Source of the DNA: Clostridium sp.
GTDB taxonomy: Bacteria > Bacillota > Dethiobacteria > Dethiobacterales > Dethiobacteraceae
Reading direction: 5' to 3'
DNA: 64,000 nucleotides
Assembly (NCBI GenBank): GCA_018335695.1
Contig: JAGXRV010000045.1
Coordinates: 1 to 64,000 of the forward strand
Positions 1-64,000 of this stretch are shown here, one piece after another. Within the stretch, counting starts at the first letter, position 1. Every line of letters begins with the position of its first letter. The notes under the pieces were generated by a model that saw nothing but the letters and a program-made list of their open reading frames with translations, made no database searches and had not been told where the DNA came from. Both the position numbers and the translations under genes were made by a program.

Positions 1-216
1 TTTTCCCCCTTGCGAGGCCTTTTTGTCGACGCGGCAGGATTCACTTAATGTTGCGGTCTGGCAACTTGCTCGCCCTGTCTCTGACAGGTACTTTTGTCGA
101 TACGCTTCTACGCACGGATTTCTCCCTACATAGGTATCCTAGCTATGGGGCGTCTTGGCACTTACCCCAACCGGACTTGCACCGGCAAGATAACACGTGC
201 TTATCTGGGCACGCTG
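1..216. other. Non-coding segment rich in short hairpins, identity unknown
   Basis: I see no gene here that I can support. The stretch contains several exact short stem-loops: 51-64 (TTGC/GCAA), 74-88 (CCTGTC/GACAGG with a 3-nt loop), 171-185 (CCGG/CCGG) and 188-206 (AGATAA/TTATCT). Such density suggests a structured RNA or the non-coding end of a mobile element, possibly read on the minus strand and cut by the window edge. Open frames crossing it have no recognisable product. I do not recognise the family. Confidence 0.3.
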
Positions 217-246
217 CTAAAACAAAAGCGCCGAAACCGGCGCTTT
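217..246 (-). terminator. Intrinsic terminator of the ilv-leu operon
   Basis: A perfect 9-bp stem (AAAGCGCCG at 225-233 pairing with CGGCGCTTT at 238-246, 4-nt loop) is followed on the minus strand by a T-rich tail. It lies 9 nt past the stop of the last small gene, so it probably ends the whole branched-chain amino acid transcript. Confidence 0.85.
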
Positions 247-254
247 GCGCTGTG

Positions 255-392
255 CTATTTGCTTTTCTTAAGCTTTTCTTCCTTGTCTTCCTTCTTAGCG
301 AATGCAACCTGTTCCACACAATTAGGGCATTTTTTCGGCTTGCAGCGCGCTTCCTGCTCCAATCCGCATTTTGGGCATTGCCAGATAGCCAA
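255..392 (-). CDS. RCKP-type rubredoxin-like zinc-ribbon protein, 45 aa
   Basis: The gene starts at a TTG with the ribosome site GGGAGGTG just upstream and encodes 45 residues. The N-terminal half carries two pairs of cysteines, CPKC at 6-9 and CPNC at 22-25, with the sequence RCKPKKC between them, so it should fold as a small metal-binding zinc ribbon or rubredoxin-like knuckle. The last 15 residues are almost all Lys and Glu. It sits 36 bp after leuD and before the operon terminator, so it is probably co-transcribed with the leucine genes. Its role is unknown; a metal or redox accessory for the iron-sulfur isopropylmalate dehydratase next door is a guess from position only. The gene is short, but the RBS, cysteine pattern and terminator make it credible. 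Confidence 0.8.
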   Translation of the reverse strand: MAIWQCPKCGLEQEARCKPKKCPNCVEQVAFAKKEDKEEKLKKSK

Positions 393-428
393 AGTTATTC
401 ACCTCCCTTTTTTCTTTGCAAGGAAAAC

Positions 429-926
429 TCAGCTCTTTTCGCTTTCAAGACGCCATTTAACGTACCCTATCAAACCGCCTTTATCCATAATCATTTGCAT
501 AAACGGAGGAAACGGTGCCGCCTGATAGACTTCTCCGGTACTAAGGTTCAAAATGGTGCCGGCAGCAAGATCTACCCTTATTTCATGACCTTCCTCAATT
601 TTCTCTGCTGCTTCGGGGCTCTCCAGAATCGGTAAGCCGATATTAATCGCATTGCGATAAAAGATTCGGGCAAATGAATGGGCGATCACACAGGCAACCC
701 CACCGGCTTTAATCGCAATGGGGGCGTGTTCCCGGGAACTGCCGCAACCAAAGTTTTTTAAAGCAACAATCATGTCGCCCGCCTTCACTTTCGTCGGAAA
801 GCTTTCATCTGCGTCTTCCATTAAATGCTTAGCCAATTCGGCCGGGTCAGACGTGTTGAGGTAGCGTGCCGGAATGATGGCATCCGTATCAATATCATTG
901 CCGAATTTCCAAACGTAACCCTGCAC
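429..926 (-). CDS. leuD: 3-isopropylmalate dehydratase small subunit LeuD
   Basis: Small (swivelling domain) subunit of isopropylmalate isomerase, which converts 2- to 3-isopropylmalate in leucine synthesis in the cytoplasm together with LeuC. The start is a GTG 9 nt after GGAGG; a longer reading to 950 would begin inside leuC and lacks its own RBS. The 165-residue protein opens with the family motif around [15 protein letters not shown] and contains the substrate-loop signature [12 protein letters not shown]. The length fits the short LeuD type of archaea and many Clostridia, not the 200-residue enterobacterial type. That subfamily also includes homoaconitase and citraconate-type enzymes, so the substrate is inferred from the operon. 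It starts one base after the leuC stop, suggesting translational coupling. Confidence 0.96.
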
Positions 927-927
927 T

Positions 928-2190
928 TTAAGCCACCTCCTCAGGTGCACAAATTTTGCCTGCTATGGCGCTGGCAGCGGCTATCGCAGGATTGGAAAGA
1001 TAAACCTCACTGCCGGGATGGCCCATTCGTCCAACAAAATTACGGTTTGTTGTCGCCAGGGCACGCTCGCCGTTCGCCAGAATACCCATATGTCCTCCCA
1101 GGCATGGTCCGCAGGTGGGTGTGGAAACTACTGCTTCCGCAGCCAAGAAGATCTCAAGCAATCCCTCACGCATTGCTTGGCGCACAATATTTTGTGTACC
1201 TGGGATAATGAGCAACCGCACATCTCTGTGTACTTTTTTGCCTCTTAAGATTTCTGCGGCAATGCGCAGATCTTCCATCCGCCCGTTGGTGCAGGAGCCG
1301 ATCACTACCTGATCAAGGCGCACCTCGCCTACTTCACTGATTCCCCTGGTGTTCTCCGGCAAATGGGGGAACGCCACCTGCGGTTCGATCTCGTCTCCGT
1401 TAAAAGTATAGACTTTCTCGTATTCTGCATCCCTATCGGCGTAAACCGGCACAAATTTTCGCTTGGCCCGCGGCGTCACATAATCCAGTGTAATCTGATC
1501 CGGCTCAATTATCCCGCACTTTGCCCCGGCCTCAATTGCCATGTTGCACATCGCAAGGCGGCTGTCCATGGAAAGCGAGCTGATAATCTCGCCCCAAAAC
1601 TCCATGGAGCGGTAGAGCGCCCCGTCTACTCCGATTTTGCCGATTAAATAAAGAATTAAATCTTTACCGCTGACCCAGGGCCGCAGCTTGCCGTTAAAAA
1701 CAAATTTCAGCGTGGAGGGCACCTTAAACCAAGCTTCACCGATAGCCATGGCTGCTGCCATATCTGTGCTGCCCACCCCTGTGCTCAACGCGCCTAAGGC
1801 ACCGTAGGTACAGGTATGAGAGTCGGCTCCGATTATGATTTCCCCGGGAAGAGCAAGTCCTTCTTCCGGCAGCAGCGCATGCTCAATCCCCATCCGACCG
1901 ACTTCAAAATAATAGGTAATCTGATGCTCCCGCGCAAACTCTCGCAGCAGCTTGCTCTGTTCAGCCGACTTTATATCTTTATTAGGAGTAAAATGATCCG
2001 GCACCAAAGCGATACGGTCTTTGTCAAATACACGGTTTACCCCGATTTTTTTAAATTCGTTAATCGCCAAAGGGGAAGTAATATCATTTCCCAGCACCAT
2101 GTCTATCGGGGCGGTAATTAACTCTCCGGGGCGGACGACATCCTTGCCTGCATGCCGAGCCAGTATTTTTTCTGCAATAGTCATTCCCAC
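928..2190 (-). CDS. leuC: 3-isopropylmalate dehydratase large subunit LeuC
   Basis: Catalytic iron-sulfur subunit of isopropylmalate isomerase, an aconitase-family enzyme acting with LeuD. The 420-residue length is that of the short LeuC/homoaconitase-like class. The 4Fe-4S ligands can be seen in the motifs [12 protein letters not shown] and TCGPCLGG, and the aconitase signature [14 protein letters not shown] is near residue 140. The start chosen is GTG at 2190, 6 nt after GGAG; an in-frame ATG lies two codons later. It lies 30 bp after ilvC in the same transcript. Because leuA and leuB are missing from this operon, leucine synthesis depends on genes elsewhere, and a role in a citramalate-type route cannot be excluded. 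Confidence 0.96.
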
Positions 2191-2220
2191 AGTTTTCTCC
2201 GCCTTTATTAATATATTTTT

Positions 2221-3225
2221 CTAGAAGTCTTCCTTTGCGTCTATCCAAGTCATCATCCGCCGCAGTTCTTTCCCTACCACCTCAATTTTATGCTCCTTTT
2301 CCAGCTTGTCATACGCCTTGAAGAAAGGTCTGTATGCTTGATTTTCAAGGATCCAGTTGCGTGCAAATTGGCCGTTTTGAATTTCCGCCAAAATTTTTCT
2401 CATCTCCCGGCGTGTATCCTCGTTCACAATCCGCTTGCCGGTAACAAAATCGCCGTATTGTGCTGTGTCAGAGATTGAATAGCGCATATAGGAAAGACCG
2501 CCCTGATAAATTAGGTCTACAATCAGCTTAAGTTCATGCAAACATTCAAAATAGGCGATTTCAGGCTGATAACCGGCTTCCACCAGCGTGTCAAATCCGG
2601 CTTTAATCAATTCCGAAACACCGCCGCAAAGCACCGCCTGTTCACCAAACAGATCTGTTTCTGTTTCCTCCTTAAAAGTTGTTTCAATCACGCCTGCACG
2701 CGTACAACCGATGCCTTTGGCATAAGCGAGTCCCAACGCCCGGGCATTGCCGCTATAATCCTGATAAACCGCCAACAATCCCGGCACACCTGCGCCTTCT
2801 TCGTATGTGCGGCGCACCAAATGTCCCGGACTTTTTGGCGCCACCATAAACACGTCCACATCGGCCGGCGGCACAATCTGCTGAAAATGAATATTAAATC
2901 CGTGAGAAAAAACAAGAGCATCTCCTGCCTGCAAAAATGGCTTAATTTCGGCTTCATACACCGCCCGCTGAATCTCATCAGGCAACAAAATCTGAATCAC
3001 ACTTGCGGCTTTAGCAGCCTCTGCCACCGTCATAACCTTTAGTCCTGCGGCCAAAGCTTGAGAGCGGCGGCAGCTATCTTCCCGCAGACCTACTACTACA
3101 TCAATTCCGGCATCTTTTAAGTTTTGTGACTGGGCATGTCCCTGGCTGCCGTATCCCATCACCGCCACTGTGCGCCCTTTGAGCAATTCAATGTTTGCGT
3201 CATTATCATAATACATTTTAGTCAT
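2221..3225 (-). CDS. ilvC: Ketol-acid reductoisomerase IlvC
   Basis: Second enzyme of valine and isoleucine synthesis: isomerises and reduces acetolactate or acetohydroxybutyrate to the dihydroxy acid using NAD(P)H and magnesium. The 334-residue length is typical of class I KARI. The Rossmann glycine motif [13 protein letters not shown] is at about residue 25, and the acidic metal-binding region is present around [12 protein letters not shown] and the [12 protein letters not shown] helix. The gene overlaps the end of ilvN by 8 bp, so the two are translationally coupled. Cofactor preference (NADPH or NADH) cannot be set from the motif alone. Confidence 0.98.
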
Positions 3226-3730
3226 TTTCTTTTACCTCCCCATTTTTAGTAACTTTACTGCCCCGCAAAAGTGCGATTTTTCCTGTGCGAACCGTTTCAA
3301 GGATGCCATAATGTGACAACAAAAGCAGAATGGCTTCCAGCTTCTCTTCGTTGCCGGTAATCTCAATAATTACTGAATGAAGGGAAACATCAACTATTTT
3401 CGCTCGAAAAGTTTCCACAATTTGTTGGATTTCCGCACGATTTGTGGCATTAGCTTTAACTTTAATCATTACCAGTTCACGGTTAACCGAAGGCTCATGG
3501 GTCAAATTTGAGATTCTTAAAATATTGATCAATTTGTTTAGCTGTTTGACTACCTGCTCCAAAGTTTTCTCGTCTGCCTCCACCTCGATTGTCATCCGTG
3601 AGATGGCGGGATCCACCGTTTTGCCGACAGCCAAACTCTCAATATTAAAGCCCCTCCGAGCAAAAAGACCTGCTACACGCACTAACACACCGGGCTTGTT
3701 TTCAACAAGGACGGCCAGCACATACCTCAT
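3218..3730 (-). CDS. ilvN: Acetolactate synthase small (regulatory) subunit
   Basis: Regulatory subunit of acetohydroxyacid synthase, giving valine feedback control and stimulating the large subunit. The 170-residue protein has an N-terminal ACT domain (residues 1-75, beginning [21 protein letters not shown]) and a C-terminal ALS_ss domain ending near residue 158. The family is often named ilvH in Firmicutes. Start and stop overlap with ilvB as ATGA, and its end overlaps ilvC, so the three are tightly coupled in expression. Confidence 0.97.
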
Positions 3731-5406
3731 TCCTCATCACCCCTAATCATTTCACACGTTGGGCAATTTGGCGGCACCATGGGAAACACATTTTCTTCTG
3801 CCCGCACACGGAAATCCAGCACAACCGGTCCGGGAGTTGCTATCGCCTGGCGAAGTACCCCCGCAACTTCCGACGCCTTTTCCGCCCGCAACCCGACGGC
3901 ACCGTAGGCCTCCGCCAGCTTGACAAAGTCCGGCCCTTTCTCAAGAGCTACTGACGAGTAACGACGGCGAAAGAAGATTTGTTGCCACTGACGAACCATC
4001 CCTAAATATTGGTTATTAATAATTGCCACTTTTACAGGAATGTTATAGTTGACGGCTGTAGCCAGTTCCTGCGAGTTCATTTGAAAACTGCCGTCACCTG
4101 CAATACAAAAAACTGTTTTTTCCGGCCGGCCAAGCTGAGCTCCCAAAGAAGCCGGGAAACCGTAACCCATCGTGCCTAAGCCGCCGGACGACGCCAAAGA
4201 GCGCAAATTTTTAAATTTATAGTACTGAGTAGTCCACATCTGATGTTGGCCCACTTCTGTAGTTATCACCGCATCACCCTTTGTCTCTCTGTAGATAGAT
4301 TCAATCACAAACTGGGGCAAAAGCTCTCCGTCAGGCTCCTGGCAGTAACCCAGCGGCGCGCAATTTTTCAGTTCCTCAATGCGAGCCAGCCACTCAGGAT
4401 GCTGTTTTGCCTCCACTTTTTTGAGCAATTCAGTCAGAACGCGTTTTACGTCGCCGACAATAGGCACATCCACCCGGACATTTTTACCGATTTCCGCCGG
4501 ATCGATATCTATATGGATAATCTTTGCTCCCTGAGCGAAGCGATTTATTTTGCCTGTGACCCGATCATCAAAACGGGCGCCGATAGCAATCAGCAAGTCG
4601 GCTTCATTCACGGCGATGTTCGCCCAATACGTTCCGTGCATTCCCAGCATCCCAAGTGACAACGGGTGGCAGCCCGGAAAAGCAGAGAGCCCCATCAATG
4701 TCGTTGTCACAGGCGTCTCTGTACGTTCCGCCAACTCCAGCAACTGTTCATCAGCTCCGGAGCTCACCACTCCTCCGCCCGCATAAAGCAGCGGTTTTTT
4801 TGCCCGAGCCAGCGCCTTGATTGCCCGGTTAATTTGCCCAAGGTGACCGTCATAAGTAGGATTATACCCGGGAATCTGTACAATTTTTGGATAGCGGAAT
4901 TCCCCTTCAGCCTGTTGAATATCTTTTGGCAAGTCAATTAGCACCGGGCCGCGTCTTCCGCTTGCTGCCAGGTAAAACGCTTCCTTCATAACCCGCGGCA
5001 AATCGGCAATCTCGGTGACAAGATAATTATGCTTTGTAATCGGTAGCGTAATGCCGAAAATATCAGCTTCCTGAAAGGCATCGGTGCCAATCAGCGGCGA
5101 GGAGACTTGACCGGTTATCAGCACAAGCGGAACCGAATCCATATAGGCGGTGGCAATGCCTGTCACAAGATTAGTGGCGCCGGGACCGGAAGTAGCAATA
5201 ACTACTCCGGGACGACCTGTGACTCGGGCATAACCATCTGCAGCATGGACGGCAGCCTGTTCATGGCGGGTCATAATATGACGGATATCCGCATCGTAAA
5301 GTTGGTCATAAAGATTGAGCACCGCCCCGCCGGGATAGCCGAAAATCACTTCCACATTTTCTTTCTTCAGTGCTTCAATCACCATTTGAGCTCCTGTCAT
5401 TCTCAC
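3727..5406 (-). CDS. ilvB: Acetolactate synthase large subunit IlvB
   Basis: Thiamine-diphosphate enzyme that condenses two pyruvates, or pyruvate and 2-oxobutyrate, in the first common step of branched-chain amino acid synthesis. It has the three usual domains: N-terminal pyrimidine-binding (the catalytic Glu in the [15 protein letters not shown] region), central FAD-type fold, and C-terminal ThDP-binding domain with [12 protein letters not shown] followed by [12 protein letters not shown]. The length of 559 aa is normal. The start is GTG at 5406 within the ilvD stop (an ATG two codons later is possible). It overlaps ilvN at ATGA. It works as a complex with IlvN, directly downstream. Confidence 0.98.
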
Positions 5407-7076
5407 TCGCTTCCCACCTTCTTAAAGACAGCTCCGGTACTGGCAGATCTCACTTGACGAATATAACGAGCCAAGTAGCCCTTGTCGATTTTCGGCTTAG
5501 GCAGTTCCAGCTCCGCCAAGCGCTTGCTCAACTCCTCAGGACTTATATCAAGGTCAAGCCTCCGATTGGGGATATCAATAATAATCGTATCGCCTTCGCG
5601 AACCGCGGCCAGCGGACCCCTTTCCATCGCTTCCGGAGAGATATGGCCGATAGCTGCGCCTCTGGTTGCCCCTGAAAAACGACCGTCTGTAATCAGAGCT
5701 ACTTCCCTGTCTAACCCCATACCGGCTACCGCGGAAGTTGGTGCCAGCATTTCCCGCATACCGGGGCCACCCTTTGGCCCTTCGTAGCTAATCACGATAA
5801 CATCGCCACGGTTAATTTTCCCGCCTAAAATGGCTTCAACCGCCTCCTCTTCGCTGTGGAACACCCTGGCAGGCCCGGATTTTTGCATCATCTCCGGCGC
5901 CACTGCCCCCTGTTTTACCACCGCCCCGTCCGGAGCTAAATTGCCACGCAGTACAGCAATCCCGCCGCTTTTTAAATATGCTTTTTCAAAGGGACGGATA
6001 ACTTCATCGTCAAGAATTGCCGCCTCCTGAAGTTGCTGCCCCACTGTTTTTCCGCTCACAGTCAGGCAGTCTTCATTGATTAATCCGCGCTCTGCAAGTC
6101 TTTTCATCACTGCCTGAACGCCGCCGGCAAGAGCTAAATCCTCAATATGTCTCTCTCCCGCCGGAGAAAGTTTGGCAAGCTGCGGAGTCTTGCCGCTGAT
6201 AGCGTCTACCCGGTGCAAATCAAGCACCAGCCCTGCTTCGTTAGCGATGGCCGGCAGATGGATAATTGTATTTGTGGAGCAGCCAAGCGCCATATCCATT
6301 GCTAAAGCGTTTTCAAATGCAGACATCGTCATTATCTCAGAAGGAGTCAGCCCGTTTTTTACAGCCTCAAGCACCTTTATCCCTGCTCTTTTAGCCAGGC
6401 GTATCCTCTCAGCGGAAACGGCAGACACAGTGCCGTTTCCGGGCAAACCCATGCCTAACGCTTCGGTGATGCAATTCATGGAGTTAGCGGTAAACATCCC
6501 GGCACAAGAACCGCAACCGGGACAGGCGCACTCCTCTAACTCAGCAAGTTCCGCCTCTGACATGAACCCCGCTCTAACTTTTCCTACCGCTTCAAAAACA
6601 TTGCTAAGATCAACTGCTTTTCCCTGGAAACGTCCGGCCATCATCGGCCCACCGCTGACAAAAACCGACGGCAAATTCAAACGCGCTGCCGCCATTAACA
6701 TCCCCGGAACAATTTTATCACAATTTGGAATAAATACTAAGCCATCCAGCGGATGAGCCATTACCATCACTTCTATTGAATCTGTAATAATTTCACGGCT
6801 TGGCAGAGAATAGTGCATCCCCACATGATTCATGGACAGACCATCACAAACGGCTATCGTAAAAAACTCAAGCGGCGTCCCTCCCGCCATACGCACACCC
6901 TCTTTGACCGCGGCAGCAATCTGGTGCAAATGCTTATGACCGGGGACAAAATCGTTGGCGGAATTTATGACCCCAATAAGCGGCCGATTCATTTCTTCAT
7001 CTAACCATCCCATTGATTTAAACAGGGAACGATGCGGGGCGCGCTCCAATCCTTTAGTCATTTTCTCACTTCTCAT
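5403..7076 (-). CDS. ilvD: Dihydroxy-acid dehydratase IlvD
   Basis: Iron-sulfur dehydratase producing 2-oxoisovalerate and 2-oxo-3-methylvalerate, the third step for valine and isoleucine. The 557-residue length is typical. Cluster-related cysteines are visible in [10 protein letters not shown] and in [18 protein letters not shown]. The start is an ATG 6 nt after GGAGGG. The gene overlaps ilvB by 4 bp and lies 30 bp after ilvE. Neighbouring LeuC is also a Fe-S dehydratase, so flux through this operon depends on cluster supply. Confidence 0.98.
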
Positions 7077-7106
7077 GACTTTCCCTCCTTTAATAAACAG
7101 CAGTTG

Positions 7107-7985
7107 TTAAGGATAAATGGCTTCTCCCTCAGTTCCTGTAAGCGCACGGAAAGCTGCCACCAATTGGCGGGTAACCGACCCGGGAGTACCGCTGCCGATT
7201 CGGCGACCATCCACTTCAATAACAGGAATCACCTCGGCTGCCGTTCCTGTCATAAAACATTCTTCCGCCACATAAAGCTCATGACGGGTAAAAGGCCTCT
7301 CTTCCAGCGGAATCCCTGCTTTAAGCGCCAAGTCAATAATCACCTCGCGGGTAATCCCGCAGAGTGCTCCCACATAAGGCGGCGGAGTTAAAAGCTTGCC
7401 TTTTCTAAAAATAAAAATATTATCAGCCGTTCCTTCGGCCACATAACCTTGTCCGTTCAGCATGATTGCTTCTAAAACGCCGGCTCGGTTTGCCTCAATT
7501 TTAACCAAGATGTTATTCAGGTAATTCAGTGACTTTATTTGCGGATCAAAGGCGTCCGGAACATTGCGGCGAGTCGCCACAGTAATAACTTGCAGCCCTT
7601 TTTCATAAAGTTCTGCCGGAAAAAGAGTGATGGAACTAACTATAATTACTGTCGTGGCCTTATGACATTTGCGAGGGTCAAGCCCCAGATCGCCGGTGCC
7701 TCGGGAAACGACAACTCGGATGTAGGCATCTGTTAATTTATTCTGCCTAATCGTTTCCAGCACCGATTCTCTCATTTCCTGATAGCTTTCGGGCACATCG
7801 AGTAAAATAGACTTGGCGGATTCATAGAGACGAATCAGATGCTCGTCCAGTTTAAACACTTTGCCCCCATAAGCGCGAATTCCCTCAAATACGCCGTCAC
7901 CATAGAGAAATCCATGGTCAAAGACTGAAATTTTCGCATCTTCTTCCTGCACATACTTACCGTTTAGGTAAATAATTCTACTCAC
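7107..7985 (-). CDS. ilvE: Branched-chain amino acid aminotransferase IlvE
   Basis: PLP enzyme of fold type IV that transfers the amino group of glutamate to the 2-oxo acids of leucine, isoleucine and valine. The PLP lysine lies in QIKSLNYLNNI (about residue 159), and the N-terminal DHGFLYGDGVFEGIRAY and the C-terminal TGTAAEVIPV motifs are family marks. The 292-residue length fits. It starts with GTG preceded by GGGGAGG and is the first gene after the T-box leader, so it leads the operon. D-amino-acid transaminases share the fold; context decides for IlvE. Confidence 0.96.
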   Translation of the reverse strand: MSRIIYLNGKYVQEEDAKISVFDHGFLYGDGVFEGIRAYGGKVFKLDEHLIRLYESAKSILLDVPESYQEMRESVLETIRQNKLTDAYIRVVVSRGTGDLGLDPRKCHKATTVIIVSSITLFPAELYEKGLQVITVATRRNVPDAFDPQIKSLNYLNNILVKIEANRAGVLEAIMLNGQGYVAEGTADNIFIFRKGKLLTPPPYVGALCGITREVIIDLALKAGIPLEERPFTRHELYVAEECFMTGTAAEVIPVIEVDGRRIGSGTPGSVTRQLVAAFRALTGTEGEAIYP

Positions 7986-8035
7986 GCCAACGCCTCCCCA
8001 GTATCTTTTTATGTATGCTCCCTAATTTTGAAAGC

Positions 8036-8290
8036 TATAAAAAATCCCTTCACCCCTCTTGAGGTAAGGGGCGAAAGGATTTCTTCCGCGGTACCACCCT
8101 TATTCTCCGGTTTCCCGGACTCTAGGCTAAGCTGCTGTAACGGGCAGAACCCGACCGTTCCTAGAAGCCGACAGGCGTTCAGACGGTAGCTTGGGGATGA
8201 CTTTCTTCTCGACTGTTTACCGGTTCACAGCAGCCACCGGCTCTCTGAAAAACAAGCCAGGAGTACTCTTCCCTTCATAGCAATTGAGTG
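8036..8290 (-). promoter_or_regulatory. T-box leader of the ilv-leu operon, probable valine (GTC) specifier
   Basis: On the minus strand the leader contains the invariant T-box sequence AGGGTGGTACCGCGG (8086-8100). It is followed by a long terminator stem (8042-8083) ending in a T-run. T-box RNAs read uncharged tRNA: pairing of the NCCA end with the T-box opens the terminator. In the Stem I part, the segment GAAAGTCATCCCC (8194-8206) resembles specifier loops, in which the codon is followed by ATC. This makes GTC (8199-8201, Val) the best reading, with the next ATC (Ile) as alternative. An AGAGTA motif lies near the 5' end. It should couple the seven downstream biosynthetic genes to tRNA charging. 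Confidence 0.93.
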
Positions 8291-8313
8291 ATTATCTCAA
8301 AAATTTGTCTTTA

Positions 8314-8343
8314 ATTATATCTACCCGTCCGCACCTTTGTCAA
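8314..8343 (-). promoter_or_regulatory. Sigma-A promoter of the ilv-leu operon
   Basis: On the minus strand TTGACA (8338-8343) and TATAAT (8314-8319) are separated by 18 bp. Both hexamers match consensus. The predicted start near 8307 lies just upstream of the T-box Stem I. Confidence 0.85.
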
Positions 8344-8360
8344 GCTAAAAAATTTTCTTC

Positions 8361-9695
8361 CTATCTGCGCGCCCATGCGGCAGCTTGCTCGCCGGCAATC
8401 AGGCCGGTTGTGATCGCTTCGCTGAAAAAAAGACTGCTAATCGCTCTGTTGCCATGTATTCCGGCAGTGATTTCACCTGCGGCATAAAGCCCCCCTATTG
8501 CTCCCTCTGCTGCAAGCACCCTCATTTGCCTGTCAACTGCCAGTCCGCCCGGAGTCAATGCCACCGTTGCCGCCACCGCTACGTAATAAGGAGCAATAAG
8601 CTCCATAACTAAGTCCGCAGTCTTTTCAGGCTCCAGGCCAAGTGCGCTGGCTAAGGTTTGCACATCTTTGAGTTGATTAAAATTTCTCCCTGTCTGAGGT
8701 GTTTGCGAGCCGTGAATAATATACAATCTTCCTCCAGCGTCAATTATCGTTTGTGCCGGATCATCGCCGGGCACAATTTTCTCCCCTCTAGTATTGATAA
8801 CTACGGCAGCTTGAAACACTTCCTTGCTAAGAGTTTCTCCAGCCGGCAAAAATACAGGGAGCAATGTGACGCTATCCAGATGACTGGTTTTTGCGCCTGC
8901 AGCCATTGCCAGGAGCAAGCCGGTGCCGTAATGACCTCCTTCCGGTCTGGCCGTCACTTCGCCGATTCCAGCCAATTCTGCAAGCAATGCCTGATTAGCC
9001 CCGTAACCACCGTCTGCGAGGATTATCGCACGAGCAAATATTTTTTGTCGGCCGCCGTCTTGAGCTTGCACAATCAACCCTTGCACCCTGGCGTTTTCAA
9101 TCAACAACTGTAGCGGCCGCAAGCTGCTGCTTGACTCAACTGCGCTGGCAGCCATCTGTTCCGCTAGCGCCTGGTTCACAAATTCAGCCGCTTCTCCGCG
9201 TTGGGGCAAAAGCAGCCCGGGATTGCTTTCCTGCTCGGCAAACACGGAAAAATTCACCCCGGTCTTATTTTCCAACCATGCTAAGCTTAAACTGCTGCGC
9301 TCACTTAAACTTAAAATAAGATTGACGTCCCCCGTCTCCTGAGTACGTTCATAAATGGCGGCTGCCATCGTTTCCGGCTGATAGTCAAGCTTTGCCTCTC
9401 GCTGAACCGGAGCGCCGGAAACCCAGAAAGCCGGACTAAAAGCGGGAAAACCACCTTTATCCGGCTTGTCTTGGAAAAGATATAAAACATCCACTCCTGC
9501 TTCTGCCGCAGAAAGAGCGGCGGTTGCGCCGGCAATCCCGCTACCCAAGACTATCACATCCACACTTCTTGGCAAAGGCGGGTATTGATAATAGTTGCGC
9601 TGCAAAGAATAACGCCCCAACAAGAATGCAACTACCGCCAACAGCACAAAAAACTGCAAGAAAGGTACAGATGCTGCTTTTTTTCTCCCAGGCAT
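8361..9695 (-). CDS. Membrane-anchored FAD-dependent protein of the fumarate reductase/FrdA family
   Basis: 444 residues. Residues 11-27 form a single hydrophobic segment after a basic start (PGRKK), so it is membrane-anchored, and by the positive-inside rule the flavin domain would face outside. The dinucleotide motif VIVLGSGIAGATAALSAAEAG begins near residue 46. The C-terminal part has the AGEITAGIHGNR motif characteristic of fumarate reductase, flavocytochrome c and ketosteroid dehydrogenase flavoproteins. No haem CxxCH motif, FMN-binding domain or twin-arginine motif is visible. It lies 12 bp after gyrA and may be read with it. Substrate unknown; it could be an electron-transfer or anaerobic reductase flavoprotein. 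Confidence 0.8.
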   Translation of the reverse strand: MPGRKKAASVPFLQFFVLLAVVAFLLGRYSLQRNYYQYPPLPRSVDVIVLGSGIAGATAALSAAEAGVDVLYLFQDKPDKGGFPAFSPAFWVSGAPVQREAKLDYQPETMAAAIYERTQETGDVNLILSLSERSSLSLAWLENKTGVNFSVFAEQESNPGLLLPQRGEAAEFVNQALAEQMAASAVESSSSLRPLQLLIENARVQGLIVQAQDGGRQKIFARAIILADGGYGANQALLAELAGIGEVTARPEGGHYGTGLLLAMAAGAKTSHLDSVTLLPVFLPAGETLSKEVFQAAVVINTRGEKIVPGDDPAQTIIDAGGRLYIIHGSQTPQTGRNFNQLKDVQTLASALGLEPEKTADLVMELIAPYYVAVAATVALTPGGLAVDRQMRVLAAEGAIGGLYAAGEITAGIHGNRAISSLFFSEAITTGLIAGEQAAAWARR

Positions 9696-9707
9696 AAATC
9701 CACCTGC

Positions 9708-12155
9708 TTATACTTCATTTTCCTCGGCCATTACTCGGGCAATACTTACCACTCTATCGTCCTTATCCAAGCGGATTAAAGTCACGCCTTGGGTATGGCG
9801 TCCCTGCTGCGAGATTTTCGTGACATCTTGGCGAATAACGATACCGCGCGCTGTAATAATCATCACCTCATCACCGGGGCGTGTTAACTTTACACCCATG
9901 ACAGGCCCATTCTTATCAAGAACACGAATTGTATAAATTCCCTTGCCGCCCCTGCTCTGGACTCGATACTCTGAGAAAGGGGTGCGTTTGCCAAACCCGT
10001 GTTCAGTTACCACAAGCAGTTCCGCTTCGCGCTCCATTTCCGGCGATACCGTCTCAAGAGCCATTACTTTATCATCTTTTTTCAGGCTAATTCCACGTAC
10101 GCCCCGGGTTGCCCTGCCCATGGCGCGCACATCACTTTCCGGAAAGCGAATGGCTAAACCGTTGTAGGTAACCAACGCCACTTCATGATTGCCGTCAGTC
10201 AGCTTCACATCAATCAACTCATCGGCCTCTTCCAAAGAGACTGCAATCAGACCTCCTTTACGGGCATTAGAAAACTCCTCCAAGGGAGTTTTTTTCACAT
10301 AGCCGCGACGCGTAGCCATAAACAGGTATTGCCCTGCTGAAAAATCTTTAACCGGAATAACAGCAGTAACCAATTCCCCCGGCTCAACCGCCAATAAGTT
10401 GATTATCGCCGTCCCTCTTGCCTGACGGCCAGCCTCAGGTATTTCAAAAACCTTCCGCCTATACATTCTCCCGCGGTTTGTAAAACAACATAAATAGTCA
10501 TGTGTTGAAGCTACAAAGACGTGTTCCACAAAATCATCGCCTTTTGTTGACATCGCCGTAACGCCTCGCCCGCCGCGACGCTGCACACGATATGTTGTCA
10601 CCGGCAACCTTTTGATATACCCGTTGTGAGTCAGTGTAACTACCATATCTTCCTGTGCAATCAGATCCTCCACGCAAAAGTCATCTTCATGGTCGACAAC
10701 TTGTGTCCTGCGGGCATCGCCGTATTTTGTACGAATTATTGCCAGTTCATCTTTAATGATTTGATAAATCAAGCGTTCATTAAGTAAAATTTCTCTGTAG
10801 TAAGCAATCTTTTTGATTAATTCCAGATATTCGGCTTCCAATTTCTCTCGTTCCAAGCCGGTGAGCCTCTGCAGACGCATATCGAGAATAGCTTGCGCCT
10901 GAAGCTGGCTAAGACTAAATGTTTCTATCAATGCCGCTCGTGCTTCCTCGGTGGTAGCGGAGGCACGAATCAGCTTAATCACAGCGTCTAAGTGACTGAG
11001 GGCGATGCGCAAGCCTTCTAAAATATGGGCGCGCTCCTCCGCCTTGCGCAGGTCATGCCGGGTTCTTCTCGTTACCACCTCTACTTGGTGCTGCAAATAG
11101 CAGGTCAACATCTCTCTCAATTTGAGCACCCGAGGCTTGTTGTCCACCAAAGCCAGCATAATTATCCCAAATGTTTGTTGTAGTTGAGTAAACTTGAATA
11201 ACTGATTAAGCAAAACTTGGGGATTAGTTTCTTTTTTCAGTTCCATTACCATTCGCATACCGTTCCGGTCGGACTCATCACGCAAATCTGTAATTCCTTC
11301 AAGTTTTTTCTCACGAACAAGTTCCGCGATAGCTTCAATTGTTTTCGCTTTATTTACCTGATAGGGCAATTCAGTAACCACAATACGGGATTTCCCGTTT
11401 TCCATCCTTTCAATCTGGGTGATGGCGCGGATTTTTATAATGCCTCTTCCGGTTTTATAGGCGGTGCGAATCCCTTCACGCCCCAATATCAGGCCTCCCG
11501 TAGGAAAGTCCGGACCGGTTATCTTCTGGAAAATTTCTTTATCATCACACTCCGGGTTATCAATGATGTGTACCAGGGCATCTACCACTTCCCGCAGGTT
11601 ATGGGGCGGGATATTAGTAGCCATGCCGACTGCAATACCGGTAGAGCCGTTTAGCAGCAGATTAGGGAAACGGGCAGGTAAAACGGCCGGCTCTTCTAGC
11701 GTATCATCAAAGTTTGCTCTAAAATCAACCGTCTCCTTCTGAAGATCAGAAAGCATTTCGACGGCGATTTTTGCCATCCTGGCTTCCGTGTAACGCATAG
11801 CTGCCGCCGGGTCACCGTCTACAGAACCAAAATTGCCATGCCCATCAACTAAGGGATAGCGGCTGGAAAAATCTTGGGCTAAACGCACCATGGCGTCATA
11901 GACTGCCGTATCGCCATGCGGATGATATTTACCCAAAACCTCCCCCACAAGACGAGCCGATTTTTTGTGAGGCTTATCGGGCAACATGCCCAAATCATGC
12001 ATTGCGTATAAAATGCGCCGGTGAACAGGCTTTAACCCGTCACGCACATCAGGCAGAGCACGACTGACAATAACACTCATTGCATAATCTAAAAAAGACC
12101 CCTTTATTTCTTCATGAATGGGAATCGGAATAATTTTCCCGTGTGTAAAATTCAC
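9708..12155 (-). CDS. gyrA: DNA gyrase subunit A
   Basis: Breakage-reunion subunit of gyrase (A2B2), introducing negative supercoils. The 815-residue protein contains the catalytic Tyr122 in [10 protein letters not shown], the quinolone-determining region [10 protein letters not shown] (Thr at the position of E. coli Ser83) and the GyrA-box QRRGGRG in the C-terminal DNA-wrapping domain, whose blades fill about residues 510-815. It begins with ATG after GGGAGGTGATG, 17 bp past gyrB, on the leading strand of the left replichore. ParC is an alternative for the fold, but the GyrA-box and the gyrB partner decide. Confidence 0.99.
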
Positions 12156-12172
12156 CAGGCATCACCTCCCGT

Positions 12173-14370
<2,198 letters not shown>

Positions 14371-14392
14371 CGAATCCCTCCTAAATAAAATT

Positions 14393-14974
14393 TTAACTGA
14401 TTTTAGTTTGCCCATGATACTCTGTTTTACAGCAAAGACAAATCTCCTCTCTCTCTGCTGTCACTATCGGCATTCCACAGATAACGCATGACGGATATCC
14501 CTGCTGTCTGTACCATTGAATTCTCTTTTGCTGAGAAATAAAAAAACTCTTGATAATCATTTCTAAATCTTGTGTTAGCGAAGCATTTTCAAACGCTTTT
14601 TCTATCCGCAAGAGGATTTGTCCTTCCAGCTGCTGTTCTCGCCAGTTTTCTTTTTTTGCCGGCAGTTTTGATTGCATTAAAATCGGTTCTTTTCCGCCGA
14701 CTTGATAGTGAATATTTGTGAGAATGTTTGTTTTTACAGCTTTATTTAAAGAACTAACAATTTGTTTTTTTTGCAATGATAAATGCTGAGCCCATACAGA
14801 ATCACGCACCCAAACAAAAAGCACACCATTTTCAAACATGGTTGCTTTTGCTTTAGCAGCAATCTGCAAGCCCACCACATCAGGCCAAGCATCAATCAGC
14901 ATTTGTCCTTTAATTTGTTTGGCATTGGGGAGTCTTTTTAACGTTTTAACAAGAAGTTGCTCAATAGGAATCAA
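14393..14974 (-). CDS. DUF721 (DciA-like) protein with C-terminal zinc ribbon
   Basis: 193 residues starting at a TTG that directly follows the recF stop, with GAGGTG 6 nt upstream. Residues 1-95 match the DUF721 fold (LIDAWPDVVG, FVWVRDSVWAQHLSLQKKQI). This is the core of DciA, the ancestral loader of the replicative helicase, but the same family is also found in bacteria with DnaC/DnaI-type loaders. Residues 161-185 add four or five cysteines (C163, C166, C179, C181, C182), probably a zinc knuckle. Its place between recF and gyrB in the origin cluster supports a replication role. Direct evidence for helicase loading in this organism is missing. Confidence 0.85.
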   Translation of the reverse strand: MIPIEQLLVKTLKRLPNAKQIKGQMLIDAWPDVVGLQIAAKAKATMFENGVLFVWVRDSVWAQHLSLQKKQIVSSLNKAVKTNILTNIHYQVGGKEPILMQSKLPAKKENWREQQLEGQILLRIEKAFENASLTQDLEMIIKSFFISQQKRIQWYRQQGYPSCVICGMPIVTAEREEICLCCKTEYHGQTKIS

Positions 14975-16081
14975 TTATAACACCTCGCCGCGTAAAACGT
15001 TAAACCTTTTGACGGAATGTTTAAAATTTCCCAGTCTTTCAGCTTCCGTACCGGTAATAAATGTTTGAACCCGTCCTTCTATAGTTTCCACTAAAAACCG
15101 ACGGCGGCTCTCATCCAATTCAGAAAATACATCGTCAAACAGTAAGACCGGATACTCACCCATTTCTCCTTTTACATACTCCAATTCCGCCAATTTAAGA
15201 GCAAGCACTATGGTTCGCTGCTGTCCTTGGGAAGCATACATTTTTGCATTTTTACCGTTAATAAAAAAGAGGATATCATCTCGATGGGGACCTACTAATG
15301 TTTGCCCCCAGCGTACTTCTTCCTGTTTTCTTTTTTCTAAGCTTTCTAGAAGTGATTGACGTATCTGTTCAGGGTGAGAATTTTCCTGATAAGCTGATAA
15401 AGATAAATAATTTATCTGCAAATTTTCACGGCTTCCCGTCAACTTACGATGCGCCAATCTAGCCAAAAGACTGATCCGATGAAGAGCCGCCATTCTTTTT
15501 GTTAATATTTTAACAGCCTGCATAACAAGTTGCTCATTCCAACTCTCAATTTCCTGCGAACCAATTATTTTCTCCCGATATTTTTTAAGCAGAAAATTAC
15601 GTTGTTTCACTATCTGCTGATAACGCCCCAATTCATATTCATATACCGGAGAAACTTTAGCTATCTCTTCATCTAAAAAACGCCTTCTTATCTGAGGTTG
15701 TCCTTTTACTAAAGTTAAATCTTCGGGAGTAAACATTACCGGAATTAATTGACCTAAGTACTTTTTTCTTTCTGTGAGCACATTTTCATTTTTAAAGATT
15801 TTTCTTTTTTTTTCTGATTCATAACAAACTTGCTGTGTCTGTTTTCCAAAACGATTGTTTACTATCCCAGAAACAAGACAACTTTTTTTCCCCCAAAAAA
15901 CGAATTCACTTTCATGATGTGTCCGAAAAGAGGACCCTGAAGCTAAAAATGAAATTGATTCAAGTAAATTCGTTTTACCTTGCCCATTAGCTCCTACAAA
16001 TAAATTCAAATTCTGCTCTAAATCAAGTTCAAGTTGAGCATAATTACGAAAATTAACAAGTTTAAGTCTCTCTATTCTCAA
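14975..16081 (-). CDS. recF: DNA replication and repair protein RecF
   Basis: SMC-like ATPase that helps RecO and RecR load RecA at gaps. 368 residues. Walker A is GANGQGKTN at residues 31-39. The signature region is ASQGQQRTIVLALKLAE and Walker B is LLFDDVFSELD, followed by ITGTE. It lies 19 bp after dnaN. The small S4-domain gene (yaaA/rlbA) often found between dnaN and recF is absent here. Confidence 0.98.
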   Translation of the reverse strand: MRIERLKLVNFRNYAQLELDLEQNLNLFVGANGQGKTNLLESISFLASGSSFRTHHESEFVFWGKKSCLVSGIVNNRFGKQTQQVCYESEKKRKIFKNENVLTERKKYLGQLIPVMFTPEDLTLVKGQPQIRRRFLDEEIAKVSPVYEYELGRYQQIVKQRNFLLKKYREKIIGSQEIESWNEQLVMQAVKILTKRMAALHRISLLARLAHRKLTGSRENLQINYLSLSAYQENSHPEQIRQSLLESLEKRKQEEVRWGQTLVGPHRDDILFFINGKNAKMYASQGQQRTIVLALKLAELEYVKGEMGEYPVLLFDDVFSELDESRRRFLVETIEGRVQTFITGTEAERLGNFKHSVKRFNVLRGEVL

Positions 16082-16100
16082 GGGTTTCTCCTTACAAAGC

Positions 16101-17204
16101 TTAAATTTTAATTGGCAAGACTAGATAAAGATATTCTTGATGCAGGGAATCCCTTAATATACAAGGTTTATTAGGACCTGTCAGCTCGATTATACACTTA
16201 TCCCCCTCGGAAATTTTCAGCATTTCAAGTATAAAACGAGAATTTAAAGAGATTTCTTGTTCTTCTCCCTCCAGCAGAGAGGAGATTTTTTCTTGATTTT
16301 TTCCGTATTTAGAAGCCGTTCTTATGACCAAATAATCTTTACTAAAGAAAAAGCGCATTATGTTGTTTGTGCCTTCCGATATAAGTGACGATCTCTCCAC
16401 AGCCTGCATAAATTTTAAACAGTCAAGAGTAGCACTTCCAGTAAAATTATTAGGAATTACTCTTTCAACATCAGGAAAAGTTTCTTCCAACAAACGAGAA
16501 ATAATTTTCTTTTCTCTGCAGTTTAATAATATTTGATTTTGTGATACAAAAACTTGAATAGTTTCTTCTTCCTCTGTGAAAATACGAAGGACTTCTTGTA
16601 AATTTTTAGCCGGAACCAAAAATTTACCGGAATTGACCGTTTTATTTACCCGACAACTTGTCGTGGCCAGTCTAAAGGTATCTGAGGCAAATAATGTTAA
16701 CCTATTTTCCTGAAGTAAAAATAACAAACCGTTAAAAACCGGTTTTAGCTCATCATTAGAAACGCAAAATAATGTTTGCCTTAAAGCTCTGCGAAAATCT
16801 GCTACTTTTACATTAAAACTTAATTTAACTGTTTGTGAGGAAAACTGTGGAAAAGAAGGATATTCTTCCGGACTGAAACCGTATAACTGGAACTCAGATT
16901 GTCCGCTTACAATCTCGGTAAGATAATTTTCAAGATTAACAGTCAATTGCACAGTTTCTCCCGGCAGCTTACGTATAATTTCCACTACTTTGGACGGCAG
17001 CACCACTTTAGCTGTTTCCTGCTGTTCTACGGCAAACGTCGAACTAATACCTAATTCCAGATTTGTAGCTGATAGAGTCATACTATTCCCTTCACAAGTG
17101 AAAAGAATTCCTTCCAGCATCGCCAGATTACTTTTAATTGATACCGCTTTAGCTACAGTTTGCAAATGTTCTGCCAAAATAGCACGAGGGATAGACAAGT
17201 GCAT
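16101..17204 (-). CDS. dnaN: DNA polymerase III beta subunit (sliding clamp)
   Basis: Ring-shaped processivity clamp; two 367-residue subunits encircle DNA. Three clamp repeats of about 120 residues are visible in outline. The start is an ATG 6 nt after GGAGG. The C-terminal PIKI is in place of the usual PxR/PxK end and the protein is of family length. It is transcribed away from dnaA across an intergenic region that carries half of the origin, and precedes recF. Confidence 0.98.
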   Translation of the reverse strand: MHLSIPRAILAEHLQTVAKAVSIKSNLAMLEGILFTCEGNSMTLSATNLELGISSTFAVEQQETAKVVLPSKVVEIIRKLPGETVQLTVNLENYLTEIVSGQSEFQLYGFSPEEYPSFPQFSSQTVKLSFNVKVADFRRALRQTLFCVSNDELKPVFNGLLFLLQENRLTLFASDTFRLATTSCRVNKTVNSGKFLVPAKNLQEVLRIFTEEEETIQVFVSQNQILLNCREKKIISRLLEETFPDVERVIPNNFTGSATLDCLKFMQAVERSSLISEGTNNIMRFFFSKDYLVIRTASKYGKNQEKISSLLEGEEQEISLNSRFILEMLKISEGDKCIIELTGPNKPCILRDSLHQEYLYLVLPIKI

Positions 17205-17436
17205 AACTATTTTCCTCCAAAACTAAAGATATTTAAAAAAATAATAGTAAAAGTAGTAGGGGATGTTGATATTGTGGATAAAGCAGAAAAAAAGAAAAGC
17301 AATCATAGTTTATGCTTGAGGATAACGTAGTGGATAAAAAAAAGTGTTTTCCACGGTTTACACAGCTTACTAAAAAAAAAGTTCAAAGAATTATAAATGA
17401 GTATTTTTTAGTTAACTTATCCACAACTTATCAACA
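17205..17436. other. oriC, dnaA-dnaN part: DnaA boxes and basal unwinding element
   Basis: The 226-bp gap between dnaA and dnaN holds perfect DnaA boxes: TTATCCACA on the plus strand at 17417-17425 and its complement TGTGGATAA at 17273-17281. A one-mismatch box TTATCAACA lies at 17428-17436. Read on the minus strand from the 17273-17281 box, a spacer ending in CCCC (17260-17263) leads into six trinucleotides of the DnaA-trio type at 17242-17259 (CTA CTA CTT TTA CTA TTA), then an A/T-only tract at 17230-17241. This order is the basal unwinding system described in B. subtilis, so strand opening is predicted at about 17225-17260. Confidence 0.85.
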
Positions 17437-18795
17437 CTTGTTGATTTTTTCGATGATCTGTTCGATAGAAGTTTTTAATTTGCGATTATCACGCAAATCT
17501 GTGTCAATTTTCTTGTGAGCGTGCATCACTGTTGTATGGTCACGTCCGCCAAATTCTTCACCTATTTTGGGGAGAGAAGAATCTGTTAATTCACGCGAAA
17601 GATACATCGCTATTTGCCGAGGCAATGCTACATTTTGCGTTCTTTTTTTTGCCTTCAGCTCTTCAATTTTTAATGAGAAATGTTTAGCAGTCTCCTGTTG
17701 AATTTTTTCGATCGTAATAAATTTTGGCTTGTCAGGTTTAGAAAGAATAACCTTAAGAGCTTCCTCTGCCAAGGAAATATCGATTTTTCTGTTAGTCAGA
17801 GAAGAATAAGCAATAACACGAATAAAAGCGCCTTCCAATTCTCGAATATTTGTTACAATATTATTGGCAATATAGAGCATAACATCATCATCAATACTGA
17901 TTTTTTCCGAAAATGATTTTTTTCTCAAAATAGCAATTCTTGTCTCTAAATCGGGAGATTGGATATCAGTAATTAAACCCCATTCAAAACGCGAACGAAG
18001 ACGGTCTTCTAAAGTAGGGATTTCTTTTGGAGGTCTGTCGCTGGAAATAATAATTTGTTTATTGTTTTCGTGTAAGGAATTAAAAGTATGAAAAAACTCT
18101 TCCTGAGTTTGTTCTTTACCCGCCAAAAATTGAATATCATCGATGAGCAAAACATCAATATTTCTGTATTTATTCCGGAAATTCACAGTTTTATTGTCTC
18201 TGATGGAATTAATAAATTCATTAGTAAATTTTTCTGAGGAGATATAGAGAACCCGATAAGCAGGAGTGCTTTCCAGAACATGATGACCGATGGCATGCAT
18301 TAGATGTGTTTTGCCAAGTCCTACACCACCGTAAATAAAAAGAGGGTTATATGCCCTGGAAGGCGCTTCAGAAACAGCCAGGGAAGCAGCATGAGCAAAA
18401 CGATTGCTCAGACCAATAACAAAAGTATCGAATGTATATTTTGGATTAAGCCAAGAAGAAGCATCAAAAATTTTATTTTCGCTTTTTTGAAGTTGTTGCA
18501 GAGAGATATCTTGTGAAGATGTATCAAAACTTTCATCTTCATTGATCCGCGGTGTTGTGAAGTGAATCTGATAAGTTTTATTTGAAACATCTTTTAATGC
18601 TTCGCCGATTAGACTGGCATAACGGCCTTGTAACCAATCCCGCGTAAAATCATTAGGAACACTGATAACTAAAGTGTCATTGGTAAGCGATACCGGACGA
18701 GTAGTTTTTAACCAAGTTTCAAAACTAGGCTTGGTCAATTTTTGTTCAATTTTATTAAGGGTGGCCTGCCAAATATCCAGCAGCTCTTGTTCCAT
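17431..18795 (-). CDS. dnaA: Chromosomal replication initiator DnaA
   Basis: AAA+ initiator that binds DnaA boxes, melts oriC and recruits helicase. 454 residues: domain I 1-85 ([20 protein letters not shown]), linker II, AAA+ domain III with Walker [13 protein letters not shown], Walker [15 protein letters not shown] and sensor [21 protein letters not shown], and DNA-binding domain IV with [22 protein letters not shown] start 7 nt after GGAGG. DnaA boxes flank the gene on both sides, so it probably regulates itself. The leader carries a strong GC hairpin. Confidence 0.99.
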
Positions 18796-18829
18796 GAGCG
18801 AACCTCCTAAAAACCATGTTAAGACAAGA

Positions 18830-18850
18830 GTAAGGGGGTATCCCCCCTAC
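18830..18850 (-). promoter_or_regulatory. GC-rich hairpin in the dnaA leader
   Basis: An inverted repeat with five consecutive G-C pairs and flanking GTA/TAC pairs sits 35-55 nt before the dnaA start codon. No T-run follows on the minus strand, so it is not a terminator. It may stabilise the dnaA mRNA or modulate its translation. Confidence 0.5.
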
Positions 18851-18944
18851 AATCGCAATGCAGGAAAAAAAAGATAACTTTCTTACTCAAAAAAAGCCGG
18901 AAATATTTAAACACAGGGTTAAATCCATTATTTTAAGGGAAAAA

Positions 18945-19180
18945 CACAGTTGTCCACAAAATTTTAAACTTATCCACAAAAATTGTGTATAAAAAGATGA
19001 AGCGGCTTGGCAAGCACTTTAGGTTATGATTAATTATAAACTTATACACAAATTGAACAAACGGTTGTTCTCCTTAAAGTGTTTCAGAATAACTCCGATA
19101 TGTAGAAAAATTTGAAAGTAAAACCAACACCATCTTAACAAAATCTGCCGCATACTTCAATAGCGATTGTGGATAGATGA
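18945..19180. other. oriC, upstream part: DnaA box cluster between dnaA and rpmH
   Basis: The 517-bp gap between dnaA and rpmH is non-coding and AT-rich. DnaA boxes seen: TTATCCACA at 18970-18978, TTGTCCACA at 18950-18958, TTATACACA at 19042-19050, its complement at 18984-18992, and CTATCCACA (minus) at 19168-19176. Together with the dnaA-dnaN cluster this gives the bipartite origin usual in Firmicutes. Coding strand also switches here: genes to the left are minus, genes to the right almost all plus. Confidence 0.9.
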
Positions 19181-19223
19181 CTACAAGGCAAGCAACATAA
19201 GGGTTTCTTTAAATGAGCAGATA

Positions 19224-19252
19224 TTGACATTAAATATTGAAAAAGTTATAAT
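19224..19252 (+). promoter_or_regulatory. Sigma-A promoter of the rpmH operon
   Basis: TTGACA at 19224-19229 and TATAAT at 19247-19252, both perfect, separated by 17 bp, about 60 bp upstream of rpmH. Confidence 0.92.
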
Positions 19253-19312
19253 CTGTTTGAAATAGGCAACGGGAGTAAAAAGAGAGTCTTTAAGGCGGGA
19301 GGTGTTACGGAA

Positions 19313-19447
19313 TTGAAACGGACATATCAGCCGAAAGTTAGAAAAAGAAAGCGGATTCACGGTTTTCTTAGTCGCATGTCCACAGCGGCAGGGCGGTTAG
19401 TGATAAAAAGAAGAAGGGCAAAAGGTCGCAAAAAATTGTCTGCATAG
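19313..19447 (+). CDS. rpmH: 50S ribosomal protein L34
   Basis: 44-residue ribosomal protein, highly basic, opening [17 protein letters not shown] and ending in KKLSA, as in L34 throughout bacteria. It starts with TTG after GGGAGGTG, a usual start for L34 in Firmicutes. It is the first gene to the right of oriC, read from a perfect sigma-A promoter, and is followed 33 bp later by rnpA. Confidence 0.98.
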
Positions 19448-19480
19448 CTTTCAAAAAATTTTGAAGGCGAGATTGTGTAA

Positions 19481-19837
19481 ATGAAAAAAGGAAGATTGAC
19501 GAAAAACTGTGAATACCGGCAAGTTTTTGCTTGCGGTGCGTCTGTGGCAACTCGTGGGCTGGTGTTGTATAGAGTGGAAAACGGTCAGATTGAAAATCGG
19601 GCCGGATTTGTCGTCAGTAAAAAAAACGGCAACGCTGTGACACGTAACCGCATTAAGAGGCTGTTTAAAGAAGCGTATCGTTATTATGCGAGTGAGTTAA
19701 CCAAAGGTTATGACTTAGTCTTTATCGCCAGAGCACCGGCAGCAACATTTGATTTTACGCAGGCCGCCACCGAGATGGAACGCATTTTGAAAAGGGGCGG
19801 CCTTTTTAAAGTTGTTTCAGGAAAAAAATCCGGCTAA
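19481..19837 (+). CDS. rnpA: Ribonuclease P protein component
   Basis: Protein subunit (118 aa) that helps the catalytic RNA of RNase P mature the 5' ends of tRNAs. The RNR motif is seen in [17 protein letters not shown]. The [11 protein letters not shown] strand is also typical. ATG start with a weak GAAGGCGAG ribosome site. The RNA subunit gene is not in the window. Confidence 0.97.
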
Positions 19838-19854
19838 GAACAAAAGGTGAGTTA

Positions 19855-20064
19855 ATGAAATACTTTCTGATCTTTGTGGTATGTTTTTATAGAAAGTTTA
19901 TTTCTCCGTTAAAAAGAACAAGTTGTCGTTTTTATCCGACCTGTTCCCAATATGCCCTTGATGCCTTGGAGCGTTACGGTGCTATTAGCGGAACGTGGAT
20001 GGGACTTAAAAGAATCTGTCGTTGCCATCCGTTCCATCCCGGCGGTTACGACCCGGTAGAATGA
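19855..20064 (+). CDS. yidD: Membrane protein insertion efficiency factor YidD
   Basis: 69-residue protein of the YidD family, marked by [19 protein letters not shown] and by the C-terminal [14 protein letters not shown]. It is thought to sit on the inner face of the membrane through an amphipathic N-terminus and help YidC insertion. It lies 17 bp after rnpA and 23 bp before yidC, the conserved order. Confidence 0.97.
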
Positions 20065-20087
20065 CTTGATTTAGAGGGGGATCATTG

Positions 20088-20759
20088 ATGATAACCGCCA
20101 TAGGAGATATTTTAAATCAGATATTGTTGACTTTTGATCGTTTTACCGGAAATTATGCGCTGGCAATTGTCTTGCTTACACTGCTTGTTAGGCTGGTTAC
20201 TTGGCCATTAACGAATAAGCAATTGGTCTCTGCGAAAGCTGTGCAAGAACTGCAGCCGGAAATCAAAAAATTGCAGGAGAAATATAAGAACGATAAGGAA
20301 AAATTGAATGCGGAAACAATGGAGTTGTGGAAGAAGCATAAGGTGAATCCTGCAGCCGGTTGTCTGCCGCTATTGATTCAGATGCCTATTCTTTGGGCAA
20401 TGTTTAATGTTTTGAGGGAGCCTCCGTTGGAAGTGCAGAATTTTATTTTGTTTGGCGTTGATATGCGGCTTTCTGTTAACGATCTGCAGGCCGCCGGTTT
20501 AACGTTCTCGTTAGCAGCACTAGGTTATTATTTGCTTGTAGCTCTTTCAGGAGCAACTACATATGTTCAGCAGAAAATGATGATGACCGACAAGTCGCAA
20601 CAAGCTTTGTTGATTTTTATGCCGATAATGTTATTATATTTTAGCCTGCAGTTTCCAGCCGGACTGGTTCTTTACTGGGTAGTTAACAATGTACTATCGA
20701 TTGTGCATCATTTTCTGATTAACAGACACCCAGCGAAGGGAGCGGTAACTGAAAAATGA
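20088..20759 (+). CDS. yidC: Membrane protein insertase YidC/SpoIIIJ/Oxa1 family
   Basis: 223-residue insertase with about five membrane segments and the conserved groove arginine (Arg35 in VRLVTWPL). The cytoplasmic charged loop KKLQEKYKNDKEKL and the CLPLLIQMPILWAMFNVLR segment are family marks. Unlike B. subtilis SpoIIIJ, no clear lipoprotein signal precedes the first segment. The ATG at 20088 was chosen over a TTG one codon earlier because it is 7 nt after AGGGGG. It overlaps jag by 4 bp. Confidence 0.97.
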   Translation: MITAIGDILNQILLTFDRFTGNYALAIVLLTLLVRLVTWPLTNKQLVSAKAVQELQPEIKKLQEKYKNDKEKLNAETMELWKKHKVNPAAGCLPLLIQMPILWAMFNVLREPPLEVQNFILFGVDMRLSVNDLQAAGLTFSLAALGYYLLVALSGATTYVQQKMMMTDKSQQALLIFMPIMLLYFSLQFPAGLVLYWVVNNVLSIVHHFLINRHPAKGAVTEK

Positions 20760-21379
20760 GAGTGATGGAAGCAGCAGGGAAGACTGTTGAAGAAGCAACC
20801 CAAAAGGCACTGGCGGCATTAAATCTTCCCCTGGAAGATGTGTCGGTAGAGGTTTTAGCTGAGGCAAGCAGCGGTCTTTTTGGACTATTTGGCTCAAAAT
20901 TTGCCAAGGTGCGTGTTTCTGAAAAAGTAACTCCAGATAAATATATGAGTGAGTTTTTAGCAGGTATTTTGCGACATATGGATATCAGCGGCGATGTGGA
21001 CACGAAAAGAGAAGCAGATATTTTGAAAATGAATGTCAGCGGCAGTAAGATGGGAATACTAATCGGAAAGCGCGGTCAAACGCTTAATGCCTTACAATAT
21101 CTCCTGAATGTAGCTTATCACCGCCGTTTTGCCGGGGACGATTGCCGTATAGTGCTCGATGTGGAAGACTATCGCTTAAAGCGAGAGGAAACGCTGCGAA
21201 TGCTGGCTATGAATTTGGCTAAAAAAGCGACGCGTTACCGTCAGGAAGTGGTGCTTGAGCCTATGACTGCACAGGAAAGGCGTATTATTCATACAGCACT
21301 GCAGGACAACGCGGCTGTTTCCACCTTTAGTCAGGGTGAGGAACCTTTTCGTAAAGTAGTGATAGCTCCTAAAAAATAA
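20756..21379 (+). CDS. jag: Jag/KhpB RNA-binding protein (Jag_N-KH-R3H)
   Basis: 207 residues. Jag_N domain at 1-50 (EAAGKTVEEATQKALAALN), KH domain around 80-145 with the GxxG loop in ILIGKRGQTLNALQYL, and R3H domain at about 145-205. KhpB proteins bind many RNAs and in some Firmicutes affect cell elongation and sporulation. It is translationally coupled to yidC through ATGA and followed by a terminator. Confidence 0.97.
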   Translation: MRVMEAAGKTVEEATQKALAALNLPLEDVSVEVLAEASSGLFGLFGSKFAKVRVSEKVTPDKYMSEFLAGILRHMDISGDVDTKREADILKMNVSGSKMGILIGKRGQTLNALQYLLNVAYHRRFAGDDCRIVLDVEDYRLKREETLRMLAMNLAKKATRYRQEVVLEPMTAQERRIIHTALQDNAAVSTFSQGEEPFRKVVIAPKK

Positions 21380-21390
21380 TAAAAACATAA

Positions 21391-21418
21391 AAACCGCTGC
21401 CTGAGGCTGCGGTTTTTT
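21391..21418 (+). terminator. Intrinsic terminator after jag
   Basis: Stem AAACCGC-GCC paired with GGC-GCGGTTT around a 3-nt loop with one T-T mismatch, followed by seven T residues. It ends the rpmH-jag unit just before the mnmE ribosome site. Confidence 0.88.
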
Positions 21419-21432
21419 TAAGAGGTGGTTTT

Positions 21433-22818
21433 ATGTCAGAAGAGACAATTGCCGCTATTGCCACTTCTCCCGGAGAAGGCGGGATCGGCATCGTCCGGAT
21501 CAGCGGTTCTGCAGCCTACGCTATCGGGCTGTCTCTTTTTCGTTTTGGCAGGAAGGTTGCCAAACCAAAATCACATCGGCTTTATTATGGTCATGTAGTT
21601 AATCCCGCAGACGGAAGCGCAGTTGATGAGGCGCTGATTGCTTTCATGCAGGCACCGCATACTTATACCCGGGAGGATGTGGTGGAAATCAACTGCCACG
21701 GCGGAATTATGCCGCTTGCAAAGACATTGGAATTAGTTTTGGCAGCAGGTGCTCGTCCGGCACAGCCAGGCGAGTTTACCAAGCGCGCTTTTCTTAACGG
21801 TCGGATTGATTTGGCGCAAGCAGAAGCTGTTATTCAGATTATCCGTGCTAAAACAGAGCAGGCTTTAGAACTGAGCTTGGCACAGTTGCAGGGCCGCCTT
21901 TCAGGCCAAGTTCGAGCAGTCCGTCAATCGCTTTTAATGCTGCTCTCCCATTTGGAGGCTGCTATTGACTTTCCGGAGCATCATGATGTGGAGGAGTTGA
22001 CTCTCGTGGAATTGCGCGGCGGGACAGCAAGAGCTTTGGCAGAGACAAAAGCGTTATTACAGACGGCAGATCAAGGACGGATTATGCGGGAAGGAGTGCG
22101 CACCGCTATAATCGGCAGGCCAAATGTGGGCAAAAGTTCACTTTTAAATGCCTTGTTAGGTGAGCAACGTGCAATTGTAACCGCCTTTCCCGGCACCACC
22201 CGCGATATTTTGGAGGAGAGTATCAATTTAGGCGGTGTGGCATTGACTATTGTCGATACCGCTGGGATTAGAGAAGCGGCGGATGAGGCGGAAAAAATCG
22301 GAGTGGAGAGGGCAAAAGACGCACTAGTGAATGCCGACTTAATTTTATATGTTCTTGATTTGTCTGCGGAAATCAATTCGAAAGAGTGGGAAATATTGGC
22401 TTCAATGCGGGATAAACCCTGTATTCTTATCGGCAATAAGACAGACTTAGTAGTCGACGCCCAAGCTGCTGCAAGCAGACTTGCGGAAGAATTGCCTTCA
22501 TTTCCCTTTGTGCCGATGTCCCTTTTGGAGGGCAAAGGGTTAGAGCTGCTGGAGCAGACGATTATTTCTTTGGTTTTTCAGGGCTCTGTTAAGCCTCCGC
22601 AATCTGTCATGGTGACAACCGCAAGGCACAAGGATGCGCTAAGGCGAGCAAGCCAAGCCTTAGAGGAACTATTGGCAGCCTTGGCGGCAGGATACGCCTC
22701 CGATTTGCTTGCTATCGATTTGCTTGCCGCTGTGGAAGCCTTGGGCGAAATTACCGGAGAGACTGTGGCTGCCGATTTAGCTGAAGAAATTTTTCGCAAT
22801 TTTTGTATCGGGAAGTAA
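21433..22818 (+). CDS. mnmE: tRNA uridine-5-carboxymethylaminomethyl(34) synthesis GTPase MnmE
   Basis: GTPase that with MnmG modifies U34 of several tRNAs. 461 residues: N-terminal tetrahydrofolate-binding domain, helical domain, inserted G domain with GRPNVGKSSLLN, TTRDIL, DTAGIR and NKTD, and the C-terminal CIGK motif whose cysteine is catalytically important. RBS AAGAGGTGG upstream. mnmG follows 15 bp later. Confidence 0.99.
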   Translation: MSEETIAAIATSPGEGGIGIVRISGSAAYAIGLSLFRFGRKVAKPKSHRLYYGHVVNPADGSAVDEALIAFMQAPHTYTREDVVEINCHGGIMPLAKTLELVLAAGARPAQPGEFTKRAFLNGRIDLAQAEAVIQIIRAKTEQALELSLAQLQGRLSGQVRAVRQSLLMLLSHLEAAIDFPEHHDVEELTLVELRGGTARALAETKALLQTADQGRIMREGVRTAIIGRPNVGKSSLLNALLGEQRAIVTAFPGTTRDILEESINLGGVALTIVDTAGIREAADEAEKIGVERAKDALVNADLILYVLDLSAEINSKEWEILASMRDKPCILIGNKTDLVVDAQAAASRLAEELPSFPFVPMSLLEGKGLELLEQTIISLVFQGSVKPPQSVMVTTARHKDALRRASQALEELLAALAAGYASDLLAIDLLAAVEALGEITGETVAADLAEEIFRNFCIGK

Positions 22819-22833
22819 TCAAGGTTGGAGTGA

Positions 22834-24735
22834 ATGACTATGACTTATTTGGGCGGAGAGTATGACGTTATTGTTATTGGCGCAGGCCATGCAGGCTGTG
22901 AAGCAGCTTTGGCTGCAGCCCGGATGGGTTGTAATACATTGCTTTTGACTATCAATCTGGATGCGGTAGCTTTGATGCCATGCAACCCGGCTATCGGCGG
23001 GCCTGCCAAGGGTCACTTAGTTCGGGAAATAGACGCTTTGGGCGGACAAATGGGCAGAACGATCGATCAGACAAAAATTCAGATTCGTATGCTAAATACT
23101 GCTAAAGGACCGGCAGTCTATGCGTTGCGGGCACAAGCCGACAAGTGGCTCTATCAGCAAACTATGCGTCAGGTGCTGGAAGAAACGGCCAATTTGCATT
23201 TGCAGCAGGCAATGGTGGAGAGCTTACAAGTCAAAGGAGGCCGTGTTTGCGGTGTAGTGACACAAAACGGTGCTTCCTACCAAGCCGGTGCAGTAGTGCT
23301 AACGGCAGGTACTTATCTCTGCGGCAGCATTATTCTGGGCAATGTGCAGTATGCCGGAGGGCCAAACGGCCAGCAGGCAAGCAATCGACTGTCTGCTAAT
23401 TTGCAGCAGTTGGGGCTGGAATTAATGCGATTTAAAACCGGGACACCGCCGCGTGTTCACAGAGATACTATTGATTTTTCCAGGACAAGTATTCAGCCTG
23501 GTGACGAGGAGGCGCTCTTTTTTTCTTTTACAGAAAAGGCGCCAAAAACAGAGCAACTCCCTTGTTGGCTAACTCATACTACGGCAGAGACACATGCCGT
23601 AATCAAGGAAAATCTCCACCGTTCGCCGCTTTATGGCGGAGAAATCAAAGGTATAGGGCCTCGCTATTGCCCTTCGATCGAAGATAAGGTAGTTCGCTTT
23701 AGCCAGCGATCTTCACACCAGGTTTTTTTAGAACCTGAGGGACGCAATACCGCCGAATATTATGTCCAAGGCATGTCCACCAGCCTGCCGGAAGATGTGC
23801 AACTAAAGATGTTGCGTACTATCCCGGGACTGGAACGGGTGATGATGATGAGACCGGGTTATGCAATTGAATATGATTGCCTAAATCCATTGCAGCTTAG
23901 CTCTACCCTTGAAGTAAAGGAGGTGGGCGGACTTTTTAGCGCAGGGCAGATTAACGGTTCTTCGGGTTATGAGGAAGCTGCGGCGCAAGGGATTGTGGCC
24001 GGCATTAATGCCGCTTTGCTTGTTTTGGGCAGAGAACCATTGATGCTCGACCGCTCAGAAGCTTATATCGGCGTACTGGTTGATGATTTGGTAACAAAAG
24101 GAACTCTTGAGCCATACCGGATCATGACTTCCAGAGCTGAATACCGCCTGCTTTTGCGTCAAGATAATGCAGATTTGCGACTTACCCCTTTAGGCTACAG
24201 AGTCGGCCTGATTTCAGCGGAGCGATACCTTCGCTTTGAACAAAAATATCAGGCTGTGGAGGCGGAAAAGGAGCGCTTAGCCAAAGTGAATATCACCGGG
24301 AATCAGCGGATAAACAACATTTTAGCTTCCTTAGGCAGCAGTCCATTGAGCGGCTCTGCCTCAGCCGGCCAGCTCTTAAGGCGTCCGGAAATGACATACG
24401 AAAAACTACTGTTGTTGTTACAGGAAAGTTGCCGCTTATCGCGGGAAGTAACTGAGCAAGTGGAGATCCAGCTAAAATATGAAGGGTATATCTTGAAACA
24501 GCAACAACAAATTGAAAGATACAGGAAGATGGAAAATAAACTGCTGCCTGACGACGGCTCTTATTGCAAGCTGGAGGCTCTTTCCCGTGAAGCCGCAGAA
24601 AAACTGGCGAAAATAAGGCCTCGCTCTTTGGGTCAAGCGAGCCGTATTTCTGGCGTCTCACCGGCGGATATTGCCGTTTTGCTTGTCTGGCTCGAGCAGC
24701 GACGCCGCAAAGGAGAGCTGAGCAATGGAAAATGA
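22834..24735 (+). CDS. mnmG: tRNA uridine-5-carboxymethylaminomethyl modification enzyme MnmG
   Basis: FAD enzyme (GidA) partner of MnmE. 633 residues. The FAD motif [21 protein letters not shown] is at the N-terminus, with [14 protein letters not shown] and the family motif [21 protein letters not shown] in the middle; the C-terminal helical domain binds tRNA and MnmE. Overlaps rsmG by 11 bp. Confidence 0.99.
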
Positions 24736-25432
24736 GCTGGCCGAATATCTTTTAGCCAGAGGTATTAGCTTGCCTGTTGAGGCAGCTCCGCTCTTTGACA
24801 GCTATTATGAACTTTTACTTAGCGCCAATGAAAGGATCAATTTGACTGGCATTACCGAGCGCCAGGAAGTGTTGATTAAGCATTTTCTTGATTCTTTAGA
24901 GTTGCTTGCTTGGCAAAGAGAGTTGATTGGACCTCTCCTTGATGTGGGCAGTGGCGCAGGCTTGCCCGGCTTGCCGTTGAAAATTGTCTGCCCTGAACTC
25001 TCCTTGACGCTTCTTGATTCTTCGCGTAAGCGGGTGGGCTTTTTGCAGGAAACCGCCCGAGAGCTGGGGCTGAGGCAGGTGACCGCTTTACACGGACGGG
25101 CTGAAGATTTCAGCCGTAATCAACTTTATCGTGAGCAATTTCCTTTGGTTGTTTCACGTGCTGTTGCCAAACTTAATGTATTATGTGAACTTTGCTTGCC
25201 CTTTGTAGCGCCCGGCGGATATTTTGTCGCCTATAAGGGTCCAGACGGGACAACAGAGTTGTCTACTGCTCAGGCAGCAATTTTAGAGCTGGGGGGTCGG
25301 GATGAGTTAGTTTGGCCATATGCTCTCCCCTTAAACATGGGTCAGCGTTTGCTAATCATAATTAAAAAAGAGAGAACGACACCTGCAAAATACCCGCGCA
25401 AAGCAGGGATTCCGGAGAAGAGACCTCTTTGA
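24725..25432 (+). CDS. rsmG: 16S rRNA (guanine527-N7)-methyltransferase RsmG
   Basis: SAM-dependent methyltransferase (GidB) acting on 16S rRNA G527; loss gives low-level streptomycin resistance in other bacteria. 235 residues with the SAM motif [15 protein letters not shown] and the C-terminal basic tail [13 protein letters not shown] typical of the family. It ends directly at the border of the GC-rich repeat block. Confidence 0.98.
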
Positions 25433-25434
25433 CG

Positions 25435-25591
25435 ACCACCCCGGCGCTTTGCGCCACCCTTCCTCAGGAGGTAACCACCCCGGCGCTTTGCGCCACCCCT
25501 CCTCAGGAGGGGAATTCCCCTCTGCTTTGCTTTCAAACTGTGCATCCCAATTCCCCTCCCTTGGAGGGGTGCCCGTCAGGGCGGGGTGGTT
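25435..25591. repeat. Cluster of GC-rich intergenic repeats
   Basis: Two direct copies of a 37-40 bp unit begin at 25435 and 25474 (period 39). Each carries CGGCGCTTTGCGCC followed by ACCC and a small CCTCAGGAGG palindrome. A third, related copy lies in inverted orientation at 25549-25591 (AATTCCCCTCCC to GGGGTGGTT). The next 40 bp look like a decayed fourth copy. Related sequence recurs at 30961-31020. The units form hairpins and have no coding potential that I trust. They may be a small dispersed element family. Confidence 0.75.
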
Positions 25592-25636
25592 GCCTTCCCC
25601 TGGAGGAGCCCCGCCCCTGGCCCTGCTTCTCAGATA

Positions 25637-25664
25637 AGACCGTCCTTGTGGACGTCTTTTTTTG
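25637..25664 (+). terminator. Intrinsic terminator after the mnmE-mnmG-rsmG unit
   Basis: AAGAC-GTCC pairs with GGAC-GTCTT around TTGT, with one bulged C, and is followed by a run of seven or eight T. It lies downstream of the repeat block and before noc. Confidence 0.8.
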
Positions 25665-25747
25665 TGGGCAGAAAAATATTGGCAGGATATTCCATTTCAA
25701 TGTCGAAAAATTCAAAAGGCGCCTACAATATTTATGGGGGGAAAAGC

Positions 25748-26632
25748 ATGGGAGATGACCTAAAAACTCTGATTGATATTGAAAGCAGAGAAGGTGAACA
25801 GGGAGAAATCCATTACATTTCCATAAAAAATATTCGACCAAATCCATATCAGCCCAGGAAACATATTGACTTGGAAAAAGTTCAGGAGTTAGCCCAATCG
25901 GTGAAAACGTATGGACTTTTGCAGCCTGTGATTGTGAGAGAAAACAAGTGGCAGGACTACGAACTAGTGGCAGGCCATCGTCGGCTGATGGCCTGCCAGA
26001 TTTTAGGTTGGAGTGAAGTGCCTGCTATTGTAAAACGATTATCAAACAGCGGCATGGCTACTGTGGCATTGATTGAAAATTTGCAGCGAGAAAACCTTAC
26101 CTTTTTGGAGGAAGCGCAGGCTTATGATAAGTTTTTGCAGGAGTTCAAACCGAAAGTTACGCAGGAAGTGTTGGCGCAGCGTTTGGGCAAGTCACAATCT
26201 ACCATCGCCAATAAGTTGAGGCTGTTAAAACTGCCGGAACAGGTTAAAGAGAAATTGATTGCCGAGGAAGTGACAGAACGCCATGCCAGGGCATTGCTCA
26301 AGTTGCCGGATGAGCATGCGCAGTTGCGTGTGCTTCAGGAAGTGATTAATTTGCAGTATACCGTCCAACAGACCGAAAAGCGGGTGGCAGAATATCTGCT
26401 TAAGTTAAATACTCCGCCCAGCAAGGAAAGGCGAAAAGTGATTATTCAGGACATCCGTATTTTCCTTAATACCGTTCGGCAGGCCGCCTCCATCTTAGAG
26501 GCGGGAGGGGTAGATATTAAAATTAAAGAGCAGGATCTGGGCGAAAATATCGAAATAGTTATTAGCATGCCCAAGCAGAAAAGGAGAAGCGAAAAAATAC
26601 TCGGCGCCCCAGCCAAGGCTGTAACCAGTTAA
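25748..26632 (+). CDS. noc: Nucleoid occlusion protein Noc (ParB family)
   Basis: ParB-like CTP switch protein that in B. subtilis spreads on DNA from NBS sites and blocks division over the nucleoid. 294 residues. ParB N-domain with NPYQPRKHID, LLQPVIVRE, the CTP-binding GHRRLMACQI and ENLQREN; the helix-turn-helix reads LAQRLGKSQSTIANKLRLLKLP, with the KSQSTIANK spelling of Noc rather than ParB. Placement between rsmG and soj is the Noc position. ATG at 25748 is preceded by GGGGGG; an in-frame ATG at 25700 lacks an RBS. Neither start gives the amphipathic membrane-targeting helix known from Bacillus Noc. Confidence 0.9.
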   Translation: MGDDLKTLIDIESREGEQGEIHYISIKNIRPNPYQPRKHIDLEKVQELAQSVKTYGLLQPVIVRENKWQDYELVAGHRRLMACQILGWSEVPAIVKRLSNSGMATVALIENLQRENLTFLEEAQAYDKFLQEFKPKVTQEVLAQRLGKSQSTIANKLRLLKLPEQVKEKLIAEEVTERHARALLKLPDEHAQLRVLQEVINLQYTVQQTEKRVAEYLLKLNTPPSKERRKVIIQDIRIFLNTVRQAASILEAGGVDIKIKEQDLGENIEIVISMPKQKRRSEKILGAPAKAVTS

Positions 26633-26770
26633 GCGCTTATTTCCCAGGCAATAACAGCGCTCTGTTTCGACAATGTTCGCCGTCTGAAAAACAAAAAAAT
26701 CATTTTACGGCAGGAGACGGCAGCAAATGCGCGAATACCTTAGTGTATTGCACAGAAACGGGGTGGAAAG

Positions 26771-27547
26771 ATGGCTCGTGTTATTGCGGTTGCAAATCAA
26801 AAAGGAGGCGTCGGCAAGACGACCACCTCCGTCAATCTCAGTGCTTGTTTGGCAGCGGTTGGCAAATCGGTTCTCCTTTTGGATATCGACCCGCAAGGAA
26901 ATGCAACTAGCGGAATCGGGCTGGAGAAAAAGAATATCAAAATGTGTATTTATGATGCGTTGATCAATGACATTCCTCTTAAGAAAATTATTCTCAAGCC
27001 GCCCCTGGACAAGGTGGATGTCGTGCCTGCTACTATTCAATTGGCGGGAGCTGAAATTGAGCTTGTTCCTACGATGTCCCGGGAGGTGCGGTTGCGTCGC
27101 GTTTTAGAAGAGATTAGGGAGAATTATGATTATGTAATCATCGACTGTCCGCCTTCGCTTGGGCTGTTAACGATTAACGCGCTCACTGCCGCAGACAGCG
27201 TTTTAGTGCCCATCCAGTGTGAATACTATGCCTTAGAAGGTCTTAGCCAATTGACAAACACTGTTAAACTGGTGCAAAGGCATTTAAACAGCCAGTTAGA
27301 CTACGAAGGCGTTTTGCTTACCATGTATGATGCTCGCACTAATCTGGCAGCTCAGGTGGCGGAGGAAGTACATAAATATTTTGGCAGTAAAGTATTTAAG
27401 GCGGTGATTCCGCGCAATGTGCGGCTTAGCGAGGCTCCAAGCCATGGGCAACCAATTATCAGTTATGACGAGCGCTCCAAAGGGGCGGAAATGTATATCC
27501 AGTTGGCAAAGGAAGTGATCGCAAATGGTCAGGAAACGGCTGGGTAA
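26771..27547 (+). CDS. soj: Chromosome partitioning ATPase Soj/ParA
   Basis: Walker-type ATPase (258 aa) that acts with ParB at the origin and regulates DnaA. Deviant Walker A NQKGGVGKTTTSVNL at about residue 9, LLLDIDPQGNATSG, and VIIDCPPSLGLLTINAL are visible. RBS GGGGTGG upstream. The 138-bp gap after noc holds nothing I recognise. The end overlaps parB by 23 bp. Confidence 0.98.
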   Translation: MARVIAVANQKGGVGKTTTSVNLSACLAAVGKSVLLLDIDPQGNATSGIGLEKKNIKMCIYDALINDIPLKKIILKPPLDKVDVVPATIQLAGAEIELVPTMSREVRLRRVLEEIRENYDYVIIDCPPSLGLLTINALTAADSVLVPIQCEYYALEGLSQLTNTVKLVQRHLNSQLDYEGVLLTMYDARTNLAAQVAEEVHKYFGSKVFKAVIPRNVRLSEAPSHGQPIISYDERSKGAEMYIQLAKEVIANGQETAG

Positions 27548-28361
27548 AGGGCTGCAGGCGCTAATTCCTGAAATTGAAGACGCACCAATTGCGGAGGCGC
27601 TGGAACTTCCGCTGGCGCAAATCCAACCTAACCCGTACCAGCCACGCAAGAGATTTAACGAGGATAAATTGGCTGAACTGGCCAAGTCAGTCGAGCAGCA
27701 CGGAATCTTGCAGCCGCTGATAGTCCGCCCTGCGGGTCAGGGTTTTGAGTTGGTTGCCGGTGAAAGGCGACTGCGAGCAGCAGGAATCGCCGGGTTGGAG
27801 CAGGTGCCCGTTGTGGTAAAGTTGCTCTCAGATCGTGAAATGATGGAGATGGCTTTGATTGAAAACCTGCAGCGGGAAGACTTAAATCCGCTGGAAGAAG
27901 CCGAAGCTTATAAGAGGCTGCAGGATGAATATGGTTACACTCAAGAGCAATTGGCTGAGAAGATTGGGAAAAGCCGTTCAGCGGTGGCAAACACTTTGCG
28001 GTTGCTTACGTTGCACACCGACGTTAGGCGCGAGGTAGCAAACGGGCGACTTAGCGAGGGGCATGCCCGGGCGATTCTTGCTCTCTCTCTGGAGAAACAG
28101 GCAGATGCAGCAAGAAAAGCAATTGAACTGGGGTTGTCCGTCCGGGAAACAGAGAGGTTGGCGAACCAGCTGCCGAAAACCGGAGGCGAGCGGGAAAGAA
28201 AGCCGGACAAAGACGTTTATCTTGTTGACTTGGAAGAGCGGTTGCGCCGAATGTGCGGCACGGCTGTGCATGTAAGGATGCTTGGCAAGAGCGGAGGGAA
28301 GCTGGAGATTCAGTTTCATGATTTGGATGAGCTGGAGAGATTGTGTGAGCTGTTGTTTTGA
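27525..28361 (+). CDS. parB: Chromosome partitioning protein ParB/Spo0J
   Basis: 278-residue CTPase clamp that loads at parS and recruits SMC to origins. N-terminal GKGLQALIP, ParB boxes LQPLIVRP and GERRLRAAG (CTP site), ENLQREDLNPLEEA, HTH EKIGKSRSAVANTLRLL, and a C-terminal dimerisation domain. Two perfect parS sites lie immediately downstream. Overlap with soj implies coupled translation. Confidence 0.98.
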   Translation: MVRKRLGKGLQALIPEIEDAPIAEALELPLAQIQPNPYQPRKRFNEDKLAELAKSVEQHGILQPLIVRPAGQGFELVAGERRLRAAGIAGLEQVPVVVKLLSDREMMEMALIENLQREDLNPLEEAEAYKRLQDEYGYTQEQLAEKIGKSRSAVANTLRLLTLHTDVRREVANGRLSEGHARAILALSLEKQADAARKAIELGLSVRETERLANQLPKTGGERERKPDKDVYLVDLEERLRRMCGTAVHVRMLGKSGGKLEIQFHDLDELERLCELLF

Positions 28362-28364
28362 AAT

Positions 28365-28380
28365 TGTTTCACGTGAAACA
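28365..28380. other. parS site 1
   Basis: TGTTTCACGTGAAACA, a perfect 16-bp palindrome identical to the Bacillus parS consensus, 3 bp after the parB stop. Confidence 0.97.
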
Positions 28381-28391
28381 TCGAAAGCTAT

Positions 28392-28407
28392 TGTTTCACG
28401 TGAAACA
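28392..28407. other. parS site 2
   Basis: A second perfect TGTTTCACGTGAAACA, centre to centre 27 bp from the first. Both lie in the gap between parB and the DUF554 gene, about 10 kb from oriC. Confidence 0.97.
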
Positions 28408-28431
28408 ATATTTTGCTAGAGAGGTGCAGCA

Positions 28432-29142
28432 ATGGATGTATCATGGAGTTACGCGCTTCTGGGCACAGCGGTGAACGGAGCCGCCATTGTGACTGGGGGT
28501 GCGCTTGGCGTTTTGTTTGGCAATCGTATTTCTGAGCGCATAAAGCAGCGCGTGCTCCAGGGGATTGCCTTGGCAGTTTTACTGATTGGAATTAAAATGG
28601 CGCTTGAGACGCAAAGCATGTTAGTGGTAGTGCTTAGTATGGTGATTGGCGGGATTATGGGTGAGCTGCTGGGCATTGATGCTTGGCTGAGAAGAATAGG
28701 AGATTGGCTGGAATCACAAGTGTCCCAAAGCGGCTCGGGCGTAGCTAAGGCTTTCGTTTTTGCCACACTCCTTTATGGCGTAGGTTCAATGGCAGTGATG
28801 GGAGCATTGGAGAGCGGTTTATTAGGCCGGCATCAAATACTTTATGTCAAGGCAATTCTTGACGGTACTACCAGCGTTGCCTTGGCAGCCTCCATGGGAA
28901 TAGGAGTCAGTCTTTCGGCTGTGCCGATAGTTCTTTATCAAGGGGCAATTGCCTTGGCCGCCGGCACATTGCAACCTTTTTTGGGGGCAAATGTAGTTGG
29001 CGAGTTATCCGGAGTTGGCGGACTGCTGATTATGGCTGTCGGGTTAAATATGTTGGAATTACAGGAAATTAAGGTGGCTAATTTTTTGCCTGCCTTTGTG
29101 GTGGTGCTGGTCTGGGTAGGAGTTCTGCCCACGCTCATATAA
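28432..29142 (+). CDS. DUF554 membrane protein (YdfK/YqgA family)
   Basis: 236-residue integral membrane protein of the DUF554 family, recognised by GTAVNGAAIVTGGALGVLFG at the N-terminus and by repeated small-residue helices (about seven). The function is unknown. In sporulating Clostridia this gene is common next to parB. RBS AGAGGTG upstream of ATG. Confidence 0.88.
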   Translation: MDVSWSYALLGTAVNGAAIVTGGALGVLFGNRISERIKQRVLQGIALAVLLIGIKMALETQSMLVVVLSMVIGGIMGELLGIDAWLRRIGDWLESQVSQSGSGVAKAFVFATLLYGVGSMAVMGALESGLLGRHQILYVKAILDGTTSVALAASMGIGVSLSAVPIVLYQGAIALAAGTLQPFLGANVVGELSGVGGLLIMAVGLNMLELQEIKVANFLPAFVVVLVWVGVLPTLI

Positions 29143-29166
29143 ATATGCGGTTATGGGGGTACGGTG

Positions 29167-29676
29167 ATGGAAGGGTCTTATCAATTAAGTTTCTTTGTTG
29201 CGATCGCAGCCTTGTTAATTATTTGTCTAATTTTATACTGCAAGCTGGCCTATCTTACTAAAAGATATAAGCTTTTTATGCAAGGGAGCAGCGGACTAAG
29301 CTTAGAAGCTAGTCTGGAGAGTTTGCATGCTGAGATAAAGGCGATGAACAAAGAAATAGCCGCAAGTCAGGAGCAAATCCAACAATTAGCAAAGGTGCTG
29401 GACACTGCCACAAGAGGCGTTGGTGTAGTGCGCTTTAACGCTTTTCAGGAAACCGGCAGCGATCTAAGTTTTGCCGTTGCCTTTTTGGATGCCGACAAAA
29501 ATGGTGTGGTAATCAGCAGTATCTACGGTCGTGAGGAATCACGGACATACGCAAAGCCCTTAGAAGGCGGGCAATCGGCTTATCACTTGGGGAGCGAAGA
29601 GCAGGAAGCTATTAACATTGCAAGCATGGCGCTTCAGCCTGTCTTTGCCGACACAGGGAGAAAAGAAAAAAGATGA
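29167..29676 (+). CDS. DUF4446 protein
   Basis: 169 residues: one N-terminal membrane segment (about residues 7-27), a coiled-coil-prone stretch (about 45-85), then a small globular domain with VGVVRFNAFQETGSDLSFAVAFLD that marks the DUF4446 family. Function unknown. ATG at 29167 is 7 nt after GGGGG; the GTG one codon earlier is an alternative. Overlaps the next gene by 4 bp. Confidence 0.88.
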   Translation: MEGSYQLSFFVAIAALLIICLILYCKLAYLTKRYKLFMQGSSGLSLEASLESLHAEIKAMNKEIAASQEQIQQLAKVLDTATRGVGVVRFNAFQETGSDLSFAVAFLDADKNGVVISSIYGREESRTYAKPLEGGQSAYHLGSEEQEAINIASMALQPVFADTGRKEKR

Positions 29677-30608
29677 ATAACGCCGGCTTCACAGAGTATG
29701 GCAGCAGCATGACGCCGACGAAAGAACTCCTTTATTTCATCGTAAATCCGGCTGCTAACAACGGAAGAGCGCAAGAAACATGGACAGCATTGGCATCGTG
29801 GCTTAGTTCTGAGAAGATTCCGTGCCGAGTTGCGTTCAGTCAAGATGGCGATGATATTGAGCGGCTTTCACGCCTGGCGGCGGCAGAAGCTGGTGCCGTC
29901 GTTGCGGGAGTTGGCGGAGACGGGACGCTTTCTCGGATTGCAGACGCGTTGGTGGGGACGGAAGCTATTTTAGGCATTATTCCAGCAGGTACAGGAAATG
30001 ATTTTGCTCGCAGTTTCAGAATTCCTGTAAACCCTGCCGAGGCTTGTGCCGTTTTGCTTCAGGGTCTGACTGTGCCGATAGATGTGGGGCGGATGAACGG
30101 GCGGATGTTTCTTAATGTGGTGGGTGCGGGGCTGGATGCGGCAGTAGTCGTGGATGCTAACCGTTTATTTAAAAAATTTGCCGGCTCACTAGGATATTTT
30201 CTTTCTCTACTTAAGCAGCTTGTTTTTTTTCAGCCGACGGAGATGGAAATTCGACTCGATAATAATATTTTTAAGACAAAAGCATGGTTTGTGACGGTCG
30301 CTAATGCAAGCTATTATGGCAGTGGCATGAAGGTGGCGCCCATGGCAGATCCTCAGGATGGATTGGCTGATGTGATTCTTGTGGAAAATCTTCATCGGCT
30401 CCAATTTTTAAGCTTGTTTCCTTTGGTTTATAGTGGCAGGCATATAACTCACTCCGCAGTAAAACTGTTTCGGAGCACGCAGGTAACCGTAATCAGCGAG
30501 AAACCGCTTTTTGTCCATGCAGATGGTGATTTGTACGGAACAACACCGTTAACTATTATGATGGAAAGGCATGCCGTTAAATTGAAAGTGCCAAAACAGA
30601 CAATATAA
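29673..30608 (+). CDS. Diacylglycerol/sphingosine kinase family lipid kinase
   Basis: 311-residue DAGK-catalytic-domain protein (YegS/DgkB type), phosphorylating a lipid such as diacylglycerol at the inner face of the membrane. The ATP motif GVGGDGTLSRIADAL and IIPAGTGNDFARSF are visible, and the protein begins with FIVNPAANNGRA of the family. ATG overlaps the upstream stop (ATGA). The exact lipid substrate is not deducible. Confidence 0.92.
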   Translation: MNNAGFTEYGSSMTPTKELLYFIVNPAANNGRAQETWTALASWLSSEKIPCRVAFSQDGDDIERLSRLAAAEAGAVVAGVGGDGTLSRIADALVGTEAILGIIPAGTGNDFARSFRIPVNPAEACAVLLQGLTVPIDVGRMNGRMFLNVVGAGLDAAVVVDANRLFKKFAGSLGYFLSLLKQLVFFQPTEMEIRLDNNIFKTKAWFVTVANASYYGSGMKVAPMADPQDGLADVILVENLHRLQFLSLFPLVYSGRHITHSAVKLFRSTQVTVISEKPLFVHADGDLYGTTPLTIMMERHAVKLKVPKQTI

Positions 30609-30690
30609 GTAAACTACTGATCAACCCGCGTCATTTCAGTGAAGTCCACTTTCCTTTTGTAAGAGGGTGAGGGGGCGGGCAAGGGTGAAG

Positions 30691-30830
30691 TCCCTCTGCT
30701 CTTGGGAGAGGGTTAGGGTGATGGCAAGGCTACGCACAGAACCCTCTCCACCCTTTGGGGGGAGAGGGCTAGGGTGAGGCTGCGCTTAAAACCCTCTCCA
30801 CCCCTTGGGGGGAGAGGGCTAGGGTGAGGG
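30691..30830. repeat. Tandem 50-bp repeat units of the CCCTCTCC/GGAGAGGG type
   Basis: Units start at 30691, 30741 and 30791 with a period of exactly 50 bp. The last two are near-identical (ACCCTCTCCACCC to GGGGAGAGGG, then CTAGGGTGAGG); the first is diverged. Each folds as a hairpin with an 8-bp or longer GC-rich stem. No gene is visible in the 446-bp gap 30609-31054 that contains them. Confidence 0.85.
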
Positions 30831-30960
30831 GGGGTCTTTTAGAAGTTGCAGCCTTGCCCGGTTGCTCTGCTCGCACGTTTTCGCATCTACGAACCGTCAT
30901 TCTTTACTAACATGCCAAAACCTCCTGGCAGAATGCATGTGAATCGTCGGTCGTCAGTCC

Positions 30961-31020
30961 AAATTCCCCTCCCTTGGAGGGGTGGTGCGCAGCACCGGGG
31001 TGGTTTTTGCCGGGGTGGTT
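30961..31020. repeat. Copy of the GGAGGGG/CCCCTCC intergenic repeat
   Basis: AAATTCCCCTCCCTTGGAGG followed by GGTGGTGCGCAGCACC and GGGGTGGTT resembles the inverted copy at 25549-25591. It holds a CCCCTCC/GGAGGGG hairpin and a GGTGC/GCACC hairpin. It lies just past the end of yyaC, which is read from the other strand. Confidence 0.7.
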
Positions 31021-31054
31021 CTTAACCCGCTCATGCTCCACTTCCTCCAAAAAA

Positions 31055-31687
31055 CTAATCGACGAGAACCGTCCCTGCGGTCGTGAGCCGTCCTTTTATT
31101 GTGTCAGGACGGCTTTCTTCGATGCTAAAGTAAAGGGAACTGGTTATTGTTTCGGCTAAATGCATTACCAGGCTTAGGCGGGTGTTTTGCAGGACGAAAT
31201 ATTCGAGAAAGCCGCCAACGTTTACAATGCCACTGATATAGATATTCCCAACGCTCGGCAAGTCTTTGTTAACTCCAGCGCCGGGACGTAGTGAACCTGT
31301 GCCAATATCGATCGCTCCGACGCTTTCCGGGCGGCCAAGACAGGCGTCTACAGCAATAATATAGGGACGGCTAAAGTCTCTTTCGAGTTTCTCTATGGTT
31401 GCCGGTAAGTTAACGGCATGGACCGGTTCATCAAGCGTGCCGTAGACAAAAACCTTGTTAGGCTGCAGTCGGCTGAGTTTTGAGCCAATCAGCGGCCCCA
31501 AGGCATCGCCGGTAGAGCGATCTGTGCCGATACAGAGAACCACAAGCTGATCTTCATCAATTTGATAGCTTTCCCGCATAAGGCGTTGCAGAGTTTCCTT
31601 GATTTTGCGAACGGCGAACGGATCGGAGCTTGCGACGCGAGATGTGTTTTTTCCCCCGCTTGAAAAGAGCTTTCTGAAGCTGGACAT
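31055..31687 (-). CDS. yyaC: Spore protease YyaC
   Basis: 210 residues of the DUF1256/YyaC family, related to the GPR germination protease fold. Motifs: VVLCIGTDRSTGDALGPLIG, VYGTLDEPVHAVNL, AVDACLGRPESVG. YyaC is found in endospore formers; in B. subtilis it is made in the forespore and its exact target is not settled. ATG follows GGAGG. It is the only right-arm gene I see read against replication, and it stands alone between two plus-strand genes. Confidence 0.93.
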   Translation of the reverse strand: MSSFRKLFSSGGKNTSRVASSDPFAVRKIKETLQRLMRESYQIDEDQLVVLCIGTDRSTGDALGPLIGSKLSRLQPNKVFVYGTLDEPVHAVNLPATIEKLERDFSRPYIIAVDACLGRPESVGAIDIGTGSLRPGAGVNKDLPSVGNIYISGIVNVGGFLEYFVLQNTRLSLVMHLAETITSSLYFSIEESRPDTIKGRLTTAGTVLVD

Positions 31688-31820
31688 ATTGAACCTCCGC
31701 TAAGAATAATTATGCCATAGTATACTAACTTTATCTTCGCATTATGTGTTGCAGAGGAAAGTCAAGTGGATTAAGTGATTAGCCAAGGATGTGGCAACAA
31801 AATCAGCAGGAGGAATTTTC

Positions 31821-32462
31821 ATGTCCTGGGTTGACCTTGCTGCGCTGATAATCATACTCTGGTCTGTTGCTAACGGATATCTGCTTGGGATCAGACAGAT
31901 GGGCTTCTGGTTTTGCGGCTTGGTCATCGCGTTACTCGCAGCGCTTACTTTACAAAAACCATTTTCCATGTACTTGAGCTTAGAATGGCAAGCGGAGAGA
32001 TATTTTGTCTGGTTGGTTTCTCGTCATGTGGGTGAGCTTTTAAATGTGGGTGCAACCAGTTCTTTCAATCTTCAGCTGCCGTCCCTGGCCGGCACTGTGA
32101 TGCAACGCCTGGCAGAAGAGTCGCAAGTCTCAGCCGTTTTCAGCCAGACGGCAGCTTCTCAGGTGGTGGGGGAAATGATTATGCGAGTTTCAGTCGTGAT
32201 TTTCTTTTTTTATATAATGGCAATCGCTTTCTCTTTAATTTTAAAGGTTAGGTACAAACAACACAAAAGCAAAAATATCCCTGAATTGCAGCGCTTTTTT
32301 GGAATGGCAATTGGATTGGTCTGCGGGCTGCTCCTTTCTTTGCTCTCTTGTCTGCTCTTAGATACGCTTTCAATCTTTGCGGCAAGCGATTTTATTGAGC
32401 AAGATCTCAGCGGATCCTACCTGTATCTGATTACATACTATTTTTTGCAGTTTATCCTTTAG
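31821..32462 (+). CDS. CvpA-like membrane protein
   Basis: 213 residues from an ATG 7 nt after AGGAGG. Four hydrophobic helices are visible (about 3-22, 30-46, 115-138, 157-182), and the opening WVDLAALIIILWSVANGYLLGIRQ resembles the CvpA (colicin V production) family start. Function unknown in Firmicutes. A longer reading from 31791 lacks an RBS. Ends 61 bp before a terminator. Confidence 0.7.
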   Translation: MSWVDLAALIIILWSVANGYLLGIRQMGFWFCGLVIALLAALTLQKPFSMYLSLEWQAERYFVWLVSRHVGELLNVGATSSFNLQLPSLAGTVMQRLAEESQVSAVFSQTAASQVVGEMIMRVSVVIFFFYIMAIAFSLILKVRYKQHKSKNIPELQRFFGMAIGLVCGLLLSLLSCLLLDTLSIFAASDFIEQDLSGSYLYLITYYFLQFIL

Positions 32463-32523
32463 GAACGGGAATGGGTGCTCAGGGCCGGCAGGCCCGCCGA
32501 AGGGGCGGCAGCCCCTAGCGGAA

Positions 32524-32571
32524 TAAAAAAGACGCGTCAGTTGATAGAAAGCACGAAGCGTCTTTTTTATT
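32524..32571. terminator. Bidirectional-looking intrinsic terminator
   Basis: AAAAAAGACGC (32525-32535) pairs with GCGTCTTTTTT (32558-32568) with a 22-nt loop. T-runs occur on both strands. It separates the CvpA-like gene from adk. Confidence 0.85.
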
Positions 32572-32655
32572 GTGTATAATGCAGGAGTTTCCCAGTCTTG
32601 GGCAGAATAGGGTAGAGTCAAAATATTCAGAAACTATACAAGGAGGAACAGTTAG

Positions 32656-33306
<651 letters not shown>

Positions 33307-33333
33307 AGATAATTCGTTAAACAGGGAGATGGC

Positions 33334-34203
33334 ATGGTTCAAGAATTGCAACAGATGAACTTCTCTCGTGCTGCGGCTGAACAATTTCTGCTGCCGCTTG
33401 CTCTTTCTTGGGGAGCAAGAATTTTTGCCGTGCTGCTAATTATTGTTCTTGCCCGCATTGCTCTGAATTTTGGCTATGCCTTCATAGAAAAATTGCTTAC
33501 CCCCTCACTAATGATTCAGAAAGGCAAGGCAAAAACACTTGTGCCCTTGCTTAAATCTGTTTGGCGATATACCGTTTATGCGGTGACTGCGGTAACAGTG
33601 GTAAGTCGTTTGCAGATTATGGATATCGGCCCTATTTTGGCAGGAGCGGGGATTGTTGGTTTGGCTGTAGGTTTTGGCGCGCAAAATTTAGTCAGGGATG
33701 TTATTTCCGGCTTTTTCCTGATGTTGGAAGATCAGTTTTCCGTGGGTGATTTTATAACTGTCGGTTCTTTTAGCGGGGAAGTGGAAGAGTTGGGACTGCG
33801 GATCACTAAAATACGTGACTTCAGCGGCGAGATTCACATTATACCTAACGGTAAAATCGAAGCGGTTACTAATAAGACGCGCGGCAAGATGCGTGCCATG
33901 GTTGATGTGAGGGTTTCACATGAGGAAGATGTGGACAAAGTTCTTGCTCTTCTTGAAGATTTGATGCAGCAATATGCACAAGGTGAGCCTAATGTGGTGG
34001 AGGGGCCTACAGTATTGGGTGTGACAGATCTAGCCGATGCTTTTGTGCAAGTTAGCATTATCGCCTACACTGTGGCAATGAAGCAGTGGCAAGTCGAACG
34101 GGATATACGCCGGGTCATCAAAAAGAAATTTGCTGAAGAAGGCATTGAAATTGCCTGCCAGCAGAGGGGCGGTTATTCTGTAACAACAAGGGGGAGCATT
34201 TAG
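33334..34203 (+). CDS. MscS-family mechanosensitive ion channel
   Basis: 289 residues. Three N-terminal membrane segments (about 25-45, 70-88, 92-115), the last being the pore helix with AGAGIVGLAVGFGAQNLV, then the beta domain (GDFITVGSFSGEVEELGLRITKI) and the C-terminal alpha/beta domain. Likely a small-conductance osmotic safety valve like B. subtilis YkuT. In many Firmicutes an mscS gene precedes DUF951 and rpsF, as here. Confidence 0.95.
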   Translation: MVQELQQMNFSRAAAEQFLLPLALSWGARIFAVLLIIVLARIALNFGYAFIEKLLTPSLMIQKGKAKTLVPLLKSVWRYTVYAVTAVTVVSRLQIMDIGPILAGAGIVGLAVGFGAQNLVRDVISGFFLMLEDQFSVGDFITVGSFSGEVEELGLRITKIRDFSGEIHIIPNGKIEAVTNKTRGKMRAMVDVRVSHEEDVDKVLALLEDLMQQYAQGEPNVVEGPTVLGVTDLADAFVQVSIIAYTVAMKQWQVERDIRRVIKKKFAEEGIEIACQQRGGYSVTTRGSI

Positions 34204-34398
34204 TTGGCTGATTTTGCCGTTGGACAGAAAGTCCGGATGAAAAAGCCGCATCCCTGCGGCAGTGATCTTTGGGAGGTTGTCCGGATCGGCATGGATTTCC
34301 GCATTAAATGTGTTAAGTGCGGGCGAAGCTTAATGCTCCCTCGCGCTAAGTTTGAAAAAGGCGTGCGGGAAATAGTTAAGACGACGGTAACGGGTTAA
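34204..34398 (+). CDS. DUF951 protein (YyzM-like)
   Basis: 64 residues starting with a TTG directly after the mscS stop; GGGGGAG lies 8 nt upstream. The family is marked by KPHPCGSDLWEVVRIGMDFR and IKCVKCGRSLMLPR, with cysteines likely to bind zinc. Function unknown; it is conserved upstream of rpsF in Firmicutes. Confidence 0.93.
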   Translation: MADFAVGQKVRMKKPHPCGSDLWEVVRIGMDFRIKCVKCGRSLMLPRAKFEKGVREIVKTTVTG

Positions 34399-34471
34399 CT
34401 TGTGTTTGCATGACAGGCTGCTGTTTTCAGGCCCGGTTAGAGTTTTCCGTTCACTTAGAGTTTTTCCGGGC

Positions 34472-34500
34472 TTGTAAAGGCTGGCTGATTATGGTACTAT
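34472..34500 (+). promoter_or_regulatory. Promoter of rpsF-ssb-rpsR
   Basis: TTGTAA (34472-34477) and TACTAT (34495-34500), 17-bp spacer. Four of six or better at each hexamer, in the only gap before rpsF. Confidence 0.6.
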
Positions 34501-34510
34501 GTAGGATGTA

Positions 34511-34557
34511 CTTCCCTGCTTCCGTATTTGACGGAGGCCATAGACCATAGGGAGGAG
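34511..34557 (+). promoter_or_regulatory. Structured rpsF leader, candidate S6:S18 autoregulatory RNA
   Basis: An outer stem CTTCCCT (34511-34517) with AGGGAGG (34549-34555) can cover part of the rpsF ribosome site. It encloses an inner hairpin TTCCGT/ACGGAG (34520-34536). Many bacteria carry a leader here that binds the S6-S18 complex. Assignment rests on position and fold only. Confidence 0.5.
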
Positions 34558-34568
34558 GTGAATAGGCC

Positions 34569-34859
34569 ATGATAAAATACGAAACCATGTTCATTTTGAG
34601 GCCCGAGCTGGAAAGTGAAGCATATGACGCATTGGTGGAAAAATTTAAAGGCATTATCGAAGCACAAAATGGCGTAGTGACAAACGTTAATCGCATGGGA
34701 CGTCGTAAGTTGGCCTATGAGGTAATGAAGAAGTTTCGTGAAGGGTATTATGTGCTCTTCAATTATTCTGCTGAAGCAGGTGTAACTGCAGAGCTCGAAC
34801 GAAACTTTAAAATTTCTGACGATGTGATTCGTTACCTCATTGTTAAAGAAGGAGAATGA
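34569..34859 (+). CDS. rpsF: 30S ribosomal protein S6
   Basis: 96 residues, opening MIKYETMFILRPELE and with VNRMGRRKLAYEV, as in S6. Binds S18 on the platform of the 30S subunit. RBS GGAGGAGGTG. First gene of rpsF-ssb-rpsR; ssb follows 21 bp later. Confidence 0.98.
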   Translation: MIKYETMFILRPELESEAYDALVEKFKGIIEAQNGVVTNVNRMGRRKLAYEVMKKFREGYYVLFNYSAEAGVTAELERNFKISDDVIRYLIVKEGE

Positions 34860-34880
34860 GCTTGTGGGTGGTGAAATGAA

Positions 34881-35273
34881 GTGCTTAACCGCATCGTGCT
34901 TATCGGCCGCTTAACAAAGGATCCCGAACTTAAATACACGCCGGCAAAAGGTACTGCTGTTGCTACTTTTACGCTGGCTGTCAATCGGCGGTTCTCTCAG
35001 CAGGGGCAGCAAAGGGAAGCAGATTTTGTTCCAATTGTTGTCTGGCAGGCTCAGGCGGAAAACTGCGCCAAGTTTCTAGGGAAGGGAAGTCTGGTGGCAG
35101 TAGAAGGTAGGCTGCAGATCCGTTCTTATGAAGATCGGGAGGGACAACGCCGGACGGCCACTGAAGTTGTGGCCGACAGTGTGCAGTTCTTGGATAGCAG
35201 GGAAAAGCGCTCGTTTGATCAGACGCCTGCATTTGAGGGTTCTATGCCCAGCGAAGAAGAAATCCCTTTTTAA
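34881..35273 (+). CDS. ssb: Single-stranded DNA-binding protein
   Basis: 130 residues: OB-fold 1-105 ([18 protein letters not shown] at the start) and a short linker ending in the acidic tip SEEEIPF used to recruit partners. GTG start. The linker is shorter than in most SSBs. Its place between rpsF and rpsR is the standard Firmicutes layout. Confidence 0.98.
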
Positions 35274-35333
35274 CTTGAACAATAACGACGCTCGAGGGCG
35301 TTGAATTTTACTTCCGGCAGAGGAGGTTTTTGT

Positions 35334-35564
35334 ATGCGTAAAGATCGTGGTCGAAGAGGTAAACGCAAAGTTTGTAACTTTTGCGTTGATAAAGCCGAAT
35401 CTATTGATTACAAAGTGATCAGCAAGATGGCTCGCTTTATTACAGAGCGGGGGAAAATTTTGCCTCGTCGGATTTCCGGCAATTGTGCCAAGCATCAGCG
35501 CCAGCTGACTATTGCTATTAAAAGAGCCCGTAATATCGCACTCCTGCCTTACAGCGCAGAGTAA
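35334..35564 (+). CDS. rpsR: 30S ribosomal protein S18
   Basis: 76 residues from ATG 7 nt after AGAGGAGG. The KVCNFC start, [25 protein letters not shown] and a basic C-terminus are family marks. A longer reading to 35301 would run over the RBS. The two-cysteine CNFC plus a third in NCAKH suggests a zinc-binding S18 variant. Confidence 0.97.
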
Positions 35565-35570
35565 CAATAT

Positions 35571-35606
35571 AATAATAAAGGCGCCCGTTAGGGGCGCTTT
35601 ATTATT
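35571..35606 (+). terminator. Intrinsic terminator after rpsR
   Basis: AATAATAAA-GCGCCC pairs with GGGCGC-TTTATTATT around a GTTA loop, with one bulged G. Confidence 0.9.
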
Positions 35607-35754
35607 GTTATTCGTAGGAAATTATGACTCAAACTATTAAAATTAGCAAAAGAAAGCCGACATGCGCAGGCAGGAAATTGTTGACGGCTTGCAGAACAAA
35701 ATAAGAGTTAGCTGGCATGATTTGTGCGTAGGGCTGAATGAGGAGGTTTTCCTA

Positions 35755-36198
35755 GTGAAAGTGATCTTGTTGCAGGATGTAAAAGCATTGGGCAAGACGG
35801 GTGAAATCAAAGAAGTGGCTGAAGGTTATGCTCGCAATTTTTTGCTGCCGCGCGGTTTAGCAGTGGAGGCAAGCGTAGGGCATTTAAAACAGCACAAACA
35901 ACAAGCGGAGCTTGCAGCCGGCAAAAAAGCAAAGGTGTTGGCTGCCGCTCAGGCGGTTGCTGCGAAAATGGCTGGAATCAAAGTGGAAATTGCAGTGCAA
36001 GCAGGAGAAGGCGGTCGACTTTTTGGCTCCGTGACAAATGCCGATGTTGCTGCTGCCCTAATAAAACAGGGCTTTTCCGTCGACAAGCGAAAAATTGAGT
36101 TGCCTGAACAGATCAAAGCATTAGGCGTATTTCCCGCGCGTATAAAGCTGCATCCGAATGTGGAAGCAGCTTTAGAAATTATTGTCACTTCAAAATAA
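35755..36198 (+). CDS. rplI: 50S ribosomal protein L9
   Basis: 147 residues. N-terminal RNA-binding domain [36 protein letters not shown], long linking helix, and C-terminal domain ending EIIVTSK. Start GTG 8 nt after GAGGAGG; the frame is open 93 bp further upstream but without an RBS and without family sequence. lonC follows after 15 bp. Confidence 0.97.
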
Positions 36199-36213
36199 GG
36201 AGTTTGCCAAACT

Positions 36214-38154
36214 ATGAGTAAACTTATGACATCAAGAATCTCACAGAAGGCAACCGGCAGAGATGGCACCGCGCAACTGAAGCGAGAAATTAATGCGGTC
36301 TATACTCTGCTTGCTAATATGTTGGGAGCAGATAAACTAATTCTTAAGGCGGGGAAACTGGAAGCATTGACATTAATCCGTTCACGTACGATAGAAGAGC
36401 GGGTTTTGGGTCTGCAGCGGATTGTTTATGAGAACCCAGCGTTAGACCAGCCGCCTAGCCTGGAGGAGATTCCACATGCGCTGCAAGAACTCTACGAAGA
36501 ACTCGCAGAGCAAATTGCCCGCCGGGCAGTAGAAGAATCTTTAGAGCGCAAAGTGGCTGAAAAAATGCAGGAAAAGTATGAAGAATATATTTTGGAAGTT
36601 AAACGTCAGTTAATTAAAGAACAAGGAGGGTCGGAAAACCCGCAAACTTTAAAGAAATATGCCAGACTTGAAAAGCTGAGGAGTGTGAAATTAAACAGCT
36701 CAGCGATGGAAATACTTCGTCCCGGTGCCCTCTCGGAAATTGTGGGACAGGAGGCTGCTGTCCAGGCATTGATGGCCAAGCTGTCTTCTCCTTATCCTCA
36801 ACATATGATTATTTACGGTCCGCCCGGGGTGGGGAAGACTACTGCGGCTCGCTTGGCGCTGGAAGCTGCCAAAACCATGAAGCATAGTGTTTTTGCGGCG
36901 CAGGCACCGTTTGTGGAAGTTGACGGCACCACATTGCGCTGGGATCCCCGGGAGACGACTAATCCGCTTTTAGGTTCAGTGCATGATCCGATTTATCAAG
37001 GCGCAAGAAGAGATTTAGTGGACGGCGGAGTTCCTGAACCTAAGCCTGGTCTGGTAACTGAGGCTCATGGCGGTATTCTCTTTATTGATGAGATAGGCGA
37101 ATTGGACATCCATTTGCAAAGTAAGCTGTTAAAAGTATTGGAAGATAAAAAAATTCAGTTTGATTCTGCCTATTATGATCCTTCTGACAACCATGTTCCT
37201 CAATATATCCGTAAGCTTTTTGATGAAGGTGCTCCGGCAGATTTTGTGCTGATCGGCGCTACCACTCGTTTGCCGGAGGAAATAAATCCCGCGCTGCGCT
37301 CACGTTGTACAGCCGTCTTTTTTGAACCACTAACGCCTGCAGGCGTGGAAAAAATCGTTACGGATGCCGCACTAAAACTGAAGGTACAATTGGCAGACGG
37401 TGTGGCTCGCATTATCAGTGATTACACCACAGAAGGACGACAGGCGGTTAATTTGCTCGCCGATGCCTTTGGTTTAGCGCTGCTGAGGAATTCACAGACA
37501 GCCGCAAGCGGAGCGGTGCTGATTGACAAAGAGCTTGTGCTGGATTCTTTACGGTCTGGTCGCTATGTTGCCAATGCGCCACAAAAAAATGCCACCGGAG
37601 AACTTACCGGCAAAGTGTTTGGGCTGGGAGTCAGCGGCTACCTGGGCGGTGTGCTGGAAATCGAGGCTGTAGCCTTTCCTGCCTGCCAACAAGGCAAGGG
37701 TGTTTTGCGCTTTAATGAGACTGCCGGAAGCATGGCTCGTGACTCGGTTTTTAATGCGGCGGCAGTTATTCGCCGTTTGACCGGGGATGATTTGCACAAC
37801 TTTGATTTGCATGTAAATGTAATCGGCGGCGGCAGGATTGATGGTCCATCCGCCGGGCTTGCGGTCGTTGTGGCGCTGATGAGTGCAATTAAAGGTTGGC
37901 CTGTGGCTCAACAAGTGGCAGTCACCGGTGAGGTTTCCTTACAGGGGCAAGTACGACCGGTGGGAGGAATTTCAGAAAAGATTTACGGTGCCCGCTTAGC
38001 CGGCATTTCAACCGTAATTGTTCCGCTGGAAAATAAAGACAATATTCCGGCGCTGCCGGAAGGTGTCACTGTAATTCCGGTTGCATCGGTAGATGAGGCG
38101 CTCCCCTTTTTATTCGGCGGCAGAGAAAAAGAAATTGCCGGAAAAAATGTTTAA
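36214..38154 (+). CDS. lonC: Lon-family protease LonC
   Basis: 646 residues. N-terminal coiled-coil region (about 75-150), AAA+ domain with Walker A YGPPGVGKTTA and Walker B GGILFIDEIGEL, and a C-terminal Lon proteolytic domain with the catalytic Ser in GGGRIDGPSAGLAV and Lys in VGGISEKIYGARLAG. It lacks the LonA N-domain, and its place between rplI and dnaB is typical of the Clostridia LonC/LonB-like group. Some LonC enzymes degrade unfolded protein without ATP; that cannot be judged here. Confidence 0.92.
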   Translation: MSKLMTSRISQKATGRDGTAQLKREINAVYTLLANMLGADKLILKAGKLEALTLIRSRTIEERVLGLQRIVYENPALDQPPSLEEIPHALQELYEELAEQIARRAVEESLERKVAEKMQEKYEEYILEVKRQLIKEQGGSENPQTLKKYARLEKLRSVKLNSSAMEILRPGALSEIVGQEAAVQALMAKLSSPYPQHMIIYGPPGVGKTTAARLALEAAKTMKHSVFAAQAPFVEVDGTTLRWDPRETTNPLLGSVHDPIYQGARRDLVDGGVPEPKPGLVTEAHGGILFIDEIGELDIHLQSKLLKVLEDKKIQFDSAYYDPSDNHVPQYIRKLFDEGAPADFVLIGATTRLPEEINPALRSRCTAVFFEPLTPAGVEKIVTDAALKLKVQLADGVARIISDYTTEGRQAVNLLADAFGLALLRNSQTAASGAVLIDKELVLDSLRSGRYVANAPQKNATGELTGKVFGLGVSGYLGGVLEIEAVAFPACQQGKGVLRFNETAGSMARDSVFNAAAVIRRLTGDDLHNFDLHVNVIGGGRIDGPSAGLAVVVALMSAIKGWPVAQQVAVTGEVSLQGQVRPVGGISEKIYGARLAGISTVIVPLENKDNIPALPEGVTVIPVASVDEALPFLFGGREKEIAGKNV

Positions 38155-38178
38155 GCTGTCAAGAGAAGAGGTAAACAA

Positions 38179-39534
38179 ATGAGTCAAGCCTTGGAGCGGA
38201 TTCCGCCGCAGAATATAGAGGCAGAACAGTCAGTGCTTGGGGCCATGCTGCTTGATAAGGATGCCATTATAACAGCTATAGAGCTGCTTAGGTTTGGAGA
38301 TTTTTACCGCGATGGACATCGTAAAATATTTCAGGCTATTGTGTCTCTTAGCGACAGGGGAGAACCGGTCGATTTAGTCACTTTGCCGGAAGAATTGCGT
38401 CGCCGAAACGAATTAGAATCAGTCGGCGGCATGGGCTACCTTACAGTTTTGGCAAATACTGTGCCGACCTCGGCTAATGTTGGCTACTATGCACAGATTG
38501 TCAGAGAGAAGGCAGTGCTCCGGTCGTTAATTAGCACCGCAACCGGGATTGTTACCCGTTGTTTTGAAGCGAAAGAGGAAGTTGACGAAATTCTTGATGA
38601 GGCAGAGCGTGCTATATTTGAAGTTTCTCAGCGCTCAAGCCCGCAGGGTTTTGCCAGCATGAAAGAGATATTAAAAGGTGCCTTTGACCGGATTGACAAA
38701 CTATGGGGTAATAAAGGCGGCGTAACCGGCGTCCCTACCGGCTTCCCTGACCTTGATAACATTACTTGCGGCTTGCAAAACGCAGATTTAATTATTTTGG
38801 CGGCTCGTCCCAGCATGGGCAAAACGACCTTAGCGCTAAATATTGCCCAGCATATTGCCGTTAACGAAAAGTTGCCGGTAGCAGTCTTCTCTTTGGAAAT
38901 GTCAAAGGAGCAACTGGTGCAGCGAGTTCTATGCGCCCAAGCCAATATTGATGCCCAGCGTTTGCGTCGCGGCTTTCTCTCGGATGAAGATTATCCCAAG
39001 TTGACTAAAGCAGCCGGCCCTTTAGCGGAAGCGCCGCTCTTTATTGACGATACGCCTGCCATCTCTGTTATGGAGGTGCGGGCTAAAGCGCGCAGACTAA
39101 AGGCAGAACATGGCCTTTCCGCCCTTTTTATTGATTATCTGCAGCTAATGCGCGGCAGTGAGCGTGCGGAAAACCGTCAGCAAGAAATTTCAGCAATTTC
39201 TCGTTCACTCAAAGCATTAGCCAAAGAGCTGGATGTGCCTGTAGTTGCTCTTTCTCAGCTATCGCGGGCGGTGGAACAGCGTGAGAAAAAACGTCCTGTC
39301 CTCAGTGATTTGCTGGAATCAGGCGGCATTGAAGCTAACGCCGACATAGTGGCGTTTATTTATCGGGAAAGCTATTATAATCAGAATTCGGAAAACAGAA
39401 ATGATACGGAAATCATCATTGCTAAACAGCGTAACGGCCCGATAGGGAATATTCATCTCTTCTTTAAGGAAAACCATAATAAATTCCTTAGCGTATCCCG
39501 GGAACATGCCCATGATAATCAGTCTGGCGCTTGA
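38179..39534 (+). CDS. dnaB: Replicative DNA helicase DnaB
   Basis: Hexameric 5'-3' helicase at the fork (called DnaC in B. subtilis). 451 residues: N-terminal DnaB_N domain (PPQNIEAEQSVLGAMLLD), linker, RecA-like domain with Walker A ARPSMGKTTLAL and LFIDYLQLM, and the arginine finger region near RNGPIGNIHLFF. RBS AGAAGAGG. Lies between lonC and purA. Confidence 0.99.
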   Translation: MSQALERIPPQNIEAEQSVLGAMLLDKDAIITAIELLRFGDFYRDGHRKIFQAIVSLSDRGEPVDLVTLPEELRRRNELESVGGMGYLTVLANTVPTSANVGYYAQIVREKAVLRSLISTATGIVTRCFEAKEEVDEILDEAERAIFEVSQRSSPQGFASMKEILKGAFDRIDKLWGNKGGVTGVPTGFPDLDNITCGLQNADLIILAARPSMGKTTLALNIAQHIAVNEKLPVAVFSLEMSKEQLVQRVLCAQANIDAQRLRRGFLSDEDYPKLTKAAGPLAEAPLFIDDTPAISVMEVRAKARRLKAEHGLSALFIDYLQLMRGSERAENRQQEISAISRSLKALAKELDVPVVALSQLSRAVEQREKKRPVLSDLLESGGIEANADIVAFIYRESYYNQNSENRNDTEIIIAKQRNGPIGNIHLFFKENHNKFLSVSREHAHDNQSGA

Positions 39535-39578
39535 TGAGGCAGCAGGCTGATTAAAATAAAGCGTGGCTGGAGGAGTGA

Positions 39579-40868
<1,290 letters not shown>

Positions 40869-40883
40869 TAGATCGCAACCGGT

Positions 40884-40912
40884 TGACAGTAAGTCGTTAA
40901 TATAGTAACATA
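40884..40912 (+). promoter_or_regulatory. Promoter of tRNA-Lys
   Basis: TTGACA at 40884-40889 and TAACAT at 40907-40912, 17-bp spacer, 18 bp before the tRNA. Confidence 0.8.
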
Positions 40913-40930
40913 AATTTCCGTAGGAGCTAT

Positions 40931-41006
40931 GAGCCATTAGCTCAGTCGGTAGAGCACCTGACTTTTAATCAGGGTGTCGATGGTTCGAGTCCATCATGGC
41001 TCACCA
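40931..41006 (+). tRNA. tRNA-Lys (anticodon TTT)
   Basis: 76 nt including an encoded CCA. Acceptor stem GAGCCAT/ATGGCTC, D-arm GCTCAGTCGGTAGAGC, anticodon arm CCTGA-CTTTTAA-TCAGG with TTT at 40964-40966, T-arm ATGGTTCGAGTCCAT. All four arms fold. Confidence 0.98.
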
Positions 41007-41096
41007 ATCAAAACAGGCCCTTTGATTAAGCGGTCGAATATTGGCTTGCCTAGCCGGTAACGGGCGTTTAAATCCCTCAGGGATTACTGCTTTATT

Positions 41097-41128
41097 AGAG
41101 ACCAGATTAAGGTCTCTTTATTTTTTTA
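41097..41128 (+). terminator. Intrinsic terminator after tRNA-Lys
   Basis: AGAGACC (41097-41103) pairs with GGTCTCT (41111-41117) around a 7-nt loop, followed by a T-rich run. The stretch 41129-41273 between it and the next gene is AT-rich and shows no clear promoter or riboswitch. Confidence 0.88.
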
Positions 41129-41273
41129 AGAAAAATTAATAAAGTTATTAATTTTTTGCAGGAATATTAAAAAACACGGAGAATTATTTAAAAAAATAAC
41201 ATATGATTTAGAAATGAACATCAGAAAAATCCGGAAGAATAGTTTCTTTCTGGGAGTCGTAGCGGGGTGTAAG

Positions 41274-42788
41274 ATGCGAAAACAACAACTGGTGGCCATG
41301 GTGCAGGCAACAAAACAGAAACTGCAAACAAGCCTTGCTCTATTGCACCGTCGTGTGATTGGTTTGCCTGAGTCGGCGGGCTTGCTGACTGCAATGCTGG
41401 GGAAGTTTTGCAAAGCTGTCACAAAAAATGAACTGCTAAAAAAGTGGGATTTTCCGTTTTTGGTTAAACGCATTGCGGTTTTGTTGGCAATTTTGATGCT
41501 GACCGTGGGGTCGGTGGGAGTTTATGCTCATTTAGAATCTTTTACATACGTGGTATATCTTGACGGAGAAGAAAAAGGCTATGTGTCAAGTGATACTGAA
41601 TTTTTGGCTTTTGTGGCAGAGCTGACGGTGCAGGCAAAGGAGCGTTACGGCTTACAAGTCAGACCTGTTCAGGAGGTGCGAGTTGAACGGGAGCAGCGCA
41701 GAGATGCCGAGCCCAATGACTGGGGCGTAAGGGATCAGGTAAGGCAGGTTTTGATTTTTGATGTATATGCCTATGTTATTACCGTAAACGGCAAAGACAC
41801 TCTGGCTGTGCGGCAGTATGAGGACTACGAAAAAGTTATCGAGGAGTTAAAAGCTGCTTATGCCGGAGGCAAGGAGAATGCAGTTATCCGGGCTGTGGTA
41901 ATTGATGATAATGTGGAGGCACGGAAAACGCTGGTGGATCCTGCCGCCCTCTATACTGTGGATAGAGCGGTCGAGATTTTGCGCCGAGGAACCGACAGGC
42001 GTGAGGTATATTTAGTCTCACGTGGTGACTCCCTCTGGACGATTGCCCGCCAAAATAATATGACAGTCGACGAGATTCAGGAAGCTAATCCCCAACTTGC
42101 AAGTGCCGAGCGGATTAAACCGGGCGAAGAAATTAATCTGGTGGTGGCAGAGCCTTTGGTTGATGTTTCTGTCACCCAGGAAGTGGTTTTGCAGAAGCAG
42201 ATTCCCTTTGAAACAAGATATCAAAATGACAACAAGTTATTCAGAGGGAATACAAGAGTTATCCAACCCGGCCAACCTGGCATAAGAGAAGTGACCGTAA
42301 GTATTACACAGAAAAACGGCAATGAAGTGCAGCGGGAAGTTATTGACGAAGTAGTTGTTAGAGAGCCTCAGGAACAGATTGTGGCTCGCGGTACGGCTGC
42401 CGTTCCTCCCCAAATAGGAACAGGACGTTTCCTTTGGCCGGTTTCAGGCGGGAGGATTTCCTCTCCCTTTGGCCAGCGCGGCAGGAGCTTCCACGCAGGC
42501 GTGGATATTGCCGCAGCCCACGGCACCGCTATTTTAGCGGCTGACAGCGGAGTAGTTACGGCAGCAGGTTGGAATGGCGGATTTGGCATCATGATTATTA
42601 TTGATCACGGTAACGGTACGGCTACACTGTATGCCCACAACTCGTCTAATCTGGTCACTGTGGGACAGCGGGTGAAACGTGGGCAGCAAATTGCCCGTAT
42701 TGGCAGCACAGGTAATTCTACCGGCCCTCATGTCCACTTTGAGGTGCATCGCAATGGCTCGCAGGTTAATCCAATGCAATTTTTCTAA
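41274..42788 (+). CDS. Cell-wall peptidase with LysM, G5 and M23 domains
   Basis: 504 residues from the ATG at 41274 (GGGGTG just upstream); a further in-frame ATG at 41214 has no RBS. A single membrane segment lies at about 64-84, so the bulk is outside. Then follow a domain of unknown type, LysM (VYLVSRGDSLWTIARQNNM, about 243-287), G5 (about 291-371), and a C-terminal M23 endopeptidase with zinc ligands in FHAGVDIA and HVHFEVH. M23 enzymes cut peptide cross-bridges of peptidoglycan. It lies 1.2 kb upstream of walR; wall hydrolases are classical WalR targets, but no WalR box is visible in its own upstream region. Confidence 0.95.
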   Translation: MRKQQLVAMVQATKQKLQTSLALLHRRVIGLPESAGLLTAMLGKFCKAVTKNELLKKWDFPFLVKRIAVLLAILMLTVGSVGVYAHLESFTYVVYLDGEEKGYVSSDTEFLAFVAELTVQAKERYGLQVRPVQEVRVEREQRRDAEPNDWGVRDQVRQVLIFDVYAYVITVNGKDTLAVRQYEDYEKVIEELKAAYAGGKENAVIRAVVIDDNVEARKTLVDPAALYTVDRAVEILRRGTDRREVYLVSRGDSLWTIARQNNMTVDEIQEANPQLASAERIKPGEEINLVVAEPLVDVSVTQEVVLQKQIPFETRYQNDNKLFRGNTRVIQPGQPGIREVTVSITQKNGNEVQREVIDEVVVREPQEQIVARGTAAVPPQIGTGRFLWPVSGGRISSPFGQRGRSFHAGVDIAAAHGTAILAADSGVVTAAGWNGGFGIMIIIDHGNGTATLYAHNSSNLVTVGQRVKRGQQIARIGSTGNSTGPHVHFEVHRNGSQVNPMQFF

Positions 42789-42801
42789 AAATGTTAACGA
42801 C

Positions 42802-42838
42802 AGAACCGTTGCTGGATTCCGGTACGGTTCTTTTTTTA
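42802..42838 (+). terminator. Intrinsic terminator after the M23 peptidase gene
   Basis: AGAACCGT (42802-42809) pairs with ACGGTTCT (42824-42831) followed by seven T. Confidence 0.9.
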
Positions 42839-42885
42839 TCGTAAATTGTCTGCTGATTGTCTTTGTCATCTAAAAACAACCTGAC

Positions 42886-42918
42886 TGTAATCTGGCTGTA
42901 ATATTGGCACGATATAAT
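42886..42918 (+). promoter_or_regulatory. WalR-type box and promoter
   Basis: TGTAAT-N5-TGTAAT (42886-42891, 42897-42902) is a perfect fit to the published WalR/YycF direct repeat TGTWAH-N5-TGTWAH. A perfect -10 TATAAT is at 42913-42918. The matching -35 position (42890-42895, ATCTGG) is poor and overlaps the repeat, as expected for an activator-dependent promoter. The spacing also resembles a PHO box (CTGTNAT repeats of 11 bp), so a PhoB/PhoP-type regulator is the alternative. walR itself lies 1.1 kb downstream. Confidence 0.72.
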
Positions 42919-42924
42919 AATAAT

Positions 42925-42983
42925 AAGTTTGACCCCCTCTTAATCTATTTTTCTCTCGAACGTGGGCTTCCACGTTCTTTTTC
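42925..42983 (+). ncRNA. Predicted short RNA of about 58 nt, from WalR-type promoter to terminator
   Basis: The predicted transcript starts near 42925 and meets a perfect 8-bp terminator stem (GAACGTGG 42958-42965, CCACGTTC 42970-42977, loop GCTT) followed by TTTTTC. No ORF with a start and RBS fits inside. Its 5' half is single-stranded and pyrimidine-rich with CCCCCTCT at 42933-42940, complementary to the AGAGGGGG ribosome site of the next gene (43057-43064). It could be a small regulatory RNA or an attenuated leader. It is predicted from sequence only. Confidence 0.5.
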
Positions 42984-43037
42984 TGTTCAATTCTGTATCT
43001 AATACCTGCCATTTCCAGTGAAAGAGAAGAGAGAATT

Positions 43038-43046
43038 TGTTATGAT
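43038..43046 (+). promoter_or_regulatory. Extended -10 promoter of the peptidase-MA-like gene
   Basis: TG-N-TATGAT with no good -35. It would give a very short leader starting near 43053, just ahead of the AGAGGGGGG ribosome site. Confidence 0.45.
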
Positions 43047-43073
43047 GCAGGTGGGGAGAGGGGGGTTAAGAGA

Positions 43074-43946
43074 ATGCCGTTAGCTGAAGTTAGGATAAAA
43101 AAAAGAGCAATTGTCGCTTCAGCACTATTTTTGCTTGTTTTGCTAAGCCCGTATATCTCAAATGCTTTCCAGACTGTTTGGCAGACTGCCACGCTTATCT
43201 CTGTGCGCTCTCATTATCTGAGGTGGTCATCAATGGAAACGGAATATTTTCAGCTGCGCTATTTGCAGGAAGAACTGCTGTTGGCTGAGAAAATCGCTAA
43301 AGAGGCAGACAGGGTCGTGATAAAAGTTGCTGAATTGATTCCGCATGCCGCCGGGAAAAAACGGCCATGGCTCATTGTCGTTCCCAACCAAGAAATATTG
43401 AGGGAGGCTTTCGGCTGGGGAAGTGAAACGGGGGCGCTTGGTGTCTATTTGGCGGAAACTATAAAAATTCTTTCGCCAATGGAGTGGCATTGGTATCCTG
43501 AATCCAAGCGTTGGCAGATGTTTGTCAGCCAAGGTCCGCTTGTTCATGAGTACGCTCACTTTGTCTTAGAGTTACGGGCAAGGGGAAATTATCCTCGCTG
43601 GTTTAGCGAGGGTTTTGCCCAACTTATTGAGTATCATCTTTTAAGTTATGAATGGTTGGAAGCAGACAGTTCCCTGGCAAATCGCCTCTATTCTCAGGAC
43701 GAGCTTGATCATTCGTTTAACGTGCTGCCTCGGCAGGCTCTTGCCTACCGACAGGCATTGAGTATGGTCAGTTACCTGGAAACGTTGCGGGGGTTAGAGG
43801 GTCTAAATCAGCTGCTTGACAAGTTAGGTGAGGGCGAACCGTTTTATCAAGCTCTGCAACAGGTTTATGGGTTGAGTCGGGAAAACTTTCGACAGGGCTG
43901 GGAGGTCTGGGTTGGCCAAGACAAACGCTGGTTAAGGGCGGGCTAA
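43074..43946 (+). CDS. Peptidase-MA-like zinc metallopeptidase, membrane-anchored
   Basis: 290 residues. N-terminal basic stretch and hydrophobic segment at about 12-32 (signal anchor). The zinc motif HEYAH lies near residue 160 and the downstream glutamate in RWFSEGFAQLIEY about 25 residues later, the gluzincin arrangement of peptidase-MA-like proteins. ATG 8 nt after GAGAGGGGGG. Substrate unknown; its place ahead of walR and an extracytoplasmic domain suggest an envelope role. It may be linked to the WalR-type element upstream. Confidence 0.85.
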   Translation: MPLAEVRIKKRAIVASALFLLVLLSPYISNAFQTVWQTATLISVRSHYLRWSSMETEYFQLRYLQEELLLAEKIAKEADRVVIKVAELIPHAAGKKRPWLIVVPNQEILREAFGWGSETGALGVYLAETIKILSPMEWHWYPESKRWQMFVSQGPLVHEYAHFVLELRARGNYPRWFSEGFAQLIEYHLLSYEWLEADSSLANRLYSQDELDHSFNVLPRQALAYRQALSMVSYLETLRGLEGLNQLLDKLGEGEPFYQALQQVYGLSRENFRQGWEVWVGQDKRWLRAG

Positions 43947-44021
43947 GTTTGCTTTTCTGACGTGCAGGAAATACGCACTCTAGATAGAAGCTATAGTCAA
44001 AAAGCGTGATGAGGTGCCTTG

Positions 44022-44720
44022 ATGACGCGGGGGAAAATATTAGTTGTGGATGATGAAAAGCCGATTGCAGAGATATTGCGTTATAATCTGGAGCAGGAAG
44101 GTTTTACTGTGATAGTGGCTTATGACGGAGAACAGGCTGTATGGCAAACAAAGACTCAGCATCCGGAACTAATTCTGCTTGATATTATGCTGCCGAAGCA
44201 GGACGGGTTTGCTGCTTGCCGGGAAATCCGGAAAATCAGCAATGTGCCTGTTATTATGCTGACAGCTAAGGATACAGAACTGGATAAAGTTCTGGGGCTG
44301 GAGCTGGGAGCCGATGACTATGTTACTAAGCCGTTCTCGGCACGGGAGGTTGTCGCTCGGGTGAAAGCACAGTTGCGTCGCAATCAGTCCAAGGAACAGG
44401 CGGCTGCCGGGCTTTTGTTTTGTCAGGATTTACAGGTGGATACCGGACGGATGGAAGTGCTAAAGGCAGATCAGGTCATTGACCTGACATATCGGGAATA
44501 TTTGCTTTTAGTTTATTTAATGAATAACGCCGGTTATGTAATTTCCCGGGAAAAGTTACTCTCGGAAGTCTGGGGTTATGACTTTTACGGTGATGAAAGA
44601 ACTGTTGATGTGGCAATACGCCGTTTGCGGGAGAAGATTGAAGAAGATCCCAGTCAGCCGTGCTACATCCGTACAAAAAGGGGAGTCGGTTACTACATTC
44701 GGAGAGAGAGTCATGTTTAA
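44022..44720 (+). CDS. walR: Response regulator WalR (YycF)
   Basis: OmpR/PhoB-type regulator, 232 residues: receiver domain 1-118 with phospho-acceptor Asp54 (LILLDIMLP), conserved Thr and Lys in MLTAKD and TKPF, and a winged-helix domain with DLTYREYLLLVYL and DERTVDVAIRRLREKIE. The ATG lies 5 nt after GAGGTG. Assigned as WalR rather than PhoP because walK, walH, walI, walJ, htrA and rlmH follow in the standard order. It controls cell-wall hydrolase genes and is essential in Bacillus and Staphylococcus. Confidence 0.95.
   Translation: MTRGKILVVDDEKPIAEILRYNLEQEGFTVIVAYDGEQAVWQTKTQHPELILLDIMLPKQDGFAACREIRKISNVPVIMLTAKDTELDKVLGLELGADDYVTKPFSAREVVARVKAQLRRNQSKEQAAAGLLFCQDLQVDTGRMEVLKADQVIDLTYREYLLLVYLMNNAGYVISREKLLSEVWGYDFYGDERTVDVAIRRLREKIEEDPSQPCYIRTKRGVGYYIRRESHV
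44541..44554. other. Candidate Noc-binding site inside walR
   Basis: ATTTCCCGGGAAAA differs at one of 14 positions from the B. subtilis NBS ATTTCCCGGGAAAT. In Bacillus such sites are mostly in coding sequence spread over the chromosome. Whether the Noc encoded at 25748 uses this motif is unknown. Confidence 0.45.
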
Positions 44721-46521
44721 GAGTATGCAATGGAAAATTGCCTCTATTTATGCTCTGCTGATCCTCTTTGCCATGCAATTTTTTGTCGTCTTTCTTACTC
44801 AGTCTCTGGAACAGTATTATCTTCGCACATATTCGCGCAATCTGGAGGCTCAGGGATTACTTCTTGCTAACTTTCTGGAACGATATCTGACGGGCACAGA
44901 TGAAAACAGCGCTATTGACGGATTGGTGTTAGAATACTCCCGCCAAGCCGGCATTACTGATATTATGGTACTGGATAGTTTTGGACGGCTTATTTCTTCT
45001 TCCCGGACGGAAGCCGGGCTGCAGGGGCAACGAATTGTTCAGGAAGAAATTACTCGTGCCCTGACAGGCAGCCGTAGCGGGGAAATACGGTTTAATCAGG
45101 AGACGAGGGAACGGGTAAAGCATTTGGCTCTGCCGGTGCGCTCCGGTGAGAAAACGATGGGCGTCGTCTATCTAAGCGGCTCACTCGAGCCCCTTTATGC
45201 CACACTAAGGGAAATACAGTTAATTTTTCTCACAGGTGCTGTCTTAGTCATCGGCGTGACAGTTTTGCTCGGTTTTCTCTTGGCCAGAAGCATTACCGGT
45301 CCCATTCAGGAAGTTACCGCCAAAGCGGCTCAAATTGCTCACGGTGATTTTCGCCAACAAATTGACGTGCGTTCCCATGATGAAATAGGGCGTCTGGGAG
45401 AAATGTTTAATTATCTTTCTCGGCAATTAGACGTTACCCTACAGGAGATGTCTTCGGAGAAAGGAAAGATGGAAGCGATTCTGAGTCATATGACAGACGG
45501 TATTGTTGCTTTGAACCGCGACGGCAAAGTAGTGCATTTAAACCCTACGGGTTATAATTTGCTTGGACTTACTCCCGGAGAAGAGCCGCCAGCAGCTGTG
45601 CTGTCGCAACTGCTGACCCAGGTTGACTTGTCCGCGCTTTTAAATAACGGCAGGCAGCAAAATCGCGAAATAAACTTGACTCCTCACAGAAGGACTATCC
45701 TGGCCAGTTATGTGCCGTTTCACACTCAGGAACAGACTGATTGCGACTTATCTTCAGGCGTGTTGATTATTTTGCATGATATCAGCAAGGAACGGGAATT
45801 GGTGCAGATTCAAAAAGAGTTTGTGGCAAATGTGTCTCATGAACTGCGGACACCGCTTACCACACTAAAAAGTTATACTGAAACGCTTTTAGGGGGAGCA
45901 ATGTATCAATCGGACACGTGCTTCTCTTTCCTTGTCACTATGGAAAAAGAAACGGAACGGATGGTTCGTTTGGTGAAAGATCTGCTGGTTTTGTCACAGT
46001 TCGATTCTCAGCAGGTTGCCTGGCGTCATCTTTACCAACGTTTGGATGAACTGGTGTTGGAAGTAATCAACGAGCTGGAAATTGAGTTTGCAGCCGAGCG
46101 GCCAAACATGCTCGTAACGCTGCCTGAGGCACCGCTTTATTACTGTTTTGACAGAGATAAAATTAAGCAGGTTTTGCTCAATGTGATTCAGAATGCTTTT
46201 AAATATACCGGTCAAGGTGGGGAAGTTGCTGTTTTGCTGGAAGACCTTGGTTCTGCGATTACAATTCTTGTCAAGGATAATGGTATCGGAATCCCGCTTG
46301 AGGAAGTGGACAGGGTTTTTCAACGTTTCTACCGGGTGGATAAGGCTCGTTCACGCGATTATGGCGGCACAGGCCTTGGGTTGGCGATTGCGCGGGAGAT
46401 AGTTGAGGCGCATGGAGGCACAATTGCGCTGACCAGCCAACCGGAGCGAGGGACAGAAGTGCGGATTTGTTTACCTTCTTCGCAGGCAAAAGGAGGCAAA
46501 GAGCAGTGCGAGAGCGCGTAA
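44713..46521 (+). CDS. walK: Sensor histidine kinase WalK (YycG)
   Basis: 602 residues. Two membrane segments (about 13-30 and 169-192) enclose an extracellular sensor domain; HAMP follows (190-243), a PAS domain (250-355), HisKA with the phosphorylated His376 in VANVSHELRTPL, and HATPase_c with NVIQNAFKYT, DNGIGIP and GGTGLGLAIAREI. ATG overlaps walR by 8 bp after GGAGAGAGAG. It phosphorylates WalR and in Bacillus senses wall metabolism and division. Confidence 0.96.
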   Translation: MFKSMQWKIASIYALLILFAMQFFVVFLTQSLEQYYLRTYSRNLEAQGLLLANFLERYLTGTDENSAIDGLVLEYSRQAGITDIMVLDSFGRLISSSRTEAGLQGQRIVQEEITRALTGSRSGEIRFNQETRERVKHLALPVRSGEKTMGVVYLSGSLEPLYATLREIQLIFLTGAVLVIGVTVLLGFLLARSITGPIQEVTAKAAQIAHGDFRQQIDVRSHDEIGRLGEMFNYLSRQLDVTLQEMSSEKGKMEAILSHMTDGIVALNRDGKVVHLNPTGYNLLGLTPGEEPPAAVLSQLLTQVDLSALLNNGRQQNREINLTPHRRTILASYVPFHTQEQTDCDLSSGVLIILHDISKERELVQIQKEFVANVSHELRTPLTTLKSYTETLLGGAMYQSDTCFSFLVTMEKETERMVRLVKDLLVLSQFDSQQVAWRHLYQRLDELVLEVINELEIEFAAERPNMLVTLPEAPLYYCFDRDKIKQVLLNVIQNAFKYTGQGGEVAVLLEDLGSAITILVKDNGIGIPLEEVDRVFQRFYRVDKARSRDYGGTGLGLAIAREIVEAHGGTIALTSQPERGTEVRICLPSSQAKGGKEQCESA

Positions 46522-47804
46522 AAACAGGCATATTGCTCATCCTGATAGGAATAAGTATCATGCTGACCGGGCGTCTTTTGTTTGGACAACCCGCGCTGGA
46601 AACAGCGTCGCCGCCTGCTTATGAGCGCTTGGCCTTTGGAGAATTGCGCTCGCCTACTGATCAACTTCTGCCACGTTTGCGCTTAGGCGCAGGAGAAGCT
46701 TGGTATATTCTTGAGCCTTGGGATGACGGACAGAGCAGAGCATGGGAGCTGCTGCTTGAGCTGATTCGTGCCGGCAAACCGCCTGAAAACGCAACGCCGC
46801 CAAATGAAATGACAGGGACAGCCGCTTATGCCTTATTTGCTCTGCCTGTACAAGCCAACCTTTGGTTGTCCGACTCGCTCTCAGCTGAATTGCGGGTGTC
46901 AGAAGTCGTTTGGTTTGCAGAAGAACCGCTGAAAATTTGGTTTAAAGATAATCAAGGTCTTTGGTTGACATCCCAGCTTTCGCTTCTTCCGGACGGGTGG
47001 GAGGAGCAACTTGTGAATGCGTTTGCCGGTAGTGTCAGCTATCAATTATTCTTGCCGGCCGACTGGGAGCCTCTGGTGACAGACGGGGATAATCAAATAT
47101 TAATTCCTGTGGATTTGCCACGTCTCGCCCCATTTTCAATTAAGCCTGAAGTTTTGGATACCGAAAAGTTGTTACGCAGCATTTTTGTAAATCAGGCAAT
47201 GGTCAGGCGGATTGAGGAACGTGATGGCGCGATAATTTATACTGACGGTCAGCGCGGTTTGCGTTTATTTCCCTCCGGCCAGATTGGTTATACATCGCCG
47301 AAAAGTGAGCCTGGGCGGGAAACAATGGAGTTGGCACAAGCGTTGCGGCGGGCTGCTCAATATTTGCAATTTATGGGGGGCTGGCCGGACCACTTGTGGA
47401 TTGATCCTTTTTCAGCGGCAGAGAATCTTCCGGGGAACAATCGACAGGGTCAGGCGGAGATGATTTCTTTGATTTCAGTGCAAAAAGGGATGCGTTTGCT
47501 GACAGCCGAGCCGACGGTCAAGCTTCTTTTTTCAGATCGCGGGGTTATCGATTATCAACGGCAGATAGTTTTGCTTGACAGTCCCCTTGGCGCTAAGAGA
47601 GCATTAATTGACCCGCGTCAGGCGGCTCTGTCTGTAGCCGAATATCTTAAAACCGACGGTGTGACCGTCAGGCTTATACAAGTTTATCCGGCATATTATG
47701 TCGGTCAGGGGACTGCTCAGCCGGCGTGGGTTTTTCTGTTTGAGAACGGGCAAAGGGTGTTTGTCCAGGGACATACAGGCCAAATTCTTGCATCAAGTAT
47801 GTGA
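46506..47804 (+). CDS. walH: WalRK regulatory protein WalH (YycH)
   Basis: 432 residues from GTG 9 nt after AGGAGG. One membrane segment (about 6-24) and a large extracellular part, as for YycH, which with YycI controls WalK from outside the membrane. Sequence identity in this family is low; the call uses position between walK and walI, topology and length (YycH is about 455 residues). Confidence 0.82.
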   Translation: MRERVKTGILLILIGISIMLTGRLLFGQPALETASPPAYERLAFGELRSPTDQLLPRLRLGAGEAWYILEPWDDGQSRAWELLLELIRAGKPPENATPPNEMTGTAAYALFALPVQANLWLSDSLSAELRVSEVVWFAEEPLKIWFKDNQGLWLTSQLSLLPDGWEEQLVNAFAGSVSYQLFLPADWEPLVTDGDNQILIPVDLPRLAPFSIKPEVLDTEKLLRSIFVNQAMVRRIEERDGAIIYTDGQRGLRLFPSGQIGYTSPKSEPGRETMELAQALRRAAQYLQFMGGWPDHLWIDPFSAAENLPGNNRQGQAEMISLISVQKGMRLLTAEPTVKLLFSDRGVIDYQRQIVLLDSPLGAKRALIDPRQAALSVAEYLKTDGVTVRLIQVYPAYYVGQGTAQPAWVFLFENGQRVFVQGHTGQILASSM

Positions 47805-47815
47805 GGTGAAATGGA

Positions 47816-48676
47816 TTGGATCTGTCGAAAGCAAAAACTATCTTGATTTTAGCCTTTCTTTTTCTCAACCTGTTTTTGAGTTATCGTCTTTGGCTAAGTC
47901 CGCAGCCATTACAGGCAGGCCACTTCTTAAGCGGCGAAGATTTGGAAAAAGTTCGCGCTTTGTTGACGGCTGCCGGATATGAATTGGCTGGGCCTATACC
48001 AAGACAGGCGCCGCGACTTTCATTGCTGCATGTTTACCGCGAGCGAAAGCAGCCTGGCGCTTTTGCCGAAATGTTTTTGGGTGCCGACGTACAGGAGGTT
48101 GTTACGGCAAATGGGCTTACCGTATTTTCTAAGGATGGCAACAGTGTTACAGTAGCTTCGAGTGGGCAGGTTGTTTTTCGCAGTGCAGCAACAAGGAAAG
48201 AAAGCGTGACAGGCACGGAAGAAAATAGGTATCTTGCAGAGCGTTTTTTGCAGGAGCGGGGCCTTTGGCACGAAGATTTAAAGCTTGATTTTTTCTGGTC
48301 GCGCGGTGTGGAAGGCGGCAGTTTTTTCCGCTTTGTGCAAACATATCATGGTTTTCCACTATTTTTCAGCACGCTGGAAGTGTTGGTGGTGGCCGGGCAA
48401 GTGCGGGAGGTGAAGCTTTACCGGGTTGCCGCTCAAGGCTTTAGCGCAAAAGAAGTTCAGGTCATTTCTGCGCTGGAAGCAGTGCAGATCTTTGTGGAAC
48501 AACCTGCTGTTATGCTGGCACAAAAGATTGCCGATATTTCATTAGGATATTTCAGTGAGGACTACGATGCGGAACGTTGGGAGATTGCCCCGGTTTGGCG
48601 GATTGCCGGCGTCGATGGCACTGCCGTTTATATCAATGCCTTCACCGGCGAAGTGGAAACTGATGCGTTAAAATAA
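47816..48676 (+). CDS. walI: WalRK regulatory protein WalI (YycI)
   Basis: 286 residues starting with TTG after AGGTGA. The single membrane segment at about 6-25 (AKTILILAFLFLNLFLSYRLW) and an extracellular domain match YycI, which forms a heterodimer with YycH. The C-terminal APVWRIAGVDGTAVYINAFTGEVE strand pattern is typical of this YycI/PepSY-like fold. Identified mainly by order and topology. Confidence 0.85.
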   Translation: MDLSKAKTILILAFLFLNLFLSYRLWLSPQPLQAGHFLSGEDLEKVRALLTAAGYELAGPIPRQAPRLSLLHVYRERKQPGAFAEMFLGADVQEVVTANGLTVFSKDGNSVTVASSGQVVFRSAATRKESVTGTEENRYLAERFLQERGLWHEDLKLDFFWSRGVEGGSFFRFVQTYHGFPLFFSTLEVLVVAGQVREVKLYRVAAQGFSAKEVQVISALEAVQIFVEQPAVMLAQKIADISLGYFSEDYDAERWEIAPVWRIAGVDGTAVYINAFTGEVETDALK

Positions 48677-48784
48677 AAGAGGTTTACAGGAATTTTGTCT
48701 TTTGGCAAGAATATATTCTCATTGCGGACTAAATCATGTATACTGATAAATGTTGTTTGCAGAGAGATTCAGGAGGCTTAGATT

Positions 48785-50041
48785 ATGCCCAGATTGCTTG
48801 TGCGCGGCAAGCGCCAACCGCTTAGCGGCACAGTTAAAATCAGCGGTGCCAAAAATGCAGCCGTTGCCATTATCCCGGCGGCATTGCTTGCGGCTGCTCC
48901 CGTTCGCATCGAAAACTTGCCGGATATTAACGATATTCGCATTTTGGTGGAAATCATTGAAGATTTAGGTGTCAAGGTCGCTTGGGAGTCGCCCTCCACT
49001 TTGCTGATTGATGCAACCACTCTGCGAAAAGTGCAGGCACCTTATGAGCTTGTTAAGAAAATGCGTGCTTCATACTATTTGATTGGTGCTTTAGTCGGCC
49101 GCTTTGGCTGTGCCGAGGTGCCGATACCCGGCGGCTGTGACCTTGGACCGCGCCCAATTGATCAGCACATCAAAGGTCTGGTAAGCATGGGAGCTAAAGT
49201 TGAGGTAGAGCACGGCTTGGTCAAAGTAGAGGGCAAGAGGTTACAGGGAACAAATATTTATCTGGATATCGTCAGTGTAGGTGCAACCATTAACATTATG
49301 TTGGCGGCTGTGCGCTCATCGGGAAAAACCGTTATTGAGAATGCGGCAAAAGAGCCGGAAATAGTTGATGTGGCTAATTTTCTCAACGCCATGGGGGCTC
49401 ATGTTCGTGGCGCCGGCACCGATGTAATTAAAGTGACAGGTGTGGACGAGCTTTTCTCCGCTACTCACTGCGTGATTCCCGACCGGATTGAGGCCGGGAC
49501 ATATATGATAGCCGCCGCCGCATCCGGGGGCAATGTGCTGCTTAGCGATTTAATCCCTAAGCATCTTGAACCTGTCACGGCAAAACTGCGAGAAATGGGC
49601 ATGACTGTGGATGTCTCTGATGATCAAATTCGGGTGATAGGCAATGGGGAACCTCGAGCCGTAAATATTAAGACATTTCCTTACCCGGGATTCCCAACAG
49701 ATTTACAATCGCTTGCGATGGTTTTATTGACTCAGGCAAAAGGCAGCAGCGTAATTTCCGAAAATGTTTTTGAGGGACGCTTTAAACATGTAGACGAATT
49801 AAAGCGTATGGGAGCATGTGTCAAGGTTGAGGGCCGTACCGCCATTATTAATGGCTGTAGGCGGCTTTCGGGCGCTCCTGTCAGCGCCACCGATTTGCGA
49901 GCCGGCGCCTCGTTTATTATTGCCGGTTTGGTTGCTCAAGGTGAGACGGTTATCAGTCAGGTTGAGCATATCTACCGCGGTTATGAGAAAATTTGCGAAA
50001 AATTTAACGCTTTAGGTGCTGAGTTAGAGGAAATTGACTAA
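48785..50041 (+). CDS. murA: UDP-N-acetylglucosamine 1-carboxyvinyltransferase MurA
   Basis: First committed step of peptidoglycan synthesis: transfers enolpyruvate from PEP to UDP-GlcNAc; target of fosfomycin. 418 residues with GAKNAAVAIIPAALLA near the start and the fosfomycin-sensitive catalytic Cys118 in PGGCDLGPRPIDQH. RBS AGGAGG. It sits between walI and walJ and is preceded by its own possible -10 (TATACT at 48739). Its last codons and stop are duplicated in tandem. Confidence 0.98.
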   Translation: MPRLLVRGKRQPLSGTVKISGAKNAAVAIIPAALLAAAPVRIENLPDINDIRILVEIIEDLGVKVAWESPSTLLIDATTLRKVQAPYELVKKMRASYYLIGALVGRFGCAEVPIPGGCDLGPRPIDQHIKGLVSMGAKVEVEHGLVKVEGKRLQGTNIYLDIVSVGATINIMLAAVRSSGKTVIENAAKEPEIVDVANFLNAMGAHVRGAGTDVIKVTGVDELFSATHCVIPDRIEAGTYMIAAAASGGNVLLSDLIPKHLEPVTAKLREMGMTVDVSDDQIRVIGNGEPRAVNIKTFPYPGFPTDLQSLAMVLLTQAKGSSVISENVFEGRFKHVDELKRMGACVKVEGRTAIINGCRRLSGAPVSATDLRAGASFIIAGLVAQGETVISQVEHIYRGYEKICEKFNALGAELEEID

Positions 50042-50071
50042 TTAAGTGCTGAGTTAGAGGAAATTGACTAA
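50012..50071. repeat. Tandem 30-bp duplication at the end of murA
   Basis: 50012-50041 and 50042-50071 are identical except for one base. The unit contains the last eight codons of murA and its stop. The first copy stops translation, so the second is non-coding and lies in the leader of the next gene. Confidence 0.95.
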
Positions 50072-50077
50072 GGACTG

Positions 50078-50701
50078 ATGAATTTGCGGATTCTTTTGGC
50101 CCGTCATGGGCAAACGACGGCAAACGCAGAAAAACGTTTCCAGGGGCGCCTGGATTGTCCGCTCAATGAAGAAGGACACAGACAGGCTGCCAGGCTGGCA
50201 CATTTGCTGGCTCAGTGGCAACCAGGACGTCTCTATACCAGTGATTTAAGCCGCAGCATCACAACCGCCAGCCCTGCCGCCCTCCTGCTTGGTGTGGAGC
50301 CGATCGCCTCACCGGTTTTTCGGGAGTACAGTTGGGGTGTGTTGGAGGGTCTGACTTGGCCGGAAATAAAAAGAGATTATCCGGCACTCTATGCAAAATT
50401 GGGATATGACCTGCGGGGTGCGGCAATTCCCGGACAGGAACCGCTCGCTGAATTCCGCCAACGTTTAAAACAAGGTTTGGCGTTACTGTTGGATAAAGAC
50501 GGTCCGCCGGTTGTGGCTCTTGTGGGGCACGGCCGTTATCTTAACGCTTTGGTGGTAGACTTTCTTGGCTTAGATTTTAATGGTCCCTGGCCTTTTTCTT
50601 TTGCTTCCGCTGCTGTAACCGTTTTAGAAATTTCAGACGGCCGGCGTCGGTTGCTTACTTTTAACGATGAATGTCATTTGACGGGAGAAAGTGATGCTTG
50701 A
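50078..50701 (+). CDS. Histidine phosphatase family protein
   Basis: 207 residues with the phosphohistidine motif LLARHGQTTANAEKRFQG, the second half EYSWGVLEG and the late catalytic LVGHGRYLNALV. The family contains alpha-ribazole phosphatase, phosphoglycerate mutase-like enzymes and small-molecule phosphatases, so substrate is not defined. It overlaps walJ by 8 bp. Confidence 0.9.
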   Translation: MNLRILLARHGQTTANAEKRFQGRLDCPLNEEGHRQAARLAHLLAQWQPGRLYTSDLSRSITTASPAALLLGVEPIASPVFREYSWGVLEGLTWPEIKRDYPALYAKLGYDLRGAAIPGQEPLAEFRQRLKQGLALLLDKDGPPVVALVGHGRYLNALVVDFLGLDFNGPWPFSFASAAVTVLEISDGRRRLLTFNDECHLTGESDA

Positions 50702-51488
50702 ATTATGGATGTTGGCTAGCGGCAGCTCCGGCAATGCTGTCTACATAGGCACAGAAAATACGCGATTATTGATTGATGCCGGCCTTAGTGGCAAACGACT
50801 TGCTGCAGCGTTAGGAGAAATTGGTGTCGACCCTTTTTCCCTTAGTGCTTTGCTTTTGTCTCACGATCATACTGACCATACTTGCGGTGCAGGGATTATG
50901 GCGCGCCGCTATAAAATGCCGCTTTATGCCACAGAGCTTACATGGCGGGCAGCAGCCTGCAAATTAGGACCTTTACCGCAAGCAACATGCCGCTTGCTTC
51001 CAAGTTGCGGCAGCATTGCTTTTGCCGATCTTACAGTGGAAACTTTTCCTGTGCCCCACGATGCAGCCGGGCCGGTGGGGTTTATTTTTCGCACCGCTAA
51101 ACAAGCTATCGCGTTAGTAACAGACTTGGGCGTTGTTACGCCGGCCATTTTGGAGCGTCTGCAAGGCATTAATTGCTTGGTAATGGAAGCCAATCATGAT
51201 GAAAAAATGCTGCTGGACGGACCATACCCTTGGTCACTAAAAGAGCGGATTTTAGGGAAAAGCGGCCATCTTTCAAACGTTTTGGCTGCGGAAGCATTGG
51301 CAAATATCATTTGTCCGGCAACTACTAATGTAGTGCTTGCTCATCTTAGTAAGCATAACAATTTGCCTCAGCTTGCTTTTGAGACTGTCTGCGAGAAGCT
51401 GGCAATCGCCGGGTGCCTCTCAGACCGACACCTTTCTGTGCAGGTTGCCGAACGCCACAGTCCCAGTTGCAACATCCGTTTAGCATAA
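50694..51488 (+). CDS. walJ: Metallo-beta-lactamase fold exonuclease WalJ (YycJ)
   Basis: 264 residues; MBL motif LLSHDHTDHTCG and further ligands in VPHDAAGP, DLGVV and AHLSKHNN. WalJ proteins are nucleases linked to the WalRK operon and to mismatch repair or cell-wall phenotypes. The ATG at 50694 is preferred over a GTG one codon earlier on RBS spacing (GGGAG). Overlaps the phosphatase gene. Confidence 0.93.
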   Translation: MLELWMLASGSSGNAVYIGTENTRLLIDAGLSGKRLAAALGEIGVDPFSLSALLLSHDHTDHTCGAGIMARRYKMPLYATELTWRAAACKLGPLPQATCRLLPSCGSIAFADLTVETFPVPHDAAGPVGFIFRTAKQAIALVTDLGVVTPAILERLQGINCLVMEANHDEKMLLDGPYPWSLKERILGKSGHLSNVLAAEALANIICPATTNVVLAHLSKHNNLPQLAFETVCEKLAIAGCLSDRHLSVQVAERHSPSCNIRLA

Positions 51489-51490
51489 TC

Positions 51491-51516
51491 AACCAGGGGG
51501 ACCAACCAGGGGGACG
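51491..51516. repeat. Tandem 13-bp AACCAGGGGGACC repeat
   Basis: Two near-identical 13-mers in tandem, continuing into GGTTCTGGTGGTTGC. The GGGACGGTTC part recurs in complement near 31064 (GAACCGTCCC). Probably the remnant of a small dispersed element in the walJ-htrA gap. Confidence 0.6.
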
Positions 51517-51675
51517 GTTCTGGTGGTTGCAAGTTGCAGCGCTCGGTTGGCATAATAGTGCATTGCCAGGGGATAATCTTGGTTTAGAATATGTAAATTT
51601 CCTTTTAACTTCATACTTTTGTCACAACTTCTTGTTATATTAACTTTAGACTATTGTTTAAAGGGGGAAGGTTTT

Positions 51676-52836
51676 GTGGACTTTTTCAACGGTTTCTATC
51701 AACCACCCAAGCGGACGGGTTTTGCCGGTCTGCTTTTTGCTGCCATTGTCGGTGCCGTGCTCGGCGGTTCGTTGGTAGCATTTGTTGTTTTGCGCTATTT
51801 CACACCTAACAATGTCTCACAAGTGCTTCCGGATCCCTTGTTGCCGCCTGCTGCACGTCAAGAAGTTCCTTTTGAGGCAAGAGATTTGCCTGAACATCAA
51901 AATACGGCTATCGTTCGAGCCACAGAACGGGTTCTGCCTACTGTGGTTGGGATTACTAATAAGGCTTTAGTCCAGGACATCTTCGATGGCCGTTCCATTT
52001 TGCGGGAACGAGCTACCGGAACGGGCGTGATTATTGATGCGGATGGGCATATCGTTACCAATAATCATGTTATTGAGGGAGCATCGGAGTTAAGAGTCAC
52101 CTTAGGTGACGGCGTAGAATATCCTGCTCGTTTAATTGGTTCCGATGCCGCCACCGATTTGGCGGTGATAAAAATAGAGAAAAATAATTTGCCTGTGGCT
52201 CATTTTGGCGATTCCAACGATTTGGCTGTGGGAGAGGGCGCTATTGCCATCGGCAACCCGCTGGGGCTGACTTTTTCACAGACAGTAACGGTTGGCGTCA
52301 TTAGTGCTAAACAACGAACGGTTACGATTAATGAACATAACTTTACTTTTATCCAGACTGATGCTGCGATTAACAATGGCAACAGTGGTGGTCCGCTGGT
52401 AAATCTTAAAGGCGAAGTCATTGGCATTAATACTGCTAAAATTAAAATCCCCGGAGTGGAAGGGATGGGGTTTGCCATTCCTGCGAACACAGTAAAAAAC
52501 ATTACGCGTGATTTGATAATTCATGGTCGGATTATTCGTCCTTGGATAGGTGTTTACTGGGGTGGCGATGTGGATGAAGCGCTGTCAAGGCAGTTGCAAT
52601 TGCCGGTAACATACGGCGTTTTAATTCAGGGGGCAGCGGAAGATAGTCCGGCCGCACGGGCAGGAATTCGCCGTGGTGATGTAATTATCGCTATGGGGGG
52701 CAAGAGAGTCGCGAACTTTAATGATTTGCGCAGGACCATCTTTGAACATGAGGTTGGTGCTGAAGTGGAGCTTACGATAATCCGTGACGGACAGGAAATG
52801 AAACTTTCCGTCATATTAGCCGAACTTCCTGAGTAA
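51676..52836 (+). CDS. htrA: HtrA/DegP-family serine protease with PDZ domain
   Basis: 386 residues from GTG 4 nt after AAGG. One membrane segment at about 18-40 anchors a protease domain outside: catalytic His131 (TNNHVIEG), Asp161 (ATDLAVIK) and Ser237 (NGNSGGPL); a C-terminal PDZ domain covers about 295-380. Degrades damaged secreted proteins. Upstream, TGTAAA-N5-TTTTAA (51592-51608) is an imperfect WalR-like repeat with one mismatch. Confidence 0.96.
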   Translation: MDFFNGFYQPPKRTGFAGLLFAAIVGAVLGGSLVAFVVLRYFTPNNVSQVLPDPLLPPAARQEVPFEARDLPEHQNTAIVRATERVLPTVVGITNKALVQDIFDGRSILRERATGTGVIIDADGHIVTNNHVIEGASELRVTLGDGVEYPARLIGSDAATDLAVIKIEKNNLPVAHFGDSNDLAVGEGAIAIGNPLGLTFSQTVTVGVISAKQRTVTINEHNFTFIQTDAAINNGNSGGPLVNLKGEVIGINTAKIKIPGVEGMGFAIPANTVKNITRDLIIHGRIIRPWIGVYWGGDVDEALSRQLQLPVTYGVLIQGAAEDSPAARAGIRRGDVIIAMGGKRVANFNDLRRTIFEHEVGAEVELTIIRDGQEMKLSVILAELPE

Positions 52837-52904
52837 GAGTTTCTCGGAAAGGTCGGCAAGGTATAGAATAATGATCTTACAGAACAGGCGAGGAGAAATT
52901 TTCT

Positions 52905-53090
52905 ATGTATTTAGCTTGTGCTCAGCATATTGAACAAGCAATTGATGAATTTGTCGATCAATATGAAGCCTCGCCTGATTTGAGCCTGATTGAGGGTGAC
53001 GCCGCAGAAACAGACAGCTCGCTTTTTTGCCGTTTTTGTGCTTCTCCTGCCATCTATCGGCTCTCGCAAGGTAGCTCTGTATGCAGCTAG
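52905..53090 (+). CDS. CxxH/CxxC zinc-finger protein (YyzF-like)
   Basis: 61 residues. The pairs CAQH at 5-8 and CRFC at 42-45, with HIEQAIDEFVDQYEASPDL between, match the small CxxH/CxxC family found between htrA and rlmH in Bacillus. Probably binds one zinc; function unknown. ATG 8 nt after GAGGAG. It overlaps rlmH by 10 bp. Confidence 0.88.
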   Translation: MYLACAQHIEQAIDEFVDQYEASPDLSLIEGDAAETDSSLFCRFCASPAIYRLSQGSSVCS

Positions 53091-53593
53091 AAATTTTGAC
53101 TGTAGGCAAAATTAAAGAACAGTATCTTGCTGCCGGAATAGCAGAGTATTTAAAGCGGCTGAGTTCCTATGCCAATGTAATTATCCGCGAAGTAAAAGCG
53201 GAAAAAGTACCGGAGGGTGTTTCTGCCGCAGAAGAAGAACGGCTGCTTGAAGAAGAAGCAGCTCGTTTAAATAAGCTGATTAAGCCGGGCACATATTTAA
53301 TCGCACTTGACTTGGCCGGCGAGCAGCTAACTTCTTTGCAGTTTGCTGCTCGGCTGGATAGCTTGGCTACTGCCGGGAAAAGTCATTTTACTTTTATCGT
53401 CGGCGGCAGCTTGGGTCTTTCATCAGGGTTGCGCCGGAAAGCTGACTTGTGCCTTTCATTTTCGGCGATGACTTTCCCGCATCAGTTGTTCCGGCTAATT
53501 CTTTTGGAGCAAATCTATCGTGCCCTTAAAATTAACCGCGGCGAACCGTATCATAAAGGAACAGGTGATTTGTCCCAGTGCAAAAATAGATGA
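53081..53593 (+). CDS. rlmH: 23S rRNA (pseudouridine1915-N3)-methyltransferase RlmH
   Basis: SPOUT methyltransferase that modifies pseudouridine 1915 of 23S rRNA on assembled ribosomes. Family motifs FIVGGSLGLSSGLRRKADLCLSFS and ALKINRGEPYHK are present. At 170 residues it is slightly longer than the usual 155-160, with a short extra tail after the YHK motif. Confidence 0.97.
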   Translation: MQLEILTVGKIKEQYLAAGIAEYLKRLSSYANVIIREVKAEKVPEGVSAAEEERLLEEEAARLNKLIKPGTYLIALDLAGEQLTSLQFAARLDSLATAGKSHFTFIVGGSLGLSSGLRRKADLCLSFSAMTFPHQLFRLILLEQIYRALKINRGEPYHKGTGDLSQCKNR

Positions 53594-53801
53594 AATGATT
53601 TGCCTGACTTTGAAACGGCAATAGACGGGTGTAATCTGCAGCTACAAAGATAAATATCTTATGGCTGGTTTGATGGTATGTTTCTTTTATTGGCGGGTTT
53701 GTATATTTTTGTGCTAACAGGGCAAACTAGCAGACAATCGAGGAAGTTTTAACGTCAAAGCCGTAATTTCAGGCCAATTTCAGCCCTTTGCCAAGTTCTG
53801 C

Positions 53802-53830
53802 TTGCTTTTCTGCCTGGGTTTTGCTATAAT
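53802..53830 (+). promoter_or_regulatory. Promoter of the cold-shock gene
   Basis: TTGCTT (53802-53807) and TATAAT (53825-53830), 17-bp spacer. The predicted leader is about 110 nt, long as in other csp genes whose leaders act as RNA thermosensors. The rest of the 354-bp gap 53594-53947 shows no convincing gene. Confidence 0.8.
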
Positions 53831-53947
53831 TATCAGCAGTGGTTAAAAAGAATGAAACGCTCGAACGGTTTTGCTTCTTGAAGTGACTGAGAGTTTTGAC
53901 GTATTCTTCTTTTTGATGCAAATTATTTTGTAGGAGGCCTTTAACAC

Positions 53948-54148
53948 ATGCAAGGAAGAGTAAAATGGTTTAACGCAGAAAAAGGTTTTGGTTTCATCGA
54001 GAAAAATGACGGTAGTGGAGATGTGTTTGTACACTTTTCCGCAATCCAGAGCGAAGGATTTAAGTCTCTGGAGGAAGGACAAGAAGTTGAGTTTGATGTA
54101 GTAGAGGGCAATCGTGGTCCGCAAGCGGCCAACGTTGTCCGTATCTAG
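53948..54148 (+). CDS. Cold-shock protein (CSD family)
   Basis: 66 residues, a single OB-fold nucleic acid chaperone. RNP1 KGFGFIE and RNP2 VFVHFS are intact. RBS GTAGGAGG. The sequence [15 protein letters not shown] is near the consensus of CspA/CspB/CspD; the sub-name is not decidable. A terminator and then a group II intron follow. Confidence 0.98.
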
Positions 54149-54173
54149 TATAAACTAAACAATTGTCAGCAAG

Positions 54174-54210
54174 TCAGGGTGTTTCCGACAAACGGGAATG
54201 CCCTGATTTT
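54174..54210 (+). terminator. Intrinsic terminator of the cold-shock gene
   Basis: TCAGGG (54174-54179) pairs with CCCTGA (54201-54206), extended by TTCC/GGAA inside, followed by TTTT. The intron begins two bases later. Confidence 0.8.
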
Positions 54211-54211
54211 A

Positions 54212-56123
54212 GTGCGCCCGGCATGGGCGATAGCTTGACGGTGAGAATCCGTTATGGGCATTGCAGTGGGAACCATTAGCCAAGGGCAAGGGTGTCCATC
54301 GTGAGGTGGAATCTGAAGGAAGCCGGCGGCAAAGTCCCGACCCGATGAACAAAAACCACATACAAGGCTGGATTGGGGTGGACGAGTTTGCTAAACAAAA
54401 CGAAGTCCTACACTGCACGAACCCCATCCAGTAAATGCGGCGGGTACATGGGATGAAGGCTATCGTTCTTACCCGGGGATGTCTGGCAGATACGCTGAGG
54501 ATGTGTATTCAGAAACGGCAACCCATGCAGTGATGTATGACTGAACTGTCAGAAGTCAGCAGAGGTCGTAGTACTTCTCCGGACATGTACGGAAGAGGAA
54601 GGACCGAACAATAGGAGGTTTCCCGAAATTGAAAGACACGAAGGAATACGTAGAAGGCAGACAACTTCATAAAGAAGGCTACCTGCAGGAAGTACGAGTG
54701 GAACTCGGAGGTAATGCGGGAGTGCGGAGTATTCCATCCATGTCCGATAAAGACGGAAACGGTGGCAATGAATATGCCGATGGATTACTTGAGAGAATCC
54801 TTGACCGCAATAACATGAACATGGCTTACAAAAGAGTCAAGGGAAACAAGGGCAGTCACGGAGTAGATGGTATGACAGTGGATGAACTTCTACAATACCT
54901 GAGGCAGAATGGCGGCCAAATCAGAGAATCCATACGGAATGGGGAATATCGCCCCAACCCTGTCAGACGAGTAGAAATACCCAAACCTGACGGGGGCAAA
55001 AGACTACTTGGTATCCCTACAGTACTAGACAGAGTGATACAACAAGCCATAGCACAAGTGCTAACCCCAATCTTCGAGAGGCAGTTTTCTGACAACAGCT
55101 ACGGGTTCCGTCCTAACAGAAGTGCAAAACAGGCAATCATGAAATGTAAGGAATACATTGAAGCTGGCTACAGTTGGTCAGTGGACATTGACCTTGCTAA
55201 GTACTTCGACACCGTAAACCATGACAAACTGATGCGATTGTTATCAGAAACCATTAAGGATTCTAGAGTGCTTTCCTTAATACGGAAGTACCTGCAATCC
55301 GGTGTAATGATTAATGGGGTTGTTATGGAAACGGAAGAAGGAACGCCTCAGGGCGGAAATCTGTCTCCATTATTGAGCAACATCATGCTTAACGAATTGG
55401 ACAAAGAGCTGACCAAAAGGGGTCTGAAGTTCTGCCGGTATGCCGATGACTGCAATATATACGTCAGAAGCAGCAAAGCGGCAAACAGAGTCATGGCAAG
55501 TATTACCCGCTTCATTGAAGGAGAGCTAAGGCTCCAAGTCAATCAGAAGAAGAGCACTGTAGACAGGCCATGGAAACTGAAATTTTTAGGGTTCTCGTTC
55601 TACCGTAAAAAAGGTGGAATAGGAATACGAGTTCACCAAAAGCCGGTTGTTAAACTGAAGCAAAGGCTGAAAGAAATAACAGGCAGAAGCAATGCTATGA
55701 GTATGCCCCAAAGGATGGCGAAGCTAAAGCAAGTCATTATTGGATGGGTCAATTATTTTGGCATTGCAGATATGGGTAAACTCGCAAAATCATTAGACAT
55801 GTGGCTTCGTAGAAGGATTCGCATGTGTTTCTGGAAGCAGTGGAAGAAGATCAAAACCAAACACAGCAACCTTATGGCACTTGGTACACCCAAGCACAAA
55901 GCCTGGGAATACGCGAATACAAGAAAGAGCTACTGGCGTACTGCGGGTAGCCCTATCCTTCACAAAACCCTTACTAATGAGCACCTAGCTAAAATAGGTT
56001 TTCAGTCTTTTAGCGAAAGATATTCATTCGTTCATTAATTCTATTGAACCGCCGTATACCGAACGGTACGTACGGTGGTGTGAGAGGACGCTGGATAAAC
56101 TAATTATTCAGCTCCTACTCGAT
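54212..56123 (+). mobile_element. Bacterial group II intron with reverse transcriptase
   Basis: The 5' end GTGCGCCCGGCATGGGCG (54212) is the conserved start of a bacterial group II intron. A structured 417-nt domain I-IV region precedes the ORF. After the ORF, domain V is seen at 56049-56079 (CCGCCGTA/TACGGTGG, inner TACC-GAAC-GGTA), and domain VI ends near CCTACTCGAT (about 56123). It follows directly on a terminator T-tract, the habit of class C introns. The ORF lacks an endonuclease domain, also in line with class C. The exact 3' border is approximate. Confidence 0.92.
54629..56038 (+). CDS. ltrA: Group II intron reverse transcriptase/maturase
   Basis: 469 residues from TTG after AGGAGG. 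RT domain with RRVEIPKPDGGKRLLGIPT, TPIFERQFSDNSYGFRP, FDTVNHDKLM, TPQGGNLSPLLSNI and the catalytic YADD (in FCRYADDCNIY); the maturase (GIIM) domain follows (LKQVIIGWVNYFGIADM). No HNH endonuclease domain at the C-terminus. It is intact, so the intron could be active. Not related in composition to the flanking chromosomal genes. Confidence 0.97.
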   Translation: MKDTKEYVEGRQLHKEGYLQEVRVELGGNAGVRSIPSMSDKDGNGGNEYADGLLERILDRNNMNMAYKRVKGNKGSHGVDGMTVDELLQYLRQNGGQIRESIRNGEYRPNPVRRVEIPKPDGGKRLLGIPTVLDRVIQQAIAQVLTPIFERQFSDNSYGFRPNRSAKQAIMKCKEYIEAGYSWSVDIDLAKYFDTVNHDKLMRLLSETIKDSRVLSLIRKYLQSGVMINGVVMETEEGTPQGGNLSPLLSNIMLNELDKELTKRGLKFCRYADDCNIYVRSSKAANRVMASITRFIEGELRLQVNQKKSTVDRPWKLKFLGFSFYRKKGGIGIRVHQKPVVKLKQRLKEITGRSNAMSMPQRMAKLKQVIIGWVNYFGIADMGKLAKSLDMWLRRRIRMCFWKQWKKIKTKHSNLMALGTPKHKAWEYANTRKSYWRTAGSPILHKTLTNEHLAKIGFQSFSERYSFVH

Positions 56124-56177
56124 TGTAAACTTGCTGACTAACTTTAAAGTTCTAGGCTGACGCGGGAGGGGATAACT

Positions 56178-57560
56178 ATGCAGGAGAAATATGATGTGCT
56201 AATTATCGGGGCCGGACCGGCAGCTATTTACGCGGCATATGAGCTGGTCAGCAAGAATCCCGGTTTGCATGTAGCCATGTTTGAGGCGGGGAATGATATT
56301 TACAAGCGCAGTTGTCCTATTGCTGAAAAAAAGGTTCTCCGTTGCATTAGGTGTGAGTCTTGTGATGTGATGCGCGGCTTTGGCGGTGCCGGCGCTTTTT
56401 CCGACGGAAAGTTCAATTTTACGGCTAAGTTTGGCGGTTGGCTTAACGAGTATTTACCTGAAGAAGAAGTGATGAAGCTGATAGAGTATGTTGATCAGAT
56501 TAATTTGGGTTACGGTGCTCCTGATCAGTGTTTCAGCACAGAAAACAGCAGCTTAGGGCGGCGGGCGCTTGCCTTTGATTTGCATTTGCTAAAGGCCAAG
56601 GTGCGACACTTAGGTACTGAAAATAATCTGCTTATTTTAAAGAAAATGTTTGACTTTCTTAGAGGTAAGTGTGAAATGTTTTTTAACACTCATGTGGAAG
56701 AGATAGCTAAAGAGGCTGCAGAGTTTAAATTGCAAATTAAAGGCAGCCGGCAGAAGGTGGCCGCCGAGTACCTGATTGCTGCTCCGGGACGCGCCGGTTC
56801 CGAATGGTTTGTGGAACAGTGCAAAAAGTTGGGACTGGAACTGATTAATAATCAAGTTGATGTCGGTGTGAGGCTGGAACTTCCGGCAGACGTTTTCCAA
56901 CATATCACAGATGAAGTATACGAAGCAAAGTTAATCTATCGCACTAAAACGTACGGAGATTTAGTCCGCACGTTTTGTATGAACCCTAAAGGTTATGTGG
57001 TTACCGAAAATACAGACGGGATTGTGACGGTCAATGGCCATAGCTACCGGGACGAGACGTTGCAAAGCAAAAACACCAACTTTGCTTTGCTGGTAAGCAA
57101 CCGCTTCACCGAACCTTTCAAAGAGCCGCTGCAGTACGGAAAGTTGATTGCCTCATTTTCTAATATGTTGGGGGGCGGCGTTTTGCTGCAGCGCTTTGGT
57201 GACTTACTTAAAGGACGTAGGACTAATGAACATAGGCTGGCAAAAAGCTTTACTAAGCCTACGCTGGAAGCTACGGCAGGCGATTTAAGTTTGGTGCTGC
57301 CAAAGAGGCATCTTGACAATATCATTGAAATGATTCACGCTTTAGATAAAATTGCGCCGGGTACTGCTAACAGCGATACTCTGCTTTATGGGGTGGAAGT
57401 AAAATTCTATAGCTCTAGGCTAAAACTGACGGAAGAATTAGAGACGGAAATTCCCAAGATGTTTGCCGTGGGCGATGGGGCGGGAATTACCCGGGGCTTA
57501 TCCCAGGCGAGCGCAAGCGGAGTTCATGTCGCTCGGGTGATTAGCGGGCGCTTATCTTAG
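56178..57560 (+). CDS. FAD-dependent dehydrogenase-like protein (COG2509 type)
   Basis: 460 residues. N-terminal FAD motif DVLIIGAGPAAIYAAYELV, a cysteine-rich segment CIRCESCDVMRGFGGAGAFSDGK, and a C-terminal AVGDGAGITRGLSQASASG that closes the FAD site. It belongs to the uncharacterised FAD-dependent dehydrogenase group common in Clostridia. The cysteine motif may be redox active. Substrate unknown. RBS GGGAGGGG. Confidence 0.88.
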   Translation: MQEKYDVLIIGAGPAAIYAAYELVSKNPGLHVAMFEAGNDIYKRSCPIAEKKVLRCIRCESCDVMRGFGGAGAFSDGKFNFTAKFGGWLNEYLPEEEVMKLIEYVDQINLGYGAPDQCFSTENSSLGRRALAFDLHLLKAKVRHLGTENNLLILKKMFDFLRGKCEMFFNTHVEEIAKEAAEFKLQIKGSRQKVAAEYLIAAPGRAGSEWFVEQCKKLGLELINNQVDVGVRLELPADVFQHITDEVYEAKLIYRTKTYGDLVRTFCMNPKGYVVTENTDGIVTVNGHSYRDETLQSKNTNFALLVSNRFTEPFKEPLQYGKLIASFSNMLGGGVLLQRFGDLLKGRRTNEHRLAKSFTKPTLEATAGDLSLVLPKRHLDNIIEMIHALDKIAPGTANSDTLLYGVEVKFYSSRLKLTEELETEIPKMFAVGDGAGITRGLSQASASGVHVARVISGRLS

Positions 57561-57662
57561 TTGCCTGCGGCACGAGCGCACGTGTTTCCTCTGGTCTTTT
57601 GTTTGAAATTGTGGTATAAGTTTAGCAGGATAGTCTTCAACTTACATAAGGGGAGAAACGGC

Positions 57663-58886
57663 GTGAAATATGTTGTAGTGCTTGGGGATGGGATGGCGGA
57701 CTACCCGGTCGCTGAATTAGGGGGAAAAACGCCTCTGCAGGCAGCAAATAAACCACAGATAGATGCTTTGGCCAAAAAAGGAATGCTGGGGCTTGTCAAA
57801 ACAATTCCCGACGGCATGACGCCAGGCAGTGATACGGCAAATTTAGCCGTACTGGGTTATGACCCCAGGAAATACTACAGTGGGCGATCGCCGTTTGAGG
57901 CGGCAAGTATGGGTATAGTACTGGCTGAAGAAGATGTCACTTTCCGCTGTAATTTAGTCACACTTTCTGATGGAGAGACATACGGTGACCGAATTATGCT
58001 GGATCATAGTGCTGATGAAATCTCCACTGAGGAAGCCGGCATTCTTCTTGAGGAAGTAGGTAGGTGTTTATCTACCAGAGATATTCGCTTTTATCCCGGC
58101 GTCAGTTATAGGCACCTGATGGTCTGGCGGGGTGCGCCCTTAGATTGGCACCTTACGCCGCCTCATGATATTTTAGGTAAAGCTGTGGGGGATTATCTTC
58201 CCGGTGGTTCGTCTGCCGGTATTATTACTGAATTGATGATTGAGAGTACGCTGTTTTTGCCGCACCATCCGCTGAATGTGGTTCGCGTGGCAAGAGGTTT
58301 GCGTCCTGCCAACGCCATTTGGTTTTGGGGTGAGGGTAAAAAGGCGCAGTTAACATCTTTTAATCATAAATATGGTTTGCAAGCGGCTGTTATTTCCGCA
58401 GTCGATCTTCTAAAAGGAATCGGCTTTTGTGCCGGGATGAAACTAATCCATGTGGCAGGTTCTACCGGCAATTTAGATACAGACTTTCGCGGAGAAGCGG
58501 AGGCAGCTTTGGCTGCCTTGCAAGACGGAGTAGATTTTGTTTATCTGCATATCGAGGCACCGGATGAATGCGGTCACCGTCAGGAAACGGAAAACAAAGT
58601 AAAATCTATCGAGCTTATTGATAACCTAACGGTTAAAACGCTGATAGACGGGCTTGAACGGTTGGGAGAACCTTATCGCATGATGATTTTGCCGGACCAT
58701 GCCACACCCCTCTCTCTGCGTACACATACCGCCGACCCGGTGCCTTTCTTGATTTATGATAGTCAGCATGAGCAAAACGGAGTTTCCCGCAGTTTTGATG
58801 AACAGTCAGCCAAGGATGCCGGGTTCTATCTGGGGGAAGGCTATCGGTTGATGGATTTATTTCTGCGGAAGACGGAGGGAAAATGA
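57663..58886 (+). CDS. apgM: Cofactor-independent phosphoglycerate mutase ApgM
   Basis: 407 residues from GTG 7 nt after AAGGGGAG. Archaeal-type 2,3-bisphosphoglycerate-independent mutase: VVVLGDGMADYPVAELGGKTPLQAA at the start (metal-binding Asp), GSDTANLAVLGYDP with the nucleophile serine, and MILPDHATPLSLRTH at the end. Converts 3- to 2-phosphoglycerate; in some genomes a paralog acts as phosphohomoserine-related kinase-phosphatase, and the next gene is thrC, so a role in threonine synthesis is possible. Overlaps thrC. Confidence 0.9.
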   Translation: MKYVVVLGDGMADYPVAELGGKTPLQAANKPQIDALAKKGMLGLVKTIPDGMTPGSDTANLAVLGYDPRKYYSGRSPFEAASMGIVLAEEDVTFRCNLVTLSDGETYGDRIMLDHSADEISTEEAGILLEEVGRCLSTRDIRFYPGVSYRHLMVWRGAPLDWHLTPPHDILGKAVGDYLPGGSSAGIITELMIESTLFLPHHPLNVVRVARGLRPANAIWFWGEGKKAQLTSFNHKYGLQAAVISAVDLLKGIGFCAGMKLIHVAGSTGNLDTDFRGEAEAALAALQDGVDFVYLHIEAPDECGHRQETENKVKSIELIDNLTVKTLIDGLERLGEPYRMMILPDHATPLSLRTHTADPVPFLIYDSQHEQNGVSRSFDEQSAKDAGFYLGEGYRLMDLFLRKTEGK

Positions 58887-60376
58887 TGGCGCAACTTATC
58901 TATCACAGTACCCGCGGCGACGATCTGGCTGTAACTGCCGCTGAGGCAATTCTCTCGGGCATTGCGGCTGACGGCGGTTTGTATGTGCCTGCAGAAATCC
59001 CACTGCTGACAACACCCTTGCACGAACTTGCTCAATTGGACTACCGGGAATTAGCTGTTACTGTGTTGCGTTTGTTTCTGACGGATTTTACCGAGAAAGA
59101 ATTGCGTGAAGCTGTGGCGGCTGCTTATAACAGTCGATTTGACACTTCGGAAATTGCGCCGGTGGTGGAGCATGGTGGCGTCCGCTACCTGGAACTTTTT
59201 CACGGCCCAACCTTGGCGTTTAAAGATATGGCTCTTGCCCTTCTGCCTTACCTGATGAAAATGGCAGCCGGAAAAACTGGATTTAATCATGAGGTGGTTA
59301 TTCTAACCGCCACATCAGGTGACACCGGAAAAGCAGCGCTGGAAGCGTTTGCCGGAGTTGAGGGGACAAGGATTATTGTTTTTTTCCCTGAATATGGCGT
59401 AAGTCCGGTGCAGAAGCAGCAAATGGTGACGCAGGCTGGAAATAACACTTTTGTAATAGGAATAGAAGGCAACTTTGACGATGCACAAAGTGGTGTTAAG
59501 CAGTTGTTCACCGATAAAAAGCTGATTGAAGCGATGGAAGGCAAAGGTTTGATCTTTTCTTCGGCCAACTCCATTAATATAGGTCGTCTAATCCCGCAAG
59601 TCGTCTATTATTGGCACGCATATCTGCGGGTTATGGAAGATGGGGGAGTACAGGCGGGCGAGCCGCTTGACTTCGCGGTGCCAACCGGTAATTTCGGAAA
59701 TATTTTGGCAGGGTACTATGCAAAAAAAATGGGACTGCCGATAGGGTCGCTGATTTGTGCTTCAAATGAAAATAAGGTTTTGTCCGACTTCTTTGCTTCC
59801 GGCATTTATGATAAAGAGCGTGAATTTTATCTGACCAGCTCACCGTCGATGGATATTTTGATTTCCAGCAATTTGGAGCGGCTGCTCTGGCAGATTTGCG
59901 GGAAGTCGTCGGCGCACGTTGCCGTCCTAATGCAACAGCTCTCCTCTGTAGGACATTATCAGATTAGCGAGGAGATGAAGAAGAATTTGACGGACTTTGT
60001 GGGTGGTTATGCTACGGAAGAAGAGACATTTCAAGTCATTCGCCGTGTCCAGGAAGCAACCGGCTATCTGTTGGATCCACATACGGCTGTAGCGCATTCC
60101 GTCTGGGAAAAGTATCGGCAGAAAACAGGCAGTAAAACACCGGTAGTAATAGTTTCTACTGCCAGTCCCTATAAGTTTACTAAAAATGTAATGCAAGCGG
60201 TGAATCCGAAATATGCTGACGGTGAAGATTTTGCCCTTTTCGCTGAGATGGAAAAAATGACGGGTGTCCCTATACCAGCAGTTATAAGAGGCTTGGCAAG
60301 CCGACCGGTTCTGCACAAGAGAGTATGCAAAAAAGCTGAGATGCAGCAAGTGGTTGAAAATATTCTCGGACTGTAA
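58886..60376 (+). CDS. thrC: Threonine synthase
   Basis: PLP enzyme that converts O-phosphohomoserine to threonine. 496 residues, the long class. The PLP lysine lies in HGPTLAFKDMAL, and TSGDTGKAALEAF binds phosphate. The second of two adjacent ATGs (58883, 58886) is 7 nt after GGAGG and is preferred. Coupled to apgM by overlap; both end at the terminator below. Confidence 0.96.
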   Translation: MAQLIYHSTRGDDLAVTAAEAILSGIAADGGLYVPAEIPLLTTPLHELAQLDYRELAVTVLRLFLTDFTEKELREAVAAAYNSRFDTSEIAPVVEHGGVRYLELFHGPTLAFKDMALALLPYLMKMAAGKTGFNHEVVILTATSGDTGKAALEAFAGVEGTRIIVFFPEYGVSPVQKQQMVTQAGNNTFVIGIEGNFDDAQSGVKQLFTDKKLIEAMEGKGLIFSSANSINIGRLIPQVVYYWHAYLRVMEDGGVQAGEPLDFAVPTGNFGNILAGYYAKKMGLPIGSLICASNENKVLSDFFASGIYDKEREFYLTSSPSMDILISSNLERLLWQICGKSSAHVAVLMQQLSSVGHYQISEEMKKNLTDFVGGYATEEETFQVIRRVQEATGYLLDPHTAVAHSVWEKYRQKTGSKTPVVIVSTASPYKFTKNVMQAVNPKYADGEDFALFAEMEKMTGVPIPAVIRGLASRPVLHKRVCKKAEMQQVVENILGL

Positions 60377-60383
60377 GAGCCGG

Positions 60384-60409
60384 CCCCTCCCGTTTGCGGA
60401 GGGGTTTTG
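60384..60409 (+). terminator. Intrinsic terminator after thrC
   Basis: CCCCTCC (60384-60390) pairs with GGAGGGG (60398-60404), followed by TTTTG; outer GCCGG/CCGGT pairs can extend it. Confidence 0.85.
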
Positions 60410-60478
60410 CCGGTCTGACAGACAAGGTTTTATTCTTTACTGTGTGCAAAGAATTTAAAGTTAGAGGGAGGAATAAAG

Positions 60479-61903
60479 ATGCCATTATTTTCACAGTTTA
60501 ATCTAAGCGGTGAAGTATTAAAGGCTGTTAGCATGATGGGCTTCGAAGAAGCTACCCCCATCCAGGAACAAGCTATTCCGGCTGCGTTGGAAGGGCGAGA
60601 TCTGATTGGGCAGGCACATACGGGGACAGGGAAAACAGCTGCTTTCGGAGTGCCGTTGATAGAAAAGCTGGAGCGCAATGCAGTATCTGTACAGGCTTTG
60701 GTGGTTACTCCCACCAGGGAATTAGCGGTACAGGTGGCGGAAGAGTTGAACAAATTGGGCCAGTTCAAAGGAATTCGTACGCTGCCGGTTTATGGAGGTC
60801 AGGAGATTAACAGACAGATTCGCGGATTACAAAAGAATCCTCAGATAATCGCGGGAACTCCTGGGAGGCTGCTTGATCACATCCGTCGCCGCACAATTCG
60901 CTTGCACGACATTAAAGTTGTAATCTTAGATGAGGCCGATGAGATGTTAAATATGGGCTTTATCGAGGATATTGAGTCAATTTTAAAAGAGACTCCGACT
61001 GAGCGGCAGACACTGTTGTTTTCTGCTACCATTCCCACAGCAATACAACAGTTGGCTCGGCGCTTTATGCGTGATGCTAAATTGATTGCAGTGCGTTCGC
61101 AGGAAGTAACGGTGCCTAGTACTGAACAAAGCCATTTGGTTTTGGAGGAAAGGCAAAAATTTGATGTGCTTTGCCGGCTTTTAGATACACAATCCCCGGA
61201 TCTTGCCATTGTTTTTGGTAGGACTAAGCGGCGTGTAGATGAATTGTATGAAGCATTAAATAAACGTGGTTATTCAGCGGAGGGCATTCATGGAGATATG
61301 ACACAAGCCCGCCGCGACAGCGTGATGCGCCAGTTCAGGGACGGCACTATAGATGTGTTGGTAGCTACTGATGTGGCCGCCAGAGGCTTAGATATCAGCG
61401 GTGTCACCCATGTTTATAATTTTGATATCCCTCAAGACCCGGAAAGCTATGTGCATCGCGTTGGCCGTACAGGACGTGCCGGCAAGAGTGGTATGGCGGT
61501 AACGTTTGTTACTCCTCGTGAAGCTAATCAGCTTAGAGCAATCGAGTATGGCACAAGGCGCAAAATTGCCCGACTGCCTATCCCTACGATGCAACAAGCG
61601 ATAGAGGGTCAGCAGCGTCTGGCAGTAGAGAAGCTGCTGAGAATTGTTGAAAGTGAGGAATTAACCTTTTACAATCCGCTGGCAGAAGAACTGTTACAGG
61701 AACATTCTGCGACTACTCTTTTGGCGGCTGCATTGAAGATGGTTACCAAGGAGCCTGACAGCACGCCGGTTAAACTGACGGAAGAGACGCCACGTTGGAC
61801 GAGTAAACCGCAACATTTTCCAAGAGAAGGATTTAAAAATAACCGGCAGAATAACGCAGGAAAGCCCAGGCCGGTAGGCCGAGGCCGCCGCCCCCAAAAA
61901 TAA
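60479..61903 (+). CDS. DEAD-box RNA helicase (CshA-like)
   Basis: 474 residues. Q motif [13 protein letters not shown], Walker [32 protein letters not shown], then the C-terminal helicase core with [11 protein letters not shown] and HRVGRTGR. A basic tail rich in Asn, Arg and Pro ends the protein, as in CshA, which works in RNA decay and cold growth. It stands alone with GAGGGAGG upstream. Confidence 0.96.
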
Positions 61904-61948
61904 GGGGCAATAATTTAGTCAGCATTATCACGCGAGAGGGTGGATAAA

Positions 61949-62476
61949 GTGCAAAACCCGGTGGCAACGATTGAAATGGCAGACGGAGGTATTATTACGG
62001 TTGAATTGGATATTCAGGCAGCTCCCAATACAGTAAAAAATTTTATTGCTCTTGTAAAAGACGGTTTTTATGATGGTTTGATTTTTCATCGTGTTATTCC
62101 CGGTTTTATGATTCAGGGTGGTTGTCCGCAAGGTTCCGGCATGAGCGGGCCTGGCTTTACAATTAAAGGGGAGTTTAGCAAGAACGGATTTCCTAATCCA
62201 ATCTTGCATAAGCGCGGGGTGATTTCCATGGCTCGTACCGCAGCTCCCGACTCAGCCGGCTCACAGTTCTTCATCATGGTCGCCGATTCACCGCATCTGG
62301 ATGGACAGTATGCGGCCTTTGGCAAAGTGAGCGAAGGGATAGATGTGGTGGATGGGATAGTCGCTGTGAAGAGGGATTACGCCGACAAACCGCTCGAGGA
62401 TCAGCAAATAAAAAAGATTACCGTGGAGACCTTCGGCGTAGATCACGGGCAGGCGGAGAAGCTGGTAAAGAGCTAA
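61949..62476 (+). CDS. Cyclophilin-type peptidyl-prolyl cis-trans isomerase
   Basis: 175 residues from GTG 5 nt after GAGAGGGTGG (another GTG at 61940 lies inside this RBS). The core GLIFHRVIPGFMIQGGCPQG, GVISMARTAAPDSAGSQFFI and DGQYAAFGKV contains the catalytic Arg and the substrate pocket. No signal peptide, so it is cytoplasmic. Close to B. subtilis PpiB in type. Confidence 0.95.
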   Translation: MQNPVATIEMADGGIITVELDIQAAPNTVKNFIALVKDGFYDGLIFHRVIPGFMIQGGCPQGSGMSGPGFTIKGEFSKNGFPNPILHKRGVISMARTAAPDSAGSQFFIMVADSPHLDGQYAAFGKVSEGIDVVDGIVAVKRDYADKPLEDQQIKKITVETFGVDHGQAEKLVKS

Positions 62477-62494
62477 ACTAAAAGTTCGGTTAAT

Positions 62495-62533
62495 GGCGTC
62501 GGCAGGCTATTTGTTAAACAGCCTGCCGACGTC
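62495..62533 (+). promoter_or_regulatory. Strong hairpin before the cysteine desulfurase gene
   Basis: GGCGTCGGCAGGCT (62495-62508) pairs with AGCCTGCCGACGTC (62520-62533) over 14 bp with one G-T, loop 11 nt. The GGAGG ribosome site starts one to two nt after it. There is no T-tract, so it is not a normal terminator; it may control access to the start or stabilise the mRNA. Confidence 0.7.
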
Positions 62534-62549
62534 TGGAGGAATTTTCGCC

Positions 62550-63704
62550 ATGCGTGAAATTTACTTGGATAATAGTGCTACCACACCGGTGTTGCCGTCA
62601 GTCGCCGCAGTGATGCATAAAATACACATCGACGTTTACGGCAATCCTTCTTCGCTGCATCGGAAGGGTGTGGAGGCTGAAAAAGTCAAAAAGAGAGCAA
62701 GACGTACACTGGCAGATGCTTGTGGTGTGAAAGAAAGCGAAATTTACTTTACCTCCGGCGGAACGGAAGCAAACAATTTGGCAGTAATCGGTGCAGCTCG
62801 GCGGCTTCGGCGCCGAGGGCTGCACTTGATTGCTACCCAGGTGGAGCATCCGTCGGTACTTTATGCTTACCGCTTGCTGGAGCAGGAAGGTTTTATGCTT
62901 ACCTATTTGCCGGTAGATGGCGACGGCGTAGTTTCTCCCGCTGTGGTCGCAGATGCCGTGCGTGCCGATACACAGTTAGTCAGTGTAATGCACGTTAACA
63001 ATGAAGTAGGCGCAATTCAGCCGGTGGCAGAAATAGGTCGGCTGATTAAGAAAAAAAATAGTGAAACGCTTTTTCATGTTGATGCCGTCCAGTCTTTTGG
63101 CAAACTGCCGGTACAGCCGCTCCTTTGGCAAGCTGATTTAGTTACATTTTCTGCTCATAAGCTGCACGGCCCTAAAGGAGTCGGCGCTTTATACAAGCGA
63201 CAAGGAATCCATGTGGAGCCCTTTTTTTATGGGGGCGGACAGGAGGATGGTCTGCGTCCCGGAACGGAAAATATGGCCGGCATTGGAGGGTTCGCCGAAG
63301 CAGCGCGTCTGGCAACGGCCGGGCTGTCGGCTCATGCCGCAGCTTTAAGCAGGCTGAAGAAAAAATTTTTAGCGGGAATATTGGCGTTAATACCGGACAT
63401 TTCCTGTAACAGTCCGGAGGAAGGCGCTCCCCATATACTTAACATTACAGTGGCAGGCCTGCGGGGTGAAGTGTTGGTTCACGCTTTGGCAGAGGAAGGC
63501 GTTTATCTTTCCACCGGCGCCGCTTGTCACTCGCGGCGACCGGAGTTAAGCCATGTGCTGCTAGCCATGGGTCGCAAGGAAAAAGAAGTTGAAGCAGCGT
63601 TGCGCTTTAGTTTCTCAACGCTAAACACTGAGGAAGAGCTGGCTTATGCGCTCGAGAAATTACAGATTGCTGTTTTGGGTATCCGGAGAGTGATGCGGAG
63701 GTAA
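62550..63704 (+). CDS. Cysteine desulfurase (NifS/IscS family)
   Basis: 384 residues from ATG 9 nt after GGAGG. PLP lysine in TFSAHKLHGPKG and catalytic cysteine in STGAACHSRRPELS. The aspartate aminotransferase fold pattern YLDNSATTPVLPSV opens the protein. thiI follows directly, the usual pair in Firmicutes in which this enzyme feeds sulfur to ThiI for 4-thiouridine in tRNA. A role in Fe-S clusters cannot be excluded. Confidence 0.95.
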   Translation: MREIYLDNSATTPVLPSVAAVMHKIHIDVYGNPSSLHRKGVEAEKVKKRARRTLADACGVKESEIYFTSGGTEANNLAVIGAARRLRRRGLHLIATQVEHPSVLYAYRLLEQEGFMLTYLPVDGDGVVSPAVVADAVRADTQLVSVMHVNNEVGAIQPVAEIGRLIKKKNSETLFHVDAVQSFGKLPVQPLLWQADLVTFSAHKLHGPKGVGALYKRQGIHVEPFFYGGGQEDGLRPGTENMAGIGGFAEAARLATAGLSAHAAALSRLKKKFLAGILALIPDISCNSPEEGAPHILNITVAGLRGEVLVHALAEEGVYLSTGAACHSRRPELSHVLLAMGRKEKEVEAALRFSFSTLNTEEELAYALEKLQIAVLGIRRVMRR

Positions 63705-63709
63705 GCAGG

Positions 63710-64000
63710 ATGAAAGAATTATATCTGGTTCGTTACGGTGAGATAGGTCTCAAGGGAAAAAACCGCAAATTTTTTGAAAACAGGTTGACAAACAATATCA
63801 AAAAGACATTGCAAGCGGTGGCGCATTGTAAAGTCTATCAAACTCATAGTCGTAATTTTGTGGCAGTGCTTGACGGAGATCCGGTCCAAGTTCTTAACCG
63901 TTTAACTCAAATATTTGGGATTGTTTCTGTCAGCCCGGTGGCTATAGCACCGTTGGAAGTGGAGGCAATTAAACAGGTTGCGCTTCGGGAGTTTACTGCG
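63710..64000 (+). CDS. thiI: tRNA 4-thiouridine synthase ThiI (cut by window end)
   Basis: The first 97 codons are in the window. The N-terminus KELYLVRYGEIGLKGKNRKFFENRL is the ThiI start, and the THUMP RNA-binding domain follows (residues about 60-97 seen). It makes 4-thiouridine at tRNA position 8 with sulfur from the cysteine desulfurase just upstream. The start overlaps nothing; 5 bp separate the genes. Confidence 0.95.
   Translation, partial: MKELYLVRYGEIGLKGKNRKFFENRLTNNIKKTLQAVAHCKVYQTHSRNFVAVLDGDPVQVLNRLTQIFGIVSVSPVAIAPLEVEAIKQVALREFTA

Follow-up and report, generated by a model that had tools for sequence, protein, structure and literature searches.

A conserved, uncatalogued small RNA gene upstream of walRK and its probable control by WalR

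WalRK is an essential and nearly universal regulator of cell-wall turnover in the Firmicutes and is a drug-target candidate. In the 64,000-nt stretch of Dethiobacteraceae DNA analysed here (the window), a promoter and an intrinsic terminator stand close together upstream of the walRK genes. Does this short unit encode an RNA in its own right or is it the leader of the genes behind it, and what would control such an RNA and be controlled by it? The original prediction, made from the sequence of the window alone, was of an independent short RNA under WalR control, with an attenuated leader as the alternative.

A short transcription unit upstream of walRK

The element at 42886-42982 and its neighbourhood contain the following features.

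41214-42788: M23/G5/LysM peptidase gene, upstream (Pfam)
42802..42838, + strand: terminator (hairpin and T run) of the upstream M23 peptidase gene, read from the sequence
42864..42869, + strand: outer half-site TGTCAT, 22 bp upstream of the distal half-site
42886..42891, + strand: distal half-site TGTAAT of the WalR-like box (TGTAAY in class loci)
42897..42902, + strand: proximal half-site TGTAAT of the WalR-like box; spacing to the -10 exactly 10 bp
42913..42918, + strand: -10 element TATAAT (sequence; conserved)
42925..42982, + strand: predicted small RNA, about 58 nt (covariance-model matches in the class)
42927..42941, + strand: invariant seed GTTTGACCCCCTCTT, predicted unpaired (15-mer conservation; fold)
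42933-42940, + strand: C-rich stretch CCCCCTCT, inside the seed
42942..42957, + strand: linker, A/T- and C/T-rich (family alignment)
42958..42982, + strand: intrinsic terminator, hairpin 42958-42977 and T run (sequence, fold, covariation)
43015..43046, + strand: promoter-like block of the peptidase gene, CCAGTGAA ... TGTTATGAT (9/12 match; family-conserved)
43057..43064, + strand: Shine-Dalgarno region AGAGGGGG of the peptidase gene, seed-complementary, possible target
43074..43946, + strand: peptidase-MA-like gene, ATG at 43074 (PF13485, E 8.7e-12)
44019..44720, + strand: walR (yycF) response regulator gene, presumed regulator of the small RNA (Pfam, NCBIfam)
44710..46521, + strand: walK sensor kinase gene (Cache_WalK domain; best NCBIfam match WalK, below cut-off)

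The coordinates of the box, the -10, the C-rich stretch, the hairpin, the Shine-Dalgarno region and the peptidase ATG were all confirmed. The start of the RNA was predicted at ~42925, 7 nt after the -10, and its end was placed at the T run. Reading of the window from 42400 to 43700 revealed AAGTTTGACCCCCTCTTAATCTATTTTTCTCTC between the -10 and the terminator hairpin, which has the form GAACGTGG-GCTT-CCACGTTC (42958-42977) and is followed by TTTTT. The -35 position (~42890-42896) lies between, and partly inside, the two half-sites of the box. The predicted RNA folds solely into the terminator hairpin (-12.8 kcal/mol, z -3.5, 0 of 200 shuffles), and since this is its only structure, the C-rich stretch is predicted to be unpaired, as had been proposed. 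The box TGTAAT-N5-TGTAAT matched once in the window against 0.22 matches expected, and genome-wide three times against four for a reversed control pattern; being no commoner than that control, the box alone proves nothing.

A mini-frame, TTG-ACC-CCC-TCT-TAA, is present in the window's element, and the possibility of a short peptide was rejected because an extra T interrupts this frame in relatives. No conserved ORF was found between start and terminator, in agreement with the original prediction. Upstream, the terminator at 42802..42838 sets the M23 peptidase gene apart from the small RNA unit. Downstream, the peptidase gene had been suspected of having a promoter of its own, and the block at 43015..43046, which across the family combines an extended -10 with a -35-like part that is conserved and unusual, is consistent with this. 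The interval between the small RNA and the peptidase gene in one locus (L005) contains repeated GGGGTCAGGCTTAACATTTGA units in both orientations, which are REP-like. The best NCBIfam match of the walR product was YycF, at 324 bits and below the cut-off of 340; YycI was identified by Pfam and/or best NCBIfam match and YycH only weakly.

Conservation and independence from neighbouring genes

The exact 15-mer GTTTGACCCCCTCTT was found in 18 of 20 family genomes, in one copy each and in all 12 genera, compared to zero matches for the control. Alignment of related genomes had been proposed as a check, and in the relatives' alignment the box, the -10, the C-rich seed and the hairpin were kept, the hairpin with compensating changes, while most other intergenic DNA had diverged. 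One of the two genomes that lack the exact 15-mer (G015) has a one-base seed variant that the covariance model still matched. In the other (G002) the walRK locus lacks the element, and an insert breaks up the peptidase gene (L019, L011). Here the unit was apparently lost through the joining of two T tracts, from the M23 terminator to the peptidase promoter; the absence together with the interrupted peptidase gene could be a real loss or a product of assembly.

A covariance model built from 18 family RNAs (R1) matched 86 of the 98 genomes of the class Dethiobacteria. A DNA-pattern scan of named genomes yielded 89 stretches, under the names Dethiobacter, 'Syntrophomonadaceae', Clostridiales, Bacillota and Desulfovibrio (twice). 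One contig titled Desulfovibrio sp. (L095, JAGVAS010000131.1) carries the M23-sRNA-walRK locus, and its title looks wrong. Across 91 aligned copies (89 distinct), 98.3% of cells in the terminator hairpin were paired, with 186 two-sided changes. None of 500 shuffles reached the observed covariation, and slid controls were at most 55% paired. The conservation of the whole module, both of the 15-mer in the family and of the model matches in the class, is far beyond chance.

Many copies in the class lie away from walRK, some genomes have several copies, and the class copies that were read carry the same box. At several unlinked copies the downstream gene is on the opposite strand; Pfam confirmed such neighbours as DUF554, M24 peptidase, FMN reductase and SLH protein genes, among others. 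Copies are also common in the class in front of birA-bioY: in one class family (f3) the copy stands there, divergent from another gene (L067, L086, L109). Several genomes have more than one copy.

These arrangements bear on the proposal that the element is an attenuated 5' leader of a peptidase-walRK mRNA, with the hairpin as a regulated terminator and the short RNA as the terminated product. The window and other walRK-linked loci would suit a leader, since there the element lies upstream of the peptidase gene or walR and on the same strand. However, a leader of walRK cannot explain the copies away from walRK or those facing an opposite-strand gene; the element is not always upstream of, and co-directional with, the same genes. 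It also comes after trxB in the Bacillales-like order described below, no alternative fold was predicted, and a promoter-like block of its own precedes the peptidase gene. We therefore regard a leader as very improbable at this locus, and as effectively excluded for the family. The invariant block at +3 to +17 would also suit a repressor site, that is, a DNA operator just past the start site of an RNA without function. Yet the 15-mer precedes a terminator under strong pairing selection, and at the unlinked copies an operator would have nothing downstream to act on but the RNA, which makes an operator a most unlikely reading as well.

The conserved promoter and intrinsic terminator, the conserved seed, the unlinked copies and the corresponding Bacillus locus, from which an abundant 52-nt RNA is reported (see below), strongly favour the originally proposed independent short RNA unit. 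We conclude that 42886-42982 is almost certainly a real small RNA gene. Genome comparison supports the gene, the geometry of its promoter, its terminator, its independence from neighbours and its wide spread.

The class model R2 was used to seek members in other classes and found them. In four such loci (L162, L163, L166 and L177) the element lies between an M23 gene and walRK, and in another (L170) it precedes a peptidase-MA gene and walR. The alignment of a mixed model, R3, was 96.4% paired with 85 double changes. R3 matched 139 of 150 genomes of one order, that of genome G356, at E <= 0.001. Fifteen loci of this order were read. Their seed is ATTGACCCCCTTTT; a TrxB-like gene stands before the element in every one and a NUDIX gene after it in most, and Pfam confirmed the TrxB-type and NUDIX domains in one of the 15. 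This gene order suggests that the order is Bacillales. In an even sample of the phylum, matches were obtained in 78 of 398 genomes at E <= 1e-4, weaker matches being counted by score alone. The small RNA family is widespread in the phylum, though not universal, and is very probably a single homologous family that reaches the Bacillales-like order. The feature first predicted at walRK is real, but it is not local to that locus, as its family spans the class and much of the phylum.

RNA-seq of B. licheniformis identified BLi_r2828, an independent 52-nt RNA between trxB and yvcI with an NPKM of 15,924, which is listed without an Rfam name (PMC3871023). A small RNA of the yvcI-trxB region was also reported in B. 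amyloliquefaciens FZB42, where it was described as potentially homologous to a small RNA of B. subtilis (PMC4634765). The neighbourhood is that of the Bacillales-like copies, and the 52-nt RNA is independent and abundant; on the basis of gene neighbourhood and size, the trxB-yvcI RNAs of Bacillus are probably members of the family. The B. subtilis RNA would be expected to be 50-65 nt long and to start near TTGACCCCC. The Bacillus RNAs differ in being known from transcriptome tables only, without a name, an Rfam entry, a regulator or a function in the papers found, and in the open-licence papers searched no report connects them with WalR, with any function or with other classes. The original prediction had remarked that a WalR-regulon small RNA at this place was not known to have been described. 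The open-licence literature searched indeed contained no WalR-controlled small RNA of this kind, but unnamed Bacillus transcripts had already been seen.

The promoter box and its regulator

Among 90 class loci, part of which were found by a pattern requiring the proximal half-site, the distal half-site is TGTAAY in 77 and an outer TGTNA occurs at the same spacing in 80. In 30 loci found by a promoter-free model, the proximal half-site was present in 29 and the distal one in 27. The spacing from box to -10 is constant at 10 bp. The half-sites conform to the type of WalR motif reported in PMC10746227, and a TGTWAH-N5-TGTWAH-type box, the mark of the WalR regulon, lies at the promoter. Linkage of the element to walRK is seen not only in the window's own family but also in further families of the class and in other classes. 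Because the half-sites match the WalR motif and the linkage to walRK recurs, WalR is the likely regulator, and we consider it probable from these sequences that WalR controls the small RNA. The element resembles the WalR regulon in that its box fits the WalR motif and its gene adjoins walRK; it differs in that the known direct targets of WalR are protein genes. Since the box sits over the -35, we infer activation rather than repression by the regulator.

The promoters of the Bacillales-like order have three half-sites spaced 11 bp apart, TTTAAY, TGTAAC and TGNAAY, which end 10 bp before the -10. The TGTAAC half-site was present in 15 of 15 loci; the proximal site of one (L278) is CGCAAC. Outside the class the half-sites drift to TTTAAC/TGAAAC, which might also be readable by other OmpR-type regulators. 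PhoP- and ResD-type regulators read similar 11-bp-spaced repeats. It is conceivable, if rather unlikely, that the gene is a stand-alone RNA gene whose regulator is another OmpR-type protein (PhoP-, ResD- or similar) and not WalR. The half-sites of the Bacillales-like order, where the locus is not beside walRK, would fit such a regulator, whereas the recurrence of walRK linkage in several families and classes argues for WalR, as do the Dethiobacteria boxes, which conform perfectly to the WalR consensus.

The seed, its possible targets and related small RNAs

The unpaired, conserved C-rich segment is of the kind found in trans-acting small RNAs that pair with Shine-Dalgarno sites. The start sites of 56 window genes gave a mean duplex energy with the seed of -12.9 kcal/mol (sd 3.7), and the two best-pairing genes were yidC (-23.9 kcal/mol) and the peptidase gene (-23.7 kcal/mol). 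The best seed complement of the 56 is the AGAGGGGG Shine-Dalgarno site of yidC (60KD_IMP; 20073-20088). As a conserved target yidC (20088) was rejected, as the strong site was found in one of two same-genus relatives (G003) and was lost elsewhere. Mean energies over the family were -19.6 for peptidase start sites, -14.7 for walR and -13.7 for yidC. The peptidase pairing is supportive and not decisive, since a Shine-Dalgarno sequence rich in G would by itself strengthen the computed pairing. The originally proposed pairing with this gene is good over the family, but the gene does not stand as the sole or main target: most bearers of the small RNA have no peptidase gene beside it, which means that further targets of the seed must exist. 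Only in a single family is the peptidase gene plausible as a target, and that it is a real one we consider doubtful. Pattern searches with the seed complement for a class-wide target gave no clear signal over the reversed control.

We find it reasonably likely that the seed acts by pairing with Shine-Dalgarno sites. Hfq is encoded in 20 of 20 family genomes, which makes an Hfq-assisted mechanism possible. Alternatively, the RNA might not pair with mRNA at all, and its C-rich stretch might titrate an RNA-binding protein or pair with a G-rich sponge RNA. An invariant seed could be a protein site, the class searches found no conserved mRNA target, and G-rich sponge RNAs such as RosA can bind C-rich small RNAs (PMC8216469). 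However, known C-rich small RNAs of Gram-positive bacteria act on Shine-Dalgarno regions, and the seed is unpaired and near the 5' end; we judge titration or sponging improbable.

Three C-rich small RNAs of B. subtilis, RoxS, FsrA and CsfG, were listed in 2021 (PMC8216469). RoxS/RsaE and FsrA resemble the element in having unpaired C-rich segments that pair with Shine-Dalgarno regions (PMC8216469, PMC9266662), but they are longer, have more than one structured C-rich region and are regulated by ResD/SrrAB and Fur. The streptococcal csRNAs are likewise short, similar small RNAs with an OmpR-type regulator, an N5 direct repeat, RBS-complementary segments and duplicated copies (PMC8186281). They differ in their CiaR box (TTTAAG-N5-TTTAAG), their length of 87-151 nt, their regulator CiaR (CiaRH) and their restriction to streptococci. 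Membership of the csRNA family was rejected on the box, TGTAAT-N5-TGTAAT. Rfam 15, which includes RsaE/RoxS, gave no match at gathering score at the element, in the window or at 20 related loci, and permissive scans gave only unrelated weak matches. Elsewhere in the window, the Rfam scan placed a cspA thermoregulator match at 53846-54207, followed directly by group II intron domains (54295-54604, 56047-56123), and a T-box leader and another group II intron domain at 8064-8287 and 46-188, both on the minus strand. Because the box differs from that of CiaR, the RNA is shorter and Rfam has no match, the element, which appears to work like the CiaR-controlled csRNAs and RoxS/FsrA, belongs to neither. 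It represents a new, uncatalogued small RNA family of a known kind, the two-component-controlled C-rich small RNAs.

On balance we favour the following scheme as a whole, though somewhat less than its best-supported parts. The element at 42886-42982 would encode, as a gene standing on its own, a minimal trans-acting small RNA. Its promoter would be activated by a response regulator of the OmpR type, WalR being the most likely, bound to the TGTAAT direct repeats over the -35, and RNA polymerase would make about 58 nt and stop at the hairpin/T-run terminator. The RNA would begin with an unstructured 5' end that holds the C-rich, invariant seed UUGACCCCCUCUU, and would continue through an A/U linker into the terminator. 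While WalR is active, the seed would pair with G-rich Shine-Dalgarno regions and block translation of the targets, possibly assisted by Hfq. The identity of the regulator as WalR, activation over repression, base pairing, the targets and the role of Hfq are the steps that we infer.

One passage of the literature (PMC4409812) calls RsaE the only known trans-acting small RNA besides 6S that is common to S. aureus and B. subtilis, and against this reported singularity a small RNA family across several classes is unusual. The elements may descend from one ancestral WalRK-controlled small RNA, kept from Dethiobacteria to Bacillales as the post-transcriptional arm of WalR, an idea we hold tentatively, at slightly less than even confidence. 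If true, few trans-acting small RNAs of the Firmicutes would be as widely conserved, and WalR could repress proteins whose promoters it does not bind. Because the presumed homologue in Bacillus is abundant and belongs to a tractable organism, its regulator, targets and phenotype are open to direct testing.
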